Below are positions 1-64,000 of a DNA stretch of 64,000 bases, one piece after another. The translations under genes and the position numbers were made by a program. The notes under the pieces are model-generated. The model saw nothing but the letters and a program-made list of their open reading frames with translations. It did not search any database and was not told where the DNA came from. The stretch is from Chromatiales bacterium (GTDB lineage Bacteria; Pseudomonadota; Gammaproteobacteria; Steroidobacterales; GCA-2729495), in contig JAEUPZ010000034.1 of NCBI GenBank assembly GCA_016789885.1, positions 1-64,000 on the forward strand, given 5' to 3'. Position 1 is the first letter of the stretch. Each line of letters begins with the position of its first letter.

Positions 1-1
1 C

Positions 2-1192
<1,191 letters not shown>

Positions 1193-1224
1193 CAGTCCTG
1201 CGGGACACGTACAGAGGAACAGAC

Positions 1225-1539
1225 ATGGCCAAGAGTCAGAATATCCGCATCCGCCTGAAGGCGTTCGATCACCGCCTCATCGACAACTCCGCCAAGGAGA
1301 TCGTCGATACGGCCAAGCGCACCGGTGCGACGGTGCGCGGCCCGGTGCCCCTGCCTAGCAAGACCGAGCGGTTCACCGTGCTGATCTCCCCGCACGTCGA
1401 CAAGGACGCCCGGGACCAGTACCAGCTTCGTACCCACAAGCGGCTGATGGACATCGTCGAACCGACCGACAAGACGGTCGATGCGCTGATGAAGCTCGAG
1501 CTGCCGGCGGGCGTCGACGTCCAGATCAAGCTGAACTGA
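1225..1539 (+). CDS. rpsJ: 30S ribosomal protein S10
   Basis: S10 is a small-subunit head protein that also acts as NusE in antitermination complexes. The 104-residue product begins [20 protein letters not shown] and keeps the family core through the end. An AGAGGA Shine-Dalgarno sits about 7 nt before the ATG. In most gammaproteobacteria rplC follows within tens of bases; here a 365-nt gap intervenes, so rpsJ is grouped more closely with tuf than with the rest of the S10 operon. Confidence 0.97.
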
Positions 1540-1572
1540 CCGCCGCCCGCAGCGCGCTGCCGCCCGGGAGGG

Positions 1573-1601
1573 TGTGCAAGCGCGCTGTGCGGTGGTATAG
1601 T
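1573..1601 (+). promoter_or_regulatory. Candidate extended -10 promoter for rplC and the ribosomal array
   Basis: TGGTATAGT at 1593-1601 is an extended -10 element (TG-N-TATAGT, five of six bases matching TATAAT). With a 17-nt spacer the -35 would be TGTGCA (1573-1578), a weak match, which is usual for extended -10 promoters. It lies about 300 nt before rplC, in a gap that most relatives lack. Function is inferred from sequence only. Confidence 0.5.
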
Positions 1602-1607
1602 TCGCGG

Positions 1608-1904
1608 CTCGCTCGATCCGCTGGTGGGTAGCCCCACACGGTTCGGGCGGTCCGGATACGGCGGATCACCATGCCGCGCAGTCCGGGCGAAGGGGTAGGC
1701 AGTCAGAAACCCTCGAGTTTCCAGCTGCTTAGGTTGAATAAAGCCAGCAGGGCAGTGTCTCGCCGCCAGCGTAACGCGGCACGGGGCAGAGCCAGGTGCC
1801 GCCGTATGGCGGTCCGGACGGCGAGTTTGAAGACAGGCGCCCTCCGCCGGGTGGCGGGCGGGTGCCGTTTGCTGCCCCTGACGGGGTAACGGGTTGTATC
1901 GGTT
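1608..1904 (+). promoter_or_regulatory. Structured untranslated leader between rpsJ and rplC
   Basis: No gene was recognised in the 1540-1904 gap, but the part after the candidate promoter is rich in hairpins. GATCCGC (1615-1621) pairs with GCGGATC (1661-1667) and encloses GTGGG-TAGC-CCCAC (1624-1637). GCAG/CTGC (1699-1702, 1725-1728) encloses GAAAC/GTTTC (1706-1710, 1717-1721). CCGCC-GTAT-GGCGG is at 1799-1812 and CCCC-TGAC-GGGG at 1875-1886, just before the rplC start. In E. coli, L4 (rplD) represses its operon through a leader upstream of rpsJ. A leader moved to after rpsJ could play that part here, which is inference. Confidence 0.45.
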
Positions 1905-2561
1905 ATGACCATAGGTCTCATCGGCAAGAAGTGCGGCATGACCCGGGTGTTCACGGACGACGGCGAGTCCGTGCCCGTGACGGTCATCGAGGCGCTCCCC
2001 AACCGGGTGACGCGGATCCGTTCCGTCGAGGCGGACGGCTATACCGCGCTGCAGGTAACGACCGGTTCGCGCAAGGTCAGCCGCCTGAACAAGGCGGATG
2101 CCGGCCAGTTCGCGAAGGTCGGCGTGGAGCCGGGCGAGGGCCTCTGGGAGTTCCGCGTGACCGCCGAAGAGGCTGCGGCCATCGAGCCCGGCAAGGCCCT
2201 GACGGTCGAGCTGTTCACGCCTGGCCAGATGGTCGACGTTCGTGGCACCACCATCGGCAAGGGCTACGCCGGCACGATCAAGCGCCACAGTTTCAATAGC
2301 CAGGACGCGACCCACGGCAACTCCGTGTCGCACCGCGCTCCCGGCTCGATCGGCCAGCGCCAGACGCCGGGTCGCGTGTTCAAGGGCAAGCGCATGTCCG
2401 GTCACATGGGCAACGTCACGCGCAGCGCGATCAACCTCCAGGTCGTCCGCGTCGATGCCGGGCGCAACCTGATCCTCGTCAAGGGCGCTGTGCCCGGGCA
2501 CGCCGGCGGCACGCTGGTCGTCAGGCCCGCGGTCAAGGTGCGCCGCAAGAAGGCGTCGTAA
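1905..2561 (+). CDS. rplC: 50S ribosomal protein L3
   Basis: L3 is a primary 23S rRNA-binding protein whose internal extension reaches the peptidyl-transferase centre. The 218-residue product has the family N-terminus ([14 protein letters not shown]) and the conserved loop with [18 protein letters not shown] near residues 129-147. The start is fixed by homology: no strong Shine-Dalgarno is visible, and a small GGGG hairpin ends 18 nt upstream. It is the first gene after the structured leader. Confidence 0.97.
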
Positions 2562-2587
2562 CAGGTTTCAAGTTGGGTTCCACGGCG

Positions 2588-3190
2588 ATGAAGCTCTCAA
2601 TCCAGGGCGGCGGCAGCATCGAGGTGTCTGATGACGCCTTCGGTGCGCAGTTCAACGAGGCGCTGATCCATCAGGTCCTCACGGCCTACCGGGCTGGTGG
2701 CCGCGCTGGCACCAAGGCGCAGAAGACCCGCGCCGAGGTCAGTGGTGGTGGCAAGAAGCCCTGGAAGCAGAAGGGCAGCGGTCGGGCGCGTGCCGGTACC
2801 ACGCGCGGCCCGATCTGGGTCGGCGGTGGCCGGGCGTTCGCCGCCAAGCCCCGGGACTACGACCAGAAGGTCAACCGCAAGATGTATCGCGCCGCCATGC
2901 GTTCGGTCTTCTCCGAGCTGGTCCGGCAGGACCGCCTCGTCGTCGTCGACGCGCTCGAGCTGCCCCAGCCGCGCACCCGCGAGCTGGCGGTGCGGCTGCG
3001 CGAGTTCGGCCTTGGCCGCGTCCTGATCCTGGTCGACAAGCTGGCCGACAACCTGCGCCTTGCCGCGCGCAACATCCCCGGTGTCGCCGTCCTCGAGGCG
3101 CGCGAGGCCAACCCGCTGGCCCTCGTCCAGTTCGAGAAGGTGCTGGCCACGACCGGGGCCCTGAAGATCGTCGAGGAGCGCCTCGCATGA
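2588..3190 (+). CDS. rplD: 50S ribosomal protein L4
   Basis: L4 is an early-assembly 23S-binding protein and, in E. coli, the autogenous repressor of the S10 operon. The ATG at 2588 ([10 protein letters not shown]) aligns with the E. coli N-terminus. An in-frame TTG at 2573 would add five residues with no homology, so it was not used. The product is 200 residues. The conserved extended loop ([19 protein letters not shown]) is present around residues 54-72. Its stop overlaps rplW by four bases (ATGA), indicating translational coupling. Confidence 0.96.
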
Positions 3191-3495
3191 CCGCGATTGC
3201 CGCCCGCGAGAAGCTCGCCACTGTCCTGCTCGGGCCGCACCTGTCGGAGAAGAGCAGCCGCGCGGCCGAGCAGAACAAGCAGTTCGTCTTCCGCGTCCGC
3301 ACCGACGCGGACAAGCTCCAGATCCGCCGCGCTGTCGAGCAGATGTTCGACGTCAAGGTCACCGCCGTCCGCGTCGTCAACTGCTTCGGCAAGGCCAAGC
3401 GGTTCGGTCGTACGCCGGGGGCCCGCCAGGACTGGAAGAAGGCTTACGTGACGCTGGCCGAGGGCCAGGACATCGACTTCCTCGGGGCCCAGTAA
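3187..3495 (+). CDS. rplW: 50S ribosomal protein L23
   Basis: L23 sits at the polypeptide exit and docks trigger factor and SRP. The 102-residue product has [11 protein letters not shown] near the N-terminus, [19 protein letters not shown] in the middle and the family ending around a Phe/Gly-rich loop. It starts in the ATGA overlap with rplD, so the two are probably translationally coupled. Confidence 0.96.
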
Positions 3496-3525
3496 GGCAC
3501 CCGAACGGAACGAGGCAGCACGACC

Positions 3526-4353
3526 ATGGCACTGCAACAGATGCGGCCGACCTCCCCGGGTCGCCGGTTCGTCGTCAAGGTGACTACCCCGGGCCTGCAC
3601 AAGGGCAAGCCCGAGTCGTCGCTGGTCACGCGGCTGAAGCGCGAGACCGGCCACAACAGCTACGGGCGCATCACGACGCGCCACAAGGGTGGTGGCCACA
3701 AGCGGCTGTACCGCATCATCGACTTCCGTCGCGACAAGGACTCGATCCCGGCCCGCGTCGAGCGGATCGAGTACGACCCGAACCGCAGCGCACACCTGGC
3801 GTTGCTGCTGTACGCCGACGGCGAGCGCCGCTACGTGATCGCCCCCAAGGGGCTGGCCGTCGGCGATACCGTGTCGTCCGGTCGCGACTCGGCCATCAAG
3901 ACCGGCAACGCCCTGCCGCTGCGGAACATCCCGGTGGGTACGCTGGTGCACGCCGTCGAGCTGAAGCCCGGCAAGGGCGCCCAGATCGCGCGCGCGGCCG
4001 GCGGCAGCGTGCAGGTGGTGGCCCGCGAAGGGGCCTACGCCACCCTGCGCCTGCGGTCCGGCGAGATGCGCAAGGTGCATGTCGAGTGCCGTGCCACGAT
4101 CGGCGAGGTCGGGCGCGAGGACCACAACCTGCGCAAGCTCGGCAAGGCCGGCGCGAAGCGCTGGCGCGGCATCCGGCCCACGGTTCGCGGTGTCGCCATG
4201 AACCCGGTCGATCACCCGCACGGCGGTGGCGAGGGCAAGACCTCGGGTGGCCGCCACCCGGTCACGCCGTGGGGCATCAAGACCAAGGGTTACAAGACCC
4301 GCAGCAACAAGCGCACCGACGGCATGATCGTGCGCCGGCGCAACAAGAAGTAG
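3526..4353 (+). CDS. rplB: 50S ribosomal protein L2
   Basis: L2 is a 23S-binding protein needed for subunit association and peptidyl transfer. The 275-residue product is typical in length. The C-terminal signature [17 protein letters not shown] is present near residues 225-241, including the conserved His close to the peptidyl-transferase centre. A GAGG element lies 10-14 nt upstream of the ATG. Confidence 0.97.
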
Positions 4354-4445
4354 TCCCGGAAACAGGCCCGGATAAAGTCCCGGATACAGGCGAGTCGAAC
4401 CAGGCGCTGCCCGCGGGCAGCCCCCAAGCAGACACGAGGCAGACA

Positions 4446-4730
4446 GTGGCACGCTCAGTCAAGAAAGGTCCCTTCGTCGACCTGCATCTCGCCGCCAAGG
4501 TGCGTCAGGCAGTCGAGACGAACAATCGCCGCCCGATCAAGACCTGGTCGCGCCGGTCGATGATCCTGCCCGAGATGGTCGGCCTGACCATCGCGGTGCA
4601 CAACGGCCGCGACCACGTCCCGGTGCTGGTCACCGAGAACATGGTCGGCCACAAGCTCGGCGAGTTTGCCCTGACCCGCACGTTCAAGGGCCACTCGGGC
4701 GACCGCAAGACCAAGGAGGCGGGTGGCTGA
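4446..4730 (+). CDS. rpsS: 30S ribosomal protein S19
   Basis: S19 is a 30S head protein paired with S13. The GTG at 4446 gives [14 protein letters not shown] after the initiator, aligning with the E. coli N-terminus. A GAGG Shine-Dalgarno stands 6 nt before it. The product is 94 residues and keeps [20 protein letters not shown] and [16 protein letters not shown]. It lies 92 nt after rplB, a slightly long spacer without visible features. Confidence 0.96.
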
Positions 4731-4787
4731 GGCCTGACTGGGCCCCAGCGACCTTCCACCTAGCGTAGAGAACGACCAGGAACGCAT

Positions 4788-5132
4788 ATGCAGGTTTCCG
4801 CCACCCTCCGGTACGCCCGGATCTCGCCGCAGAAGTGCCGGCTCGTCGCCGACCTGATCCGCGGCAAGTCGGTCGCCAACGCGCTGCAGATCCTCCAGTT
4901 CACGCCGAAGAAGGGCGCGAAGCTGATCAAGAAGGTGCTCGAGTCGGCAGTGGCCAACGCCGAGCACAACAACGCGGCGGACATCGACGAGCTCAAGGTC
5001 GAGACGGTGTTCGTCAACGAGGCGCCGCGCATGCGGCGTTTCAAGGCCTCCGCCAAGGGTCGGGCTTCGCCCCGCCGCAAGCGGAGCAGTCACATCACCG
5101 TGAAGGTGGCCGACGGCCGCGCGGCCGGCTGA
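4788..5132 (+). CDS. rplV: 50S ribosomal protein L22
   Basis: L22 lines the exit tunnel and contacts all 23S domains. The 114-residue product shows [19 protein letters not shown] near the N-terminus and the beta-hairpin loop that reaches the tunnel ([19 protein letters not shown]) near residues 82-100. An AGGA sits about 8 nt upstream of the ATG. Confidence 0.96.
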
Positions 5133-5157
5133 GCGCCCAGGACACAGGACGAAGGCA

Positions 5158-5838
5158 ATGGGTCAGAAGGTAAACCCCGTTGGCATCCGGCTCGGGATCT
5201 CCCGTGACTGGGCGTCGAAGTGGTATGCGGACTCGAAGACGTTTCCCGAGTACGTGGAGACCGACTTCCGCATCCGCGAGTTCCTGAAGCGCAAGCTCAA
5301 GGACGCGTCGGTCGGCAAGATCCAGATCGAGCGCCCGGCGCGCAAGGCGCACATCACCGTTCACACCGCCCGCCCCGGCGTCGTGATCGGCAAGAAGGGC
5401 GAGGACATCGAGAAGCTGCGCGACAGCGTGGCCCGGCTGCTGAAGATGCCGCTGGGCGACGTGCGCATCAACATCTCCGAGATCCGCAAGCCCGAGCTCG
5501 ACGCACTGCTCGTAGCCGAGGGCATTGCCCAGCAGCTCGAGCGCCGCGTCATGTTCCGTCGCGCCATGAAGCGCGCGGTCACCAACACCATGCGGCTCGG
5601 TGCCCAGGGCATCAAGGTGCAGGTCGCCGGCCGCCTGAACGGTGCCGAGATCGCCCGCACCGAGTGGTACCGCGAGGGTCGCGTGCCGCTGCACACCTTC
5701 CGGGCCGACATCGACTACGGCCTGGCCGAGGCACGGACCACCTACGGCGTCATCGGCGTCAAGGTGTGGATCTGCCGCGGCGAGATCTTCGATCACCAGG
5801 AGGCTGCGGCCGAGGAAGCCGCGCCGGCTGCCCGCTGA
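5158..5838 (+). CDS. rpsC: 30S ribosomal protein S3
   Basis: S3 forms part of the mRNA entry site and its helicase. The 226-residue product starts [14 protein letters not shown]. It has a type II KH domain with the [14 protein letters not shown] loop near residues 74-87, and the conserved [20 protein letters not shown] segment in the C-terminal half. The tail is short and Ala/Glu-rich. Confidence 0.97.
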
Positions 5839-5850
5839 GGTATCTGAGTC

Positions 5851-6264
5851 ATGATGCAGCCAAAGCGGACCAAGTTCCGCAAGCAGTTCAAGGGCCGTAA
5901 CCGCGGTCTTTCCCAGCGTGGCAACACGGTGGCGTTCGGCGAGTTCGGCCTGAAGGCCGTCGATCGCTGCCGCCTCACGGCCCGCCAGATCGAGGCGGCC
6001 CGCCGGGCCATGACCCGGTACGTGAAGCGCGGCGGCAAGGTGTGGATCCGCGTGTTCCCCGACAAGCCGATCACGGCGAAGCCCCTCGAGGTCCGGCAGG
6101 GCAGCGGCAAGGGCAACGTCGAGTTCTACGTGGCCCTCGTGCAGCCCGGCCGCATCCTCTACGAGATGGAGGGCGTCACCGAGGAGATCGCGCGGGAGGC
6201 GTTCCGGCTGGCAGCGGCGAAGCTGCCCGTTGCCACGACTTTCGTCAGCCGGCAGGTGGTCTGA
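5851..6264 (+). CDS. rplP: 50S ribosomal protein L16
   Basis: L16 organises the A-site region of 23S rRNA. The 137-residue product begins [20 protein letters not shown], matching the E. coli length from the first of two adjacent ATGs. The [20 protein letters not shown] segment is present near residues 89-108. It starts 12 nt after rpsC and ends 2 nt before rpmC. Confidence 0.97.
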
Positions 6265-6266
6265 CC

Positions 6267-6476
6267 ATGAGTGACGTAACCAAGGCCAAGGATCTGCGGC
6301 AGAAGTCCGACAAGGAGCTCGCCGACGAGTTGCTCAACCTGCGCAAGGAGCAGTTCAACCTGCGCATGCAGCGGGCCACGGGCCAGCTCGGCCGTCCGGA
6401 CCAGTTCCACAAGGTCCGGCGCACGATCGCCCAGGTGAAGACGATCCTCGCGGAGCGGGCGGCCAGCAAGGCCTGA
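6267..6476 (+). CDS. rpmC: 50S ribosomal protein L29
   Basis: L29 is a small helical hairpin protein near the tunnel exit beside L23. The 69-residue product has the family core [20 protein letters not shown] and the closing TIAQVKTIL helix. The ATG lies 2 nt after the rplP stop, so coupling is likely. Confidence 0.95.
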
Positions 6477-6513
6477 GTCCGCCAGAACGAGCCCGGATGC
6501 CACGGAGCCAGAC

Positions 6514-6774
6514 ATGACCGAGACCAACCAACGCACGCTGACCGGCACCGTCGTCAGCAACAAGATGGACAAGACGATCGCCGTGGTCGTCGAGCGCCTC
6601 GTCAAGCACCCGCAGTACGGCAAGTACGTGCGTCGCTCGACGAAGCTGCTCGCCCACGACGAGGCCAACGCGTGCCAGGAAGGCGATGTCGTTGCCATCG
6701 CCGAGAGCCGCCCGCTGTCCAAGCGCAAGGCGTGGCGGCTGGTGGAAATCGTCAAGCGGGCCGGCGGCGCCTGA
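6514..6774 (+). CDS. rpsQ: 30S ribosomal protein S17
   Basis: S17 is a primary 16S-binding OB-fold protein. The 86-residue product has [20 protein letters not shown] and [20 protein letters not shown], then the [14 protein letters not shown] ending typical of the family. A CCACGGAGCC stretch upstream offers GGAG as Shine-Dalgarno, 8 nt before the ATG. Confidence 0.96.
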
Positions 6775-6808
6775 CCGTCGCGGCAAGACCCTCTAAGGAA
6801 GGCTGACC

Positions 6809-7177
6809 ATGATCCAGATGCAGACGACCCTGGTGGCTGCTGACAACAGCGGTGCGCGCCAGCTGATGTGCATCAAGGTGCTCGGGGGCTCCAAGCGTCG
6901 CTATGCGACGGTTGGTGACGTCATCAAGGTGAGCATCAAGGACGCCATTCCCCGCGGCCGCGTCAAGAAGGGCGAGGTCTACAACGCCGTCGTCGTGCGC
7001 ACCCGCAAGGGCGTCCGCCGCCCCGACGGCTCGGTGATCCGCTTCGACGGCAACGCGGCCGTACTGCTGAACAACAAGCTGGAGCCCATCGGCACCCGCA
7101 TCTTCGGGCCCGTGACCCGCGAGCTGCGTAACGAGAGCTTCATGAAGATCATTTCGCTCGCGCCGGAGGTGCTCTGA
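6809..7177 (+). CDS. rplN: 50S ribosomal protein L14
   Basis: L14 lies at the subunit interface and contacts 16S helix 14. At 122 residues it matches the family exactly. It begins [20 protein letters not shown] and ends with the conserved [19 protein letters not shown]. It opens what is the spc operon in E. coli; no separate promoter is obvious in the 34-nt spacer, so it is probably transcribed with the genes upstream. Confidence 0.97.
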
Positions 7178-7218
7178 CACCGGTCCCGAGGGGACAGGGT
7201 GCACAGGGCGTACGCACG

Positions 7219-7536
7219 ATGAAACGCATCAGAAAAGGCGACCAGGTCATTGTCATCACCGGCAAGTACAAGGGCCGGCGCGGTACCGTGACCCGGGTGC
7301 TGGCCGACGGCCATGTCGTCGTCGAGAACATCAACGTGGTCAAGCGGCACACGCGGCCGAATCCGGCCAAGGGCGTGCAGGGCGGCATTGTCGAGAAGGA
7401 GATGCCGATCGACCCCTCGAACGTGATGCTCTTCAACCCGGCCACCGAGAAGGGCGACCGGGTGGGGTTCCGCACGCTCGACGACGGCCGCAAGGTCCGC
7501 TTCTTCAAGTCAAACAACGAGGTGATCGACGTCTGA
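7219..7536 (+). CDS. rplX: 50S ribosomal protein L24
   Basis: L24 is an assembly initiator with a KOW domain at residues 5-32 ([20 protein letters not shown]). The 105-residue length is normal. The segment [18 protein letters not shown] is conserved. In E. coli the leader between rplN and rplX region is the S8 repression target; no clear S8-like helix was identified here by eye. Confidence 0.96.
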
Positions 7537-7591
7537 CGCTCCGCGGGAGCGACGGCGCCGGTTCCACAGGGGCCCAAACGGGATACCAGAG

Positions 7592-8158
7592 ATGGCCAGG
7601 CTCAAGGATTACTACCACCAGACGATCGTGCCGAAGCTGCGTGAGCAGCTGGGCATCAGCAACGTCATGGAGGTGCCGCGGATCACGAAGATCACGCTCA
7701 ACATGGGCGTCGGCGAGACCGTGAACGACAAGAAGGTCATCGAGAAGGCCGTGGCCGACATGACCGCCATCGCCGGCCAGAAGCCGGTCGTGACGCTGGC
7801 GCGCAAGTCGATCGCCACCTTCAAGATCCGCGAGGGTTACCCCGTGGGCTGCAAGGTGACGCTGCGGCGCGAGCGCATGTACGAGTTCCTCGACCGCCTG
7901 ATCAGCATCGCAGTGCCGCGCGTCCGCGACTTCCGCGGGCTGAACCCCCGGTCGTTCGACGGCCGTGGCAACTACAGCATGGGCGTGCAGGAACAGATCA
8001 TTTTCCCCGAGATCGATTACGACAAGATCGACACGATCCGCGGCCTCGACATCGTGATCACGACCAGCGCGGGCACCGACGAGCGTGGGCGCGCGCTGCT
8101 CGAGGCTTTCAATTTCCCGTTCCGGCAGCTGGGCGGCCAGTCGGCCCGCCGGCAGTAA
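7592..8158 (+). CDS. rplE: 50S ribosomal protein L5
   Basis: L5 binds 5S rRNA and contacts P-site tRNA. The 188-residue product is a little longer than the 179 residues of E. coli, mainly through a short Gln/Arg C-terminal tail. Conserved blocks include [15 protein letters not shown] and the central [20 protein letters not shown]. The family's C-terminal block with [20 protein letters not shown] is intact. Confidence 0.97.
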
Positions 8159-8169
8159 GGACACCGAAG

Positions 8170-8475
8170 ATGGCGAAGAAGTCGATGATCCTGCGGGACG
8201 AGAAGCGGTCCCGTCTGGCCCAGAAGTACGCGAAGAAGCGCGCCGAGCTCAAGCGCATCATCGCCAGCCCGAAGTCCAGCGCGGGCGAGCGCATGGCTGC
8301 CCAGGCCAAGCTGCAGTCGCTGCCGCGTGACTCGAGCCCGAGCCGGGGCCGCAACCGCTGTGCCATCACTGGCCGCCCGAAGGGCGTGTACCGGAAGTTC
8401 GGCCTCGGGCGCACGAAGCTGCGTGAGCAGACGCTGGCCGGGAACATTCCCGGTTTCGGCAAGGCGAGCTGGTAG
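8170..8475 (+). CDS. rpsN: 30S ribosomal protein S14 (zinc-independent form)
   Basis: S14 is a 30S head protein. The 101-residue product is the long form without the two CxxC zinc motifs; instead it has [20 protein letters not shown] near residues 60-79. It starts 11 nt after rplE. Confidence 0.96.
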
Positions 8476-8496
8476 AGCGAGGGAGAGAGCGTACCC

Positions 8497-8895
8497 ATGA
8501 GTTTCACGGATCCGATCGCGGACATGCTGACCCGCATCAGGAACGGCCAGAAGGTCGGCCTGAAGGACGTCACCATGCCTGCCTCCCGCCAGAAAGAGGC
8601 CATCGCCCGCGTGCTGCGCGACGAGGGGTACATCGGCGACTTCTCGGTTCAGGACGTCGGCGGCAACAAGCGCGAGCTGGCCATCGAGCTCAAGTACTTC
8701 GAAGGCCGCCCGGTCATCGACGAGATACGCCGCGTCAGCCGGTCTGGCCTGCGCATCTACCGTCGCAAGGACCAGATTCCGCGCATCAAGGGCGGGCTCG
8801 GCATCGCGATCGTCTCGACGCCGGTCGGCGTGATGAGCGACCGTGACGCCCGGGCCAAGGGCCACGGCGGCGAAGTCATCTGCATCGTGTCGTAA
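8497..8895 (+). CDS. rpsH: 30S ribosomal protein S8
   Basis: S8 is a central-domain 16S-binding protein and, in E. coli, the spc-operon repressor. The 132-residue product begins [20 protein letters not shown] and ends with [20 protein letters not shown] and the typical GGEVICIVS finish. A GAGGGAGAG stretch 10 nt upstream is a good Shine-Dalgarno. Confidence 0.96.
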
Positions 8896-8914
8896 CGAAA
8901 CCGGAATCACGACG

Positions 8915-9448
8915 ATGTCTCGAGTTGCACGAAAGCCAGTACCGCTGCCGAAGGGTGTCGAGATCACCCAGACGGCTGGCGTACTGCGCGTCAAGGGCCC
9001 GAAGGGCGACCTGCAGGCCGCCATGCCGGCCGAGGTCCAGGTGTCCGTCGCCGACGGGCAGGCCCAGGTCGCCGCCATGTCGGCCGCCAAGAAGGCCAGG
9101 GCCGTCGCCGGCACGACGCGGGCACTGCTGAACAACATGGTCACGGGCGTGACCGCCGGTTTCGAGCGGAAGCTCGAGCTGGTGGGCGTCGGCTACCGGG
9201 CGCAGGCCCAGGGCAAGAAGCTCAACCTGACGCTGGGCTTCTCGCACCCCGTGGCCTACTCGGTGCCCGATGGCATCACCGTCGATACGCCGAGCCAGAC
9301 CGAGATCATCATCCGGGGCAGCGACAAGCAGAAGGTCGGCCAGGTGGCTGCGGACATCCGCTCCTACCGGCCGCCGGAGCCCTACAAGGGCAAGGGCGTG
9401 CGTTACTCCACCGAGCGGGTCGTGCTGAAGGAGGCCAAGAAGAAGTAA
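8915..9448 (+). CDS. rplF: 50S ribosomal protein L6
   Basis: L6 binds 23S near the sarcin-ricin loop. The ATG at 8915 ([17 protein letters not shown]) matches family N-termini; a longer frame reading back into rpsH has no homology. The 177-residue product carries the second-domain signature [17 protein letters not shown] near residues 151-167. Confidence 0.96.
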
Positions 9449-9505
9449 CGGGTTCTCCGGGCAGGCCCCCGCGGGCTGCCGCCGGACCCGGCTTCGAAGG
9501 CGCTT

Positions 9506-9859
9506 ATGGACAAGAAGACGAGCAGACTGCGGCGTGCACGCCGCACCCGGGCGCGGATCCGCGAGCTGGCCATGGCCCGGCTCACGGTGCACCGTACGCC
9601 GCGGCACATCTATGCCCAGGTCATCGCGGCCGATGGCGGCACCGTCATCGCCGCTGCGTCGACCGTCGAGGCCGACGTACGCAAGGCCCTCGAGGGCACT
9701 GGCAACGTTGCCGCTGCCGCCATGGTCGGGCGCACCATCGCCGAGAAGGCGAAGGCCGCCGGCGTGACCCGCGTCGCCTTCGACCGGTCCGGCTTCAAGT
9801 ACCACGGCCGGGTCAAGGCCCTTGCCGATGCCGCCCGGGAAACCGGGCTCGAGTTCTGA
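9506..9859 (+). CDS. rplR: 50S ribosomal protein L18
   Basis: L18 carries 5S rRNA into the large subunit with L5. The 117-residue product begins [20 protein letters not shown] and ends with [20 protein letters not shown] and the family REXGLEF finish. The 57-nt spacer to rplF contains GC-rich repeats only. Confidence 0.96.
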
Positions 9860-9906
9860 GCGGCCTGTAGCCGCCCGGGCAGCACAAAAAGACTGGAGTT
9901 CAGATC

Positions 9907-10431
9907 TTGGCGCGCAGACAGGACAACATGGCAGCGGACCGCTCGGGTGATTCCGACGAGTACATGGAGAAGCTCGTCGCGGTGAACCGCGTGGCGAAGG
10001 TCGTCAAGGGCGGCCGGCAGTTCGGCTTCACGGCGCTGACCGTCGTGGGTGACGGCAAGGGTCGCGTGGGCTTCGGCTACGGCAAGGCCCGCGAGGTTCC
10101 CGCTGCCATCCAGAAGGCCATGCAGCAGGCCCGCAAGAACGTGAAGCAGGTGCCGCTGAACAAGGACACCCTGCACTACGCGCATGCGGGCAGCCACGGT
10201 TCCACCCGTGTCTACATGCAGCCCGCCTCCGACGGTACGGGCATCATCGCCGGCGGCGCCATGCGCGCCGTGTTCGAGTGCGCGGGCGTCCGCAACGTCC
10301 TCGCCAAGAGCTACGGGTCGCGCAACCCGATCAACGTCGTCCGCGCCACGATGAACGCGCTGGGCGACATCCGTTCGCCCGAGGCGATCGCCGCGAAGCG
10401 CGGCAAGTCCGTGGCGGATCTGACGGGCTGA
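9907..10431 (+). CDS. rpsE: 30S ribosomal protein S5
   Basis: S5 lies at the mRNA entry side of the 30S and affects decoding accuracy. The TTG at 9907 is the likely start because GGAG (9895-9898) stands 8 nt before it. The next ATG, at 9928, is 29 nt from that site. This gives 174 residues, slightly longer at the N-terminus than E. coli. The dsRBD-like block [20 protein letters not shown] and the loop [19 protein letters not shown] are present. Confidence 0.95.
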
Positions 10432-10462
10432 GCCGCCCGTCGCTGACCAGGCAAAGTTGAAC

Positions 10463-10663
10463 ATGGCCACACAGAACACTGGCAAGAAGCTGCGGGTCAC
10501 GCTGGTGCGCAGCGCCTTCGGGCGCATCAAGGCGCACAAGGCCTGCGTCACGGGTCTCGGCCTGCGCCGCATGCACCACACGGTCGAGGTGGCTGACACC
10601 CCCGAGAACCGCGGCATGATCAACCGCGTCGCCTACATGCTGCGCGTCGAGGAAGCGGCCTGA
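10463..10663 (+). CDS. rpmD: 50S ribosomal protein L30
   Basis: L30 is a small, non-essential-in-some-species large-subunit protein. The 66-residue product includes [20 protein letters not shown] and [20 protein letters not shown]. An in-frame TTG six bases upstream exists, but the ATG at 10463 fits the family N-terminus better. Confidence 0.94.
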
Positions 10664-10689
10664 CGGTCGCGCCCGCGGAAAGGTAAGTC

Positions 10690-11121
10690 ATGATGAAACT
10701 GAACACGCTCAAGCCGGGATCGCGCAAGGCACCCAAGCGGGTCGGGCGCGGCAGCTCGGCCGGCCAGGGCAAGACCTGCGGCCGCGGCCACAAGGGCCAG
10801 CGCGCCCGGGCCGGCGGCTATCACAAGGTGGGCTTCGAGGGCGGCCAGATGCCGCTGCAGCGCCGCCTGCCCAAGATCGGCTTCACCTCGCACAAGCAGT
10901 CCGAGACGGCCGAAGTCCGCCTCCATGAGCTGGTCGTGCCGAAGACCGACGTCGTCGACCTCGAGGTCCTGAAGGCCGCCGGCGTAGTGCCGCGCCGCGC
11001 CGAGCGGGCCCGCATCATCGCCTCCGGCAAGATCACGAAGGCCGTCAAGGTCCGTGGCATGAAGGTCACCCCGGGTGCCCGGCAGGCCATCGAGGCCGCT
11101 GGTGGCAGCGTCGAAGACTGA
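10690..11121 (+). CDS. rplO: 50S ribosomal protein L15
   Basis: L15 is a late-assembly 23S protein with a long basic N-terminal extension. The 143-residue product has [18 protein letters not shown], then [20 protein letters not shown], and ends with [16 protein letters not shown]. Two adjacent ATGs (10690, 10693) are possible starts; an AAAGG element precedes the first. Confidence 0.96.
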
Positions 11122-11156
11122 CCGGCACAGGCCCAGGTACCGGACCGTAAACCCCC

Positions 11157-12500
11157 ATGGCTAAAGCAGGCACGATGAATCCCGCCGCTCTCGGAGACGC
11201 CTCGCGTTTCTCCGAGCTGCGCCAGCGCCTGCTGTTCCTGGCGGGGGCGCTGATCGTCTACCGCATCGGCACGTTCATCCCGGTGCCGGGCATCGATCCG
11301 GCGGCGCTGGAGCAGTTCTTCCAGCAGCAGTCCGGCACGATCCTCGCGATGTTCAACATGTTCTCCGGCGGCGCGCTGGAGCGGTTGAGCATCTTCGCCC
11401 TCGGTGTCATGCCCTACATTTCCGCGTCGATCATCGTGCAGATGGCCGGCATCGTCGTTCCGCAGCTGGCCTCGCTGCGCAAGGAGGGTGAGTCCGGTCG
11501 CCGCAAGATGATGCAGTACACCCGCTACGGAACCGTCGCACTGGCGCTGTTCCAGTCGGTGGGCGCGTCGGCGGCCCTGCAGAACCAGGGGCTCGCCATC
11601 ACGCCGGGGCCGAGCTTCGTCTTCACGGCCACCGTGACACTGGTGACCGGGACCATGTTCCTGATGTGGCTCGGCGAGCAGATCACCGAGCGCGGCATCG
11701 GCAACGGCATTTCGATGCTGATCCTCGGGTCCATCATCTCCGGCCTGCCGTCCGCCATCGGCGGAACCCTGGAGCTCGTCAATACCGGCGAGCTGAACGC
11801 GGCCATCGCCCTGATCCTGATCCTCCTCGTGGGCGCGGTGACTGCCTTCGTCGTCTACATGGAGCGGGGCCAGCGCCGGATCGCCGTCCACTATGCGCGC
11901 CGCCAGCAGGGCCGCCGGGTCTATGCCGGGCAGTCGAGCCACCTGCCCTTCAAGATCAACATGGCCGGCGTGATCCCGCCAATCTTCGCCTCCAGCCTGA
12001 TCCTTTTCCCGGCGACCGTTGCCAGCTGGTTCGGCACGAACGAGGGCTTCGGCTGGCTGCAGACGCTCGGTGCGGAACTCGCGCCGGGCCAGCCCGTCTA
12101 CATCCTGATGTACGGCAGCCTGATCGTCTTCTTCTGCTTCTTCTACACGGCCCTGGTCTTCAACTCCCAGGAGACGTCCGAGAACCTGAAGAAGAGCGGC
12201 GCCTTCATACCGGGCATCCGGCCGGGCCAGCAGACGGCCCAGTACATCGACAAGGTGCTGACCCGCCTGACCTTCTGGGGCGCGCTCTACGTGGCCGCCG
12301 TCTGCCTGCTGCCCGAGTTCATGATCCAGTACTGGCGCGTCCCGTTCTACTTCGGCGGCACGTCGCTGATGATCCTGGTCGTCGTGACGATGGACTTCAT
12401 GGCCCAGTTGCAGGCGCACATGATGTCCTCGCAGTACGAGAGCCTGCTCAAGAAGGCCAACTTCGGCAGCGTCGGCCGGACCGGCCAGGTCCGCGGCTGA
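11157..12500 (+). CDS. secY: Protein translocase subunit SecY
   Basis: SecY is the channel of the SecYEG translocon in the inner membrane. The 447-residue product shows the ten-helix pattern. It begins with [20 protein letters not shown], the plug-region segment follows with [11 protein letters not shown], and the cytoplasmic loop [20 protein letters not shown] lies near residues 246-265. It lies between rplO and rpmJ, the usual spc-operon position. Confidence 0.97.
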
Positions 12501-12587
12501 CGGGCCGGGGAACGGAACGACACCTGCCGGGCTGCGGCCCGCCAGGCACACGGTAACTGGCGCGCGACGGCGCGCAGGGTGAGAGCT

Positions 12588-12701
12588 ATGAAAGTTCGCG
12601 CATCGGTAAAGAAGATCTGCAGGAACTGCAAGGTCGTACGCCGCAAGCGGGTGGTCCGGGTGATCTGTTCCGATCCCCGGCACAAGCAGCGGCAGGGCTG
12701 A
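12588..12701 (+). CDS. rpmJ: 50S ribosomal protein L36 (zinc-binding form)
   Basis: L36 is the smallest large-subunit protein. The 37-codon frame reads [17 protein letters not shown] and ends HKQRQG. The zinc ligands Cys11, Cys14, Cys27 and His32 are all present, so this is the C+ form. A GGGTGAG element lies 4-5 nt before the ATG. It is easily missed because of its length. It sits between secY and rpsM as in E. coli. Confidence 0.96.
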
Positions 12702-12747
12702 ACGACAGGACCGCTGGACGGCAGCGTCCCCTCCGGAGACTGACTGA

Positions 12748-13104
12748 ATGGCACGTATAGCAGGCATCAACATTCCGCCGAACAAGCACGTGAGCATCGC
12801 GCTGACGCACATTTATGGCGTCGGTCGTGCCCGGGCCCTCAAGGTGTGCGCCGCCGCCGGCATTGCGCCGGACGTGCGCGTGCGCGACCTGAGCGAGCCC
12901 GAGGTCGAGCGGATCCGCGCCGAGATCGGCCGTGTCCCGGTGGAGGGCGACCTGCGCCGCGAGGTGTCGATGAACATCAAGCGGCTCATGGACCTGGGCT
13001 GCTATCGCGGCGTCCGTCACCGCAAGGGCCTCCCCCTGCGCGGCCAGCGCACCCGCACGAACGCCCGCACCCGCAAGGGCCCGCGCCGGCCGATCCGCAA
13101 GTAA
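12748..13104 (+). CDS. rpsM: 30S ribosomal protein S13
   Basis: S13 is a 30S head protein that contacts P-site tRNA and the 50S bridge B1. The 118-residue product begins [20 protein letters not shown] and has the C-terminal basic tail [20 protein letters not shown]. It is the first gene of the alpha operon, where S4 is the repressor in E. coli. No pseudoknot was identified in the 46-nt spacer. Confidence 0.97.
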
Positions 13105-13163
13105 GCGGACCCGGCTGACCACGACCAGGCACCAGGCCACGATCAGGCACCAGGAAAGAGACG

Positions 13164-13565
13164 ATGGCAGAAGCACCAGCAGCTGGCGCGCAGAAGGCGC
13201 GGAAGAAGTCGAAGCGGTCGGTCATCGACGGCATCGCCCACATCCACGCGACCTTCAACAACACGATCATCACGATCACCGACCGGCAGGGCAACACGCT
13301 CAGCTGGGCGACGGCCGGCAGCTGCGGCTTCAAGGGGTCGCGCAAGAGCACGCCGTTCGCCGCCCAGGTGGCTGCGGAGCGCGCCGGGCAGGCGGCCCAG
13401 GAGTACGGGCTGAAGACCCTCGAGGTGCTGGTCTGCGGCCCCGGCCCGGGCCGCGAGTCGGCCGTGCGGTCGCTCAACGCCTGCGGCTACCGCATCACGA
13501 ACATCGAGGACATCACGCCGATCCCGCACAACGGGTGCCGCCCGCCCAAAAAGCGGCGCGTCTGA
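13164..13565 (+). CDS. rpsK: 30S ribosomal protein S11
   Basis: S11 lies on the 30S platform. The 133-residue product has [20 protein letters not shown] and ends [10 protein letters not shown], the standard ending. The N-terminus is somewhat Ala-rich ([10 protein letters not shown]). The 59-nt spacer to rpsM holds an imperfect direct repeat (CACGACCAGGCACCAGG and CACGATCAGGCACCAGG) that ends next to a GAAAGAGA ribosome-binding region. Confidence 0.97.
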
Positions 13566-13599
13566 CGGCGACCGGACAAGACAGAGTTAAGGACTGACC

Positions 13600-14223
13600 A
13601 TGGCCAGATACCGCGGACCCACCTGCAAGCTCGCGCGCCGGGAAGGCACCGACCTCTTCCTGAAGAGCGCGATCAAGCCGCTGGAGTCGAAGTGCAAGCT
13701 CGAGACCCCGCCGGGGCAGGCGCAGGGCGCCCGCAAGGGCCGCACCTCCGATTACGGCCTGCAGCTCCGCGAGAAGCAGAAGCTCCGCCGCATGTACGGC
13801 GTGCTCGAGCGCCAGTTCCGCATCACGTACAAGCGGGCGTCCCAGATGAAGGGCTCCACGGGTGAGAACCTGCTGAAGCTGCTCGAGGGGCGTCTCGACA
13901 ACGTCGTGTACCGGATGGGCTTCGCCGCGACCCGGGCCGAGGCGCGCCAGCTGGTCAACCACCGTGGCGTCAAGGTCAACGACCGGATCGTCAACATCCC
14001 GTCCTACCAGGTGTCGGCCGGCGATGTGATCGCCATCCGCGAGCGCGCGCGCGAGCAGCTGCGCATCAAGAATGCGCTGGCCATTGCCGCCCAGGCCGGC
14101 TTCCCGGAGTGGGTCGAGGTCGACGAGCAGGGCATGACCGGCACGCTGAAGTCGCTGCCGGCGCGCGACGACATCCTGCCGGACATCAACGAGAACCTGG
14201 TGGTCGAGCTCTACTCGAAGTAA
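13600..14223 (+). CDS. rpsD: 30S ribosomal protein S4
   Basis: S4 is a primary 16S-binding protein and alpha-operon repressor in E. coli. The 207-residue product begins [20 protein letters not shown], lacks the N-terminal zinc Cys cluster, and has an S4 RNA-binding domain around residues 96-158, including [20 protein letters not shown]. The ending VVELYSK is typical. Confidence 0.97.
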
Positions 14224-14248
14224 CGCGCCCGCAGTCAACCGGAGGCGG

Positions 14249-15259
14249 ATGAACATGCAGCCATCCATTACAGAATTCCTGAAGCCACGCAGCGTCCGGG
14301 TGCAGTCCGAGACGGGCAACCGTGCCCGCATCGTCATCGAGCCCCTCGAGCGCGGCTTCGGCCATACCCTCGGCAATGCCCTGCGGCGCGTGCTGCTGTC
14401 GAGCATGCCAGGCGCGGCCATCGTCGAGGCCGAGATCGAGGGCGTGCTCCACGAGTACACCAGCATCGACGGCGTCCAGGAGGACGTGGTCGAGATCCTG
14501 CTGAACCTCAAGGGCGTGGCGCTGCGCATGCACTCGCGCGACCGCGCCGAGCTGACCCTGCACAAGAAGGGCCCCGGCATCGTGACCGCCGGTGACATCG
14601 CCACCGACCACGACATCGAGGTCGTGAATCCGGGCCACGTCATCGCCAACCTGACGAGCAGCGGCGAGCTGAAGATGGTGCTGACCATCGAGCGGGGCCG
14701 CGGCTACCGGCCGGCGACCCAGCGCCAGGAAGGTGACGAGCAGCAGGGCACCACCATCGGCCGCCTGCGCCTCGACGCCTCGTTCAGCCCGGTGCGCAAG
14801 GTCACCTACACCGTCGAGGCCGCGCGCGTCGAGCAGCGCACTGACCTCGACCGGCTCGTCCTCGACGTCGACACCAACGGCAGCATCGACCCGGAGGACG
14901 CCATCCGCCGGGCCGGCAGCATCCTCAAGGACCAGCTGGACGTGTTCCTCGAGCTGCGCGGCCAGGACGAGGCAGCCACGACCGGCCCCGAGGCCCAGGT
15001 CGAGCCCATCCTGCTCCGGCCGGTGGACGAGCTCGAGCTGACCGTGCGCTCGGCCAACTGCCTCAAGGCCGAGAACATCAACTACATCGGCGACCTGGTG
15101 CAGCGCACCGAGGTGGAGCTGCTGCGTACGCCGAACCTCGGCAAGAAGTCGCTCACCGAGATCAAGGAAGTGCTCGAGAGCCACGGCCTGTCGCTCGGCA
15201 TGCGCATCGAGAACTGGCCGCCCCCGGGGCTGGCGAAGCACGACGACAAGGCCGCCTGA
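14249..15259 (+). CDS. rpoA: RNA polymerase alpha subunit
   Basis: RpoA starts RNA polymerase assembly and contacts UP elements and activators. The 336-residue product has the N-terminal dimerisation domain with [20 protein letters not shown] near residues 33-52, an acidic linker, and the C-terminal domain with [20 protein letters not shown]. That motif includes the Arg used for UP-element contact in E. coli. The ending [14 protein letters not shown] is gammaproteobacterial in character. A second in-frame ATG lies at 14255. Confidence 0.97.
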
Positions 15260-15281
15260 ACAGACCGGAAGTTGTAACGCC

Positions 15282-15659
15282 ATGATGCACCGTAAGGCCG
15301 GCCGCGCCCTGGGCCGCAAGAGCAGCCACCGCACTGCCATGTACCGCAACATGGCGGCGTCCCTCATCCGTGAGGAGACGATCGCCACCACGCTGCCCAA
15401 GGCCAAGGAGCTGCGGCGCGTGGTCGAGCCGCTCATCACGCTCGCCAAGCAGGACGGCGTCGCCCGCCGGCGACTGGCCTTCTCGCGCCTGCGTGACCGG
15501 GCCTCCGTGGGCAAGCTCTTCAACGAGCTGGGGCCCCGCTACAAGGCCCGTCCGGGTGGTTACCTGCGCATCCTGAAGATCGGCTTCCGCGCTGGTGACT
15601 CGGCCCCCATGGCCGTGGTTGCCCTCGTCGACCAGCCCGAGGCCAAGGCCGAGGCCTGA
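15282..15659 (+). CDS. rplQ: 50S ribosomal protein L17
   Basis: L17 is the last gene of the alpha operon. The 125-residue product begins [20 protein letters not shown] (two adjacent ATGs) and has the core [20 protein letters not shown] followed by the RAGDSAPMA segment. It ends 10 nt before a strong hairpin that closes the ribosomal array. Confidence 0.96.
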
Positions 15660-15669
15660 GACAGCTGCC

Positions 15670-15696
15670 GCGCGCCGGCCGTCCCGGCCGGCGCGC
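15670..15696 (+). terminator. Hairpin at the end of the ribosomal array, possibly bidirectional
   Basis: A perfect 11-bp stem (left arm 15670-15680 GCGCGCCGGCC, right arm 15686-15696) with the 5-nt loop GTCCC sits between the convergent ends of rplQ and the next minus-strand gene. There is no run of T on either side, only CGCTTCAA, so it may be a weak intrinsic terminator or a 3'-end stabiliser. Confidence 0.6.
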
Positions 15697-15700
15697 CGCT

Positions 15701-17443
15701 TCAACGCACCCGGGCCGACGGCCCGGGCGCCCGCCCGAACAGCTCCCGGAATCGCGCCAGGTCGGCGAAGTTCACGACGCCGTCGCCGGTCAGGTCGGCC
15801 TGCGCGTCGGTGCTGCCGAAGCGGCTCCGGAAGGTCGCGAGGTCGGCGAAGTTCACGGCACCGTCGCCGTTGAAGTCTGCATCGCAGGCATTTCCGTAGC
15901 CGTCACCGTCGGCATCCAGCTGGCTCGCGTTGCCAAGCTGGGTGCAGTTGTCCACATCGTCGGCAGTGCCGTCGCCATCGCGGTCCTCGGCGATGCGCCA
16001 CGCCAGCGCGTAGGGCCAGTCGAAGTCCACCTGCCCCGTGCCGCGCCGGACCTCCATCGCGTACCGCCGCCCGGCCCGGAGCGGCACCCAGAGGTTCTCC
16101 GTGTTGTCGCCGCTGCCCGCGGATGAGGCGACGATCACGGGCCCGGCGGGGTCCGTCACGTCCAGCAGCGCCAGGTCGAGGTCGAAGAGCTCGGCGGTGC
16201 CGTTGAACAGGCTGGGGATGCCCCCAGCCACCCGCAGGTTCCAGGCGAGTGTCACGGCGAGCATGCCGTCGCGCTGCCCGACGGGAAGCCGGTAGGTGCC
16301 CCCGGTGTTCGTCCCGCTCGCCCCGCCGAACCGCGGGTCATGGTCGAAACCATAGCTTCCCACGCGGCCGCCCCCGGCGGGATCGTCCTCGAGGCTGTTC
16401 TGTTCGCCGGCCACGATGATGCGGTAGCCGTGGCCCACGTGCAGCTGGCCGGCGCCGAAGACCGTGTCGAGGCCATTGGCGCTGCGCCGGGCCGCGGCGC
16501 TGCGGTAGTCGACGATGTCGGCCGTCGTGGTGTTGAACGTCTGGCGCAGGGCGCCCGCCATCAGTGCAGCCTTGATGACGGCGCTGCGGCCCGCGCTGGT
16601 GACCACGCTGCCGCTGCGGGTCGTCACCGACGGGCTGACCGGGTCTGTTGCGAGGGCCGGGTTGGCAGCCGCCAATTCGGCCAGCATGGCGGCAGCCCCC
16701 GACGCCCACGCCGTGCCCTGGCTGGTTGTCGCGGCGGGCACGACGAGGTGTGGCCGCACGCGACCCGCGGTGTAGATGCCATCGACGGCCACCGAGCCCC
16801 GGCCATGCCCGCCGTCGGTGCGCCCCACGGCGATGACGTTGAAGCCAGTCGCCATCAGCGGCAGGTTGGCGCCGCCGTTCGTCAGCCCGACTACGTGGAT
16901 GAACTCGTCCCGGTGGATGGCCCAGTCGGTCCGGCGGAGGATGTCCCCATCGGCCGTCGAACTGCCGACCCAGCTGTGGTTTGCCACGCGGGCCGCCAGG
17001 GCCAGCGGCTGGCGCGGCAGCCCGCTGGTGGGCGAGCGCAGGTAGCCGGCGCCGATCCAGTCCTCGGCCCCGTAGGCAGCGATGGCCGTTATGCCCGGCG
17101 CGATGGAGCTGCTGCTGCCGTAGAAGGCCCGCCCGACACCGGTCGCATGGCCTGAGTAGAGACCGGCCGGCGCGCTGGAGCTGTTGGTGATGGTCTTGCC
17201 GGCAAACTCCGTCTGGCCCGGATCGGGCATCCAGGTCTTCGCGCCGGCGACCTCGACCGGCGCCTCGACCTGCACAACGGACACCCCGGCCCCCATTGGC
17301 AGCAGCGGTCCCAGTTCCTGTGCCAGCCCGGCGTGACCGATGTCCCGGCGGTAGTCTGCGAGGGACGGGGGTGCCAGCAGCAGGGCTGCCAGCCCGAGGC
17401 CGCCCGCTGTCGTTGAGCCTACTGCACCGACGCTGCTCTTCAC
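15701..17443 (-). CDS. Secreted subtilisin-fold protein with dockerin-like C-terminus, probably catalytically dead
   Basis: The product has 580 residues. A signal peptide is likely (hydrophobic residues 8-29, cleavage after SLA). Residues 50-340 look like a subtilase (S8) fold: GVSVVQVE (53-60) in the Asp-box place, SGHATGVG (98-104) in the His-box place, and TSQGTAWASGAAAML (240-254) in the Ser-box place. The usual Asp is Gln58, the usual Ser of GTSxA is Ala245, and the PHVA that normally follows is missing. After a beta-rich domain come acidic TSP3-type calcium repeats (487-522) and two dockerin-like repeats (523-543 and 550-570) of the form D-x-x-GDG-x-VNFADL-x-x-FR. The GTG start at 17443 has AGGA 8 nt upstream. 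Substrate or partner is unknown. Confidence 0.7.
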   Translation of the reverse strand: MKSSVGAVGSTTAGGLGLAALLLAPPSLADYRRDIGHAGLAQELGPLLPMGAGVSVVQVEAPVEVAGAKTWMPDPGQTEFAGKTITNSSSAPAGLYSGHATGVGRAFYGSSSSIAPGITAIAAYGAEDWIGAGYLRSPTSGLPRQPLALAARVANHSWVGSSTADGDILRRTDWAIHRDEFIHVVGLTNGGANLPLMATGFNVIAVGRTDGGHGRGSVAVDGIYTAGRVRPHLVVPAATTSQGTAWASGAAAMLAELAAANPALATDPVSPSVTTRSGSVVTSAGRSAVIKAALMAGALRQTFNTTTADIVDYRSAAARRSANGLDTVFGAGQLHVGHGYRIIVAGEQNSLEDDPAGGGRVGSYGFDHDPRFGGASGTNTGGTYRLPVGQRDGMLAVTLAWNLRVAGGIPSLFNGTAELFDLDLALLDVTDPAGPVIVASSAGSGDNTENLWVPLRAGRRYAMEVRRGTGQVDFDWPYALAWRIAEDRDGDGTADDVDNCTQLGNASQLDADGDGYGNACDADFNGDGAVNFADLATFRSRFGSTDAQADLTGDGVVNFADLARFRELFGRAPGPSARVR

Positions 17444-17596
17444 CTGGCCTGTCCTGCCGGTGTCCGTCCGCGTCCGGCAGTGTCGCGTGACTGGGCGATC
17501 GGCGCAGGACGGTACCGTTACGTTGCCCGGCTGATGGCCGCGTCGCCGTGCGACTCCCGGTACAACGCAGGCCGTGGCAACCTCCCAGGCGCTGCG

Positions 17597-18832
17597 TCAG
17601 CGGAGCAGCGGGTCGGCGCCGTCGATGTACTGAGTGACGACGGTGTCGCCCTGCTGCCACGCGACCTGCAGGCCGCCGTCCCGGACGGCGAGGGCCGGGT
17701 AGCTGGCCGGTCCCGGCGGCGCCGGCAATTCGACCGGCGCCGCGAAGCTGCGCCCGTGGTCCCGGGAAACCGCCAGGAACACCCGCCGTTCGCCACCAGC
17801 CTTGGCGTGCCATGCGGCCACCAGGCGCCGCCCCAGCATCGCCAGCGCCGGCGCGTCAGCGACATCGGCGCCGGGGTGCAGCGGGACGGCCGGAGCAAAA
17901 CTCCCACCGCCATCCTCGGAGCGGGAAACGGCGGCTCCCGGACGTTCTGCGCCGCCGTCGAAGCTGGCCGCATACACGCGCCGGCCATCGACGACGACTA
18001 CGGTCTGCTTCATCGGGCAGGCATCGATGGGCCACGGAGACCCGCCCCAGCGCACCCGCGCGGCGAATGGCTGGGGTGCCGCGGGGGCGACGGCCACCGC
18101 GCTGTCTCGCGTGCCGGCATCGCCGAGCAGCCTCGTGCCGAGGTAAATCCGGCCGTCGGCGGCCAGCGCCGTGGGCTGGCAGCAGGGGCAGACGTCAGTG
18201 GCCAGTGCGATCGCGGGCGGCATGAAGGAGGCACCGTCATCGCCGGAGACCGCCGCCATGAGCCTGCCGGCACCACCGGCGCCAGCGCGCGTCTCGACCC
18301 AGTACGCGAAGACTCCACCGCGGCCGTCGGCGGCCAGCGTGCCGAACGACTCGCCGTTGGCCGGATCGTCGGCGGTGAGGCCGGCCGGTATCCCGCCGAG
18401 CACCCGGTGGTCGCCGAAGCGCTGGCCGTCGTCCGTGGAGCGTGCGTAGCGGGGGGCGACGAAGAGCACCCCTGACGCCGGATCACTGGCCTGGCCGGCA
18501 TAGAACACGTGGACGACGCCGCGGCGGCCGAGGCTGACCCGCGGCCGTGCCACGGGGAATCCCCAGGCCGAGCCCGGCTCGACGTTGACCTGCGCAGGAG
18601 TGCCGAAGGATCGCCCGCCATCGGTGGAGCGGGCGAACCAGAGGTCGGCGCCAGCGGGCGGCCCGGCGCTGGCCCTGCGCTCGATCCACACCAGGTGGAT
18701 CGAGCCGTCGCGACCCACGGCGAGGTCGGCGGCGGTGGCCTTGCTGCCGGGGCGGCTGACCGTCGTGGGTGCTGCCGAGGCGGCAGCCATCCACCCGAGC
18801 ATGAGGAGGGCGGCAGTGCGTGGCATCGGCAT
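17597..18832 (-). CDS. Secreted sialidase-fold (BNR/Asp-box) repeat protein
   Basis: The 411-residue product has a signal peptide (MPMPRTAALLMLGWMAAASA) and at least five Asp-box motifs: STDGGRSF, STDDGQRF, SGDDGASF, SEDGGGSF and SRDHGRSF. These mark a six-bladed beta-propeller of the sialidase or exo-sialidase-like superfamily. It also has VCPCCQP in the middle and a later ACPMK. These Cys-rich segments recur in non-sialidase members of this propeller group whose function is not known. Sialidase activity should not be assumed. An AGGAG lies 10 nt before the ATG. It is 153 nt upstream of the subtilisin-fold gene on the same strand, so the two could form an operon. Confidence 0.75.
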   Translation of the reverse strand: MPMPRTAALLMLGWMAAASAAPTTVSRPGSKATAADLAVGRDGSIHLVWIERRASAGPPAGADLWFARSTDGGRSFGTPAQVNVEPGSAWGFPVARPRVSLGRRGVVHVFYAGQASDPASGVLFVAPRYARSTDDGQRFGDHRVLGGIPAGLTADDPANGESFGTLAADGRGGVFAYWVETRAGAGGAGRLMAAVSGDDGASFMPPAIALATDVCPCCQPTALAADGRIYLGTRLLGDAGTRDSAVAVAPAAPQPFAARVRWGGSPWPIDACPMKQTVVVVDGRRVYAASFDGGAERPGAAVSRSEDGGGSFAPAVPLHPGADVADAPALAMLGRRLVAAWHAKAGGERRVFLAVSRDHGRSFAAPVELPAPPGPASYPALAVRDGGLQVAWQQGDTVVTQYIDGADPLLR

Positions 18833-18942
18833 GAGGACGGACTCCTGGCGTCAGCACCCCGATTCTACGCCCGTACCGCCGACGTCCCGTGGCCCTGTGG
18901 GATCATGCCGGCAGCGAACTTCCGCCGCCCGAGGCCGCGCCG

Positions 18943-19638
18943 ATGCCGTTGCAACGGTCACCCCTGCCGCCCCACGTGATCCAGGTCGCCGGGGTGCGCG
19001 ACGCTGCCGACGCCCGGGCCATCGTCGCGGCCGGCGTGGACTGGATCGGCTTTCCGTTCGGCCTCGATCACCACGCCGAGGATCTGCCCCTCGTCGAGGC
19101 TGCCGCCATCGTGCAGGCGCTGCCCCCCGGCGTGCGGCCCGTGCTGATCACCTACGTCAGCGAGCCCGCCGCCGTCGTCGCGCTGGCCGAGTCACTCGGC
19201 GTCACGGCCGTGCAGCTGCACGGCCCGATGGCCCCCGCGGCCGTCGCCGGCCTGCGGCAGCTGCGGCCCGCCTGGCTGCTGATGAAGAGCATCGTCGTGG
19301 GGCGGGACGACGTGTCGTCGGCCGGCGGCTTCGCAGCCTTTATCGACGCGTTCCTGACGGATACCTACGACCCGTCCACCGGGGCCAGCGGGGCCACGGG
19401 GCTGACCCATGACTGGGCCCTCAGCGCAGCGCTCGCCCGCCAGCTCGACCGGCCGCTGGTCCTGGCCGGCGGGCTCAATCCTGGCAACGTTGCCGAGGGC
19501 ATCCGGGCCGTGGGGCCGTGGGGAGTCGACGTGCATACCGGCGTCGAGGACGCGGCCGGCGCCAAGTGCCCGGAGCGTCTGGCCCGCTTCGTGGCGGCTG
19601 CGCGCCGCGCGTGGGAGGGGGAAGCGGTCAGCCGGTGA
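18943..19638 (+). CDS. Phosphoribosylanthranilate isomerase-like (TrpF-like) protein
   Basis: The 231-residue product is a TIM barrel with TrpF landmarks: VQLHG near residue 90, a TDT segment where TrpF has its general-acid Asp, LAGGLNPGNVAEGI for phosphate binding, and GVDVHTGVEDAAGAK at the C-terminal end. The first strand, normally KxCG with the general-base Cys, reads IQVAGV, so the Cys is replaced by Ala. Isomerase activity on phosphoribosylanthranilate is therefore doubtful, and no other trp biosynthesis gene is nearby. An in-frame GTG at 18889 would add 18 residues. The end overlaps the next, convergent small frame by 11 nt. Confidence 0.7.
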   Translation: MPLQRSPLPPHVIQVAGVRDAADARAIVAAGVDWIGFPFGLDHHAEDLPLVEAAAIVQALPPGVRPVLITYVSEPAAVVALAESLGVTAVQLHGPMAPAAVAGLRQLRPAWLLMKSIVVGRDDVSSAGGFAAFIDAFLTDTYDPSTGASGATGLTHDWALSAALARQLDRPLVLAGGLNPGNVAEGIRAVGPWGVDVHTGVEDAAGAKCPERLARFVAAARRAWEGEAVSR

Positions 19639-19807
19639 CCAGCTGCACGAGCCACGCCCGTGCGGAGGCCAGCAGCGGATCGAACCGCTCACTGAAGGCA
19701 GTGAGCGTCGCGATGGCGCCGAGGATCACCGCCGCGCCCAGCACGAGCTGCCACGCGGCCCGGAGGGCGTTGGCGGCGACGACGATGGGGCTGGTCCGGG
19801 AGCGCAT
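19628..19807 (-). CDS. Small single-span membrane protein (hypothetical)
   Basis: The 59-codon frame starts at an ATG (19807) and encodes MRSRTSPIVVAANALRAAWQ, then one hydrophobic segment (about residues 16-37, LVLGAAVILGAIATL), and a short tail. It lies 86 nt after the RND permease stop on the same strand and could be the last gene of that unit. The ribosome-binding site is weak. Nothing was recognised by family. A chance frame in GC-rich DNA remains possible, although a balanced membrane-peptide composition argues against it. Confidence 0.4.
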   Translation of the reverse strand: MRSRTSPIVVAANALRAAWQLVLGAAVILGAIATLTAFSERFDPLLASARAWLVQLVTG

Positions 19808-19893
19808 CGGCGCATTCTGCCGGCCCTGCTGCCGGCCGCCCCGTGCGCGCGTCGCGCTTCTGCCGGCGGGGACCCCAGCCCCCGGCCAGCGCG

Positions 19894-22800
19894 TCAGCCC
19901 TCGGCGACGGGTCGTGCCGCCACGGGCTCGTCGCGCTTGAGCCGGTCGATGAGCCGGCTGACGTACTCGGGCGACTTCGTGCTGCGGGCGAGCAGCACGT
20001 ACATGGCCGGGATCAGGTACAGGGTCAGGAAGACCGAGATCGTCACGCCGAAGAACACCGTCGCGCCCAGCGTGCGACGCGACTCGGCGCCGGCACCCAT
20101 GGCGAGGATGAGCGGCACGGCGCCGAAGGCGGTACACAGGCTCGTCATGACGACCGGGCGCAGGCGGATGGCGGCCGCCGACACGATCGCCTCGACGAAC
20201 TCGACACCACGATCCCGCAGCTGGTTGGCGAACTCGACGATCAGGATGCCGTTCTTGGCGGCCAGGCCGATCAGGATGATGGCGCCGATCTGGCTGTAGA
20301 CGTTGATGGACGAGTCGAAGAGCCAGAGCCCGACGAGGCCGCCGGTCAGTGCCATCGGCACCGTCAGCAGGATGATGAGCGGGTGGCGGAAGCTCTCGAA
20401 CTGCGCCGCAAGCACCAGGAACACGACGATGAGCGCCAGGCCAAAGGTCAGGTAGATCGCCGCCCCGGCCTCCTTGAGCTCCCGGGCTTCGCCGTCGAAG
20501 GACATCTGCACCTCCGGCGGCAGCTCCCGGGCGGCCAGGTCCTCCATGTAGGCAACGGCTTCGCCCAGCGAGTACCCCGGTGCCAGGTTCGCGGCCAGCG
20601 TGACAGAGCGCAGCTGGTTGAAGCGCTTCAGCTCCTTCGGGCCCGCCACCTCCTCGAGGGTGACGAGGTTCGCCAGGGGCACCAGCTGGCCGGACCGGTC
20701 GGAGCGCACGTAGATGTTGGACAGGTCCGACGGGGTGGCCCGGTCGCGGGCGACGCCCTGCAGGACGACGTTGTACTCCTCGCCGCGCTCGATGAACGTC
20801 GTCACCACCCGCGAGCCCAGGATGGTTTCGAGCGTGCGGCCGATGGCCTGCAGCGAGACGCCCTGGTCGTTGGCGCGGTTGCGGTCGATGTTGAGCTTGA
20901 TCTTCGGCTTGGTCGGGAAGAAGTCGGAGCGCATGCCGATGATGCGCGGGTTCTCGGCGGCCACCTTGGCCATGAGCAGGTCCTGCGCCCGGGCCAGCTC
21001 CTCGTAGGTCGGTGCGCCGAGGACCACGGCCAGCCCGGAGCCTGCCGCGCGCACGGCGAGGCTCGGCGGCAGGAAGACCATGTTCATCGAGCCCGGGAAC
21101 TGGGACACCTTCGTGCGGATCTCGGCGGCCATCGTCTCGGACGACCGGTCGCGGAGCGACCGGGACTCCAGGGGCATGTACATGAAGGCCGAGTTGACGT
21201 CGCCGCCCATGCCCCACATGCCGGTCCGCGACACCACGCGGCGCATCTCGCCGGACTCGACGTAGGGCATCAGCTCGGACTCGACCAGCTGGACCTGGCG
21301 ATCCATGTAGCCGGGCGTCGCACCCTCCGGGCCGCGCATGGTCATGACGATCATGTTGCGGTCCTCGGGCGGGGCGTACTCGCTCGGCAGCAGCCGGAAG
21401 ATCACGGCGCCGAGGACGGCCACGGCGGCGAGTGCGACCACTGCCACGGAGGGGCGGCGGATGAAGCGCTCGAGGGACCGCCGGTAGCCGTCGGTGACCC
21501 GCTTGAAGAAGCCGTCCAGGGCCGTCGCCAGGCGGCCACGACGGATTCCCTGCGAAAACAGCTTGGACGCCAGCATCGGCACGAGCGTCAGCGCCACGAG
21601 TCCCGAGAATGCGATCGCCGCCGCCAGCGAGATGCCGAACTCGCCGAAGAGGCGCCCGAGGGCTCCGGGCATGAACGAGATGGGTATGAACACCGCCACC
21701 AGCACGATGGTCGTCGCGACCACGGCAAACCCGATCTCGCGGCTGCCGTCGATGGAGGCCAGCAGCGGCGGCTTGCCGAGCTCCATCTGCCGCACGATGT
21801 TCTCCAGCACGACGATGGCGTCGTCGACGACGAGGCCGATGGCCAGCACCAGCCCCAGCAGGGTCAGCGTATTGATCGTGTAGCCCAGTGCTGCCATGAC
21901 GATGAACGCCGCGATGACCGCCACCGGGATCGTCACGGCCGGGATCAGCGTCGCCCGCAGCGAGCCGACGAACGCAAAGATCACCACCAGCACGAGCAGC
22001 AGGGCCTCGGCCAGCACCTTCACCACCTCGATCATCGACTCCTCGATGAACTTCGAGAAGTCGATGCTCACCGACACGCTGATGTCGGGTGGCAGCGTCG
22101 GTTGCAGTCGCTCGACCTCTTGCTCGACCCGGCGGTTGACGTCGAGGATGTTGGCCTTGGACTGCGGCACGATGCCGAGGCTGACGCCGGAGACCCGGTT
22201 CGATCGCGAGAAGAACCGCGAGTCCTCGGGCTCGACGCGCACCTCGGCGACCTCGCCGAGCCGCACCTGGTACTCGCCGCCGCGGCCGATGGTCAGTGAC
22301 TCGAAGTCGGCCGGTGTGCGCAGGCCCGTGTCGGTGCGCAGGCTGAACTCACGCTGCCGCGACTCGATGCGGCCGGCCGGCAACTCGACGTTTTCGCGGC
22401 GGAGGGTGTCCTCGATGTCCTGCACGGTGAGGCCGCGGGCCGCCAGCGCGTCGCGGTCGATCCAGATGCGCATGGCGGGCTTCTGGGCGCCGGCGATGCG
22501 GATCTGCGCCACGCCGTCGACGACGCTCAGGCGGTCGACGAGGTTGCGCTCGGCGTAGTCCGTCAGGTCCATCAGCGACTTGGTGCGGCTCTCGACGCCG
22601 ACGTACAGGGTCGCGTCCATGCCCTGGTCCTGCTTGGTGACCTCGGGCGGGCTGGCCTCTTCGGGGAGCTTCTTGAGGGCGCGGGCGACTCGGTCGCGCA
22701 CGTCGTTGGCGGCGCTGTCGGTATCCCGGTCCAGGTCGAACTCGATGGTGATGTTCGAGCGCTCGTCGAGGGACGACGACGTGAGCTTGGTGACGCCGGC

Positions 22801-23022
22801 GATGCCGGCCACCTCGTCCTCGATGATCTTGGTGACGCGGCGCTCGACCACCTCGGCCGAGGCGCCCCGGTACTGGGTACTGATGGAGACGACCGCCGGG
22901 TCGACCGCCGGGAACTCGCGGACGGCGAGCCGGCTCGCGGCGAGCACGCCGACGATGACGAGGATCAGGCTGAGAACCCCGGCGAAGACCGGGCGACGGA
23001 CGGAGACCTCGGAGAGCTGCAT
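19894..23022 (-). CDS. HAE1-type RND efflux permease
   Basis: The 1042-residue inner-membrane protein is an AcrB/MdtF-like proton antiporter. It has the N-terminal helix (RPVFAGVLSLILVIVGVLAA), two large periplasmic loops, and the fourth-helix proton-relay motif GLVLAIGLVVDDAIVVLENI with the two adjacent Asp. The late helix block has NGILIVEFANQLRDRG. A GAGGAG lies about 9 nt upstream of the ATG. Its partner adaptor gene ends 15 nt before it on the same strand. No outer-membrane factor is encoded here, so it probably uses one from elsewhere. Export of hydrophobic or amphiphilic drugs or lipids is the family expectation. Confidence 0.93.
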   Translation of the reverse strand: MQLSEVSVRRPVFAGVLSLILVIVGVLAASRLAVREFPAVDPAVVSISTQYRGASAEVVERRVTKIIEDEVAGIAGVTKLTSSSLDERSNITIEFDLDRDTDSAANDVRDRVARALKKLPEEASPPEVTKQDQGMDATLYVGVESRTKSLMDLTDYAERNLVDRLSVVDGVAQIRIAGAQKPAMRIWIDRDALAARGLTVQDIEDTLRRENVELPAGRIESRQREFSLRTDTGLRTPADFESLTIGRGGEYQVRLGEVAEVRVEPEDSRFFSRSNRVSGVSLGIVPQSKANILDVNRRVEQEVERLQPTLPPDISVSVSIDFSKFIEESMIEVVKVLAEALLLVLVVIFAFVGSLRATLIPAVTIPVAVIAAFIVMAALGYTINTLTLLGLVLAIGLVVDDAIVVLENIVRQMELGKPPLLASIDGSREIGFAVVATTIVLVAVFIPISFMPGALGRLFGEFGISLAAAIAFSGLVALTLVPMLASKLFSQGIRRGRLATALDGFFKRVTDGYRRSLERFIRRPSVAVVALAAVAVLGAVIFRLLPSEYAPPEDRNMIVMTMRGPEGATPGYMDRQVQLVESELMPYVESGEMRRVVSRTGMWGMGGDVNSAFMYMPLESRSLRDRSSETMAAEIRTKVSQFPGSMNMVFLPPSLAVRAAGSGLAVVLGAPTYEELARAQDLLMAKVAAENPRIIGMRSDFFPTKPKIKLNIDRNRANDQGVSLQAIGRTLETILGSRVVTTFIERGEEYNVVLQGVARDRATPSDLSNIYVRSDRSGQLVPLANLVTLEEVAGPKELKRFNQLRSVTLAANLAPGYSLGEAVAYMEDLAARELPPEVQMSFDGEARELKEAGAAIYLTFGLALIVVFLVLAAQFESFRHPLIILLTVPMALTGGLVGLWLFDSSINVYSQIGAIILIGLAAKNGILIVEFANQLRDRGVEFVEAIVSAAAIRLRPVVMTSLCTAFGAVPLILAMGAGAESRRTLGATVFFGVTISVFLTLYLIPAMYVLLARSTKSPEYVSRLIDRLKRDEPVAARPVAEG

Positions 23023-23037
23023 GACGCCTGCTCCTCG

Positions 23038-24126
23038 CTAGCTGTTGGGTGCCACCTGCACCGGGGCGCCGTCGCGCAGGCGCTGCGTGCCCTCGACGAC
23101 GATGAGGTCACCGGCGGCGAGCCCGGAGCGCACCTCGGCGTAGCCGGGCGCGCGGCCGCCGAGGGCCACTTCCTGCTCGATGGCCTTGCCATCCTCGACC
23201 ACGAAGACGAACTGGCGGCCCTCGCGGGGAACGAGCGCCTCCTCGGGGATCAACAACACGTTCTCGCGCCGCTTCTCGAGGCCGATGCTCAGGAACATGC
23301 CCGGCATCAGGGCGTTGTCGGGATTGGGAAGGCTCGCCACGACGGTGGCCGAGCGCGTCACCGGGTCGACCCGCGAGTCTATGGAGGCGACCTTCCCGGT
23401 GAAGCGGCGATCGGGGAACGCGGCCGTCGTGCCCGTCACCGTCATGCCCTTGCTGATCTCGCTGAGGAAGGTCTCCGGCACGCCGAACTCGAGCTTGATC
23501 GTCGCGGTGTCGTCGAGGGTCGTGATCTGCGTGTCGGGCCCGACGAGGTCGCCGAGGCTGACCTTGCGCAGTCCCACGGTCCCGGCGAAGGGCGCCCGCA
23601 CGACCAGCGTGTCGAGCCGCGCCTCGGCGCCGCGCACCTGGGCGCGGGCCACCATCAGGTTGGCCTCGAGCTGGTCGAGGTCCGCCGCCGAAACCGCCTT
23701 GGTGGCGGCCAGGGACTTGCTGCGGTTGTACTGGCTTTCGGCCTGTTTGAGCTGGGCCCGGGCCAGGTCCAGGTTGGCGAGTTCCTGGCGGGTGTCGAGC
23801 TCGACCAGCACCTGGCCGGGCTCCACCCGCTGCCCCTCGCGGAAGTTGATCCGCGTGATGACGCTGCTGGAGCGCGCCGTGACCTTGATGGACTCGTTCG
23901 CGCGGGCGGTACCGAGTGCCGTGAAGCGGTCGGTGAACTCCTGGGCTGCCACCCGCGTGGCGATGACGGCCACCGGCTGGCTGCCGGGACCGCCACCCCG
24001 CGGCGGGCCACCGGCGGCCGGTGCCCCCGGCGGGCCAGCGGCCGGCCCGCCGCAGGCCGTGACGAGGGTCACGGCGAGGCTGGCCGACACCGCCGCAATG
24101 CGTGCCCGCGTGCGGGACAGATCCAT
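23038..24126 (-). CDS. RND efflux periplasmic adaptor (membrane fusion lipoprotein)
   Basis: The 362-residue product has a lipoprotein signal ending LVTAC (Cys25) and a Gly/Pro-rich linker. The MFP architecture follows: first lipoyl half [20 protein letters not shown], an alpha-hairpin with QLKQAESQYNRSKSLAATKA, second lipoyl half LDTLVVRAPFAGTVGLRKVS, then the beta-barrel and proximal domains. The start at 24126 is chosen because GAGGA is 7 nt upstream and the signal peptide begins there; a longer open frame to 24300 has no homology. It feeds the permease 15 nt downstream. Confidence 0.93.
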   Translation of the reverse strand: MDLSRTRARIAAVSASLAVTLVTACGGPAAGPPGAPAAGGPPRGGGPGSQPVAVIATRVAAQEFTDRFTALGTARANESIKVTARSSSVITRINFREGQRVEPGQVLVELDTRQELANLDLARAQLKQAESQYNRSKSLAATKAVSAADLDQLEANLMVARAQVRGAEARLDTLVVRAPFAGTVGLRKVSLGDLVGPDTQITTLDDTATIKLEFGVPETFLSEISKGMTVTGTTAAFPDRRFTGKVASIDSRVDPVTRSATVVASLPNPDNALMPGMFLSIGLEKRRENVLLIPEEALVPREGRQFVFVVEDGKAIEQEVALGGRAPGYAEVRSGLAAGDLIVVEGTQRLRDGAPVQVAPNS

Positions 24127-24260
24127 GATTTTCCTCAAGATATTCCGTCGCGCGGCGACCGGGCGTGCCGTGACGGCAGACTCTAGCAGAAGGCCTGCCG
24201 GCAGATGTTTCGCGCTTGTAACAGGGACCCGGCTCGGGGCTCCGGGTTCCCCCGGGATCG

Positions 24261-25583
24261 TCAGGCCACCTGCGCGGCACCCCGGGTCAGGTTGTCGCAC
24301 CCGTCATCAGTGACGAGCACGTCGTCCTCGATGCGGATACCGCCGTAGCCCCGCAGCGCTTCGATGCGGGGCCAGTCGACTGCCCGGCGGTGGGGGCCGG
24401 ACCGCAGCCGGGCCAGCAGGCTGTCGATGAAGTAGATGCCGGGCTCCACCGTGACGACCTGGCCCGGCTCCAGCGTGCGCGTCAGCCGCAGGCGCGGGAA
24501 GCGGTCAGGCCTCGGCAGCTCGCCGCCGCCCGGGCCCGCGAGGCCGCCGCCGACGTCGTGGACCTGCAGGCCCAGCAGGTGGCCCAGCCCGTGCGGCAGG
24601 AAGTGGTCCGTCACGCATGCGTCGACCATCTCGCCGGGCGCCATGCGCACGAGCCCCCAGCGTGCCAGCAGCCCCGCCACTTCGTGGTGGGCGGCCAGCT
24701 GCAGCCCGGCGAACGGGACGCCCGGCGCGATGCGCCGGCAGAGCCGCTGCTGGGCCCGCTCCAGGTCCTCGATCATCGTCGAGAATTCGCCGGGCCGTGC
24801 CGCGTGGGTGCGCGTGATGTCCGACGCGTAGCCGGCGAAGCTGCAGCCGGCGTCCACCAGCAGGCTGCGGCGGCGGCTCCCGGTGAGCCGCTCGCGGCGG
24901 CGGTGCTGGTAGTGCAGCGTGGCGCCGTTCTCGTTGGCGGCGATGATGGCGGGGTAGGGCAGCTCCGCGTCGGTCTGGCCGCAGGCCGCGAGGAACAGCA
25001 GCCCCAGCTCGAATTCGCTCAGGCCCTGGGCGAATCCTTCCGCCACGGCCTCGTGGGCGACGATGCCGAGCACGTTGGCGCGGCGGATGTTGTCCACCTC
25101 CCACGGGGTCTTGATGGCCCGGTCGTAGTCGAGGCGCGTCACGAGCGGCACGGGATTGACGACGCCCGGCAGGTCCAGCCCGGCCCACTGGGCGGGGTCG
25201 CCGAGCACCGCGGTGTGGCGCAGGCCCGTGAGTGCGAGCGCGGCCTTCACGGCCAGCCGGCGCTCGCTGACGAGGTGCACGTCGAGCAGCTGCAGCCACT
25301 CGCCCTCTGGCACCGGGGCCGCCTGGTGCCAGTAGTCGTCGGGCAGGTGGACGCACAGCACGGGCTTGCGTCCCGGGCGGTAGGCCAGCAGCGAGCCCGG
25401 GTGTGCCAGCAGCGGTGCCCACTGCACGAAGCGCGGCTCGGCCCTGTAGGGATGCTCCTGGTCGTCGCCAAAGATCCCGGCAGGCATGCCTGCGCCGATG
25501 ACCACGGCATCGAAGTCCGTGGCCGCCAGCGCGGCGTCGTAGCGGCGGAGCAGGGTGCGCAGGTGGGCAGCGTAGGGCGTCAT
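24261..25583 (-). CDS. pepQ: Xaa-Pro dipeptidase
   Basis: PepQ is a cytoplasmic M24 metallopeptidase that splits Xaa-Pro dipeptides and, in E. coli, some organophosphate triesters. The 440-residue product resembles E. coli PepQ along its length. The metal ligands are Asp244 (LLVDAG), Asp255 (ASDITR), His335 in PHGLGHLLGLQVHD, Glu380 (VEPGIYF) and Glu419 (IRIEDDV). A GTG directly before the ATG at 25583 could add one residue. It is divergent from trpS. Confidence 0.92.
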   Translation of the reverse strand: MTPYAAHLRTLLRRYDAALAATDFDAVVIGAGMPAGIFGDDQEHPYRAEPRFVQWAPLLAHPGSLLAYRPGRKPVLCVHLPDDYWHQAAPVPEGEWLQLLDVHLVSERRLAVKAALALTGLRHTAVLGDPAQWAGLDLPGVVNPVPLVTRLDYDRAIKTPWEVDNIRRANVLGIVAHEAVAEGFAQGLSEFELGLLFLAACGQTDAELPYPAIIAANENGATLHYQHRRRERLTGSRRRSLLVDAGCSFAGYASDITRTHAARPGEFSTMIEDLERAQQRLCRRIAPGVPFAGLQLAAHHEVAGLLARWGLVRMAPGEMVDACVTDHFLPHGLGHLLGLQVHDVGGGLAGPGGGELPRPDRFPRLRLTRTLEPGQVVTVEPGIYFIDSLLARLRSGPHRRAVDWPRIEALRGYGGIRIEDDVLVTDDGCDNLTRGAAQVA

Positions 25584-25658
25584 CACGGTGGCGGTTCCAT
25601 CCCTTACCCCGGGGCGGGGCCTGCGGCATGATAGCGCTGCGCATCACCTGCGCCCTGA

Positions 25659-26681
25659 ATGATCACCTCCATGCAGACCCATCTCACCGGCATCACGACG
25701 ACGGGCACGCCCCACCTCGGCAACTACGTGGGCGCGATCCGCCCGGCGATTGCCGCGAGCCACCGCCCCGATGTCCGCTCGTACTATTTCCTCGCCGATT
25801 ACCACGCGCTGGTGAAGAACCAGGATCCGGACGCCGTACGCCAGTCGAGCCTCGAGGTGGCGGCCACGTGGCTCGCACTCGGCCTCGACACGGGCCGATC
25901 GATCTTCTACCGGCAATCGGACATCCCCGAGATCCCGGAGCTCACCTGGATCCTGACCACGGTCACGGCCAAGGGGCTGATGAACCGCAGCCACGCCTAC
26001 AAGGCCGCCGTGCAGGCCAATGAGGAGGCGGGCGACGCCGACCCCGACAAGGGTGTGACCATGGGGCTCTTCAGCTACCCGATCCTGATGGCGGCCGACA
26101 TCCTCATGTTCAAGGCCCACCGCGTGCCCGTCGGCCGTGACCAGAAGCAGCATGTCGAGATGGCGCGGGACATCGCCCAGCGCTTCAACTTCCTCTACGG
26201 CGAGCAGTTCGTGCTGCCCGAGGCCGACATCGGCGCCAACACCGCCGTGCTGACGGGGCTCGATGGCCGCAAGATGAGCAAGAGCTACGGCAACACGATC
26301 CCGCTCTTCGTGCCGGCGGCGCAGCTGCGCAAGCTCATCATGCGCATCAAGACCAATTCGCTGGAGCCCGGCGTGCCCAAGGAGACCGAGGGCTCGACAC
26401 TCTTCGAGATCTACCAGGCCTTCGCGACGCCCGAGGAGACCGAGGCCATGCGCCGCCGCTACGCCGAGGGCATCGGCTGGGGCGACCTCAAGAAGCTGCT
26501 GTTCGAGTACCTCGACGCGCACCTCGCGGGTCCCCGGGCCGAGTACGAGCGGCTCATGGCCGACCCGGGCCACGTCGAGGCGGTGCTGAAGCAGGGTGCC
26601 CTCCGGGCCCGCGAGACAGCGACGCCGTTCCTCGCGGACATCCGGCGCGCGGTGGGGATCCGGCCGCTGGCTGCGCCCTGA
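25659..26681 (+). CDS. trpS: Tryptophanyl-tRNA synthetase
   Basis: TrpS charges tRNA-Trp. The 340-residue class I synthetase has the HIGH-type motif [10 protein letters not shown] at residues 14-23 and an intact KMSKS at 205-209, plus the family's [17 protein letters not shown] segment. The ATG at 25659 and the one at 25671 are both possible; the second would begin [12 protein letters not shown] and fits other TrpS N-termini. The DNA between them (GATCACCTCC) equals part of the 16S 3' end and cannot serve as a ribosome-binding site. Confidence 0.95.
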
Positions 26682-26765
26682 AGGCCAGCCGCAGGGCCGG
26701 CGTACGACGCCCCGTGCGGGCGGGTGCCCCTCTTCCGGATCCTCCGGCGTCCCAGCCGCGATCGT

Positions 26766-27524
26766 CTAGACCCGGCCTCCGAAGCCCAGGCGGTAAACCC
26801 CGAGGCAGGTGAACCACGCGATGGCGAGGCTCCACAGGTCGTGGGACAGGAAGTGGGCGCCGCGGGCCTCCTGGCCGAACGCGAACAGCGCACCGACGCC
26901 GAGAGCCGCGGCGAGTACGCTGCGCGCGGCGCGCGGCCGCCGGTCCCGCAGCGCGAAGTAGAGGGCCAGGAGGGTGAAGCCCGACGCCGAGTGCCCGCCT
27001 GGAAAGCAGCGGGCCCTGGGTAGCCCGTCGGGCCTGTCCGCGAAGAGGTGAACGTAGGGGCGGCTGCCGCCGTAGCCGGTGATCGACCAGGGGCAGTCGA
27101 CGTTCGTGGTGTTCTTGGCAACGCCGATCACTGTCACGATGGAGAGTGTCGCAGCGACGACGTAGGCCAGCGGGCGCCGCCAGGCCGCCAGTGTCCCTGA
27201 CCACCGGGACAGGAGCCACAGCAGCAGCGCAGCGGCCCCCGCGATCCGGATGGCCGTGCCACCCCCGGCGTGGATCAGCTCGCGGGCCCACCATTCGCCC
27301 GGCCCTGCGCCGATGAAGCGGCCGGCCACGGCGTCGAAGGCCCAGGCGCCTGCGACGATGCGGTCCGCGTCCGTCAGCGCAAGCGGCACGGCGAGTGCTG
27401 CGAACGCCAGCGCTGGCAGTGCGAGGTGGGTTATCCAGAACGCGGCGCTGGCCCGTGTACGCCCCCGGGCGTCACTGGTAGCGGTGCGTGCGGAAGAGGT
27501 CGAAGCCAGTCTGGTAGTAGGCAA
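26766..27524 (-). CDS. PAP2-family membrane phosphatase
   Basis: This is a multi-span membrane phosphatase of the type acting on undecaprenyl or lipid A phosphates. The three PAP2 motifs are present: SRPYVHLFADRP, CFPGGHSASG (with PGGH in place of PSGH) and RGAHFLSHD carrying the His and Asp of R-x5-H-x3-D. It also has TTNVDCPWSITGYGG, common in this subgroup. The start is uncertain. The first helix (FWITHLALPALAFAALAVP) lies before any in-frame ATG or GTG, so TTG at 27524, with GGAG 10 nt upstream, is taken, giving 252 residues. That start overlaps the upstream gene by 53 nt. A GTG at 27389 would cut the first helix. Confidence 0.82.
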   Translation of the reverse strand: MPTTRLASTSSARTATSDARGRTRASAAFWITHLALPALAFAALAVPLALTDADRIVAGAWAFDAVAGRFIGAGPGEWWARELIHAGGGTAIRIAGAAALLLWLLSRWSGTLAAWRRPLAYVVAATLSIVTVIGVAKNTTNVDCPWSITGYGGSRPYVHLFADRPDGLPRARCFPGGHSASGFTLLALYFALRDRRPRAARSVLAAALGVGALFAFGQEARGAHFLSHDLWSLAIAWFTCLGVYRLGFGGRV

Positions 27525-29409
27525 TGGCCAGCTGCTCCAGCGCCGGATCCGGCGGCAGGGGGGTATACCGGTCCGCGACCTGATCGTAGGCGTAGGTCGA
27601 TGCAACCCGGTCGAGGCCCAGCACCACGAGCTTGCCATCCCGGTACAGCGCCACGTCGTGGTTGTGGCTGAGCAGTACCGCGCGCGGCGCTTCAGGGTGG
27701 GACAGCACGTCCTGTCCGAAGAAGGGGGCGCGGTAGGGCAGTCCCAGCAGTCCCAGGACCGTCGGCGCGACGTCGATCTGCGAGGTGATCGTGTCCACGC
27801 GCCGCGGCGCGAGGTGGGCCGGCGCATAGATGAGCAGGGGAATCCGGTAGCTTTTCATCGGTATGGCGGCCTCGCCGTAGACCCGCGCCCCGTGGTCCGC
27901 CACGACGACGAACACCGTGTCCCGGAACCAGTCGTGCCGTTCCGCGTTGGCCAGGAACTCGCCGAGGGCATAGTCGGCATAGCGCACACCGGCGGCGCGG
28001 CCACCGCCCTCCTCCGGCACTCCCGGGACTCCGGCCGGGAACGTGTAGGGCTTGTGATTCGACGTCGTCATGATGATGGAGAAGAAGGGCTGGCCCGCGG
28101 CGTGCTGGCGGTCGTAGTAGTCGAGGGCGTTGGCGAAGAGATCCTGGTCGCTCATGCCCCAGATGTTGGCGAAGCGCGGCGCCGGCATGTCGGCGCGGTC
28201 GACCGTTTCGAACCCGTTCTCCCCGAAGAAGTAGTTCATGTTGTCGAAGTAGCCGAAGCCGCCGTACAGGAAGCTGGTCCGGTAGCCGTTGTCGCGCATG
28301 ACGCGGCCCCAGGTGGCGATGTCCTCGTTGCCCGGCCGGCGCAGGATCGCGACGCTCGGAATGGGCGGGAACGACGCCGAGATCGCTTCGAGGCCGCGCA
28401 CCGTCCGGGTGCCCGAGGCATAGACATTGCTGAACCAGATCCCCTTGCCGGCATAGCGGTCCAGGTACGGCGTAAGGTCCTGGTCGCCGCCGTAGAGCCG
28501 GCTGAACTCCGCGCCGAAGGACTCGCTGGAGATGACGACGACGTTCAGGCGGCCCAGCCCGTCCGGATTGGCGGCGAACTCGCGCTCCAGCGAGCCACCG
28601 GCGAGGTTCACGAACCGGCCGCCGCCGCGGCCCAGATGGTCTGCCAGCGTCTTCAGGGCCACCTCGTCCGGCAACGTGCGGTAGTGGCGTCGATAGTCCA
28701 GTTCCAGCGTCCGGAAGGCGCGGAAGAAGCTGCTCGGGCCGTTGGCAGCCAGCTCGTTGGCCACCCGGTTATCCGACAGCGCGAGGCTGTCGGTCTGGAA
28801 GGCCAGCGCCACGACGCCCAGGAGCACACCGTAGGCGCCGAGGAACGGCAGGCGGTGGCGCAGCTGCGTCGGCGCCGCCTGCCGGTCGACGAAGTGATGG
28901 CGTGACAGCATGAACACCGCGAGCGCGAGCGCCGACGCGGCCACCAGCGTGCGTACCACCGGGTACTCGGCCCAGATGTCGCCGGCCACCTCGTTGGGGT
29001 AGGCCAGGTAGTCGACGGCCACCAGGTTGAAGCGGGCGTCGAACTCCTCGAAGAAGTAGTACTCGCTGACGGCGAGGTAGACGAGGCCGGCGAGCGTCAG
29101 CACGGCACCGGCCGCCAGGATGGCCCGGTTGGCGGGGCTCCGGTACCAGCGGTCCGGCAGCAGGGCGAGATACACCGCGAACGGTGCCAGCAGGTACAGC
29201 CCTTCCACCAGGTCGTCGACGACCCCCGCCGGCAGGATCCAGGCGAGCTCGCCAATGCTGACGCCGGCCTGGCGGGCGAACTGCGCCCACAGCACCAGCC
29301 GCAGGACCAGGCCCACGGCCATCATGCACAGGGCCAGCGCCGCAAGGGGCCGGCTGCGCGGTGGCCATGCCAGCCTGGGCCCTTCGCGTGACGTCAGGGT
29401 CGCACTCAT
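27472..29409 (-). CDS. LTA synthase-like membrane sulfatase/phosphotransferase
   Basis: The 645-residue product has about five N-terminal helices and a periplasmic alkaline-phosphatase-superfamily domain. VVVISSESFGAEFSRLYGG carries the first metal-ligand Glu, GTRTVRGLEA the nucleophile Thr region, MTTSNHKPYTFP and VVVADHGARVYGE later ligands. In Gram-negatives such proteins transfer phosphoglycerol or related groups, for example to glucans or lipids; the donor and acceptor here are unknown. The ATG at 29409 has GGGTGAG just upstream. An ATG at 29433 lies in a leader that resembles that of eptA at 43437. It is followed by the overlapping PAP2 gene, which suggests joint envelope work. Confidence 0.85.
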   Translation of the reverse strand: MSATLTSREGPRLAWPPRSRPLAALALCMMAVGLVLRLVLWAQFARQAGVSIGELAWILPAGVVDDLVEGLYLLAPFAVYLALLPDRWYRSPANRAILAAGAVLTLAGLVYLAVSEYYFFEEFDARFNLVAVDYLAYPNEVAGDIWAEYPVVRTLVAASALALAVFMLSRHHFVDRQAAPTQLRHRLPFLGAYGVLLGVVALAFQTDSLALSDNRVANELAANGPSSFFRAFRTLELDYRRHYRTLPDEVALKTLADHLGRGGGRFVNLAGGSLEREFAANPDGLGRLNVVVISSESFGAEFSRLYGGDQDLTPYLDRYAGKGIWFSNVYASGTRTVRGLEAISASFPPIPSVAILRRPGNEDIATWGRVMRDNGYRTSFLYGGFGYFDNMNYFFGENGFETVDRADMPAPRFANIWGMSDQDLFANALDYYDRQHAAGQPFFSIIMTTSNHKPYTFPAGVPGVPEEGGGRAAGVRYADYALGEFLANAERHDWFRDTVFVVVADHGARVYGEAAIPMKSYRIPLLIYAPAHLAPRRVDTITSQIDVAPTVLGLLGLPYRAPFFGQDVLSHPEAPRAVLLSHNHDVALYRDGKLVVLGLDRVASTYAYDQVADRYTPLPPDPALEQLAIAYYQTGFDLFRTHRYQ

Positions 29410-29576
29410 CGACTCACCCGGCTGATGGTCCATTGCCGGTTGGACGATACTGGTCGGTTCAATCAACCGGGCCGGCCGTCGCGTGTCAGCCTGCCTTCAG
29501 GCCCTCACGGGCCCGACCCGGTGCCCCCGGCGTGCCCGTCATGCAGTGCGAAGGGCTGTCCGTCAGGCAGTCGCCG

Positions 29577-30542
29577 TCAGAGCCACCCCGCCCGCCGCAG
29601 CCGGAAGTAGAGCCCGCCACAGGCCGCCACCGTGACGCCGATGACCACCGGGTACGCCCAGGGCAGGCGCAGTTCCGGCATTGCCTCGAAGTTCATGCCG
29701 TAGAGGCTGAACATCACCGTCGGGATGGCGAGGATCGCGCCCCACCCGGCGAGCCGCTTGACCACCTCGTTCTGACCGACGGTGACCATGGCCAGGTGCA
29801 CCTGCACGGCGGTGGTCAGCATCTCGCGCAGGCTGTCGACGGTCTTGATGATGCGGGTGCTGTGGTCCTCGATGTCACGGAAGTAGGCGCGCAGCTCCTT
29901 GCGCACGAGGCCGTCGTGCTGGCGCACCAGCTCCTTGCACATGTCCGGGATCGGCAGGGCGGCGTCCCGCAGCCTGACGAGCTGGCTCTTGAGGGCGTAG
30001 ATGCGGGTGATGGACTCGCGGTCGAGGTTCTCCTCGAGGATCTGGTTCTCGAGTTCCTCGAACCGCTGCTTCAGGCTGTCGACCTCCGGCTGGTAGTTGT
30101 CGACGATGGCGTCCATGACGGCGTAGAGCGCGTAGCCCGTACCGAGTGCCAGGCGCTGGGGGTTCTCCTCGCAGCGCTGGCGTACCGGCGAGTAGCTCAC
30201 CGATGGGCCGTGGCGCACGGTGACGATGTAGTTGTGGCCGGCGAAGATGTGGGTCTCGCCGAAGGCCACCTCGCCGTCGACCATCTGGGCGGTCTCCAGC
30301 ACGATGAAGACCGAGTCGCCGTAGGTCTCGAGCTTGGGCCGCTGGTGCGCGTTCAGTGCGTCCTCGATGGCCAGGTCGTGCAGGGCGAACTCCTCCTGCA
30401 CCTTGCGCAGCAGCGCGATGTCGGGCTCGTACAGGCCGAGCCACAGGAAGGTCTCAGGCTCCTTGAGGACCTCGCTGATGTCCTCGAGGGTCACGGTGCC
30501 GATGCGGCGACCCTGCCGGTAGGCGACGCAGTTGACGATCAT
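29577..30542 (-). CDS. corA: CorA-type magnesium/divalent cation transporter
   Basis: The 321-residue product has the CorA layout: a soluble N-terminal alpha/beta domain, a long acidic helix region and two C-terminal helices. The signature YGMNF (GMN at 282-284) ends the first helix. The start at 30542 has GGGAGGA 6 nt upstream, an excellent site; a much longer open frame into the next gene is a shadow. The gene is divergent from the reductase at 30607, with 64 nt between the starts. Confidence 0.93.
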   Translation of the reverse strand: MIVNCVAYRQGRRIGTVTLEDISEVLKEPETFLWLGLYEPDIALLRKVQEEFALHDLAIEDALNAHQRPKLETYGDSVFIVLETAQMVDGEVAFGETHIFAGHNYIVTVRHGPSVSYSPVRQRCEENPQRLALGTGYALYAVMDAIVDNYQPEVDSLKQRFEELENQILEENLDRESITRIYALKSQLVRLRDAALPIPDMCKELVRQHDGLVRKELRAYFRDIEDHSTRIIKTVDSLREMLTTAVQVHLAMVTVGQNEVVKRLAGWGAILAIPTVMFSLYGMNFEAMPELRLPWAYPVVIGVTVAACGGLYFRLRRAGWL

Positions 30543-30606
30543 GCCGGTCCTCCCGGGGGTGCAGGTTACCCCATGGCGTGGTGGCTGCTGCGGCATACTC
30601 CCGGGC

Positions 30607-32208
30607 ATGAGCTCCCTCGCCCCTACGCCCGGTGATCTCGCCGGCAAGGTCATCCTCGTCACCGGTGCCGCCGGGAACATCGGCGGTGCCATCGCGGCGC
30701 ACTGCCTGTCGGCCGGTGCCCGGGTGGTGATGACGGGGCGCGACCCGGCACGGCTGGCCGGGGCGCGGGACCGGTTGCTGGCCGCCACCGGCGCGTCGCC
30801 CGAGGCTGCCGTCGCGGCCATCCTCGAGGGCGGCGACCCCGATTCCGTGCGGTCGGCCGTCGCCCGCGCGTTCGATGCCTGCGGCCGCCTCGACGTACTG
30901 GTCAACAACGCGGGCTCCGCGGGACCGCGCCAGCCCCTGGCGTCGGTGCCGCTCGATGCCGCCGAACTCGGGGCCCTGCGCAGCGCCGGCGCCGCCGATA
31001 CGGAGACGGCCGGTGCCGCCGCCCGCAGCCTGCTGGGCGTTGCCTGGAACGTCGTCCGCGCCGCCGCACCAGCCTTGCAGCCGGGCGCGTCGGTGATCAA
31101 CGTCTCGACGATCTTCTCGCGCACGGCGTACTACGGCCGCACGGCGTATACCGTGCCGAAGGCGGCACTCAACGCCTTTTCGGGCGTGCTGGCCCGGGAG
31201 CTCGGCGCCCGGGGTGTCCGGGTGAACACGGTCTACCCGGGCCCCATCGAGAGCGAGCGGATCCACGCGGTCTTCGCGGCCATGGACGCGCTGCGGGGTG
31301 GAACACCCGGCACGACGGCGGCGCACTTCCTGGGCACGATGCGCCTCGCCCGGGCGGGCGAGGGCGAGCCGCCCCGTCCGCGCTATCCGTCGGTCGCCGA
31401 CGTGGTGGGGGCCGTGGCCTTCCTCGCGAGCGATGCCTCGGCGGCCCTGCACGGGCACTCCTTCGAGGTCACCCACGGCATGGCCGTGCCCGACGACGGC
31501 CCGGTGCAGCTGTCGCCACCGCCGGCACTGCCCGCCGATGCCCTGGCGGGGCGCCGGGTGCTGGTGGCCGGCGGCGAGCCGGTGGCCGACGCGGTCGCCG
31601 TGGCGCAGGTGCTCGCGGCCCACGGGGCCCGCGTGCTGCTCGGCCTGCCCGATGCCGCGGCGGTTTCGTCGGCAGCGCAGCAGCTCGCGGGCCAGCCGGG
31701 CGCCGACCAGATCGCGCCGCTCCGGGTGGACCGTCGCCGGCCGACGACCATTGCCTCGGCCCTGGCGGGTTCGACCGTCGCCGGTGCCGTAATCCTGCCG
31801 GCCGGCGCGCGCTGCACCTCGCAAGGCCTCGCCACGGCGACGGACGAGGAGGTGGCGGCGCTGCTCGACGACGAGCTCGTCGGCGCCATCGCGCTCGCCC
31901 GGGAACTGGCGCGCCACTGGCACCGGCGGCCGCCAGCCGACGGGGCGCCGCGGGCCATCTTCGTTGGGGGTGGCGACGCCCTGGTCGATCCCTTCGCGCC
32001 GCTGCGCGATGCCGGCATTGCCCAGCTCATCCGGGTCTGGCGCGAAGAAGCGGCCGCGCCGCGCGAGGCTGATCCGCTGGCCCTGCGGGCCCACCTGCTC
32101 TTGCGGCGGGGTGCGAACGGCCAGGCTGGGCTTGGCCTTGCCGCCCGGCAGGTTGTCGCCCTGCTGGCGCCGGGCGAGGCGGTCGAGCCCATCGAGCTGC
32201 GGGCGTGA
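30607..32208 (+). CDS. Tandem-SDR protein equivalent to the N-terminal half of malonyl-CoA reductase
   Basis: The 533-residue product matches, from memory of the Chloroflexus aurantiacus enzyme, the first 550 or so residues of the bifunctional malonyl-CoA reductase. Shared segments include NNAGSAGPRQPLASVPLDAA, VINVSTIFSRTAYYGR, ARELGARGVRVNT, YPGPIESERI and FEVTHGM. SDR domain 1 (residues 10-300) has TGAAGNIGG at 19-27, NNAG at 100-103 and the Tyr181-x3-Lys185 pair. Domain 2 (from 315) is a degenerate Rossmann fold. In Chloroflexus this half reduces malonate semialdehyde to 3-hydroxypropionate, and the C-terminal half makes the semialdehyde. Here the frame stops at 32208 and a convergent gene follows, so the C-terminal half is absent from this locus. 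No other 3-hydroxypropionate gene is in the window. Confidence 0.8.
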   Translation: MSSLAPTPGDLAGKVILVTGAAGNIGGAIAAHCLSAGARVVMTGRDPARLAGARDRLLAATGASPEAAVAAILEGGDPDSVRSAVARAFDACGRLDVLVNNAGSAGPRQPLASVPLDAAELGALRSAGAADTETAGAAARSLLGVAWNVVRAAAPALQPGASVINVSTIFSRTAYYGRTAYTVPKAALNAFSGVLARELGARGVRVNTVYPGPIESERIHAVFAAMDALRGGTPGTTAAHFLGTMRLARAGEGEPPRPRYPSVADVVGAVAFLASDASAALHGHSFEVTHGMAVPDDGPVQLSPPPALPADALAGRRVLVAGGEPVADAVAVAQVLAAHGARVLLGLPDAAAVSSAAQQLAGQPGADQIAPLRVDRRRPTTIASALAGSTVAGAVILPAGARCTSQGLATATDEEVAALLDDELVGAIALARELARHWHRRPPADGAPRAIFVGGGDALVDPFAPLRDAGIAQLIRVWREEAAAPREADPLALRAHLLLRRGANGQAGLGLAARQVVALLAPGEAVEPIELRA

Positions 32209-32315
32209 CGACGTCGCCGGGCCCGATGCACGGCGTGTCCGCCGGCAGCGACGATCAGTCAACGGCAGCTCGCCGCGCCCCGCGCGGCCGGTGACCCCCT
32301 GCGTCGATCCGGGCC

Positions 32316-33137
32316 TCAGCCCGGCAGCAGCGACCCCGAGCGCTCCCGGTACTCGCGGTAGCTGCCATCGCTGCCGTAGCGGGCGAGCTGCTGCTCGTCC
32401 TGGTCGCGCGCGGCGTAGACCATCAGGATGACGATGTAGAGCGGTCCCAGCACGCCGGCGGCCAGCGTGAATGCCGAGCCGGCCGCGCTGGCGCCCACGA
32501 CGATGAGCCCCAGCTGGAACAGGATCTCACCGAGGTAGTTCGGGTGGCGCATGCGGGCGTAGAGCCCGGTCGTGACGAAGCTGCCAGGCCGCGCCGCCTT
32601 GGCCGACTGCTTCTGCTGGTCGGCGATGGCCTCGAGCACCAGCCCGACCACCGCGATGGCGGCGCCCGCGTAGACGCCGAGGCTCGGCACCGCCGGCTCG
32701 CCGGCCACCCAGGCCGGCATGGCCACGAAGGCCATGAGCCACGAGCAGCACACCCACATGAAGAGCCGCAGGGGCAGCGGCACGGCGGCGTCACCCTTTT
32801 CGCCACGCTCGCGGATCGCCGCGTACCCGCGGGAACTGAACCGCGCCCAGACGAACCAGCCGAGGCGCAGCCCGTAGGCCATGCCGATGCTCCCCACCAG
32901 CAGCACCGCAGGCTCGGGGCGCACGGCCATGGCGACGCCGTTGGCCAGCACCATGCTGATGGCGTAGCCGTAGGAGAACACCCAGGCGAATTGCACGAAG
33001 ATGATCGCGCAGCCGAGGAACGACACGGCCAGCATCAGCCAGTGCACGCTGGTCCACTGGCCGCTGGCGGCGCCGAAGCCGCAGGTGGCCCACATGGCCA
33101 GCACGAACAGCGGAAAGATGTAGCGGATCGGACCCAT
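32316..33137 (-). CDS. DUF1295/isoprenylcysteine-methyltransferase-like membrane protein
   Basis: The 273-residue product has six or seven membrane helices. The C-terminal signature GLYARMRHPNYLGEI places it in the DUF1295 (steroid 5-alpha-reductase C-terminal/ICMT-like) group, whose members bind cofactor near the RHPNY motif. The reaction is unknown. It begins 24 nt after the cysteine-synthase-family gene on the same strand, so they are probably co-transcribed. Confidence 0.85.
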   Translation of the reverse strand: MGPIRYIFPLFVLAMWATCGFGAASGQWTSVHWLMLAVSFLGCAIIFVQFAWVFSYGYAISMVLANGVAMAVRPEPAVLLVGSIGMAYGLRLGWFVWARFSSRGYAAIRERGEKGDAAVPLPLRLFMWVCCSWLMAFVAMPAWVAGEPAVPSLGVYAGAAIAVVGLVLEAIADQQKQSAKAARPGSFVTTGLYARMRHPNYLGEILFQLGLIVVGASAAGSAFTLAAGVLGPLYIVILMVYAARDQDEQQLARYGSDGSYREYRERSGSLLPG

Positions 33138-33161
33138 GGCTCCCCCCGGTGGCCGCCTGCC

Positions 33162-34193
<1,032 letters not shown>

Positions 34194-34296
34194 GGGGCGC
34201 GCATGGTAGCCGAAGGCGGCGCCGGGCCCGATACGCACTTGCCCCGCCGCCGGGCCTCGCCGAGACTGGCTTCTCCCCGGCCGCCGGTCGAAATCG

Positions 34297-34977
34297 ATGC
34301 CTCCCAGCGCTGCTGCCCGCCGCGTGATCGCGGGCCTGCCGGCCCTCCTGCTGGCCGGTCTCGGGGCCGTGCCCGCCGCGGCCGACCCGGCCCTCGACCG
34401 GGACCTCGCCGCGATCATCGCGCTGCTGCCCGGCCGGTACGAGGTAACGCTGCCCGACCCGCGGGGCGGCGGGCCGATGACGATCCACCACGAGATCATC
34501 CCGGTACAGGCGCCGGCCTTCGGCCCCGGGCGGGCCTTCTACCACCAGATCTCCCGCGGCGGCTTCGACGTGGACGTGCCGTTCCAGCAGAAGATCTACG
34601 TCTTCGACGAGGACCCCGTCCGGCCGCGCAACCGCATGCGGTCCTTCGTGCTGGCGCCGGGTGCCGCGACGGCCAGTCCCGCCCGCGGCGGGGCGGCGCT
34701 CGCGGCGCTGCAGCCGGCGGCGACGATGACCTTTCCACCGGCGTGCATCATCAACTGGTCGGCCGGCGACGAGCCGGGGACCTGGGTCGCGCGGGTCCGG
34801 CGGGAGGACTGCAGTTACCGGAGCGAGCGCTTTGGCCAGAAGATCTCGCCGGACCTGACCTATGTGATCGCGCCGGGGTGGCTGGCGGTTGAGGATGTGC
34901 TGTTTGGGGAGGATGGCAAGTCGCTGGTGTCTTCGCCGGGGCTCATGCGGGCCGCGCGGCTGCCGGCGAAGCCGTAG
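34297..34977 (+). CDS. CpeT/CpcT-like secreted protein
   Basis: The 226-residue product has a signal peptide (cut near AAA-D, about residue 29). The body resembles the CpeT/CpcT (DUF1001) calyx fold: LPGRYEVTLP, IIPVQAPAFGPGRAFYHQ, KIYVFDEDPVRPRNRMRSF, then a paired-Cys part with ACIINWS and REDCSYRS, and SPDLTYVIAPGWLAVEDVLF. In cyanobacteria this family attaches bilins to phycobiliproteins. No phycobiliprotein or bilin gene is in view, so the role here is unknown. Late bases (34820-34975) are slightly less GC-rich than neighbours. Confidence 0.6.
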   Translation: MPPSAAARRVIAGLPALLLAGLGAVPAAADPALDRDLAAIIALLPGRYEVTLPDPRGGGPMTIHHEIIPVQAPAFGPGRAFYHQISRGGFDVDVPFQQKIYVFDEDPVRPRNRMRSFVLAPGAATASPARGGAALAALQPAATMTFPPACIINWSAGDEPGTWVARVRREDCSYRSERFGQKISPDLTYVIAPGWLAVEDVLFGEDGKSLVSSPGLMRAARLPAKP

Positions 34978-35129
34978 TTGCCCGGGGCTTGCGCTTTTGC
35001 CGTGGGCCTGCCGCGCTCCGGGTGCATCATTGACGAAGTGCGTCGGGTAACCGGTGCCGTCGCCAGCAGGCTGGTCGGTTACGAGGACTGGAACAGGAAG
35101 CCGCGGGGTGTGCTGCGGGTGAGAGGTTC

Positions 35130-35411
35130 ATGACGATGGGCGATCCGGCCGACAGCCGTACCGAAGTGCAACGGGCCATCGCCGAGCGCGCGCGGGAGTT
35201 CGCGGCCGGCGAGCACGGGCATCGCCCGCAGCGCTACTGGGTGTATGCGATCGGGTTCGTCCTGGCCGCCCTGGTCGTGGGCACCGTGTTCTTCGGTTTC
35301 GATGTTTTTCTCGGCAGCATGCAGAAGGTGATCGAGATCATCAGCGCTGATGAGACGACCCCGGACCCGGTACCGGTGTTCATCGTTCCCCAACCTCCAT
35401 CCCAGCCCTGA
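35130..35411 (+). CDS. Small single-span membrane protein (hypothetical)
   Basis: The 93-residue product has a charged N-terminal part (AERAREFAAGEHGHRPQRYW), one helix (about residues 38-58, YAIGFVLAALVVGTVFFGF) and a Pro-rich tail outside (PDPVPVFIVPQPPSQP). A GAGAGG Shine-Dalgarno stands 4 nt before the ATG. No family was recognised. It ends 54 nt before tRNA-Arg. Confidence 0.7.
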   Translation: MTMGDPADSRTEVQRAIAERAREFAAGEHGHRPQRYWVYAIGFVLAALVVGTVFFGFDVFLGSMQKVIEIISADETTPDPVPVFIVPQPPSQP

Positions 35412-36570
35412 TGACGGTTCCGGCGCTCCCGGCTTGCCGTCGGGCGGCGTAAGCTTCCCCGTCACGCGCCCGTAGCTCAGCCGGATAGAGCATCAGGCTT
35501 CGAACCTGAGGGTCGGGAGTTCGAATCTCTCCGGGCGCGCCAGCCACTGACGGATCCGCGTGTTCTGACCGGTTTCGGCGCGCGCGTCTGCTGCGAAGCT
35601 CTGGCAGGCTGGCAGCACGCCGCTGGAGCCAGCCATGACCCGAAGTGTTGCGCTGTACGAAGCCCTGATTCAGGCTAATGGTCCACAGCCTGCCGCCCGG
35701 CGGGTCGTCGAAGCGCTGGAGGCCGACATGAGTGCGAGTCTCGCCACCAAGCAGGATGTTGCGCTGCTCGATCACCGCATCACAGCGCTTGACCAGCGCG
35801 TGACAGCCCTTGACGACCGGATGGTCGAGCGCTTCTCCGCCGCCCAGCGCGAGCTGGACCTTAAGCTCGATGGACTGGAGACGCGTCTGCTGGTGAAGCT
35901 CGGCGCGCTCATCACGGCACTGGCCGGAATCGCGGCGGGGCTGCAGCGGTTCGCTGGTTAGGGCGAGCCGACCGATAGGGGGAGCCAGCCCGCAGCGCGA
36001 CTCCGGCACCGGACCGGCGAGCTGGGCGAACGTGATCCGTACCCCCGACGGGTCTGCCACGGTGAAGGCCAGCGTCGTTCCGCGGGTGCGGGCGGCCTGG
36101 TAGCCGGTCACCTCTGACAGCAGCTCGACGCCGGCCTGCTTCAGGCGCCCGAATGGCGCCGTTGCGTCGTCGGTCAGGAGCAGCAGCGAGATCCTGCTGA
36201 AATCGGCCGTAATCGGGTCGGGGACCGGATCGATGACCCGGACAAGTCCCGGCAGTCCGCCGGCGATGTCCTTGCGCGGTGACTGCAGCGCGACTACCCG
36301 GGCCTTGCGGGCGGGTAGCCCGATCAGCGCCAGCTCACCGGGGTTGTCGATCTCCTCGTCGCAGACCACCCGGAACCCCAGCAGGTCACGGTAGAACGGC
36401 AGGACCGCGTCGACGTCCGGAACGATCTGGTTGACCCGGCGCACCGCCGAGACGGTGGAGCCCGCGGCGGCACCGGGGCTCTCGACGCAAAGGCCCATGG
36501 CCGGACCCGCCAGCGTGATCGTGGTGACACATGCGAACGCCATGCGCCTGCCAAGGCACTGGGCTTTCAT
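35380..36570 (-). CDS. VOC (glyoxalase-fold) protein with abnormal read-through C-terminus
   Basis: Residues 1-27 form a signal peptide (MKAQCLGRRMAFACVTTITL). Residues 40-185 are one VOC module: VRRVNQIVPDVDAVLPFYRD, LLGFRVVCDEEIDNPGE, then RGTTLAFTVADPSGVRITFA. The VOC part ends near 36020 but no stop follows. The frame continues antisense through the coiled-coil gene and the tRNA-Arg to 35380, adding about 210 residues of no family. The last part is the well-known spurious peptide read from tRNA-Arg antisense. The gene has probably lost its original stop by a frameshift or 3' deletion. The VOC part alone is well supported; the full length is not. GGAAG lies 9 nt before the ATG at 36570. 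Confidence 0.55.
   Translation of the reverse strand: MKAQCLGRRMAFACVTTITLAGPAMGLCVESPGAAAGSTVSAVRRVNQIVPDVDAVLPFYRDLLGFRVVCDEEIDNPGELALIGLPARKARVVALQSPRKDIAGGLPGLVRVIDPVPDPITADFSRISLLLLTDDATAPFGRLKQAGVELLSEVTGYQAARTRGTTLAFTVADPSGVRITFAQLAGPVPESRCGLAPPIGRLALTSEPLQPRRDSGQCRDERAELHQQTRLQSIELKVQLALGGGEALDHPVVKGCHALVKRCDAVIEQRNILLGGETRTHVGLQRFDDPPGGRLWTISLNQGFVQRNTSGHGWLQRRAASLPELRSRRARRNRSEHADPSVAGAPGEIRTPDPQVRSLMLYPAELRARDGEAYAARRQAGSAGTVIRAGMEVGER
35466..35542 (+). tRNA. tRNA-Arg (anticodon UCG)
   Basis: The cloverleaf is complete: acceptor GCGCCCG (35466-35472) pairs with CGGGCGC (35532-35538). The D-arm is GCTC/GAGC, the anticodon stem TCAGG/CCTGA holds loop CTTCGAA with anticodon TCG, and the T-arm is GGGAG-TTCGAAT-CTCTC. 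Discriminator G and CCA are encoded (35539-35542). It should read CGA, and by modification perhaps other CGN codons. Confidence 0.97.
35635..35961 (+). CDS. DUF1640-like coiled-coil protein with C-terminal membrane anchor
   Basis: The 108-residue product starts MTRSVALYEALIQANG, passes through a short globular part ending MSASLATKQDV, then a heptad coiled coil (LLDHRITALDQRVTALDDRM) and a last hydrophobic helix (about 88-105). This order is that of DUF1640/CCDC90-type proteins. GGAG lies 7 nt upstream of the ATG. Function is unknown. Confidence 0.72.
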   Translation: MTRSVALYEALIQANGPQPAARRVVEALEADMSASLATKQDVALLDHRITALDQRVTALDDRMVERFSAAQRELDLKLDGLETRLLVKLGALITALAGIAAGLQRFAG

Positions 36571-36935
36571 GGGCAATTGCTTCCGGTTGCGGGGGCCGGT
36601 GTGTGGATCGTCGCGCCGCGCCGCGCCCCGATGGTCATCGACCGCATCCGAGCACGCCGACAGTCGTGCGGACCAGCAGGATGGGTCTGGCACTGCGCAT
36701 GGCGGGTTCATCCGCGTCCCGGCAACCCCGACCGTGGGGCAGGCCGGTAGCACGGCATCTGCCCCGCCTTGCACGGGGGCTGGGTAGAGGCACAGGCGGG
36801 CAGCCATACCCCGGGCCGTGTGCCCTTCGTCACGAACCACTGCCCTCCGGCCTCCGCAACGCGATTGATCCGGGGGCGCGATGTCGTCTTACCGCCAGCG
36901 ACCGCCACCACGGCGGCTTCGGGGGTTCGGCTGAC
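36571..36935. other. 365-nt divergent intergenic region with alternative hairpins
   Basis: No gene was found. CTGCCCC at 36759-36765 can pair perfectly with GGGGCAG at 36736-36742, or, extended to CTGCCCCGCC, with GGCGGGCAG at 36795-36803 (one bulged C). The two structures exclude each other. They would lie in the leader of the Omp85-type gene on the plus strand. A palindrome GCAATTGC at 36573-36580 adjoins the VOC start. No clear promoter was picked out. Confidence 0.35.
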
Positions 36936-38642
36936 ATGCGACTGCTGGGTCTTGGATCCGGTCTGCTGGCTACGGGGCTTGCCCTGGGGGCCGGTCTGCC
37001 GGCTGGCCCGGAGGAGCCGTCTGCCGCATTGCTACAGGACTATGTGGACCCTGCTGCTGTAGGCCGACGCGGAAGCCAGGTTGCGACCCTGCCAACGCCC
37101 GCCGAACTGGAGCAGCGCGGCGCTGTCATCGGTCGCATCAACGTTGCCGTTGATGACATATTCGACGAAAGCGACCCGCGGGAGGACCGGGTCCTGTACC
37201 GGCTTGCCAACCGTCTGCACGTGGATACGAAGGACAGCGTCGTCCTTGCCCAGGTCTTGCTCAAGCCCGGCGAGACATACTCGGTGCAGAGGGCCAATGA
37301 GACGGCGCGCATCCTGCGGGGCAAGCGGTACCTGTACGACTCGGTCGTAGAGCCAGTCGCGTATGACCCTGACACCAACACCGTTGACCTGGTGGTACGG
37401 GTGCGGGATGTCTGGAGCCTGAGCCCGGGATTTGGCGTCGGTCGCAGCGGCGGGGAAAACAAGGCCCGCGCCCGCATCGTCGATGAGAATTTCCTTGGTC
37501 GCGGCCAGTATCTGGCGGCGGCCTACACCAGCACGGTGGACCGGTCGGGCCTCTCCCTGGATTTCCGGGACCAGAACCTCTTCCAGTCCTGGTGGGGCGT
37601 GGACATCGGCTACGCCGACAACAGTGACGGCAGCGTGGCGAACCTGTCCCTCGTCAAACCGTTCTACTCCCTGGATACCCGCTGGAGCACCGGCTTCCGC
37701 GGCCTGGCGGGGGACCAGATCACTCCCCTGTACGACCTTGGGGAAAAGGTCAACGAGTTCCGGCAGGAGACCGATTTTTTCGGTATTGAGGGTGGCCGTT
37801 CCCGTGGCCTGGTCGATGGCTGGACCACCCGCTGGCTGGCCGGCTACCGGTATGACCGCAGCCGCTTCGAGGAGAGCTTCGAGGACATGCCCACCGTGCT
37901 GCTGCCCGAGGACCGCACGCTGTCCTATCCCTGGGTGGGGGTCGAACTCATCCAGGACCGGTTCAAGACGACCCGCAACCAGGACCAGATCGGGCGTACC
38001 GAGGATGTCTACCTCGGCAGGTCGGTGCGGGCGGAACTGGGCTACACGGCGGAATCGCTGGGTGGCGACCGTTCGGCCGGGATCTTCGCGCTGAGCGGCC
38101 GGTCGGGGAAGTACCTCGGCAAGCGTGGCCTGGTCTTCGTCGAGAGTTTCTGGAACGGCCGGGTCGAGTCCGGCGGACTCGCTGATTCGCTGCTGTCCGT
38201 CGGTGGCCACTACTACCTGCGGTTCAACGAGAAGAGCGTCTTCACCATGACCGTGGAAGGCCAGCGGGGCTTCGACCTTGACCTCGACCACCAGCTGCTG
38301 CTGGGCGGCGATACCGGCTTGCGAGGCTATCCCCTGCGTTACCAGGGGGGCGACACCCGTGCGCTGTTCTCGGTGGAGCAGCGCTACTTCACCGACTGGT
38401 TCCCGTTCCGCCTGGTGCGGGTAGGTGGCGCGGTCTTCGCCGACGTGGGGCGAACCTGGGGATCGGCGCCCCTGGCCAGTGAATCCCAGGGCTGGCTGCC
38501 GGACGTGGGCTTCGGTCTCCGCCTGGGCAACGCCCGGTCGGGGCTCGGCAACGTGCTCCACATTGACCTGGCCTTCCCGCTGGCCGGTGGCAGCGACATC
38601 AGCTCCATGCAGCTGTTGCTGGAGGCGCGGAAGTCTTTCTAG
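36936..38642 (+). CDS. Omp85/BamA-superfamily outer membrane barrel with one POTRA-like domain
   Basis: The 568-residue product has a signal peptide (MRLLGLGSGLLATGLALGAG). It then has a POTRA-like region (about 60-150, GAVIGRINVAVDDIFDESDP to YDPDTNTVDLVVRVRDVW) and a long beta-barrel ending in LLLEARKSF with the C-terminal Phe used for BAM recognition. The barrel has the Omp85 lid-loop motif GDTGLRGYPLRYQGGD. It is shorter than BamA (five POTRA) and TamA (three). It is probably a specialised exporter or patatin-less D15 family member; the substrate is unknown. The start at 36936 is chosen for the signal peptide. Confidence 0.85.
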   Translation: MRLLGLGSGLLATGLALGAGLPAGPEEPSAALLQDYVDPAAVGRRGSQVATLPTPAELEQRGAVIGRINVAVDDIFDESDPREDRVLYRLANRLHVDTKDSVVLAQVLLKPGETYSVQRANETARILRGKRYLYDSVVEPVAYDPDTNTVDLVVRVRDVWSLSPGFGVGRSGGENKARARIVDENFLGRGQYLAAAYTSTVDRSGLSLDFRDQNLFQSWWGVDIGYADNSDGSVANLSLVKPFYSLDTRWSTGFRGLAGDQITPLYDLGEKVNEFRQETDFFGIEGGRSRGLVDGWTTRWLAGYRYDRSRFEESFEDMPTVLLPEDRTLSYPWVGVELIQDRFKTTRNQDQIGRTEDVYLGRSVRAELGYTAESLGGDRSAGIFALSGRSGKYLGKRGLVFVESFWNGRVESGGLADSLLSVGGHYYLRFNEKSVFTMTVEGQRGFDLDLDHQLLLGGDTGLRGYPLRYQGGDTRALFSVEQRYFTDWFPFRLVRVGGAVFADVGRTWGSAPLASESQGWLPDVGFGLRLGNARSGLGNVLHIDLAFPLAGGSDISSMQLLLEARKSF

Positions 38643-38846
38643 CGGGTGGTGGGCGAAGGCCCGGGCATTACCCGGCGACCCTGGAAGGGCCTGCCTTTGC
38701 TGGGCAAGCGCCGCGGGGGCGCCCACGCATTGATTTCAGTATAAGAAGCCACCAACGTGAGATCCGGCCGGGGCCGGTGGCCCGATACGGCCGCCCGCCC
38801 AGACGCTGCCGCGATTGATTTTCCCCGGCACGGTCGTCTCACCGGC
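38643..38846. other. Spacer before gtrA with an AT-rich patch
   Basis: The 204-nt gap after the barrel gene holds one AT-rich patch, TTGATTTCAGTATAAGAAG (38730-38748). TATAAG at 38740-38745 could be a -10 element, but no -35 is visible at 16-18 nt. It may be the promoter of the gtrA-gtrB-GT83 operon. Confidence 0.3.
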
Positions 38847-39227
38847 ATGGGTTTGGCAACTGCCGGGATGTTCAGTCGATACGCCCTGGTCGGCATCGCG
38901 GCAACAGCCGTGCACTATTGCATGCTGATGGGGATGGTGGAGCTCTGGGGCGCCAATCCGGCGCCGGCTGCTGCCGTGGGCGCCGGCAGTGGCGCGCTGG
39001 CCGCCTACATCGGCAATCGGCGCGTCACCTTCGCAAGTCAAGCCGCCCACCGCCGCGTCCTGCCGCGCTTTCTCGTCGTGGCCGCGGTCGGCGCACTCCT
39101 CTCCGGCACCATTGTGTGGACCGGTACGACACTGCTCAGCCTGCCCTACCTCATTCCGCAACTCCTGGCGACGGCACTCGTTCTGGGTGGCGGCTTCGCG
39201 CTTAACCGACAATGGACATTCGCATGA
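38847..39227 (+). CDS. gtrA: GtrA-family lipid-linked sugar flippase
   Basis: GtrA-type proteins have four helices and are thought to flip undecaprenyl-phosphate sugars across the inner membrane. The 126-residue product has the pattern RYALVGIAATAVHYCMLMGM, AAAVGAGSGALAAYIGNRRV with the typical N-x-x-x-TF, and a final GGGFALNRQWTF. The stop overlaps the gtrB start (ATGA), so the two are coupled. A start at 38868 is also possible. Confidence 0.88.
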   Translation: MGLATAGMFSRYALVGIAATAVHYCMLMGMVELWGANPAPAAAVGAGSGALAAYIGNRRVTFASQAAHRRVLPRFLVVAAVGALLSGTIVWTGTTLLSLPYLIPQLLATALVLGGGFALNRQWTFA

Positions 39228-40270
39228 CCAGTTTGCCAGCCTGGCGCTCCGGTGCCGGCGTCAGCACGCATTCCTGCACCCTGAGCGTGATCGTGCCGGC
39301 CTACAACGAGGCCGAAGTCATCGAGGTGTTCCATGAACGTCTCATCGCGGTACTTGCCGGTGCAGGCGTAACCTTTGAGATCATCTATGCGGACGATGGC
39401 AGCACCGATGCAACGCCCCGGATCCTGGCCACGCTGCGCGCACAGGATTCGAGGGTTGGCATCCTTCGCCTGAGCCGGAACTTCGGCAAGGAACAGGCCA
39501 TGAGTGCTGGCCTGAAGCACGCCCGGGGTGCGGTCATCGTAGTGATTGATGCCGACCTTCAGGATCCGCCGGAGCTGATTCCCCGGATGCTCGCTGCGTG
39601 GCGGGCCGGAGCCGACGTGGTCGACATGCGCCGGCGCAGTCGTGCTGGCGAGAGCTGGCTGAAGCGGACGACGGCGCATCTCTTCTACCGCGCGATCAAC
39701 CGTCTCAGTGAAGTACCGATCCCGCATGACACGGGCGACTTCCGCCTGCTGAGCCGGCGTGCAGTCGACGTACTGAACCAGATGCCTGAGCGAAACCGGT
39801 TCATGAAAGGGCTTTTCGCCTGGGTAGGATTCGAGCACACCAGCCTGGTCTATGATCGCGAGCCGCGTGCTGCCGGCACCAGCAAGTGGCACTACTGGAA
39901 GCTATGGAACTTCGCCCTCGAGGGCATCACCGGGTTCTCCGTGGCCCCGCTGAAGGTCGCGTCATACGTCGGCATGTTTACGGCCCTACTGTCGTTTTCC
40001 TATGCGGCGTACGTTCTGGTCAAGACGCTGGTGTCGGGCGACCCGGTGCCTGGCTTCCCCACGTTGATCGTCGTCATCGCCTTCCTTGGCGGCCTGCAAC
40101 TTATGGCGATTGGGATACTGGGCGAGTATGTCGGGCGGCTGTTCCTTGAAACCAAGCGCCGGCCCCTGTACGTGATCGATGAGTTCCGGTCCCCCGACCT
40201 GCAACTGGGCGCACGGCCCCGCTCCGGAGGAGTCGAGCGTGCGCCTGCCGACGTCGCGTTGGGGATCTGA
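39224..40270 (+). CDS. gtrB: GtrB-like polyprenyl-phosphate glycosyltransferase (GT2)
   Basis: The 348-residue product is a GT2 enzyme that loads a sugar on undecaprenyl phosphate, as DPM1, ArnC or GtrB do. It has SVIVPAYNEAEVIEVF, the DDG and VIDADLQDPPELI donor motifs, DTGDFRLLSRRAVD, and two C-terminal helices that anchor it. The start at 39224 forms ATGA with the gtrA stop; an ATG at 39212 is an alternative. The sugar cannot be read from sequence. Confidence 0.9.
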   Translation: MTSLPAWRSGAGVSTHSCTLSVIVPAYNEAEVIEVFHERLIAVLAGAGVTFEIIYADDGSTDATPRILATLRAQDSRVGILRLSRNFGKEQAMSAGLKHARGAVIVVIDADLQDPPELIPRMLAAWRAGADVVDMRRRSRAGESWLKRTTAHLFYRAINRLSEVPIPHDTGDFRLLSRRAVDVLNQMPERNRFMKGLFAWVGFEHTSLVYDREPRAAGTSKWHYWKLWNFALEGITGFSVAPLKVASYVGMFTALLSFSYAAYVLVKTLVSGDPVPGFPTLIVVIAFLGGLQLMAIGILGEYVGRLFLETKRRPLYVIDEFRSPDLQLGARPRSGGVERAPADVALGI

Positions 40271-41684
40271 CGTTGCGCTATGGTGGCTGATCGCGCTCGC
40301 CGCCCTCGCGCGGCTTGCGTCCCTCGGCCTCTATCCATTGATGGACAAGACCGAGGCTCGCTACGCCGAGATCGCCCGCAAGATGGTCCAGACCGGCGAC
40401 TGGGTAACCCCGTGGTTCGACCACGGTGTACCGTTCTGGGGCAAGCCCCCCCTGTCTTTCTGGATGACCGCCGCCAGCTTCAGGGTCATGGGGTTCAGCG
40501 AGTTTGCCGCTCGCCTGCCCCACTGGCTTGGCGCGTGCGCCATTGCCTGGCTGGTCTGGGGATGGCTTGCCCGGCGATCGCGGCGCGAGGCTGTCATTGC
40601 GCTTGTCCTCACCACCACTTCCGCGGCCTTCCTCGTGGCGGCCGGGGCGGTGATGACCGACATGGCCCTGGCGGTTGGCACGACGATGGCGTTGCGCGGG
40701 TTCTGGCTCGGGCTGCATGGCGACCCTGCCGGGAGACTCCGCGAGCAAGCCGTGTTCTTCGCTGGCCTGGCCATCGGCCTGCTGGCCAAGGGCCCGATCG
40801 CAGCGGTACTGGTCGGCGTGCCGCTGGCCGTATGGACACTCTACTCCGGCAAGCTGGGGCTGGTCGTCCGGGAGATCCGCTGGGTGACCGGTACGCTGCT
40901 GGTGGCGATGCTGGTGGTCCCGTGGTACGTACTGGCTGAGGTACGCACCCCCGGGTTCCTCGAGTACTTCGTGGTTGGCGAACACTGGCATCGCTTCGTC
41001 ACTCCAGGCTGGTCAGGCGATCTGTACGGTAAGGCCCATGCCTTCCCGCGGGGGTCGATCTGGCCCTTCGCGATCGCTGCCTGCCTGCCGTGGTCTGTCC
41101 TTGTTCCGGCTGCGGCGCTCCGCTGGCGAAGAACGGCGTTGCCAATACCTGTCGCCGACCGGCCCCTGAAGCTCTACCTCCTTCTCTGGGCCCTTACACC
41201 CTGCGTATTCTTCAGCCTCGCCGGGAACATTCTGTGGACCTATGTCCTGCCCGGGTTACCCGCACTGGCAATACTGGCTTCCCTGTGGCTGGCGCACCTT
41301 CCGCGGCGGGAGCCGGTCAACCGGCTGCTGGCCGGGGGCGTGGCTTCCATGGTGCTTGGCATCGGTACCGCGGTCGTCGCGATCAACGTCGGCGGCTGGG
41401 CCGACAAGGCGTCCACGCGCGATCTGGTGGCCGACTACGACCGGCATCGCGAGGACGGCCAGGCCCTTGTGTTCCTGGGAAGTCGACCCGCCTCGGCTGC
41501 GTTCTACAGCCGGGGCAGGGCCGAGCAGGTGTGCTGCGCCGACGAGCTGGCCGCCCGTCTCGCCCATGGCGTGGTGTATGTGGCGATGAAGGATGGGGCT
41601 TTTAACCAACTACCCGCCGAGGTGGTGCGCCGCCTGCAGAGCGTCAGTCGTCGGGGCAGCTACGCGCTTTACCGCGCCTCATGA
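40239..41684 (+). CDS. GT83 (ArnT/PMT-like) membrane glycosyltransferase
   Basis: The 481-residue product has about twelve helices and uses polyprenyl-phosphate sugars. The first periplasmic loop carries the donor-site acidic motif YPLMDKTEARYAEIARKM, followed by FWGKPPLSFWMTAASFR, both marks of ArnT-like enzymes. The GTG at 40239 has GGAGGAG 7 nt upstream and overlaps gtrB by 32 nt. With gtrA and gtrB it forms a load, flip and transfer set. The acceptor could be lipid A, LPS core or a protein. It is shorter than E. coli ArnT (550), so it is not named arnT. Confidence 0.87.
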   Translation: MRLPTSRWGSDVALWWLIALAALARLASLGLYPLMDKTEARYAEIARKMVQTGDWVTPWFDHGVPFWGKPPLSFWMTAASFRVMGFSEFAARLPHWLGACAIAWLVWGWLARRSRREAVIALVLTTTSAAFLVAAGAVMTDMALAVGTTMALRGFWLGLHGDPAGRLREQAVFFAGLAIGLLAKGPIAAVLVGVPLAVWTLYSGKLGLVVREIRWVTGTLLVAMLVVPWYVLAEVRTPGFLEYFVVGEHWHRFVTPGWSGDLYGKAHAFPRGSIWPFAIAACLPWSVLVPAAALRWRRTALPIPVADRPLKLYLLLWALTPCVFFSLAGNILWTYVLPGLPALAILASLWLAHLPRREPVNRLLAGGVASMVLGIGTAVVAINVGGWADKASTRDLVADYDRHREDGQALVFLGSRPASAAFYSRGRAEQVCCADELAARLAHGVVYVAMKDGAFNQLPAEVVRRLQSVSRRGSYALYRAS

Positions 41685-41742
41685 CGCCTTCGCCGGGGAT
41701 TCCGGTGCTGCTGGATCAACCGGACAGGCCTGTCGCACGAGA

Positions 41743-43437
41743 TCAGGTTGCGGCGGCAGGTTGGCGGGACGCTTGGGCCGTCAGTGGGTTGACATTGCGC
41801 CCTCGGCAACGGGAGAAGAGGTCCAGCGCCGGCTCGCGGGTGGTGGTCTCCACCGCCAGCAGGCCGAGCACGGAATGGAACAGGTGATCGTGGCGAACGT
41901 CACCATCGGTCCCCGCCTGGAGGCAGCCCCAGTTCAGTCCGGCGGACTCCCTCAGTCCCTCTGACAACCACGTGAGCATCGGTACCTGCCGCTGCACCGC
42001 CGGGGCAATCCGCCAGGGCAGGCCATGCAGGTAGATCCCCGCCTCGCCCAGGGACTCGCCATGGTCCGACACGTAAATGAGTCCGGCATTCCTGTCGGTC
42101 CGGGCGCCGAGGTAACGGACAAGGTCGGCGAGGACGTGGTCCGTGTATAGAACGGCGTTGTCGTAGGCGTTGACGATCTCTTCCCGGGAGCAGGCGGCGA
42201 GGTCAGCGCTCTCGCAGGCCGGTGCGAATCGCCGGAACTCGACGGGGTAGCGCCTGGAGTAAGCGGGGCCATGATTGCCCAGCATGTGGAGCACGACCAC
42301 CAGGTCGCCTGCACTGGAGTTGACCACAGATTCAAGCTGCGGAAGCAGGATGCCGTCCAGGCATCGCTCGCCGTCGCACAGCACCGGGTCCCGGTCGCCG
42401 CCCAGGCGTTCCTGCGGCAGGCCCTCGCACACACCCTTGCAGCCGGCCTGGTTGTCTATCCACGCTGCAGAAATCCCTACCCGCTGCAGGACATGGAGCA
42501 GGGACTGCTCGTTGTGGATCCGCTTCTCGTCGTAATCACGCCGGCCCACCGGCGCGAACATGCAGGGCAAAGACACTTCCGTGCTGGTGCCGCAAGCCTC
42601 GACCCGCGGGTAGACCAGCAGATCGAGCTGGCTCAACTCGGGAGTGGTCTGCCGTTCGTAGCCGCTGAGGCCAAAGTTGGCTGAGCGAACCGTTTCCCCG
42701 ATGACGAGCACCAGCAGCGTCGGCTTGCGGCTCGCCGCTGCCTGCACTGTGCGGTGTGCATCCAGGGCGATCGGCTGCCGGCTGCCGGGTGGCGCTGCGA
42801 AGGCGTCCCGGGAGATGCTGAACAAAGACGCGAGGTAGTTGGTGGGCGTAACCAGGTGACGGGCCTCGCGGTGACTGCGCAACAGCGATGACACGTCACG
42901 GTACTGGACGGCCACGACCGTTACCGCCACAGCCAGCGCGGCAGCCACGGCCCCGCTCCTCACGAGCAGGGCCCGGCCGGGTGGCCGGACCCGGATGCGG
43001 GTCCCCATGACAAGGGCGATGGGCAGAACCGCGTAAAGAAGCAGGTGCGGTACGAGTTGCAGTGTCAGGAGTTCGCCTGCCTCGGCCGGGTCCGTCTTCA
43101 GGATGCTCCGAAGCATCTCGGCATTGAGGAAGATCGTGTACCGGTCCATGAAGAACGCGGCCAGAGCCGTACAGGCGAAGAGCAGGGCGAGGACGGGCCT
43201 GACGGTTCGCCGGGTGAGTAACACGGCCAGGCCGGCGAACTGGAGGCAGACGACGGCGATGAAGAGCCCGACGAACTGGGTGATGGTGCGCACCTCGGAA
43301 AGTTCTGCTGTTCCGAAGAGCAGGCGCCACAGCGCGTTGTTGTAGAACGCAGCGAACGCCAGGGAGGCGAGGAGGATCAACCCCTCGACACTGAGCGTGC
43401 GCCCCCACCGATGTGTCCCAGGGCTTTGCCGTTCCAT
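41743..43437 (-). CDS. eptA: Lipid A phosphoethanolamine transferase (EptA-like)
   Basis: EptA-type enzymes add phosphoethanolamine to lipid A phosphates on the periplasmic face, lowering the charge that polymyxins bind. The 564-residue product has five N-terminal helices and a sulfatase-fold domain. GETVRSANF carries Glu248, ACGTSTEVSLPCMF carries the nucleophile Thr286, and YVSDHGESLGEAGIYLHG carries later zinc ligands. Cys pairs for disulfides are present. The ATG at 43437 lacks a clear Shine-Dalgarno. It is convergent with the GT83 gene (58 nt apart). Confidence 0.9.
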   Translation of the reverse strand: MERQSPGTHRWGRTLSVEGLILLASLAFAAFYNNALWRLLFGTAELSEVRTITQFVGLFIAVVCLQFAGLAVLLTRRTVRPVLALLFACTALAAFFMDRYTIFLNAEMLRSILKTDPAEAGELLTLQLVPHLLLYAVLPIALVMGTRIRVRPPGRALLVRSGAVAAALAVAVTVVAVQYRDVSSLLRSHREARHLVTPTNYLASLFSISRDAFAAPPGSRQPIALDAHRTVQAAASRKPTLLVLVIGETVRSANFGLSGYERQTTPELSQLDLLVYPRVEACGTSTEVSLPCMFAPVGRRDYDEKRIHNEQSLLHVLQRVGISAAWIDNQAGCKGVCEGLPQERLGGDRDPVLCDGERCLDGILLPQLESVVNSSAGDLVVVLHMLGNHGPAYSRRYPVEFRRFAPACESADLAACSREEIVNAYDNAVLYTDHVLADLVRYLGARTDRNAGLIYVSDHGESLGEAGIYLHGLPWRIAPAVQRQVPMLTWLSEGLRESAGLNWGCLQAGTDGDVRHDHLFHSVLGLLAVETTTREPALDLFSRCRGRNVNPLTAQASRQPAAAT

Positions 43438-43825
43438 TGCCGTTGGACGGGGTGGCGGCCGGGAATCAATCGGGTAGCCGGCGGTTGGACCCGCCGGAAG
43501 GCCCCCCGTTGGGCACAAATCGGGGCCAGAAGCCCGGTGCCGCCACCCGCCTCAGGCGTTGCCGGGCCGGGTGGCTTGCGGCTGCTGCCCCAGGCAGGCC
43601 GCCCGAATCCGGTCATCGGCCCGGGAAATTTCGCGGTGCATTACGCGCCGCCGGCTGGGCGGGGAAGCGGCTAATGCCCCGTGGTCGCGAACCTGCCAGC
43701 ACCCGGCCGGCGGGAGGGGGTTTGGACTGCCTCGTCGCGCGCAATGGACGGATCGTATAGCCGGGGTAACCGGGCTTCCACCTCGGGCGGCTTGAATTGC
43801 CGGGGGCCTGCACCACGGTTGCTCC
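43438..43825. other. 388-nt divergent intergenic region between eptA and the RND operon
   Basis: No gene was found. GTTGGAC occurs at 43442-43448 and 43484-43490, a direct repeat with 42-bp spacing (four helical turns), and CAATC lies at 43467-43471. On the eptA coding strand this reads GATTG, then CGTCCAAC, then the start. The LTA-synthase-like gene has the same elements in the same order (29439-29464). A TATAGC at 43756-43761 might be a -10 element for the RND operon, without a convincing -35. Confidence 0.35.
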
Positions 43826-44806
43826 ATGTCCCCGAACTCTCTCCTGCCACTGTTGCTGCTGGTCGCCGCCTGCGGAGGTCGCCCTCCGGATCCCGGCCAG
43901 ACGCCGCCGGCGACGACGACGCTGGTTGCGGACGAAGCCAACCTGCTGAAACTGACGCTGACACCAGCCGCGCGGGAGCGGTTGGGCATCGCGACCGTGA
44001 CAGTTGGCCCGGCCGAGGTTGGCCGCGTGCGGGAGACCAGCGGCGAGATTGTTGCCCCCAGCGGGGCCGGCGGTGTGCCGACAGGATCCCTCAGCAACCT
44101 TGCGCAAATCGGCAGCCAGCAGGCCGTTGCCGACGGCGAGGTGGAGCGGGCCCGCGCACAGCTGAACCTTGCCCGCATTGCGCTGGCGCGGTCAGCACAG
44201 CTCGTCGCGGAGGAGGCGGGCAGCCTGCGCGCACGCGATGAGGCAGCCGCCGCGCTGGCAACGGCGGAGGCCCAGGCGGGCGCAGCCATCGCCCAGCGCC
44301 GGCTGCTCGGCCCGGCCGTGGCCGGGCTGGGCAATATGGATGTGCTCTGGCTGCGCGTGCCGGTGTTTGGCAGCGACCTTACGAGGATGGCACAGGGTGC
44401 GCCCGTTGTGGTCAGCCCCCTTGGGGCTGGCAATGACCGGCGTAGCGCGACTCCGGTGCAGGCGCCGCCGTCGGCCAACATGGCCGCCGGTACCGTTGAC
44501 TTCTACTACACCATCGACAACAGGGACCGGCTCTACCGTATCGGGCAGAGGGTCGCAGTGCGGGTTCCCCTGGGGGCCACCCTGGCCGGACTATCGATCC
44601 CCATGTCCGCCATCGTCCGCGACATCCATGGCGGCGAGTGGGTCTACGAGAACCCTGCGCCCGAGACCTACAGCCGCCAGCGCATCGAGACAGCCTGGTC
44701 CGACGGCACACACGCCATCGTCGCGCGCGGTCTTCGTCCCGGCGCGGTCATCGTGACCAGCGGCGCGATGGAACTGTTCGGTACCGAGTTCGGGGTGGCG
44801 CACTGA
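43826..44806 (+). CDS. RND efflux adaptor lipoprotein
   Basis: The 326-residue product begins [18 protein letters not shown], a lipoprotein signal with lipobox VAAC (Cys16). The body is a reduced membrane-fusion protein: [20 protein letters not shown], a short alpha-hairpin ([20 protein letters not shown]), and C-terminal barrel and proximal parts ending [20 protein letters not shown]. It lacks the His/Met-rich segments of CusB/CzcB. The stop shares one base with the next start (TGATG). Confidence 0.85.
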
Positions 44807-47800
44807 TGATCGACTGGCTCGTCCGCGCCGCGCTGACCCAGCGTGTACTGGTACTGTTACTGGCCGGAATCCTGGTGGTCCTGGGACTGCGGGCGTCCAA
44901 GGACGTGCCGCTCGACGTATTCCCCGAGTTCGCGCCGCCAATCATCGAAATCCAGACCGAAGCACCCGGACTTTCTACCGAGGACGTCGAGAGCCTGGTG
45001 ACCGTACCGATAGAAGTCGCCGTGAGTGGCGTACCCGACCTCGTCACGCTGCGGTCGAAGTCCGTGCTCGGCCTGTCATCCGTCAGGCTTCTCTTTGAAC
45101 AGAATGCCGACGCGATCCGGGCACGCCAGCTTGTGCAGGAGCGGGTCGCCCAGGTACAGCCGCGCCTGCCGTCCGCCGCGCGGCAGCCGGTCATGCTGCC
45201 GCCGCTGTCCTCGACCAGCCGGGCAATGAAGATCGGCATCTCATCGGCAAGGTACGACCAGATGGAGCTCTCGGAGCTCGTCCGCTGGACGATCCGCCCG
45301 CGGCTGATGGCAGTGCCCGGCGTCGCCAACGTGGCGGTCTGGGGATACCGCGACCGCCAACTGCAGGTGCAGGTCAACCCGGACAGGCTGCGCGCCGCCG
45401 GCGTCACCCTTGCGGAAGTGCGCCGGGCTGCCGGGGATGCAGTGGTCGTAGGCGGCGGTGGATTCCTCGATACGCCCACCCAGCGGCTCTCCGTACAGCA
45501 CGAGGGCACCATTGAGTCCGCAGACGACCTTGCCCGGTCTGTCATCAGGATGGCGGGGGACGCACCAGTCCGGATTGGAGACGTAGCCGAGGTGCGCGAC
45601 GGCCATGCCGCGCCCATCGGCAATGCCATCATCGGCGATGGCCCGGGCCTCATGCTGATCGTCGAGAAGCAGCCGGGGGGCAACACGCTGGAGCTCACGC
45701 GGGCCGTCGAGGCCGCCCTCGAGGAAATGCGTCCGGGACTGCAGGATGTTCTGATCGACTCGACCATCTTCCGCCCGGCCACCTTCATCCAGCGATCGGT
45801 AGACAACCTGACACGCGCGCTCATGATCGGGTGTGTCCTGGTCGCGCTGGTACTGTTCTTGTTCACCCGCGATTGGCGGCAGGCCACGATCAGCTTTGTC
45901 GCCATACCCCTTTCCATGCTGGGGGCAGGGCTCGTCCTGCTCTGGAGCGGCGCGACGATCAATACCATGGTGATTGCCGGACTGGTAATCGCCCTGGGCG
46001 AAGTGGTCGACGACGCCATCATCGATGTGGAGAACATCGCGCGCAGGCTGCGATTGAACCGTGAACTGGGCAGCCCCCGCTCGCCGTTCGACGTTGTACT
46101 TGCGGCCTCGGTGGAGGTCCGCTCAGCGGTGGTGTCGGCCTCGCTGATCGTCATTCTCGTGTTCGTACCCGTGTTCTTCCTGGGTGGCGTTGCCGGGACG
46201 TTCTTCCGGCCGCTGGCGGTCGCCTACGTGCTCGCGATCGCGACATCCCTGGTCGTGGCGCTGTGTGTGACGCCGGCGCTGTGCCTCTTGCTGCTGCCTC
46301 GCGCACCGGAGCGGGAGCAACGAGATACGACCATGGTCACCTGGATGAAGCGCCGCTACACGCGGGCGCTGCCTGGCATGGTCGCCCGGCCGGGTTTGGC
46401 GATGGGAATAGTCGCGGGTGGCCTGCTGGTCGCCGGGCTGGGCTACTCGGGCTTCAAGGACGAGTTCCTGCCCGAATTCCGCGAGTCGGACTTCCTCATG
46501 CACTGGCTCGGCAAGCCGGGATCGTCCATCGAGGCCATGGACCGGATCACGGTCCAGGTTTCGCGGGAGCTTCGCACCATCCCCGGGGTGCGCAACTTCG
46601 GCGCCCACATCGGCCGCGCCGAGGCAGCGGACGAGGTAGTGGGTCCGAACTTCACCGAACTCTGGATCAGCATGGACGAGGGGGCTGACTACGATGCCAA
46701 CGTCGCCCGGATCCAGGAGGTCATCGGCGGCTATCCGGGGCTGTTCCGGGATGTGCTCACCTATTTGCGGGAGCGCATCAAGGAAGTACTGACCGGAGCC
46801 GGTGCGACGGTCGTCGTCCGGATCTTTGGTCCGGAACAGGATGAGCTACGGGCCGCGGCTGAGCGGGTTCGCACCCGCCTGGAGACGATCAGCGGAGTTG
46901 CGGACCTCCACGTGGAACAGCAGGTGCTCGTACCCCAGGTCCAGATACGGCTGCGACCCGACGATCTGGCTAGGCTCGGTCTCACGTCGGGTGAGGTCCG
47001 CCGGCAGGCCCAGACGCTGGTCGCCGGGGAGAAGGTGGGCGAGATCTATCGGGACCAGAAATCTTTTGACGTGACGGTCTGGGGCGAAGAGCGGGTCCGG
47101 AACGATCTGCATGCCCTCAATGACCTGCTGATCGAGACACCGGCGGGCGCACCGGTCCGCCTGCGGGACCTCGCTGAGGTTCGCATCACCCCTGCTCCCA
47201 ACGAAATCATGCGCGAGAATGGCCAGCGCCGTATCGATGTGTCATTGAACGCGCGCGGGCAGGACCTGGGCACCGTGGCGCGCGCCGTCGAGCAGGCCGT
47301 TGCGCAGTTGCCGTTCGCCCGGGGGTATCACCCACACGTTCTCGGTGAGTATGCCGCCCTCAGGGAGTCCCGCCAGCAGCTTTGGACGATTGGCCTGCTC
47401 TGCCTGGCCGCTATCCTGGTGGTGGTCTGGATGGAGTTCCGCTCAAGGCGGATCACGGTACTGGTGGCAGCCAGCCTGCCGTTCGCCCTGGTCGGCGGCG
47501 TGGTAGCCGTGGCGGTGACTGGCGGCAGCCTGTCGCTTGGTTCGCTGGTGGGCTTCGTCACGGTCGTCGGGATCTCGGCCCGCAACGGCATCATGCTGCT
47601 CTCCCATTACCACCATTTGCGGGTGCATGAGGCGGAGCCCTTCAGCCCGCGACTCATCATCCGCGGGGCAGAGGAGCGGCTGGTCCCGATCCTGATGACC
47701 GCGGCCTCTGCGGGGCTGGCCCTGGTCCCGTTGATCATTGCCGGCAATTCCCCCGGCCATGAGATCGAGCACCCGATGGCCATCGTCATCCTCGGCGGGC

Positions 47801-47919
47801 TGGTGTCGTCGACAGCCCTCAACCTGTTCCTGATGCCGTCGCTCTACGCAAGGTTCGGCGCGGACCCCGCCGCTCCTCCTGATCCGGCGCAGGCTGTGAC
47901 TGCAGGGGCTGTGGCATGA
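44806..47919 (+). CDS. HME-like RND efflux permease
   Basis: The 1037-residue pump has the CzcA/CusA-type start ([34 protein letters not shown]) rather than that of HAE1 pumps. Helix 4 reads [18 protein letters not shown]. The CzcA/CusA heavy-metal relay is DFG-x3-D-x6-E; here the first Asp is replaced by Ala, while the second Asp and the Glu are kept, with extra acidic residues. Metal export is therefore not assured. Repeats of both halves, including [20 protein letters not shown], are intact. It overlaps the outer-membrane factor by four bases. Confidence 0.9.
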
Positions 47920-49310
47920 GTGGCCGTTGGGTCGTGCTGGGGGCCGTCCTCCTCGGCGGGTGCATGACCGCAGCAGGGCCGCCCATGCCGGTCGCACCGC
48001 CAGCGGCGGGCGCTGCACTGGCCCGGCTGCCAACGGCGTCGACGGAGCAGCCGCCGGACGACTGGTGGCGGCTCTACGGTGACGCGCAGCTGGATCAACT
48101 GGTACAGGCGAGCCTTGCCGCCAACGTCGACCTCCGCGTGGCGTACGCCAACCTGGACCGGGCCCGCGCAGCGTCACGCCAGGCCCGGGCGGTGCGTCTG
48201 CCGCAGCCGGTTCTCGAGAGCAGCCTTGGAGTGGACAGGCCCTCGACCCAGCCAACCGCCAGCAGCGTGCCGGCAACGGACTACGACATTGCCGCCGCCG
48301 TCAGCTGGGACATCGACCTGTTCGGCAGGCTGCGTGCGGGCCTGCTGGCGGCCCAGGCAGATGCCGAGGCCCAGGCGGCGGCGCTGGATGGGCTGCGGGT
48401 CGCCATTGTCGCCGACACGGTGCTCGCCTATGTTGACCTGTGCGGTGCACGCCAAGCCGCAACGACGGCGCGCGGGATCGTGTCGGCCCAGGAGCGCAGT
48501 GCCAGGGTAGTCGAAGCACAGCTTCGTGCAGGCGAGGCATCGCCCCTGGAGTCAGCCCAGGCCGGGACACTTTACGAGGGAGCCCGCGCGACCGTGCCCC
48601 CCTTCGAGGCCGCCCGGGACAATGCGCTGTATCGGCTCGCTACCCTGCAGGGCCTGCCACCGGGCGAACTTGGCGCCGGGGAGATCGATTGCCCGGCTTC
48701 ACCCCGCCTGCCGGCGACGCCCCCGGCGGGTGATGGCATTGCGCTGCTGCTGCGCCGTCCGGACGTGCGTCAGGCAGAGCGGCAGCTGGCAGCAGCTGCG
48801 GCCCGGGTGGGTGTGGCGCGGGCCGACCTCTACCCCCAGGTGAATCTGGGGGGCGCCATTGGCTTGCTCTCGGGAGGCTCGGTGGCAACGGCCTCGCCAC
48901 TCGTTACCTGGGCGTTTCCCAATCAGGGGCCGGCCAGGGCCCGGATCGCCCAGGCGGAGGCAACCGAACGTGCTGCCCTGGCCGCATGGGAAGCTACCGT
49001 ACTGCGCGCGCTGCGGGAGGTCGAAACGGCGCTGGCGGCCTATGATGCGGAGGTCCGGCGTAACCAGGCACTCACCGCCGCCACAGCGCAGGCGTCACTG
49101 TATGCGCTCCAGGCGGTGGCGCGGGTTCGCGTCGGGGAGGCTCCACCCCTGTTGCGGATCGACGCGGAGCGGGCCCTGGCAAGTACCAGCCTCCAGAAGG
49201 TCCAGTCCGATCTTGCGATGGCACAACTCGAGGTCGCCCTGTTCCGTGCCCTCGGCGGCGGGTGGCAGGGTGCGCCCACACCAGTCGCGGCGTTGCTCCC
49301 GGCACCATGA
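47916..49310 (+). CDS. NodT-family outer membrane factor lipoprotein
   Basis: The 464-residue TolC-like lipoprotein has the signal [16 protein letters not shown] (Cys16). It starts its mature part with [20 protein letters not shown], a typical NodT/OprM opening, and has the duplicated helix-barrel repeats with [20 protein letters not shown] and [18 protein letters not shown]. With the adaptor and pump it completes a three-part exporter. The start lies in an ATGA overlap with the pump. Confidence 0.9.
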
Positions 49311-49319
49311 GGTGAGCAG

Positions 49320-49994
49320 ATGCGAATATTGATCGTTGAAGACGATGCCGAGACCAGCCAGTTCCTGGCGCGGGGGCTTGGCGAGCTCGGCCACAACGTG
49401 GCCACCGCCAGCGATGGGCGTGACGGTCTGTTCCAGGCAACCGATGGCGATTTCGACGCCATCATTGTCGACCGGATGCTGCCCGGCCTGGATGGCCTGG
49501 CGCTGGTCAGGATGCTGCGTGCGGCGGGCCACGCCACGCCGATACTCATGCTCACCGCCATTGGTGGAATCGCCGATCGGGTCGAGGGCCTCGAGGGCGG
49601 GGCCGACGACTACCTGGTCAAGCCGTTCGCCTTCTCCGAGCTTGCTGCGCGGGTAAACGCGCTGGGACGCCGGCCCGTTTCCCAAGTGGAAACCGCACGG
49701 CTGTCAGTTGGCGACATCGAGCTCGACCTGCACCGCCGGACGGTCCATCGGGCGGGGCGAAAGATCCACCTCCAGCCGCGCGAGTTCGCCCTGCTTGCCG
49801 AGCTGATGCGGAATCCCCGCCGCGTCATGACCCGGACAATGTTGCTGGAGCGCGTCTGGGACTTCGACTTCGATCCGAAGACCAACATCGTCGAGACCCA
49901 CCTGAGCCGCCTGCGCGCCAAGCTCAACGCAGGATCTGACGAGGATGCGATCGTGACCGTGCGCGGCGCCGGCTACATGATCAGGAGCGGGTAG
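49320..49994 (+). CDS. OmpR/PhoB-family response regulator
   Basis: The 224-residue product has a receiver domain with the acidic pocket (EDD at 7-9), phosphoacceptor Asp51 in VDRMLPG, Thr79 and Lys101 (VKPF). A winged-helix domain follows with RRTVHRAGRKIHLQPREFAL and the recognition part KTNIVETHLSRLRAKL. Gene order (exporter, regulator, kinase) suggests that it controls this operon. It shares one base with the kinase start (TAGTG). Confidence 0.94.
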   Translation: MRILIVEDDAETSQFLARGLGELGHNVATASDGRDGLFQATDGDFDAIIVDRMLPGLDGLALVRMLRAAGHATPILMLTAIGGIADRVEGLEGGADDYLVKPFAFSELAARVNALGRRPVSQVETARLSVGDIELDLHRRTVHRAGRKIHLQPREFALLAELMRNPRRVMTRTMLLERVWDFDFDPKTNIVETHLSRLRAKLNAGSDEDAIVTVRGAGYMIRSG

Positions 49995-51343
49995 TGGGCG
50001 CCCCCTGGCGCACGACGTTCGGGCTGGTGGCGACCGTCAGCCTCGCATTCGCCTTGACCACTCCCGTCATTGGCTTCGTGGCGTACCTGATTGCGCACGA
50101 GGCGCTGGAACTTCAGCTGGACCATCGCATTGCAGCCGAAACCCAGGCCCTGCTCGCCGAGCGCGGAGTGGGCGGAACGGAGGAACTCGCCACGGTCATC
50201 CACCGGCGCGATGCGGCGCGGAGTACGGCAAGCCTGGGCTATATCCTGGTGGATGGCGACGGACGGCGTCTGGCCGGCGAACTCGACGCCGAGGCCCCGG
50301 AAGAACCTGGCTACGTGGAGTTCCTTCGTTACCGCGGCGGTTCCGGGGTAGCGCAGGCAATCATCACCTCATTGCCTGACGGGGGGCGGCTGGTGGTTGC
50401 GGCCGACCGGTCGGTAATTGACGAAATAGACGACACGCTCCTCAGGCTGTTCGCAGCGGCCTTTGCCGCAACGCTGCTGCTGGCGGTTGGTGGCGCGTGG
50501 ACGGTTGGCGCGGCGACGCGGGCGCGCCTGCGCCGCATCGACCAGGCGGCCCAGGCGATCATCGCCGGCGATCTCGGCCAACGCGTCGAGGTTGACGGTT
50601 CCGGGAACGAGTTCGACCAGGTTGCCGCTACGCTGAACGAAATGCTTGATCGCATGGGTAGCCTGCTCGAGAACCTGCGGCAGGTTTCAAACGACGTGGC
50701 CCATGACCTGCGCACGCCATTGACCCGGCTGGAACACCGTCTCGATGAAGCGCTCCGCGAAACCAGTGATGCCGGCCGGCAGGCCGCGATCGTGGCGGCA
50801 AGGTCCCAGGTCCATGAGCTGCTCGAGCTATTCGCGGCGCTGCTGCGGATCTCCGAAGTGGAAGCAGGGGGGTTGCGCGCCGGTTTTCGCCCCGTATCGC
50901 TCAGCGCGATGCTCACCGACCTCGTGGAAACCTATCAGCCGGATGCGGAGGCTTCGGGGCATCGCCTGGAATCCGGCATCGCGTCGGGGATCGTCGTGGA
51001 GGGTGATCGCCGGCTGCTTCGGCAGATGGTCGCCAACCTGCTCGACAACGCGCTTCGCCATACACCTGCGGGGACCACCGTACGGGTCGGTCTCTCCGGG
51101 GATGGCAAGGACGTCCTGCTCAGCGTCGCCGACGATGGGCCAGGCGTCCCGGAGGCGGAGTCCGGGCGACTGTTCGAACGCTTCAGGCGCACGGAGTCCA
51201 GCCGGTCGACCTACGGCCACGGCCTGGGACTCGCCCTCGTCGCAGCTGTCGCCCGGATGCATCACGGGGTCGCTTCACTGGCTGCAGGGCCGGGGTTTAC
51301 GGTGCACATCCGCTTGGCCGACCGGCGCCGCCCCGGGAAGTGA
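49994..51343 (+). CDS. Sensor histidine kinase
   Basis: The 449-residue inner-membrane kinase has helix 1 (about 8-32), a periplasmic sensor of some 120 residues, helix 2 (about 150-172) and a HAMP linker. HisKA follows with His237 in VAHDLRTPLTRLEHRL, then an ATPase domain with NLLDNALRHTPAG, DDGPGVPE and GHGLGLALV. The GTG start overlaps the regulator stop. The sensor domain has no obvious His/Met metal cluster. It is likely the partner of the regulator just upstream. Confidence 0.93.
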   Translation: MGAPWRTTFGLVATVSLAFALTTPVIGFVAYLIAHEALELQLDHRIAAETQALLAERGVGGTEELATVIHRRDAARSTASLGYILVDGDGRRLAGELDAEAPEEPGYVEFLRYRGGSGVAQAIITSLPDGGRLVVAADRSVIDEIDDTLLRLFAAAFAATLLLAVGGAWTVGAATRARLRRIDQAAQAIIAGDLGQRVEVDGSGNEFDQVAATLNEMLDRMGSLLENLRQVSNDVAHDLRTPLTRLEHRLDEALRETSDAGRQAAIVAARSQVHELLELFAALLRISEVEAGGLRAGFRPVSLSAMLTDLVETYQPDAEASGHRLESGIASGIVVEGDRRLLRQMVANLLDNALRHTPAGTTVRVGLSGDGKDVLLSVADDGPGVPEAESGRLFERFRRTESSRSTYGHGLGLALVAAVARMHHGVASLAAGPGFTVHIRLADRRRPGK

Positions 51344-51587
51344 CAGCCCGGCAGGGCGGCCTGCGGAGCCTGTCCCCGACCGCTGTTGGGGTAATCCTCC
51401 CCCTTAGACTGGCTGACGCCAGGAGTGGAATGTTCCCGCAACGTGAGTCGCGGCGATTCCCGTGAAGAAATACTTCTTTGCCGACAGCCGGATCATTGGT
51501 GTACGGAGGGAGGCGGAGGCCAGGTGTTGATCCACTCAAGCTACCGCGAGCCAGGACGCCCTGCGGCGGCACCGTCGTCCGCCCATC
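51344..51587. other. 244-nt spacer between convergent kinase and uvrA genes
   Basis: No gene was recognised. TTGGGGTAATCCTCCCCCTT (51386-51405) holds a GGGG/CCCC dyad and is followed by TAGACT. AAGAA-ATAC-TTCTT at 51465-51478 is a short hairpin in a patch richer in A and T than the rest. A 22-codon GTG frame at 51462-51530 has no ribosome-binding site. The region may hold a 3' end, a small RNA or a dead promoter. Confidence 0.3.
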
Positions 51588-54431
<2,844 letters not shown>

Positions 54432-54507
54432 GTCAGAGGGGGCGGTCGGGCCGCCGATGGCCGGTCAGGGGTGGCGGGCCGGCCGGCAGTCCGGACCCGA
54501 ACGGGAG

Positions 54508-54537
54508 ACTATACGGCCCGGTGGCGGGCCGGACCAA
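54508..54537 (-). promoter_or_regulatory. uvrA: Candidate uvrA promoter
   Basis: Read on the minus strand, TATAGT (54513-54508) is a good -10. An 18-nt spacer leads to TTGGTC (54537-54532) as a weak -35. It lies 77 nt upstream of the uvrA start. No CTGT-N8-ACAG LexA box was seen in the uvrA-ssb gap, so SOS control as in E. coli is not supported here. Confidence 0.4.
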
Positions 54538-54602
54538 AGCCGGAGCCGGCCCCGGGGTGGGCCCCCGGGCCGGGAATCCGGGCGAAGCTGCCGGATTCCG
54601 GT

Positions 54603-54631
54603 GTGTCATTTCGGGGCCGGGGGCATAAAAT
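54603..54631 (+). promoter_or_regulatory. ssb: Candidate ssb promoter
   Basis: GTGTCA (54603-54608, four of six -35 bases) and TAAAAT (54626-54631, five of six -10 bases) are separated by 17 nt. Transcription would start near 54638, about 38 nt before the ssb ATG. Confidence 0.5.
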
Positions 54632-54675
54632 GCACGTCATCCCCCGGGTCCAGCAGCATCAGCCGAGGAAAGCCC

Positions 54676-55137
54676 ATGGCGCGCGGTATCAACAAGGTCA
54701 TTCTCATCGGCAACCTGGGCCAGGACCCGGAAACCCGTTACATGCCCAGCGGTTCGGCGGTGACCAACCTTCGGATCGCCACCACCGAGAGCTTCAAGGA
54801 CAAGGAGACCGGCGAGCGCCAGGAGCGCACCGAGTGGCACAGCGTCGCCATGTTCGGCAAGCTCGCCGAGATCAGCGCCGAATACCTGAAGAAGGGCTCC
54901 CAGGTCTACATCGAGGGCCGCCTGCGCACCCGCAAGTGGCAGGACAAGGAAGGCAAAGACCGCTACACCACCGAGATCGTCGCCGACGAGATGCAGATGC
55001 TCGGTGGCCGCGGTGGTGCGGGCATGGGCGACGCGCCGCCCCGGCCGGCGGCGGCCCGTGGTGGACGTCCCGCCCCGGCGCCGGCCGCCTCGGGTGGTGG
55101 TGACGCGGGCGACTTCGACGACGACATTCCGTTCTGA
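54676..55137 (+). CDS. ssb: Single-stranded DNA-binding protein
   Basis: SSB coats single-stranded DNA and recruits repair and replication partners. The 153-residue product has the OB-fold ([20 protein letters not shown] to [11 protein letters not shown]), a Gly/Ala/Pro-rich linker and the conserved acidic tip [19 protein letters not shown] gives a strong Shine-Dalgarno before the ATG. It is divergent from uvrA, the arrangement seen in E. coli. Confidence 0.97.
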
Positions 55138-55264
55138 CCGCGCCCCGGCGCCAGCCAGCCGGCACCCGGCCTGACCGGCGGTCCCGCCGGGGTCCGGCCG
55201 CCGGGCCGTTGGACAGTCCGCCGGCCCTGCGCTAGCGTCCTGCCTCGGGGCACCCCCCATCGCC

Positions 55265-56602
55265 ATGCCAGGCAAGCTCTACATAAAGACCTTCGGCTGC
55301 CAGATGAACGAGTACGACTCCAGTCGCATGGAGGACGTGCTGCGGGCAAGCCATGGGCTCGAGCCGACCAGCGACCCGGCCGAGGCCGACGTCCTTCTGC
55401 TCAATACCTGTTCCGTGCGCGAGAAGGCCGAAGAGAAGGTCTTCTCCCAGCTGGGCGTCTGGCGCGAGCTCAAGGCCGCCCGGCCCGGGGTCATCATCGG
55501 CGTCGGCGGCTGCGTGGCGAGCCAGGAGGGCGACGGCATCCGCGCCCGGGCCGGCTTCGTCGACCTGGTGTTCGGGCCCCAGACGCTGCACCGCCTGCCG
55601 GCCATGGTCGAAGAGGTCCGCCAGGCGGGCCGGCCGGTGGTCGACGTCAGTTTCCCGGAGATCGAGAAATTCGACGCCCTGCCGGCGCCGCGCGCCGAGG
55701 GGCCCACGGCCTTCGTCTCCGTGATGGAGGGCTGCAGCAAGTACTGCTCCTTCTGCGTCGTGCCCTACACCCGCGGCGAGGAGGTCAGCCGGCCCCTCGA
55801 GGACGTGCTGGACGAGGTCCGGTCCCTGGCGGCCCAGGGCGTGCGCGAGGTGACGCTGCTTGGCCAGAACGTCAACGGCTACCGTGGTGACTTCGGCGAC
55901 ACGACGGCCGACCTCGCCACGCTGCTGCACCATGTGGCGCGCATCGAGGGCATCGGCCGCATCCGCTACACCACGTCGCACCCGCGGGAGTTCAACGACC
56001 GGCTGATCGCGGCCCACGCGGCGATACCGCAGCTGGCGCCGCACCTGCACCTGCCGGTGCAGAGCGGGTCCGACCGGGTGCTGGGCCTCATGAAGCGCGG
56101 CTACACGGCGCTGGAGTTCAAGCAGAAGATCCGGCGGCTCCGGGCGGCCTGCCCCGGCATCAGCATCTCGTCCGACTTCATCGTCGGCTTCCCGGGCGAG
56201 ACCGATGCAGACTTCGCCGCCACCATGGCGCTCATCGAAGAGGTGGGCTTCGACCAGTCCTTCAGCTTCGTCTACAGCCGCCGGCCGGGCACGCCCGCCG
56301 CGAGCCTGCCGGACCCGGTGCCCGAAGAGGAAAAGCTCAAGCGGCTCGCGGTGCTGCAGGGCCGGATTTCCGCCTTCGCCTTCGACATCAGCCGGGCCAT
56401 GGTCGGCAGCACGCAGCGCATCCTCGTCGAGCGGCCGTCACGCAAGGATCCGCGCCAGCTGGCCGGCAAGACCGGTAACAATCGCTGGGTAAACTTCGAC
56501 GGCAACCCCGAGCTCATCGGCCAGTTCGTCGACGTCGTGATCACCGAAGCCCTGCCCAACTCCCTGCGCGGGCGGCTCCTGCCGTCGGCCCGCGCCGCAT
56601 GA
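55265..56602 (+). CDS. miaB: tRNA-2-methylthio-N6-dimethylallyladenosine synthase
   Basis: MiaB methylthiolates i6A37 of tRNAs. The 445-residue radical-SAM enzyme has its N-terminal UPF0004 cluster Cys12, Cys49 and Cys83, the radical-SAM Cys157, Cys161 and Cys164 ([10 protein letters not shown]), and a C-terminal TRAM domain. It overlaps phoH by four bases and heads the miaB-ybeZ-ybeY-ybeX-lnt group, in the E. coli order. Confidence 0.97.
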
Positions 56603-57633
56603 GTACCCCGCCCGACGCCGCGGGGGCGCCGCCCGCCGACACCCGCGACGTCGTCCTCGACGCCGGCAACGAGACGCTGGCGAACCTGGCCGGGCAGTTC
56701 GACGAAAACCTGCGCCAGATCGAGCGTCGCCTCGGCATCGCCATCAGCACCCGGGCCAACCGGTTCCGCCTGCTCGGGCCGCCGGCGGCCCTCGAGGCCG
56801 GCGCGAAGGTGCTGCGCCAGCTGGTCGAGCAGGCGGGGCGCGAGGCCATCGACGCCCAGCGCGTGCACGTCGCCATCCAGGAGGCGCTGATGACGACGCC
56901 GGCCGGCGAAGTCCCGGCCCGCGAGGCGGCCGACGAGGCGGGCGCCATCGTCAAGACGCGGCGGATCTACATCAAGCCCCGGGGCGCCAACCAGCGCGCC
57001 TACATCGATGCGATCCGCGGCCACGACCTGTCCTTTGGCATCGGGCCTGCCGGCACCGGCAAGACGTACCTCGCCGTCGCCTGCGCGGTCGCGGCCCTCG
57101 AGGACGAGCGCGTGCGGCGCATCGTCCTGGTGCGGCCCGCCGTCGAGGCGGGCGAGCGGCTCGGCTTCCTGCCGGGCGACCTCTCGCAGAAGGTCGACCC
57201 CTACCTGCGCCCCATGTACGACGCGCTCTACGAGATGCTCGGCTTCGAGCGGGTGGCGCGGCTCATCGAGCGCAACATCATCGAGGTGGCGCCGCTCGCC
57301 TTCATGCGCGGCCGCTCGCTGAATGAAAGCTTCGTGCTGCTCGACGAGGCGCAGAACACCACGGTCGAACAGATGAAGATGTTCCTCACGCGCCTCGGCT
57401 TCGGGTCCCGTGCCGTGGTCACCGGTGACATCACGCAGATCGACCTTCCGCGCCACCAGCAGTCGGGCCTGCGCCAGGCCATGCAGGTGCTGGCCGGCGT
57501 GCAGGGCGTCAGCTTCACCGTCTTCACCGCCGGCGACGTGGTGCGCCATCCGCTGGTGCAGCGGATCGTCGAGGCCTACCAGGCCTTCGAGAAGCCGGCC
57601 ACGCCGCCCCCGGGCGATGCCGCGGCCCCCTGA
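56599..57633 (+). CDS. ybeZ: PhoH-like ATPase (YbeZ)
   Basis: YbeZ is a PhoH-type ATPase that works with the RNase YbeY in rRNA processing. The 344-residue product has an N-terminal KH-like part (about 15-85), Walker A GPAGTGKT at 149-156 and Walker [13 protein letters not shown]. It starts in an ATGA overlap with miaB and overlaps ybeY by 17 nt. Confidence 0.94.
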
Positions 57634-58138
57634 GCGCCGCCGGGTGCCGGCGCCCGCCCGGGGTGTCGCCGTGGTGCTGCAGGCACCCACCCGCGCCCGG
57701 CCCAGGCCGGCGCGGCGCACCGTCGAGCAGTGGGTAGCTGCCGCCGTGGCCGGCAGCCGCCGCCGCGTGGCCGGAACCATCACCGTCCGCCTCGTGGACG
57801 CCCGCGAGGGGCGCGCCTACAACGAGGGGTATCGCGGCAAGTCGGGTCCCACCAACGTGCTTTCCTTTCCGGCCCCGGAGCCCCCAGCGCGACTGCGGGG
57901 CGAGCCCCCCGAGTTGGGCGACATCATCGTCTGCATGCCCGTGGTGGCGCGGGAGGCCCGGGAGCAGGGCAAGGCGCCCCGGGACCACCTGGCGCACCTG
58001 GTGGTGCACGGCACGCTGCACCTGCTGGGTTATGACCACGAGCGGCCGGCGGAGGCCCGGGCCATGGAGTCCCTCGAGACCCGGATCCTGGCGCGGCTCG
58101 GCCTGCCGGACCCCTATGCCGCCGAGCACGTACAATAG
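57617..58138 (+). CDS. ybeY: Endoribonuclease YbeY
   Basis: YbeY is a metal-dependent RNase for 16S 3'-end maturation and ribosome quality control. The 173-residue product has the zinc motif HGTLHLLGYDH with His131, His135 and His141, and the family segment GPTNVLSFP. The start at 57617 overlaps ybeZ by 17 nt. The first 20 residues are Arg/Pro-rich, so a later start cannot be ruled out. Confidence 0.94.
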   Translation: MPRPPERRRVPAPARGVAVVLQAPTRARPRPARRTVEQWVAAAVAGSRRRVAGTITVRLVDAREGRAYNEGYRGKSGPTNVLSFPAPEPPARLRGEPPELGDIIVCMPVVAREAREQGKAPRDHLAHLVVHGTLHLLGYDHERPAEARAMESLETRILARLGLPDPYAAEHVQ

Positions 58139-58142
58139 CCCC

Positions 58143-59006
58143 ATGACCGATGGTGACAGTCCGGCCGAAGAAGCCGGGACCTGGTACGGCCGGCTCCGCC
58201 GGGTGCTCAAGGGCGAGCCCGCCACGCGCGAAGACCTGATCGACCTGCTGCGCGGCACGAGCGTGCTCGAGGCCGACGAGCAGGCCATGCTCGAGGGCGT
58301 GCTGACCGTCTCCGAGACCCAGGTGCGCGACGTGATGGTGCCGCGCTCGCAGATGGTGGTGCTCGAGCGCGACGCGCCGCGGGAGGAGATCCTGCGGGCC
58401 ATCGTCGCCAGCGGCCACTCGCGCTTCCCGGTCATCGGCGACGACCGCGAGGAGGTCGTCGGCATCCTGCTGGCCAAGGACGTACTCCGCTACTTCGTCG
58501 AGACCCCCGACCAGGAGTTCGACATCCGGCGCTGGCTGCGCCCGGCGACCTTCATTCCCGAGAGCAAGCGGCTCGACACCCTGCTCAAGGAATTCCGCGG
58601 CAGCCGCAACCACATCGCCATCGTCGTCGACGAGTACGGCGGCATCGCGGGGCTGCTCACCATCGAGGACGTGCTCGAGGAAATCGTGGGCGAGATCGAC
58701 GACGAGTACGATGCCCGCGAGGCCGAGCGCATCCAGCCCGTCGAGGACGGCAAGTTCCAGGTGCTGGCCCTGACCCGCATCGACGAGTTCAACGACTACT
58801 TCGGCGCGAACCTCGACGACGAGCACTACGACACCGTCGGGGGCCTCGTCGTGTACGAGCTGGGTCACCTCCCCCGCAAGGGCGAGTCGGTGGCCCTGCA
58901 GGGCTTCCGCTTCCGCGTGCTGCAGGCCGACCGCCGCCGCGTGCAGTCCCTCGAAGTCACCCGCGACACGTCGGCGCCCGCCGACGGCGACGCCGCCGCC
59001 GCCTGA
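58143..59006 (+). CDS. ybeX: CBS-domain protein CorC/YbeX
   Basis: The 287-residue product has two CBS domains (about 60-185) with VRDVMVPRSQMVVL and FRGSRNHIAIVVDEYGGIAG, then a transporter-associated C-terminal domain (about 205-275). YbeX is tied to magnesium/cobalt export and, with YbeY, to ribosome metabolism. It starts 4 nt after ybeY. Confidence 0.94.
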   Translation: MTDGDSPAEEAGTWYGRLRRVLKGEPATREDLIDLLRGTSVLEADEQAMLEGVLTVSETQVRDVMVPRSQMVVLERDAPREEILRAIVASGHSRFPVIGDDREEVVGILLAKDVLRYFVETPDQEFDIRRWLRPATFIPESKRLDTLLKEFRGSRNHIAIVVDEYGGIAGLLTIEDVLEEIVGEIDDEYDAREAERIQPVEDGKFQVLALTRIDEFNDYFGANLDDEHYDTVGGLVVYELGHLPRKGESVALQGFRFRVLQADRRRVQSLEVTRDTSAPADGDAAAA

Positions 59007-59011
59007 CGCCG

Positions 59012-63684
<4,673 letters not shown>

Positions 63685-63695
63685 GGCCTCCCCCC

Positions 63696-64000
63696 GTGAC
63701 CGCCCGTCGCCTTGCGCGCGCGCTCGCCCGGGCCGCCGCAGCGGCGGTACTGCTGACCGTGGCGCTGGTCCTGCCGCTGCGCTGGCTGCCGCCGGTCACC
63801 AGCAGCTTCATGCTCCAGAATCGCCTGGCCCAGGACCGGTCGCCCGCGGTGGTGGAGTACCGGTGGGTGCCCCGTGGCGCCATCAGCCGGTCCGCCGCCC
63901 GCGCCGTCATCGCCGCCGAGGACCAGAAGTTCTTCACCCACGCCGGCTTCGACACCGCGTCGATCCGCGCTGCCTGGCGCGACGGTGAGCGGGGCCGCAA
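63696..64000 (+). CDS. mtgA: Monofunctional peptidoglycan transglycosylase (partial)
   Basis: The frame opens at GTG 63696 and runs off the window after 101 codons. It has one N-terminal helix (AAAAAVLLTVALVLPLRW), then PVTSSFMLQNRLA and the GT51 motif ARAVIAAEDQKFFTHAGFD, with the catalytic Glu in AAEDQKF. A penicillin-binding domain is not visible in the part seen. E. coli has holA after lptE; here mtgA takes that place. Confidence 0.88.
   Translation, partial: MTARRLARALARAAAAAVLLTVALVLPLRWLPPVTSSFMLQNRLAQDRSPAVVEYRWVPRGAISRSAARAVIAAEDQKFFTHAGFDTASIRAAWRDGERGR

Follow-up and report, generated by a model that had tools for sequence, protein, structure and literature searches.

A stand-alone homologue of the N-terminal half of malonyl-CoA reductase in a gammaproteobacterial genome

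Malonyl-CoA reductase and its separated halves

In the 3-hydroxypropionate (3-HP) bi-cycle, malonyl-CoA reductase (MCR) is a key enzyme, as it is in the engineered production of 3-hydroxypropionic acid, for which it is artificially divided because its two halves perform better apart. The bifunctional MCRs of proteobacteria have approximately 1,220-1,260 residues and are usually encoded beside propionyl-CoA synthase (PCS). Their N-terminal half (MCR-N) consists of two tandem SDR domains, SDR1 and SDR2, and their C-terminal half (MCR-C) of SDR3, an extra domain and SDR4. To our knowledge, the archaeal malonate semialdehyde reductases are not homologues of the double-SDR MCR-N and would represent an independent solution. 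These monofunctional, one-step enzymes catalyze the same reaction as the one proposed below for the protein under study (mentioned in PMC10470521). The MCR-N of Chloroflexus (residues 1-549) converts free malonate semialdehyde to 3-HP on its own, and a construct of residues 1-485 is inactive (PMC3779250). For the MCR-N of Roseiflexus, residues T165, Y172, R175, Y178 and K182 have been assigned to malonate semialdehyde binding and catalysis (PMC10470521).

The gene described here occupies positions 30607..32208 (+) of a stretch of 64,000 nucleotides, hereafter the window, and encodes 533 residues plus a stop, with no internal stop codon. The original prediction took its product for a stand-alone MCR-N homologue, and sequence, alignment, predicted fold and phylogeny bear this out, confirming a complete homologue of the MCR N-terminal half (SDR1+SDR2). 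It resembles PdMCR-N of Porphyrobacter dokdonensis (6k8v) and the proteobacterial MCRs in its double-SDR fold, its substrate-site residues and its clade, but, in contrast to the bifunctional enzymes, it has neither the C-half nor PCS as a partner. It spans the whole extent of the active Chloroflexus fragment. Its extent and site are shared by the fragments of Chloroflexus aurantiacus (1-549; PMC3779250) and Roseiflexus castenholzii (1-572; PMC10470521); however, these are laboratory constructs in which the Arg6-Glu274 bridge is kept, whereas the present protein is natural and has lost the bridge on both sides. It does look like a natural counterpart of the laboratory-made N-half, as had been proposed, since the gene is complete, the site intact and the C-half not found. 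In the limited set of open-access literature that was searched, no mention was found of an MCR-N occurring on its own in nature. What is new about the protein is its architecture, within an enzyme family already known, and it does not represent a new type of system.

Fold, substrate site and evolutionary rates

By sequence, the protein matched the PDB entries 6k8v (Porphyrobacter PdMCR-N; 421 bits, E 6e-125), 8hi4 (Roseiflexus RfxMCR; 400 bits) and 8hjw (Chloroflexus CaMCR; 388 bits). Because the best unrelated ordinary SDR reached 77 bits, as against 421 for PdMCR-N, the similarity to MCR-N is far greater than chance or general SDR resemblance would give; MCRs being far nearer than other SDRs, a closer kinship with unrelated tandem SDRs is contradicted. 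Alignment with the N-halves of full-length MCRs runs from residues 8-10 to residue 531 at 40-49% identity, and the homology spans both tandem SDR domains. The AlphaFold2 model of the 533-residue protein has a mean pLDDT of 89 and a pTM of 0.91, the second SDR included, and superimposes on 6k8v with a TM of 0.93 (44% identity) and on 8hi6, the complex of MCR-N with NADP+ and malonate semialdehyde, with a TM of 0.92. In NCBIfam, no model names the protein, which is matched by generic SDR models alone, below cut-off. An ordinary single-domain SDR (FabG-like, ~250 residues) was considered as well and ruled out by the length of 533 residues and by the scores of 77 versus 421 bits.

The catalytic domain SDR1 comprises residues 10-294 (30634..31488, +; PF13561/PF00106). 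The SDR motifs were rightly described as intact and correctly numbered in the original prediction: translation gives TGAAGNIGG at residues 19-27, the NADPH-binding motif (30661..30687, +; also seen in the alignment), NNAG at 100-103, and Tyr181-x3-Lys185. When the protein is mapped onto RfxMCR (PMC10470521), all five residues of the malonate semialdehyde and catalytic site are found to be kept, as T168, Y175, R178, Y181 and K185 (31108..31161, +). Among the NADP+ contacts, R41, S213 and R215 are kept as R45, S216 and R218, and two are changed, D70 to E74, where Glu replaces the adenine-side Asp, and N138 to S141, where Ser replaces the Asn of the SDR tetrad, a replacement also present in one full-length homologue (L144).

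At near-invariant positions of the family, the protein keeps 91 of 100 residues in SDR1 and 29 of 41 in the non-catalytic SDR2 (residues 295-533; 31489..32205, +), the lowest SDR2 fraction of all aligned rows; SDR2 is fast-evolving here. Since the ancestor of the proteobacterial clade, SDR1 has accumulated 0.82 changes per site (mean of the others 0.70, maximum 0.98) and SDR2 2.61 (mean 0.98, maximum 1.67). SDR2 has thus evolved approximately 2.7 times faster than in relatives, with SDR1 at the family rate, and no other sequence of the set has so low an SDR2/SDR1 identity ratio. The inter-subunit salt bridge Arg6-Glu274, whose Arg is present in 53/53 and whose Glu is present in 52/53 of the other sequences, has lost both partners (R to D10, E to A277), and in the last ~50 residues, the part without which the Chloroflexus fragment is inactive, a conserved W-x-N-Q motif and other conserved positions are lost. 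The changes are concentrated in SDR2 and at the subunit interface, away from the substrate site. This pattern is what loss of the C-half with retention of first-domain chemistry would predict, and early decay could look similar.

Partner genes, relatives and descent

The gene is present in a single copy in its source genome, a draft of 3.38 Mb in 35 contigs that is 95.4% complete, and lies well inside a 132-kb contig. Some 70 bp upstream begins the gene of a CorA-like Mg2+ transporter, a divergent neighbor outside the feature (29577..30536, -; PF01544). Downstream, also outside the feature, the gene of a DUF1295/ICMT-like membrane protein (32316..33137, -; PF06966) converges on mcr-N and ends 107 bp past its stop, which leaves no room for a C-half. 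Thus, the malonyl-CoA-reducing half is indeed unfused and the next gene convergent, as first noted, and no MCR-C sequence was found past the stop in any frame, which speaks against a sequencing error hiding the C-half at 32208. A consensus scan at the locus found no promoter or terminator. The GC content of the gene is 76% versus 69% for the window; its codon-position GC pattern is that of a coding gene, GC at codon position 2 is raised, and the product is alanine-rich.

In the source genome, a whole-length MCR-C query retrieved generic SDR-domain matches only, the best of 77 bits over its first third, and the search for PCS retrieved only separate matches of CoA-ligase and enoyl-CoA-hydratase type. 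TIGR00978, which we take to be the family that holds archaeal malonyl-CoA reductase, reached at best 135 bits (cut-off 301), a match that is presumably an ordinary aspartate-semialdehyde dehydrogenase. Among the aldehyde dehydrogenases, the best score against the MmsA equivalog TIGR01722 was 262 bits (cut-off 448.5). Because these searches were negative, this genome shows no sign of a 3-HP route or of an exit for malonate semialdehyde through MmsA. The original prediction had left two options, and the first, that the two activities are split in this organism, finds no support, with no MCR-C, PCS or above-cut-off archaeal-type MCR; the second, a different job such as that of a semialdehyde reductase, is favored.

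Homologue searches covered samples of the order, the class, the phylum and a second order, drawn from the whole collection, and one match from a contig scan (L034) was added. Among the 51 other homologues thus obtained, 49 are full-length by open frame and no second stand-alone N-half was found. One of the other two is cut by a contig end (L129); in the last (L127), a frame of 1,033 codons enters the C-half and stops inside it, reflecting either a frameshift in a metagenome-assembled genome or a true C-terminal truncation. The 39 other genomes of the source family all lack a homologue. The contig pattern scan returned mostly ordinary SDRs that share the chosen patterns and only two real MCR loci (L034 and L035), and no relatives were found in a scan of viral contigs or in plasmids (tblastn). 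In relatives, full-length mcr (~1,240 codons) lies immediately downstream of a gene that has 1,825-1,836 codons and combines acyl-CoA ligase, enoyl-CoA hydratase and crotonyl-CoA-reductase-like parts, the make-up of PCS. A motif check showed that 47 of 50 loci have the end of this gene upstream of mcr.

In the N-half tree, the protein falls inside the proteobacterial MCR clade, apart from the Chloroflexota and a divergent gammaproteobacterial group (99/97), at the end of a long branch. Rooting an SDR1 tree with ordinary SDRs and the SDR3 of MCR-C gave an agreeing placement (97/92). Because the relatives in this clade are full-length, the simplest interpretation is that the C-half was lost, and the data fit such a loss from a full-length ancestor followed by survival as a one-step enzyme. 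Descent from an ancestral, pre-fusion stand-alone half is disfavored by the tree position, with the qualification that an AU test did not reject a tree in which the protein branches as the sister of the remaining MCR-Ns together (p 0.29). Five of the loci (L019, L020, L021, L130 and L033), whose MCRs are full-length, group in a deeply divergent clade of their own outside the main proteobacterial one; they come from another family of the same order (f7) and from another gammaproteobacterial genome.

Proposed role and alternative explanations

We give a probability of roughly 0.5 to the reading that the protein descends from an MCR whose C-half and PCS were lost or never transferred, and that it now acts as an NADPH-dependent reductase of malonate semialdehyde to 3-HP. 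In its favor are the identity with MCR-N, the five conserved site residues, the absence of MCR-C, PCS and archaeal-type MCR, the tree position, the 49 full-length homologues among 51, the family rate of SDR1 against the fast SDR2, and the finding that the isolated Chloroflexus N-half converts free malonate semialdehyde to 3-HP (PMC3779250). It is weakened by Ser141 in place of the tetrad Asn, Glu74 in place of Asp, the loss of W-x-N-Q and the AU p-value of 0.29. NADPH would be bound in SDR1, held at TGAAGNIGG and Arg45; Thr168, Tyr175, Arg178 and Tyr181 would hold the semialdehyde, which would receive a hydride from NADPH and a proton from Tyr181/Lys185. SDR2 would serve as a structural half, on which constraint may have relaxed once the C-half was no longer attached. 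The enzyme might clear malonate semialdehyde that arises in other catabolism, with β-alanine, uracil or propionate as conjectural sources. A further step, which we put forward with reserve, is that the lineage discarded the C-half and so made a dedicated one-step malonate semialdehyde reductase, a CO2-fixation enzyme being reused for detoxification or salvage and SDR2 and the subunit interface being rebuilt to suit a protein that stands alone.

The protein might instead have shifted to another short carboxylated aldehyde or ketone, such as succinate semialdehyde or a 3-oxo acid, held by the same Tyr/Arg carboxylate clamp. With the 3-HP pathway partners absent, malonate semialdehyde need not be abundant, and cofactor-side and interface residues are altered; none of the residues that contact malonate semialdehyde has changed, however, and the rate of SDR1 is that of the family, so that we regard such a shift as unlikely, if worth keeping in mind. 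Decay offers another account, in which the gene is left over from a pcs-mcr operon, either ancestral or acquired by transfer, and is no longer of use. The missing C-half and PCS, the absence of homologues from the 39 other family genomes, the accelerated SDR2, the lost near-invariant bridge, the alanine-rich composition and the raised GC at codon position 2 would all agree with it. However, the frame has stayed open over 533 codons despite large divergence, with the codon-position GC of a coding gene; the catalytic residues and 91 of the 100 near-invariant SDR1 positions are kept, the SDR1 rate is not raised and the fold is confidently predicted, which makes decay rather improbable.

That a separate protein performs the malonyl-CoA step and cooperates with this one can be imagined, since the halves, when separated by engineering, function as individual proteins and do so even better than when joined (PMC3779250), and since the assembly may lack approximately 5% of the genome. 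We nonetheless consider such a pair very improbable, given the generic SDR-domain matches of the MCR-C query, the TIGR00978 score far below its cut-off and the lack of a PCS to consume 3-HP. Hardly credible is an assembly or sequencing artefact concealing the C-half: the draft state of the assembly and the elevated GC of the gene would allow for one, but the locus is deep in its contig among closely packed neighbors, and the end of the protein coincides with that of the N-half, with no C-half sequence downstream in any frame.

A natural single half shows which features are free to change without the C-half, namely SDR2 and the Arg6-Glu274 bridge, and what is kept, the five-residue malonate semialdehyde site. 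It may also supply a ready-made stand-alone malonate semialdehyde reductase. For annotation, it is a warning that a match to MCR-N does not imply a 3-HP pathway.

As to the surroundings of the locus, a PLP-dependent (cysteine-synthase-like) gene comes after the DUF1295/ICMT-like gene. Beside corA in this Gram-negative genome, 27472-29466 (-) encodes a protein with a sulfatase domain, of the lipoteichoic-acid-synthase/phosphoglycerol-transferase type. In the 35000-45000 part of the window, GC at codon position 3 of long ORFs is approximately 0.94 before a tRNA-Arg gene (35466-35542) versus approximately 0.79 after it, and Omp85-like and glycosyltransferase genes occupy the lower-GC3 side, which might mark the edge of an island.
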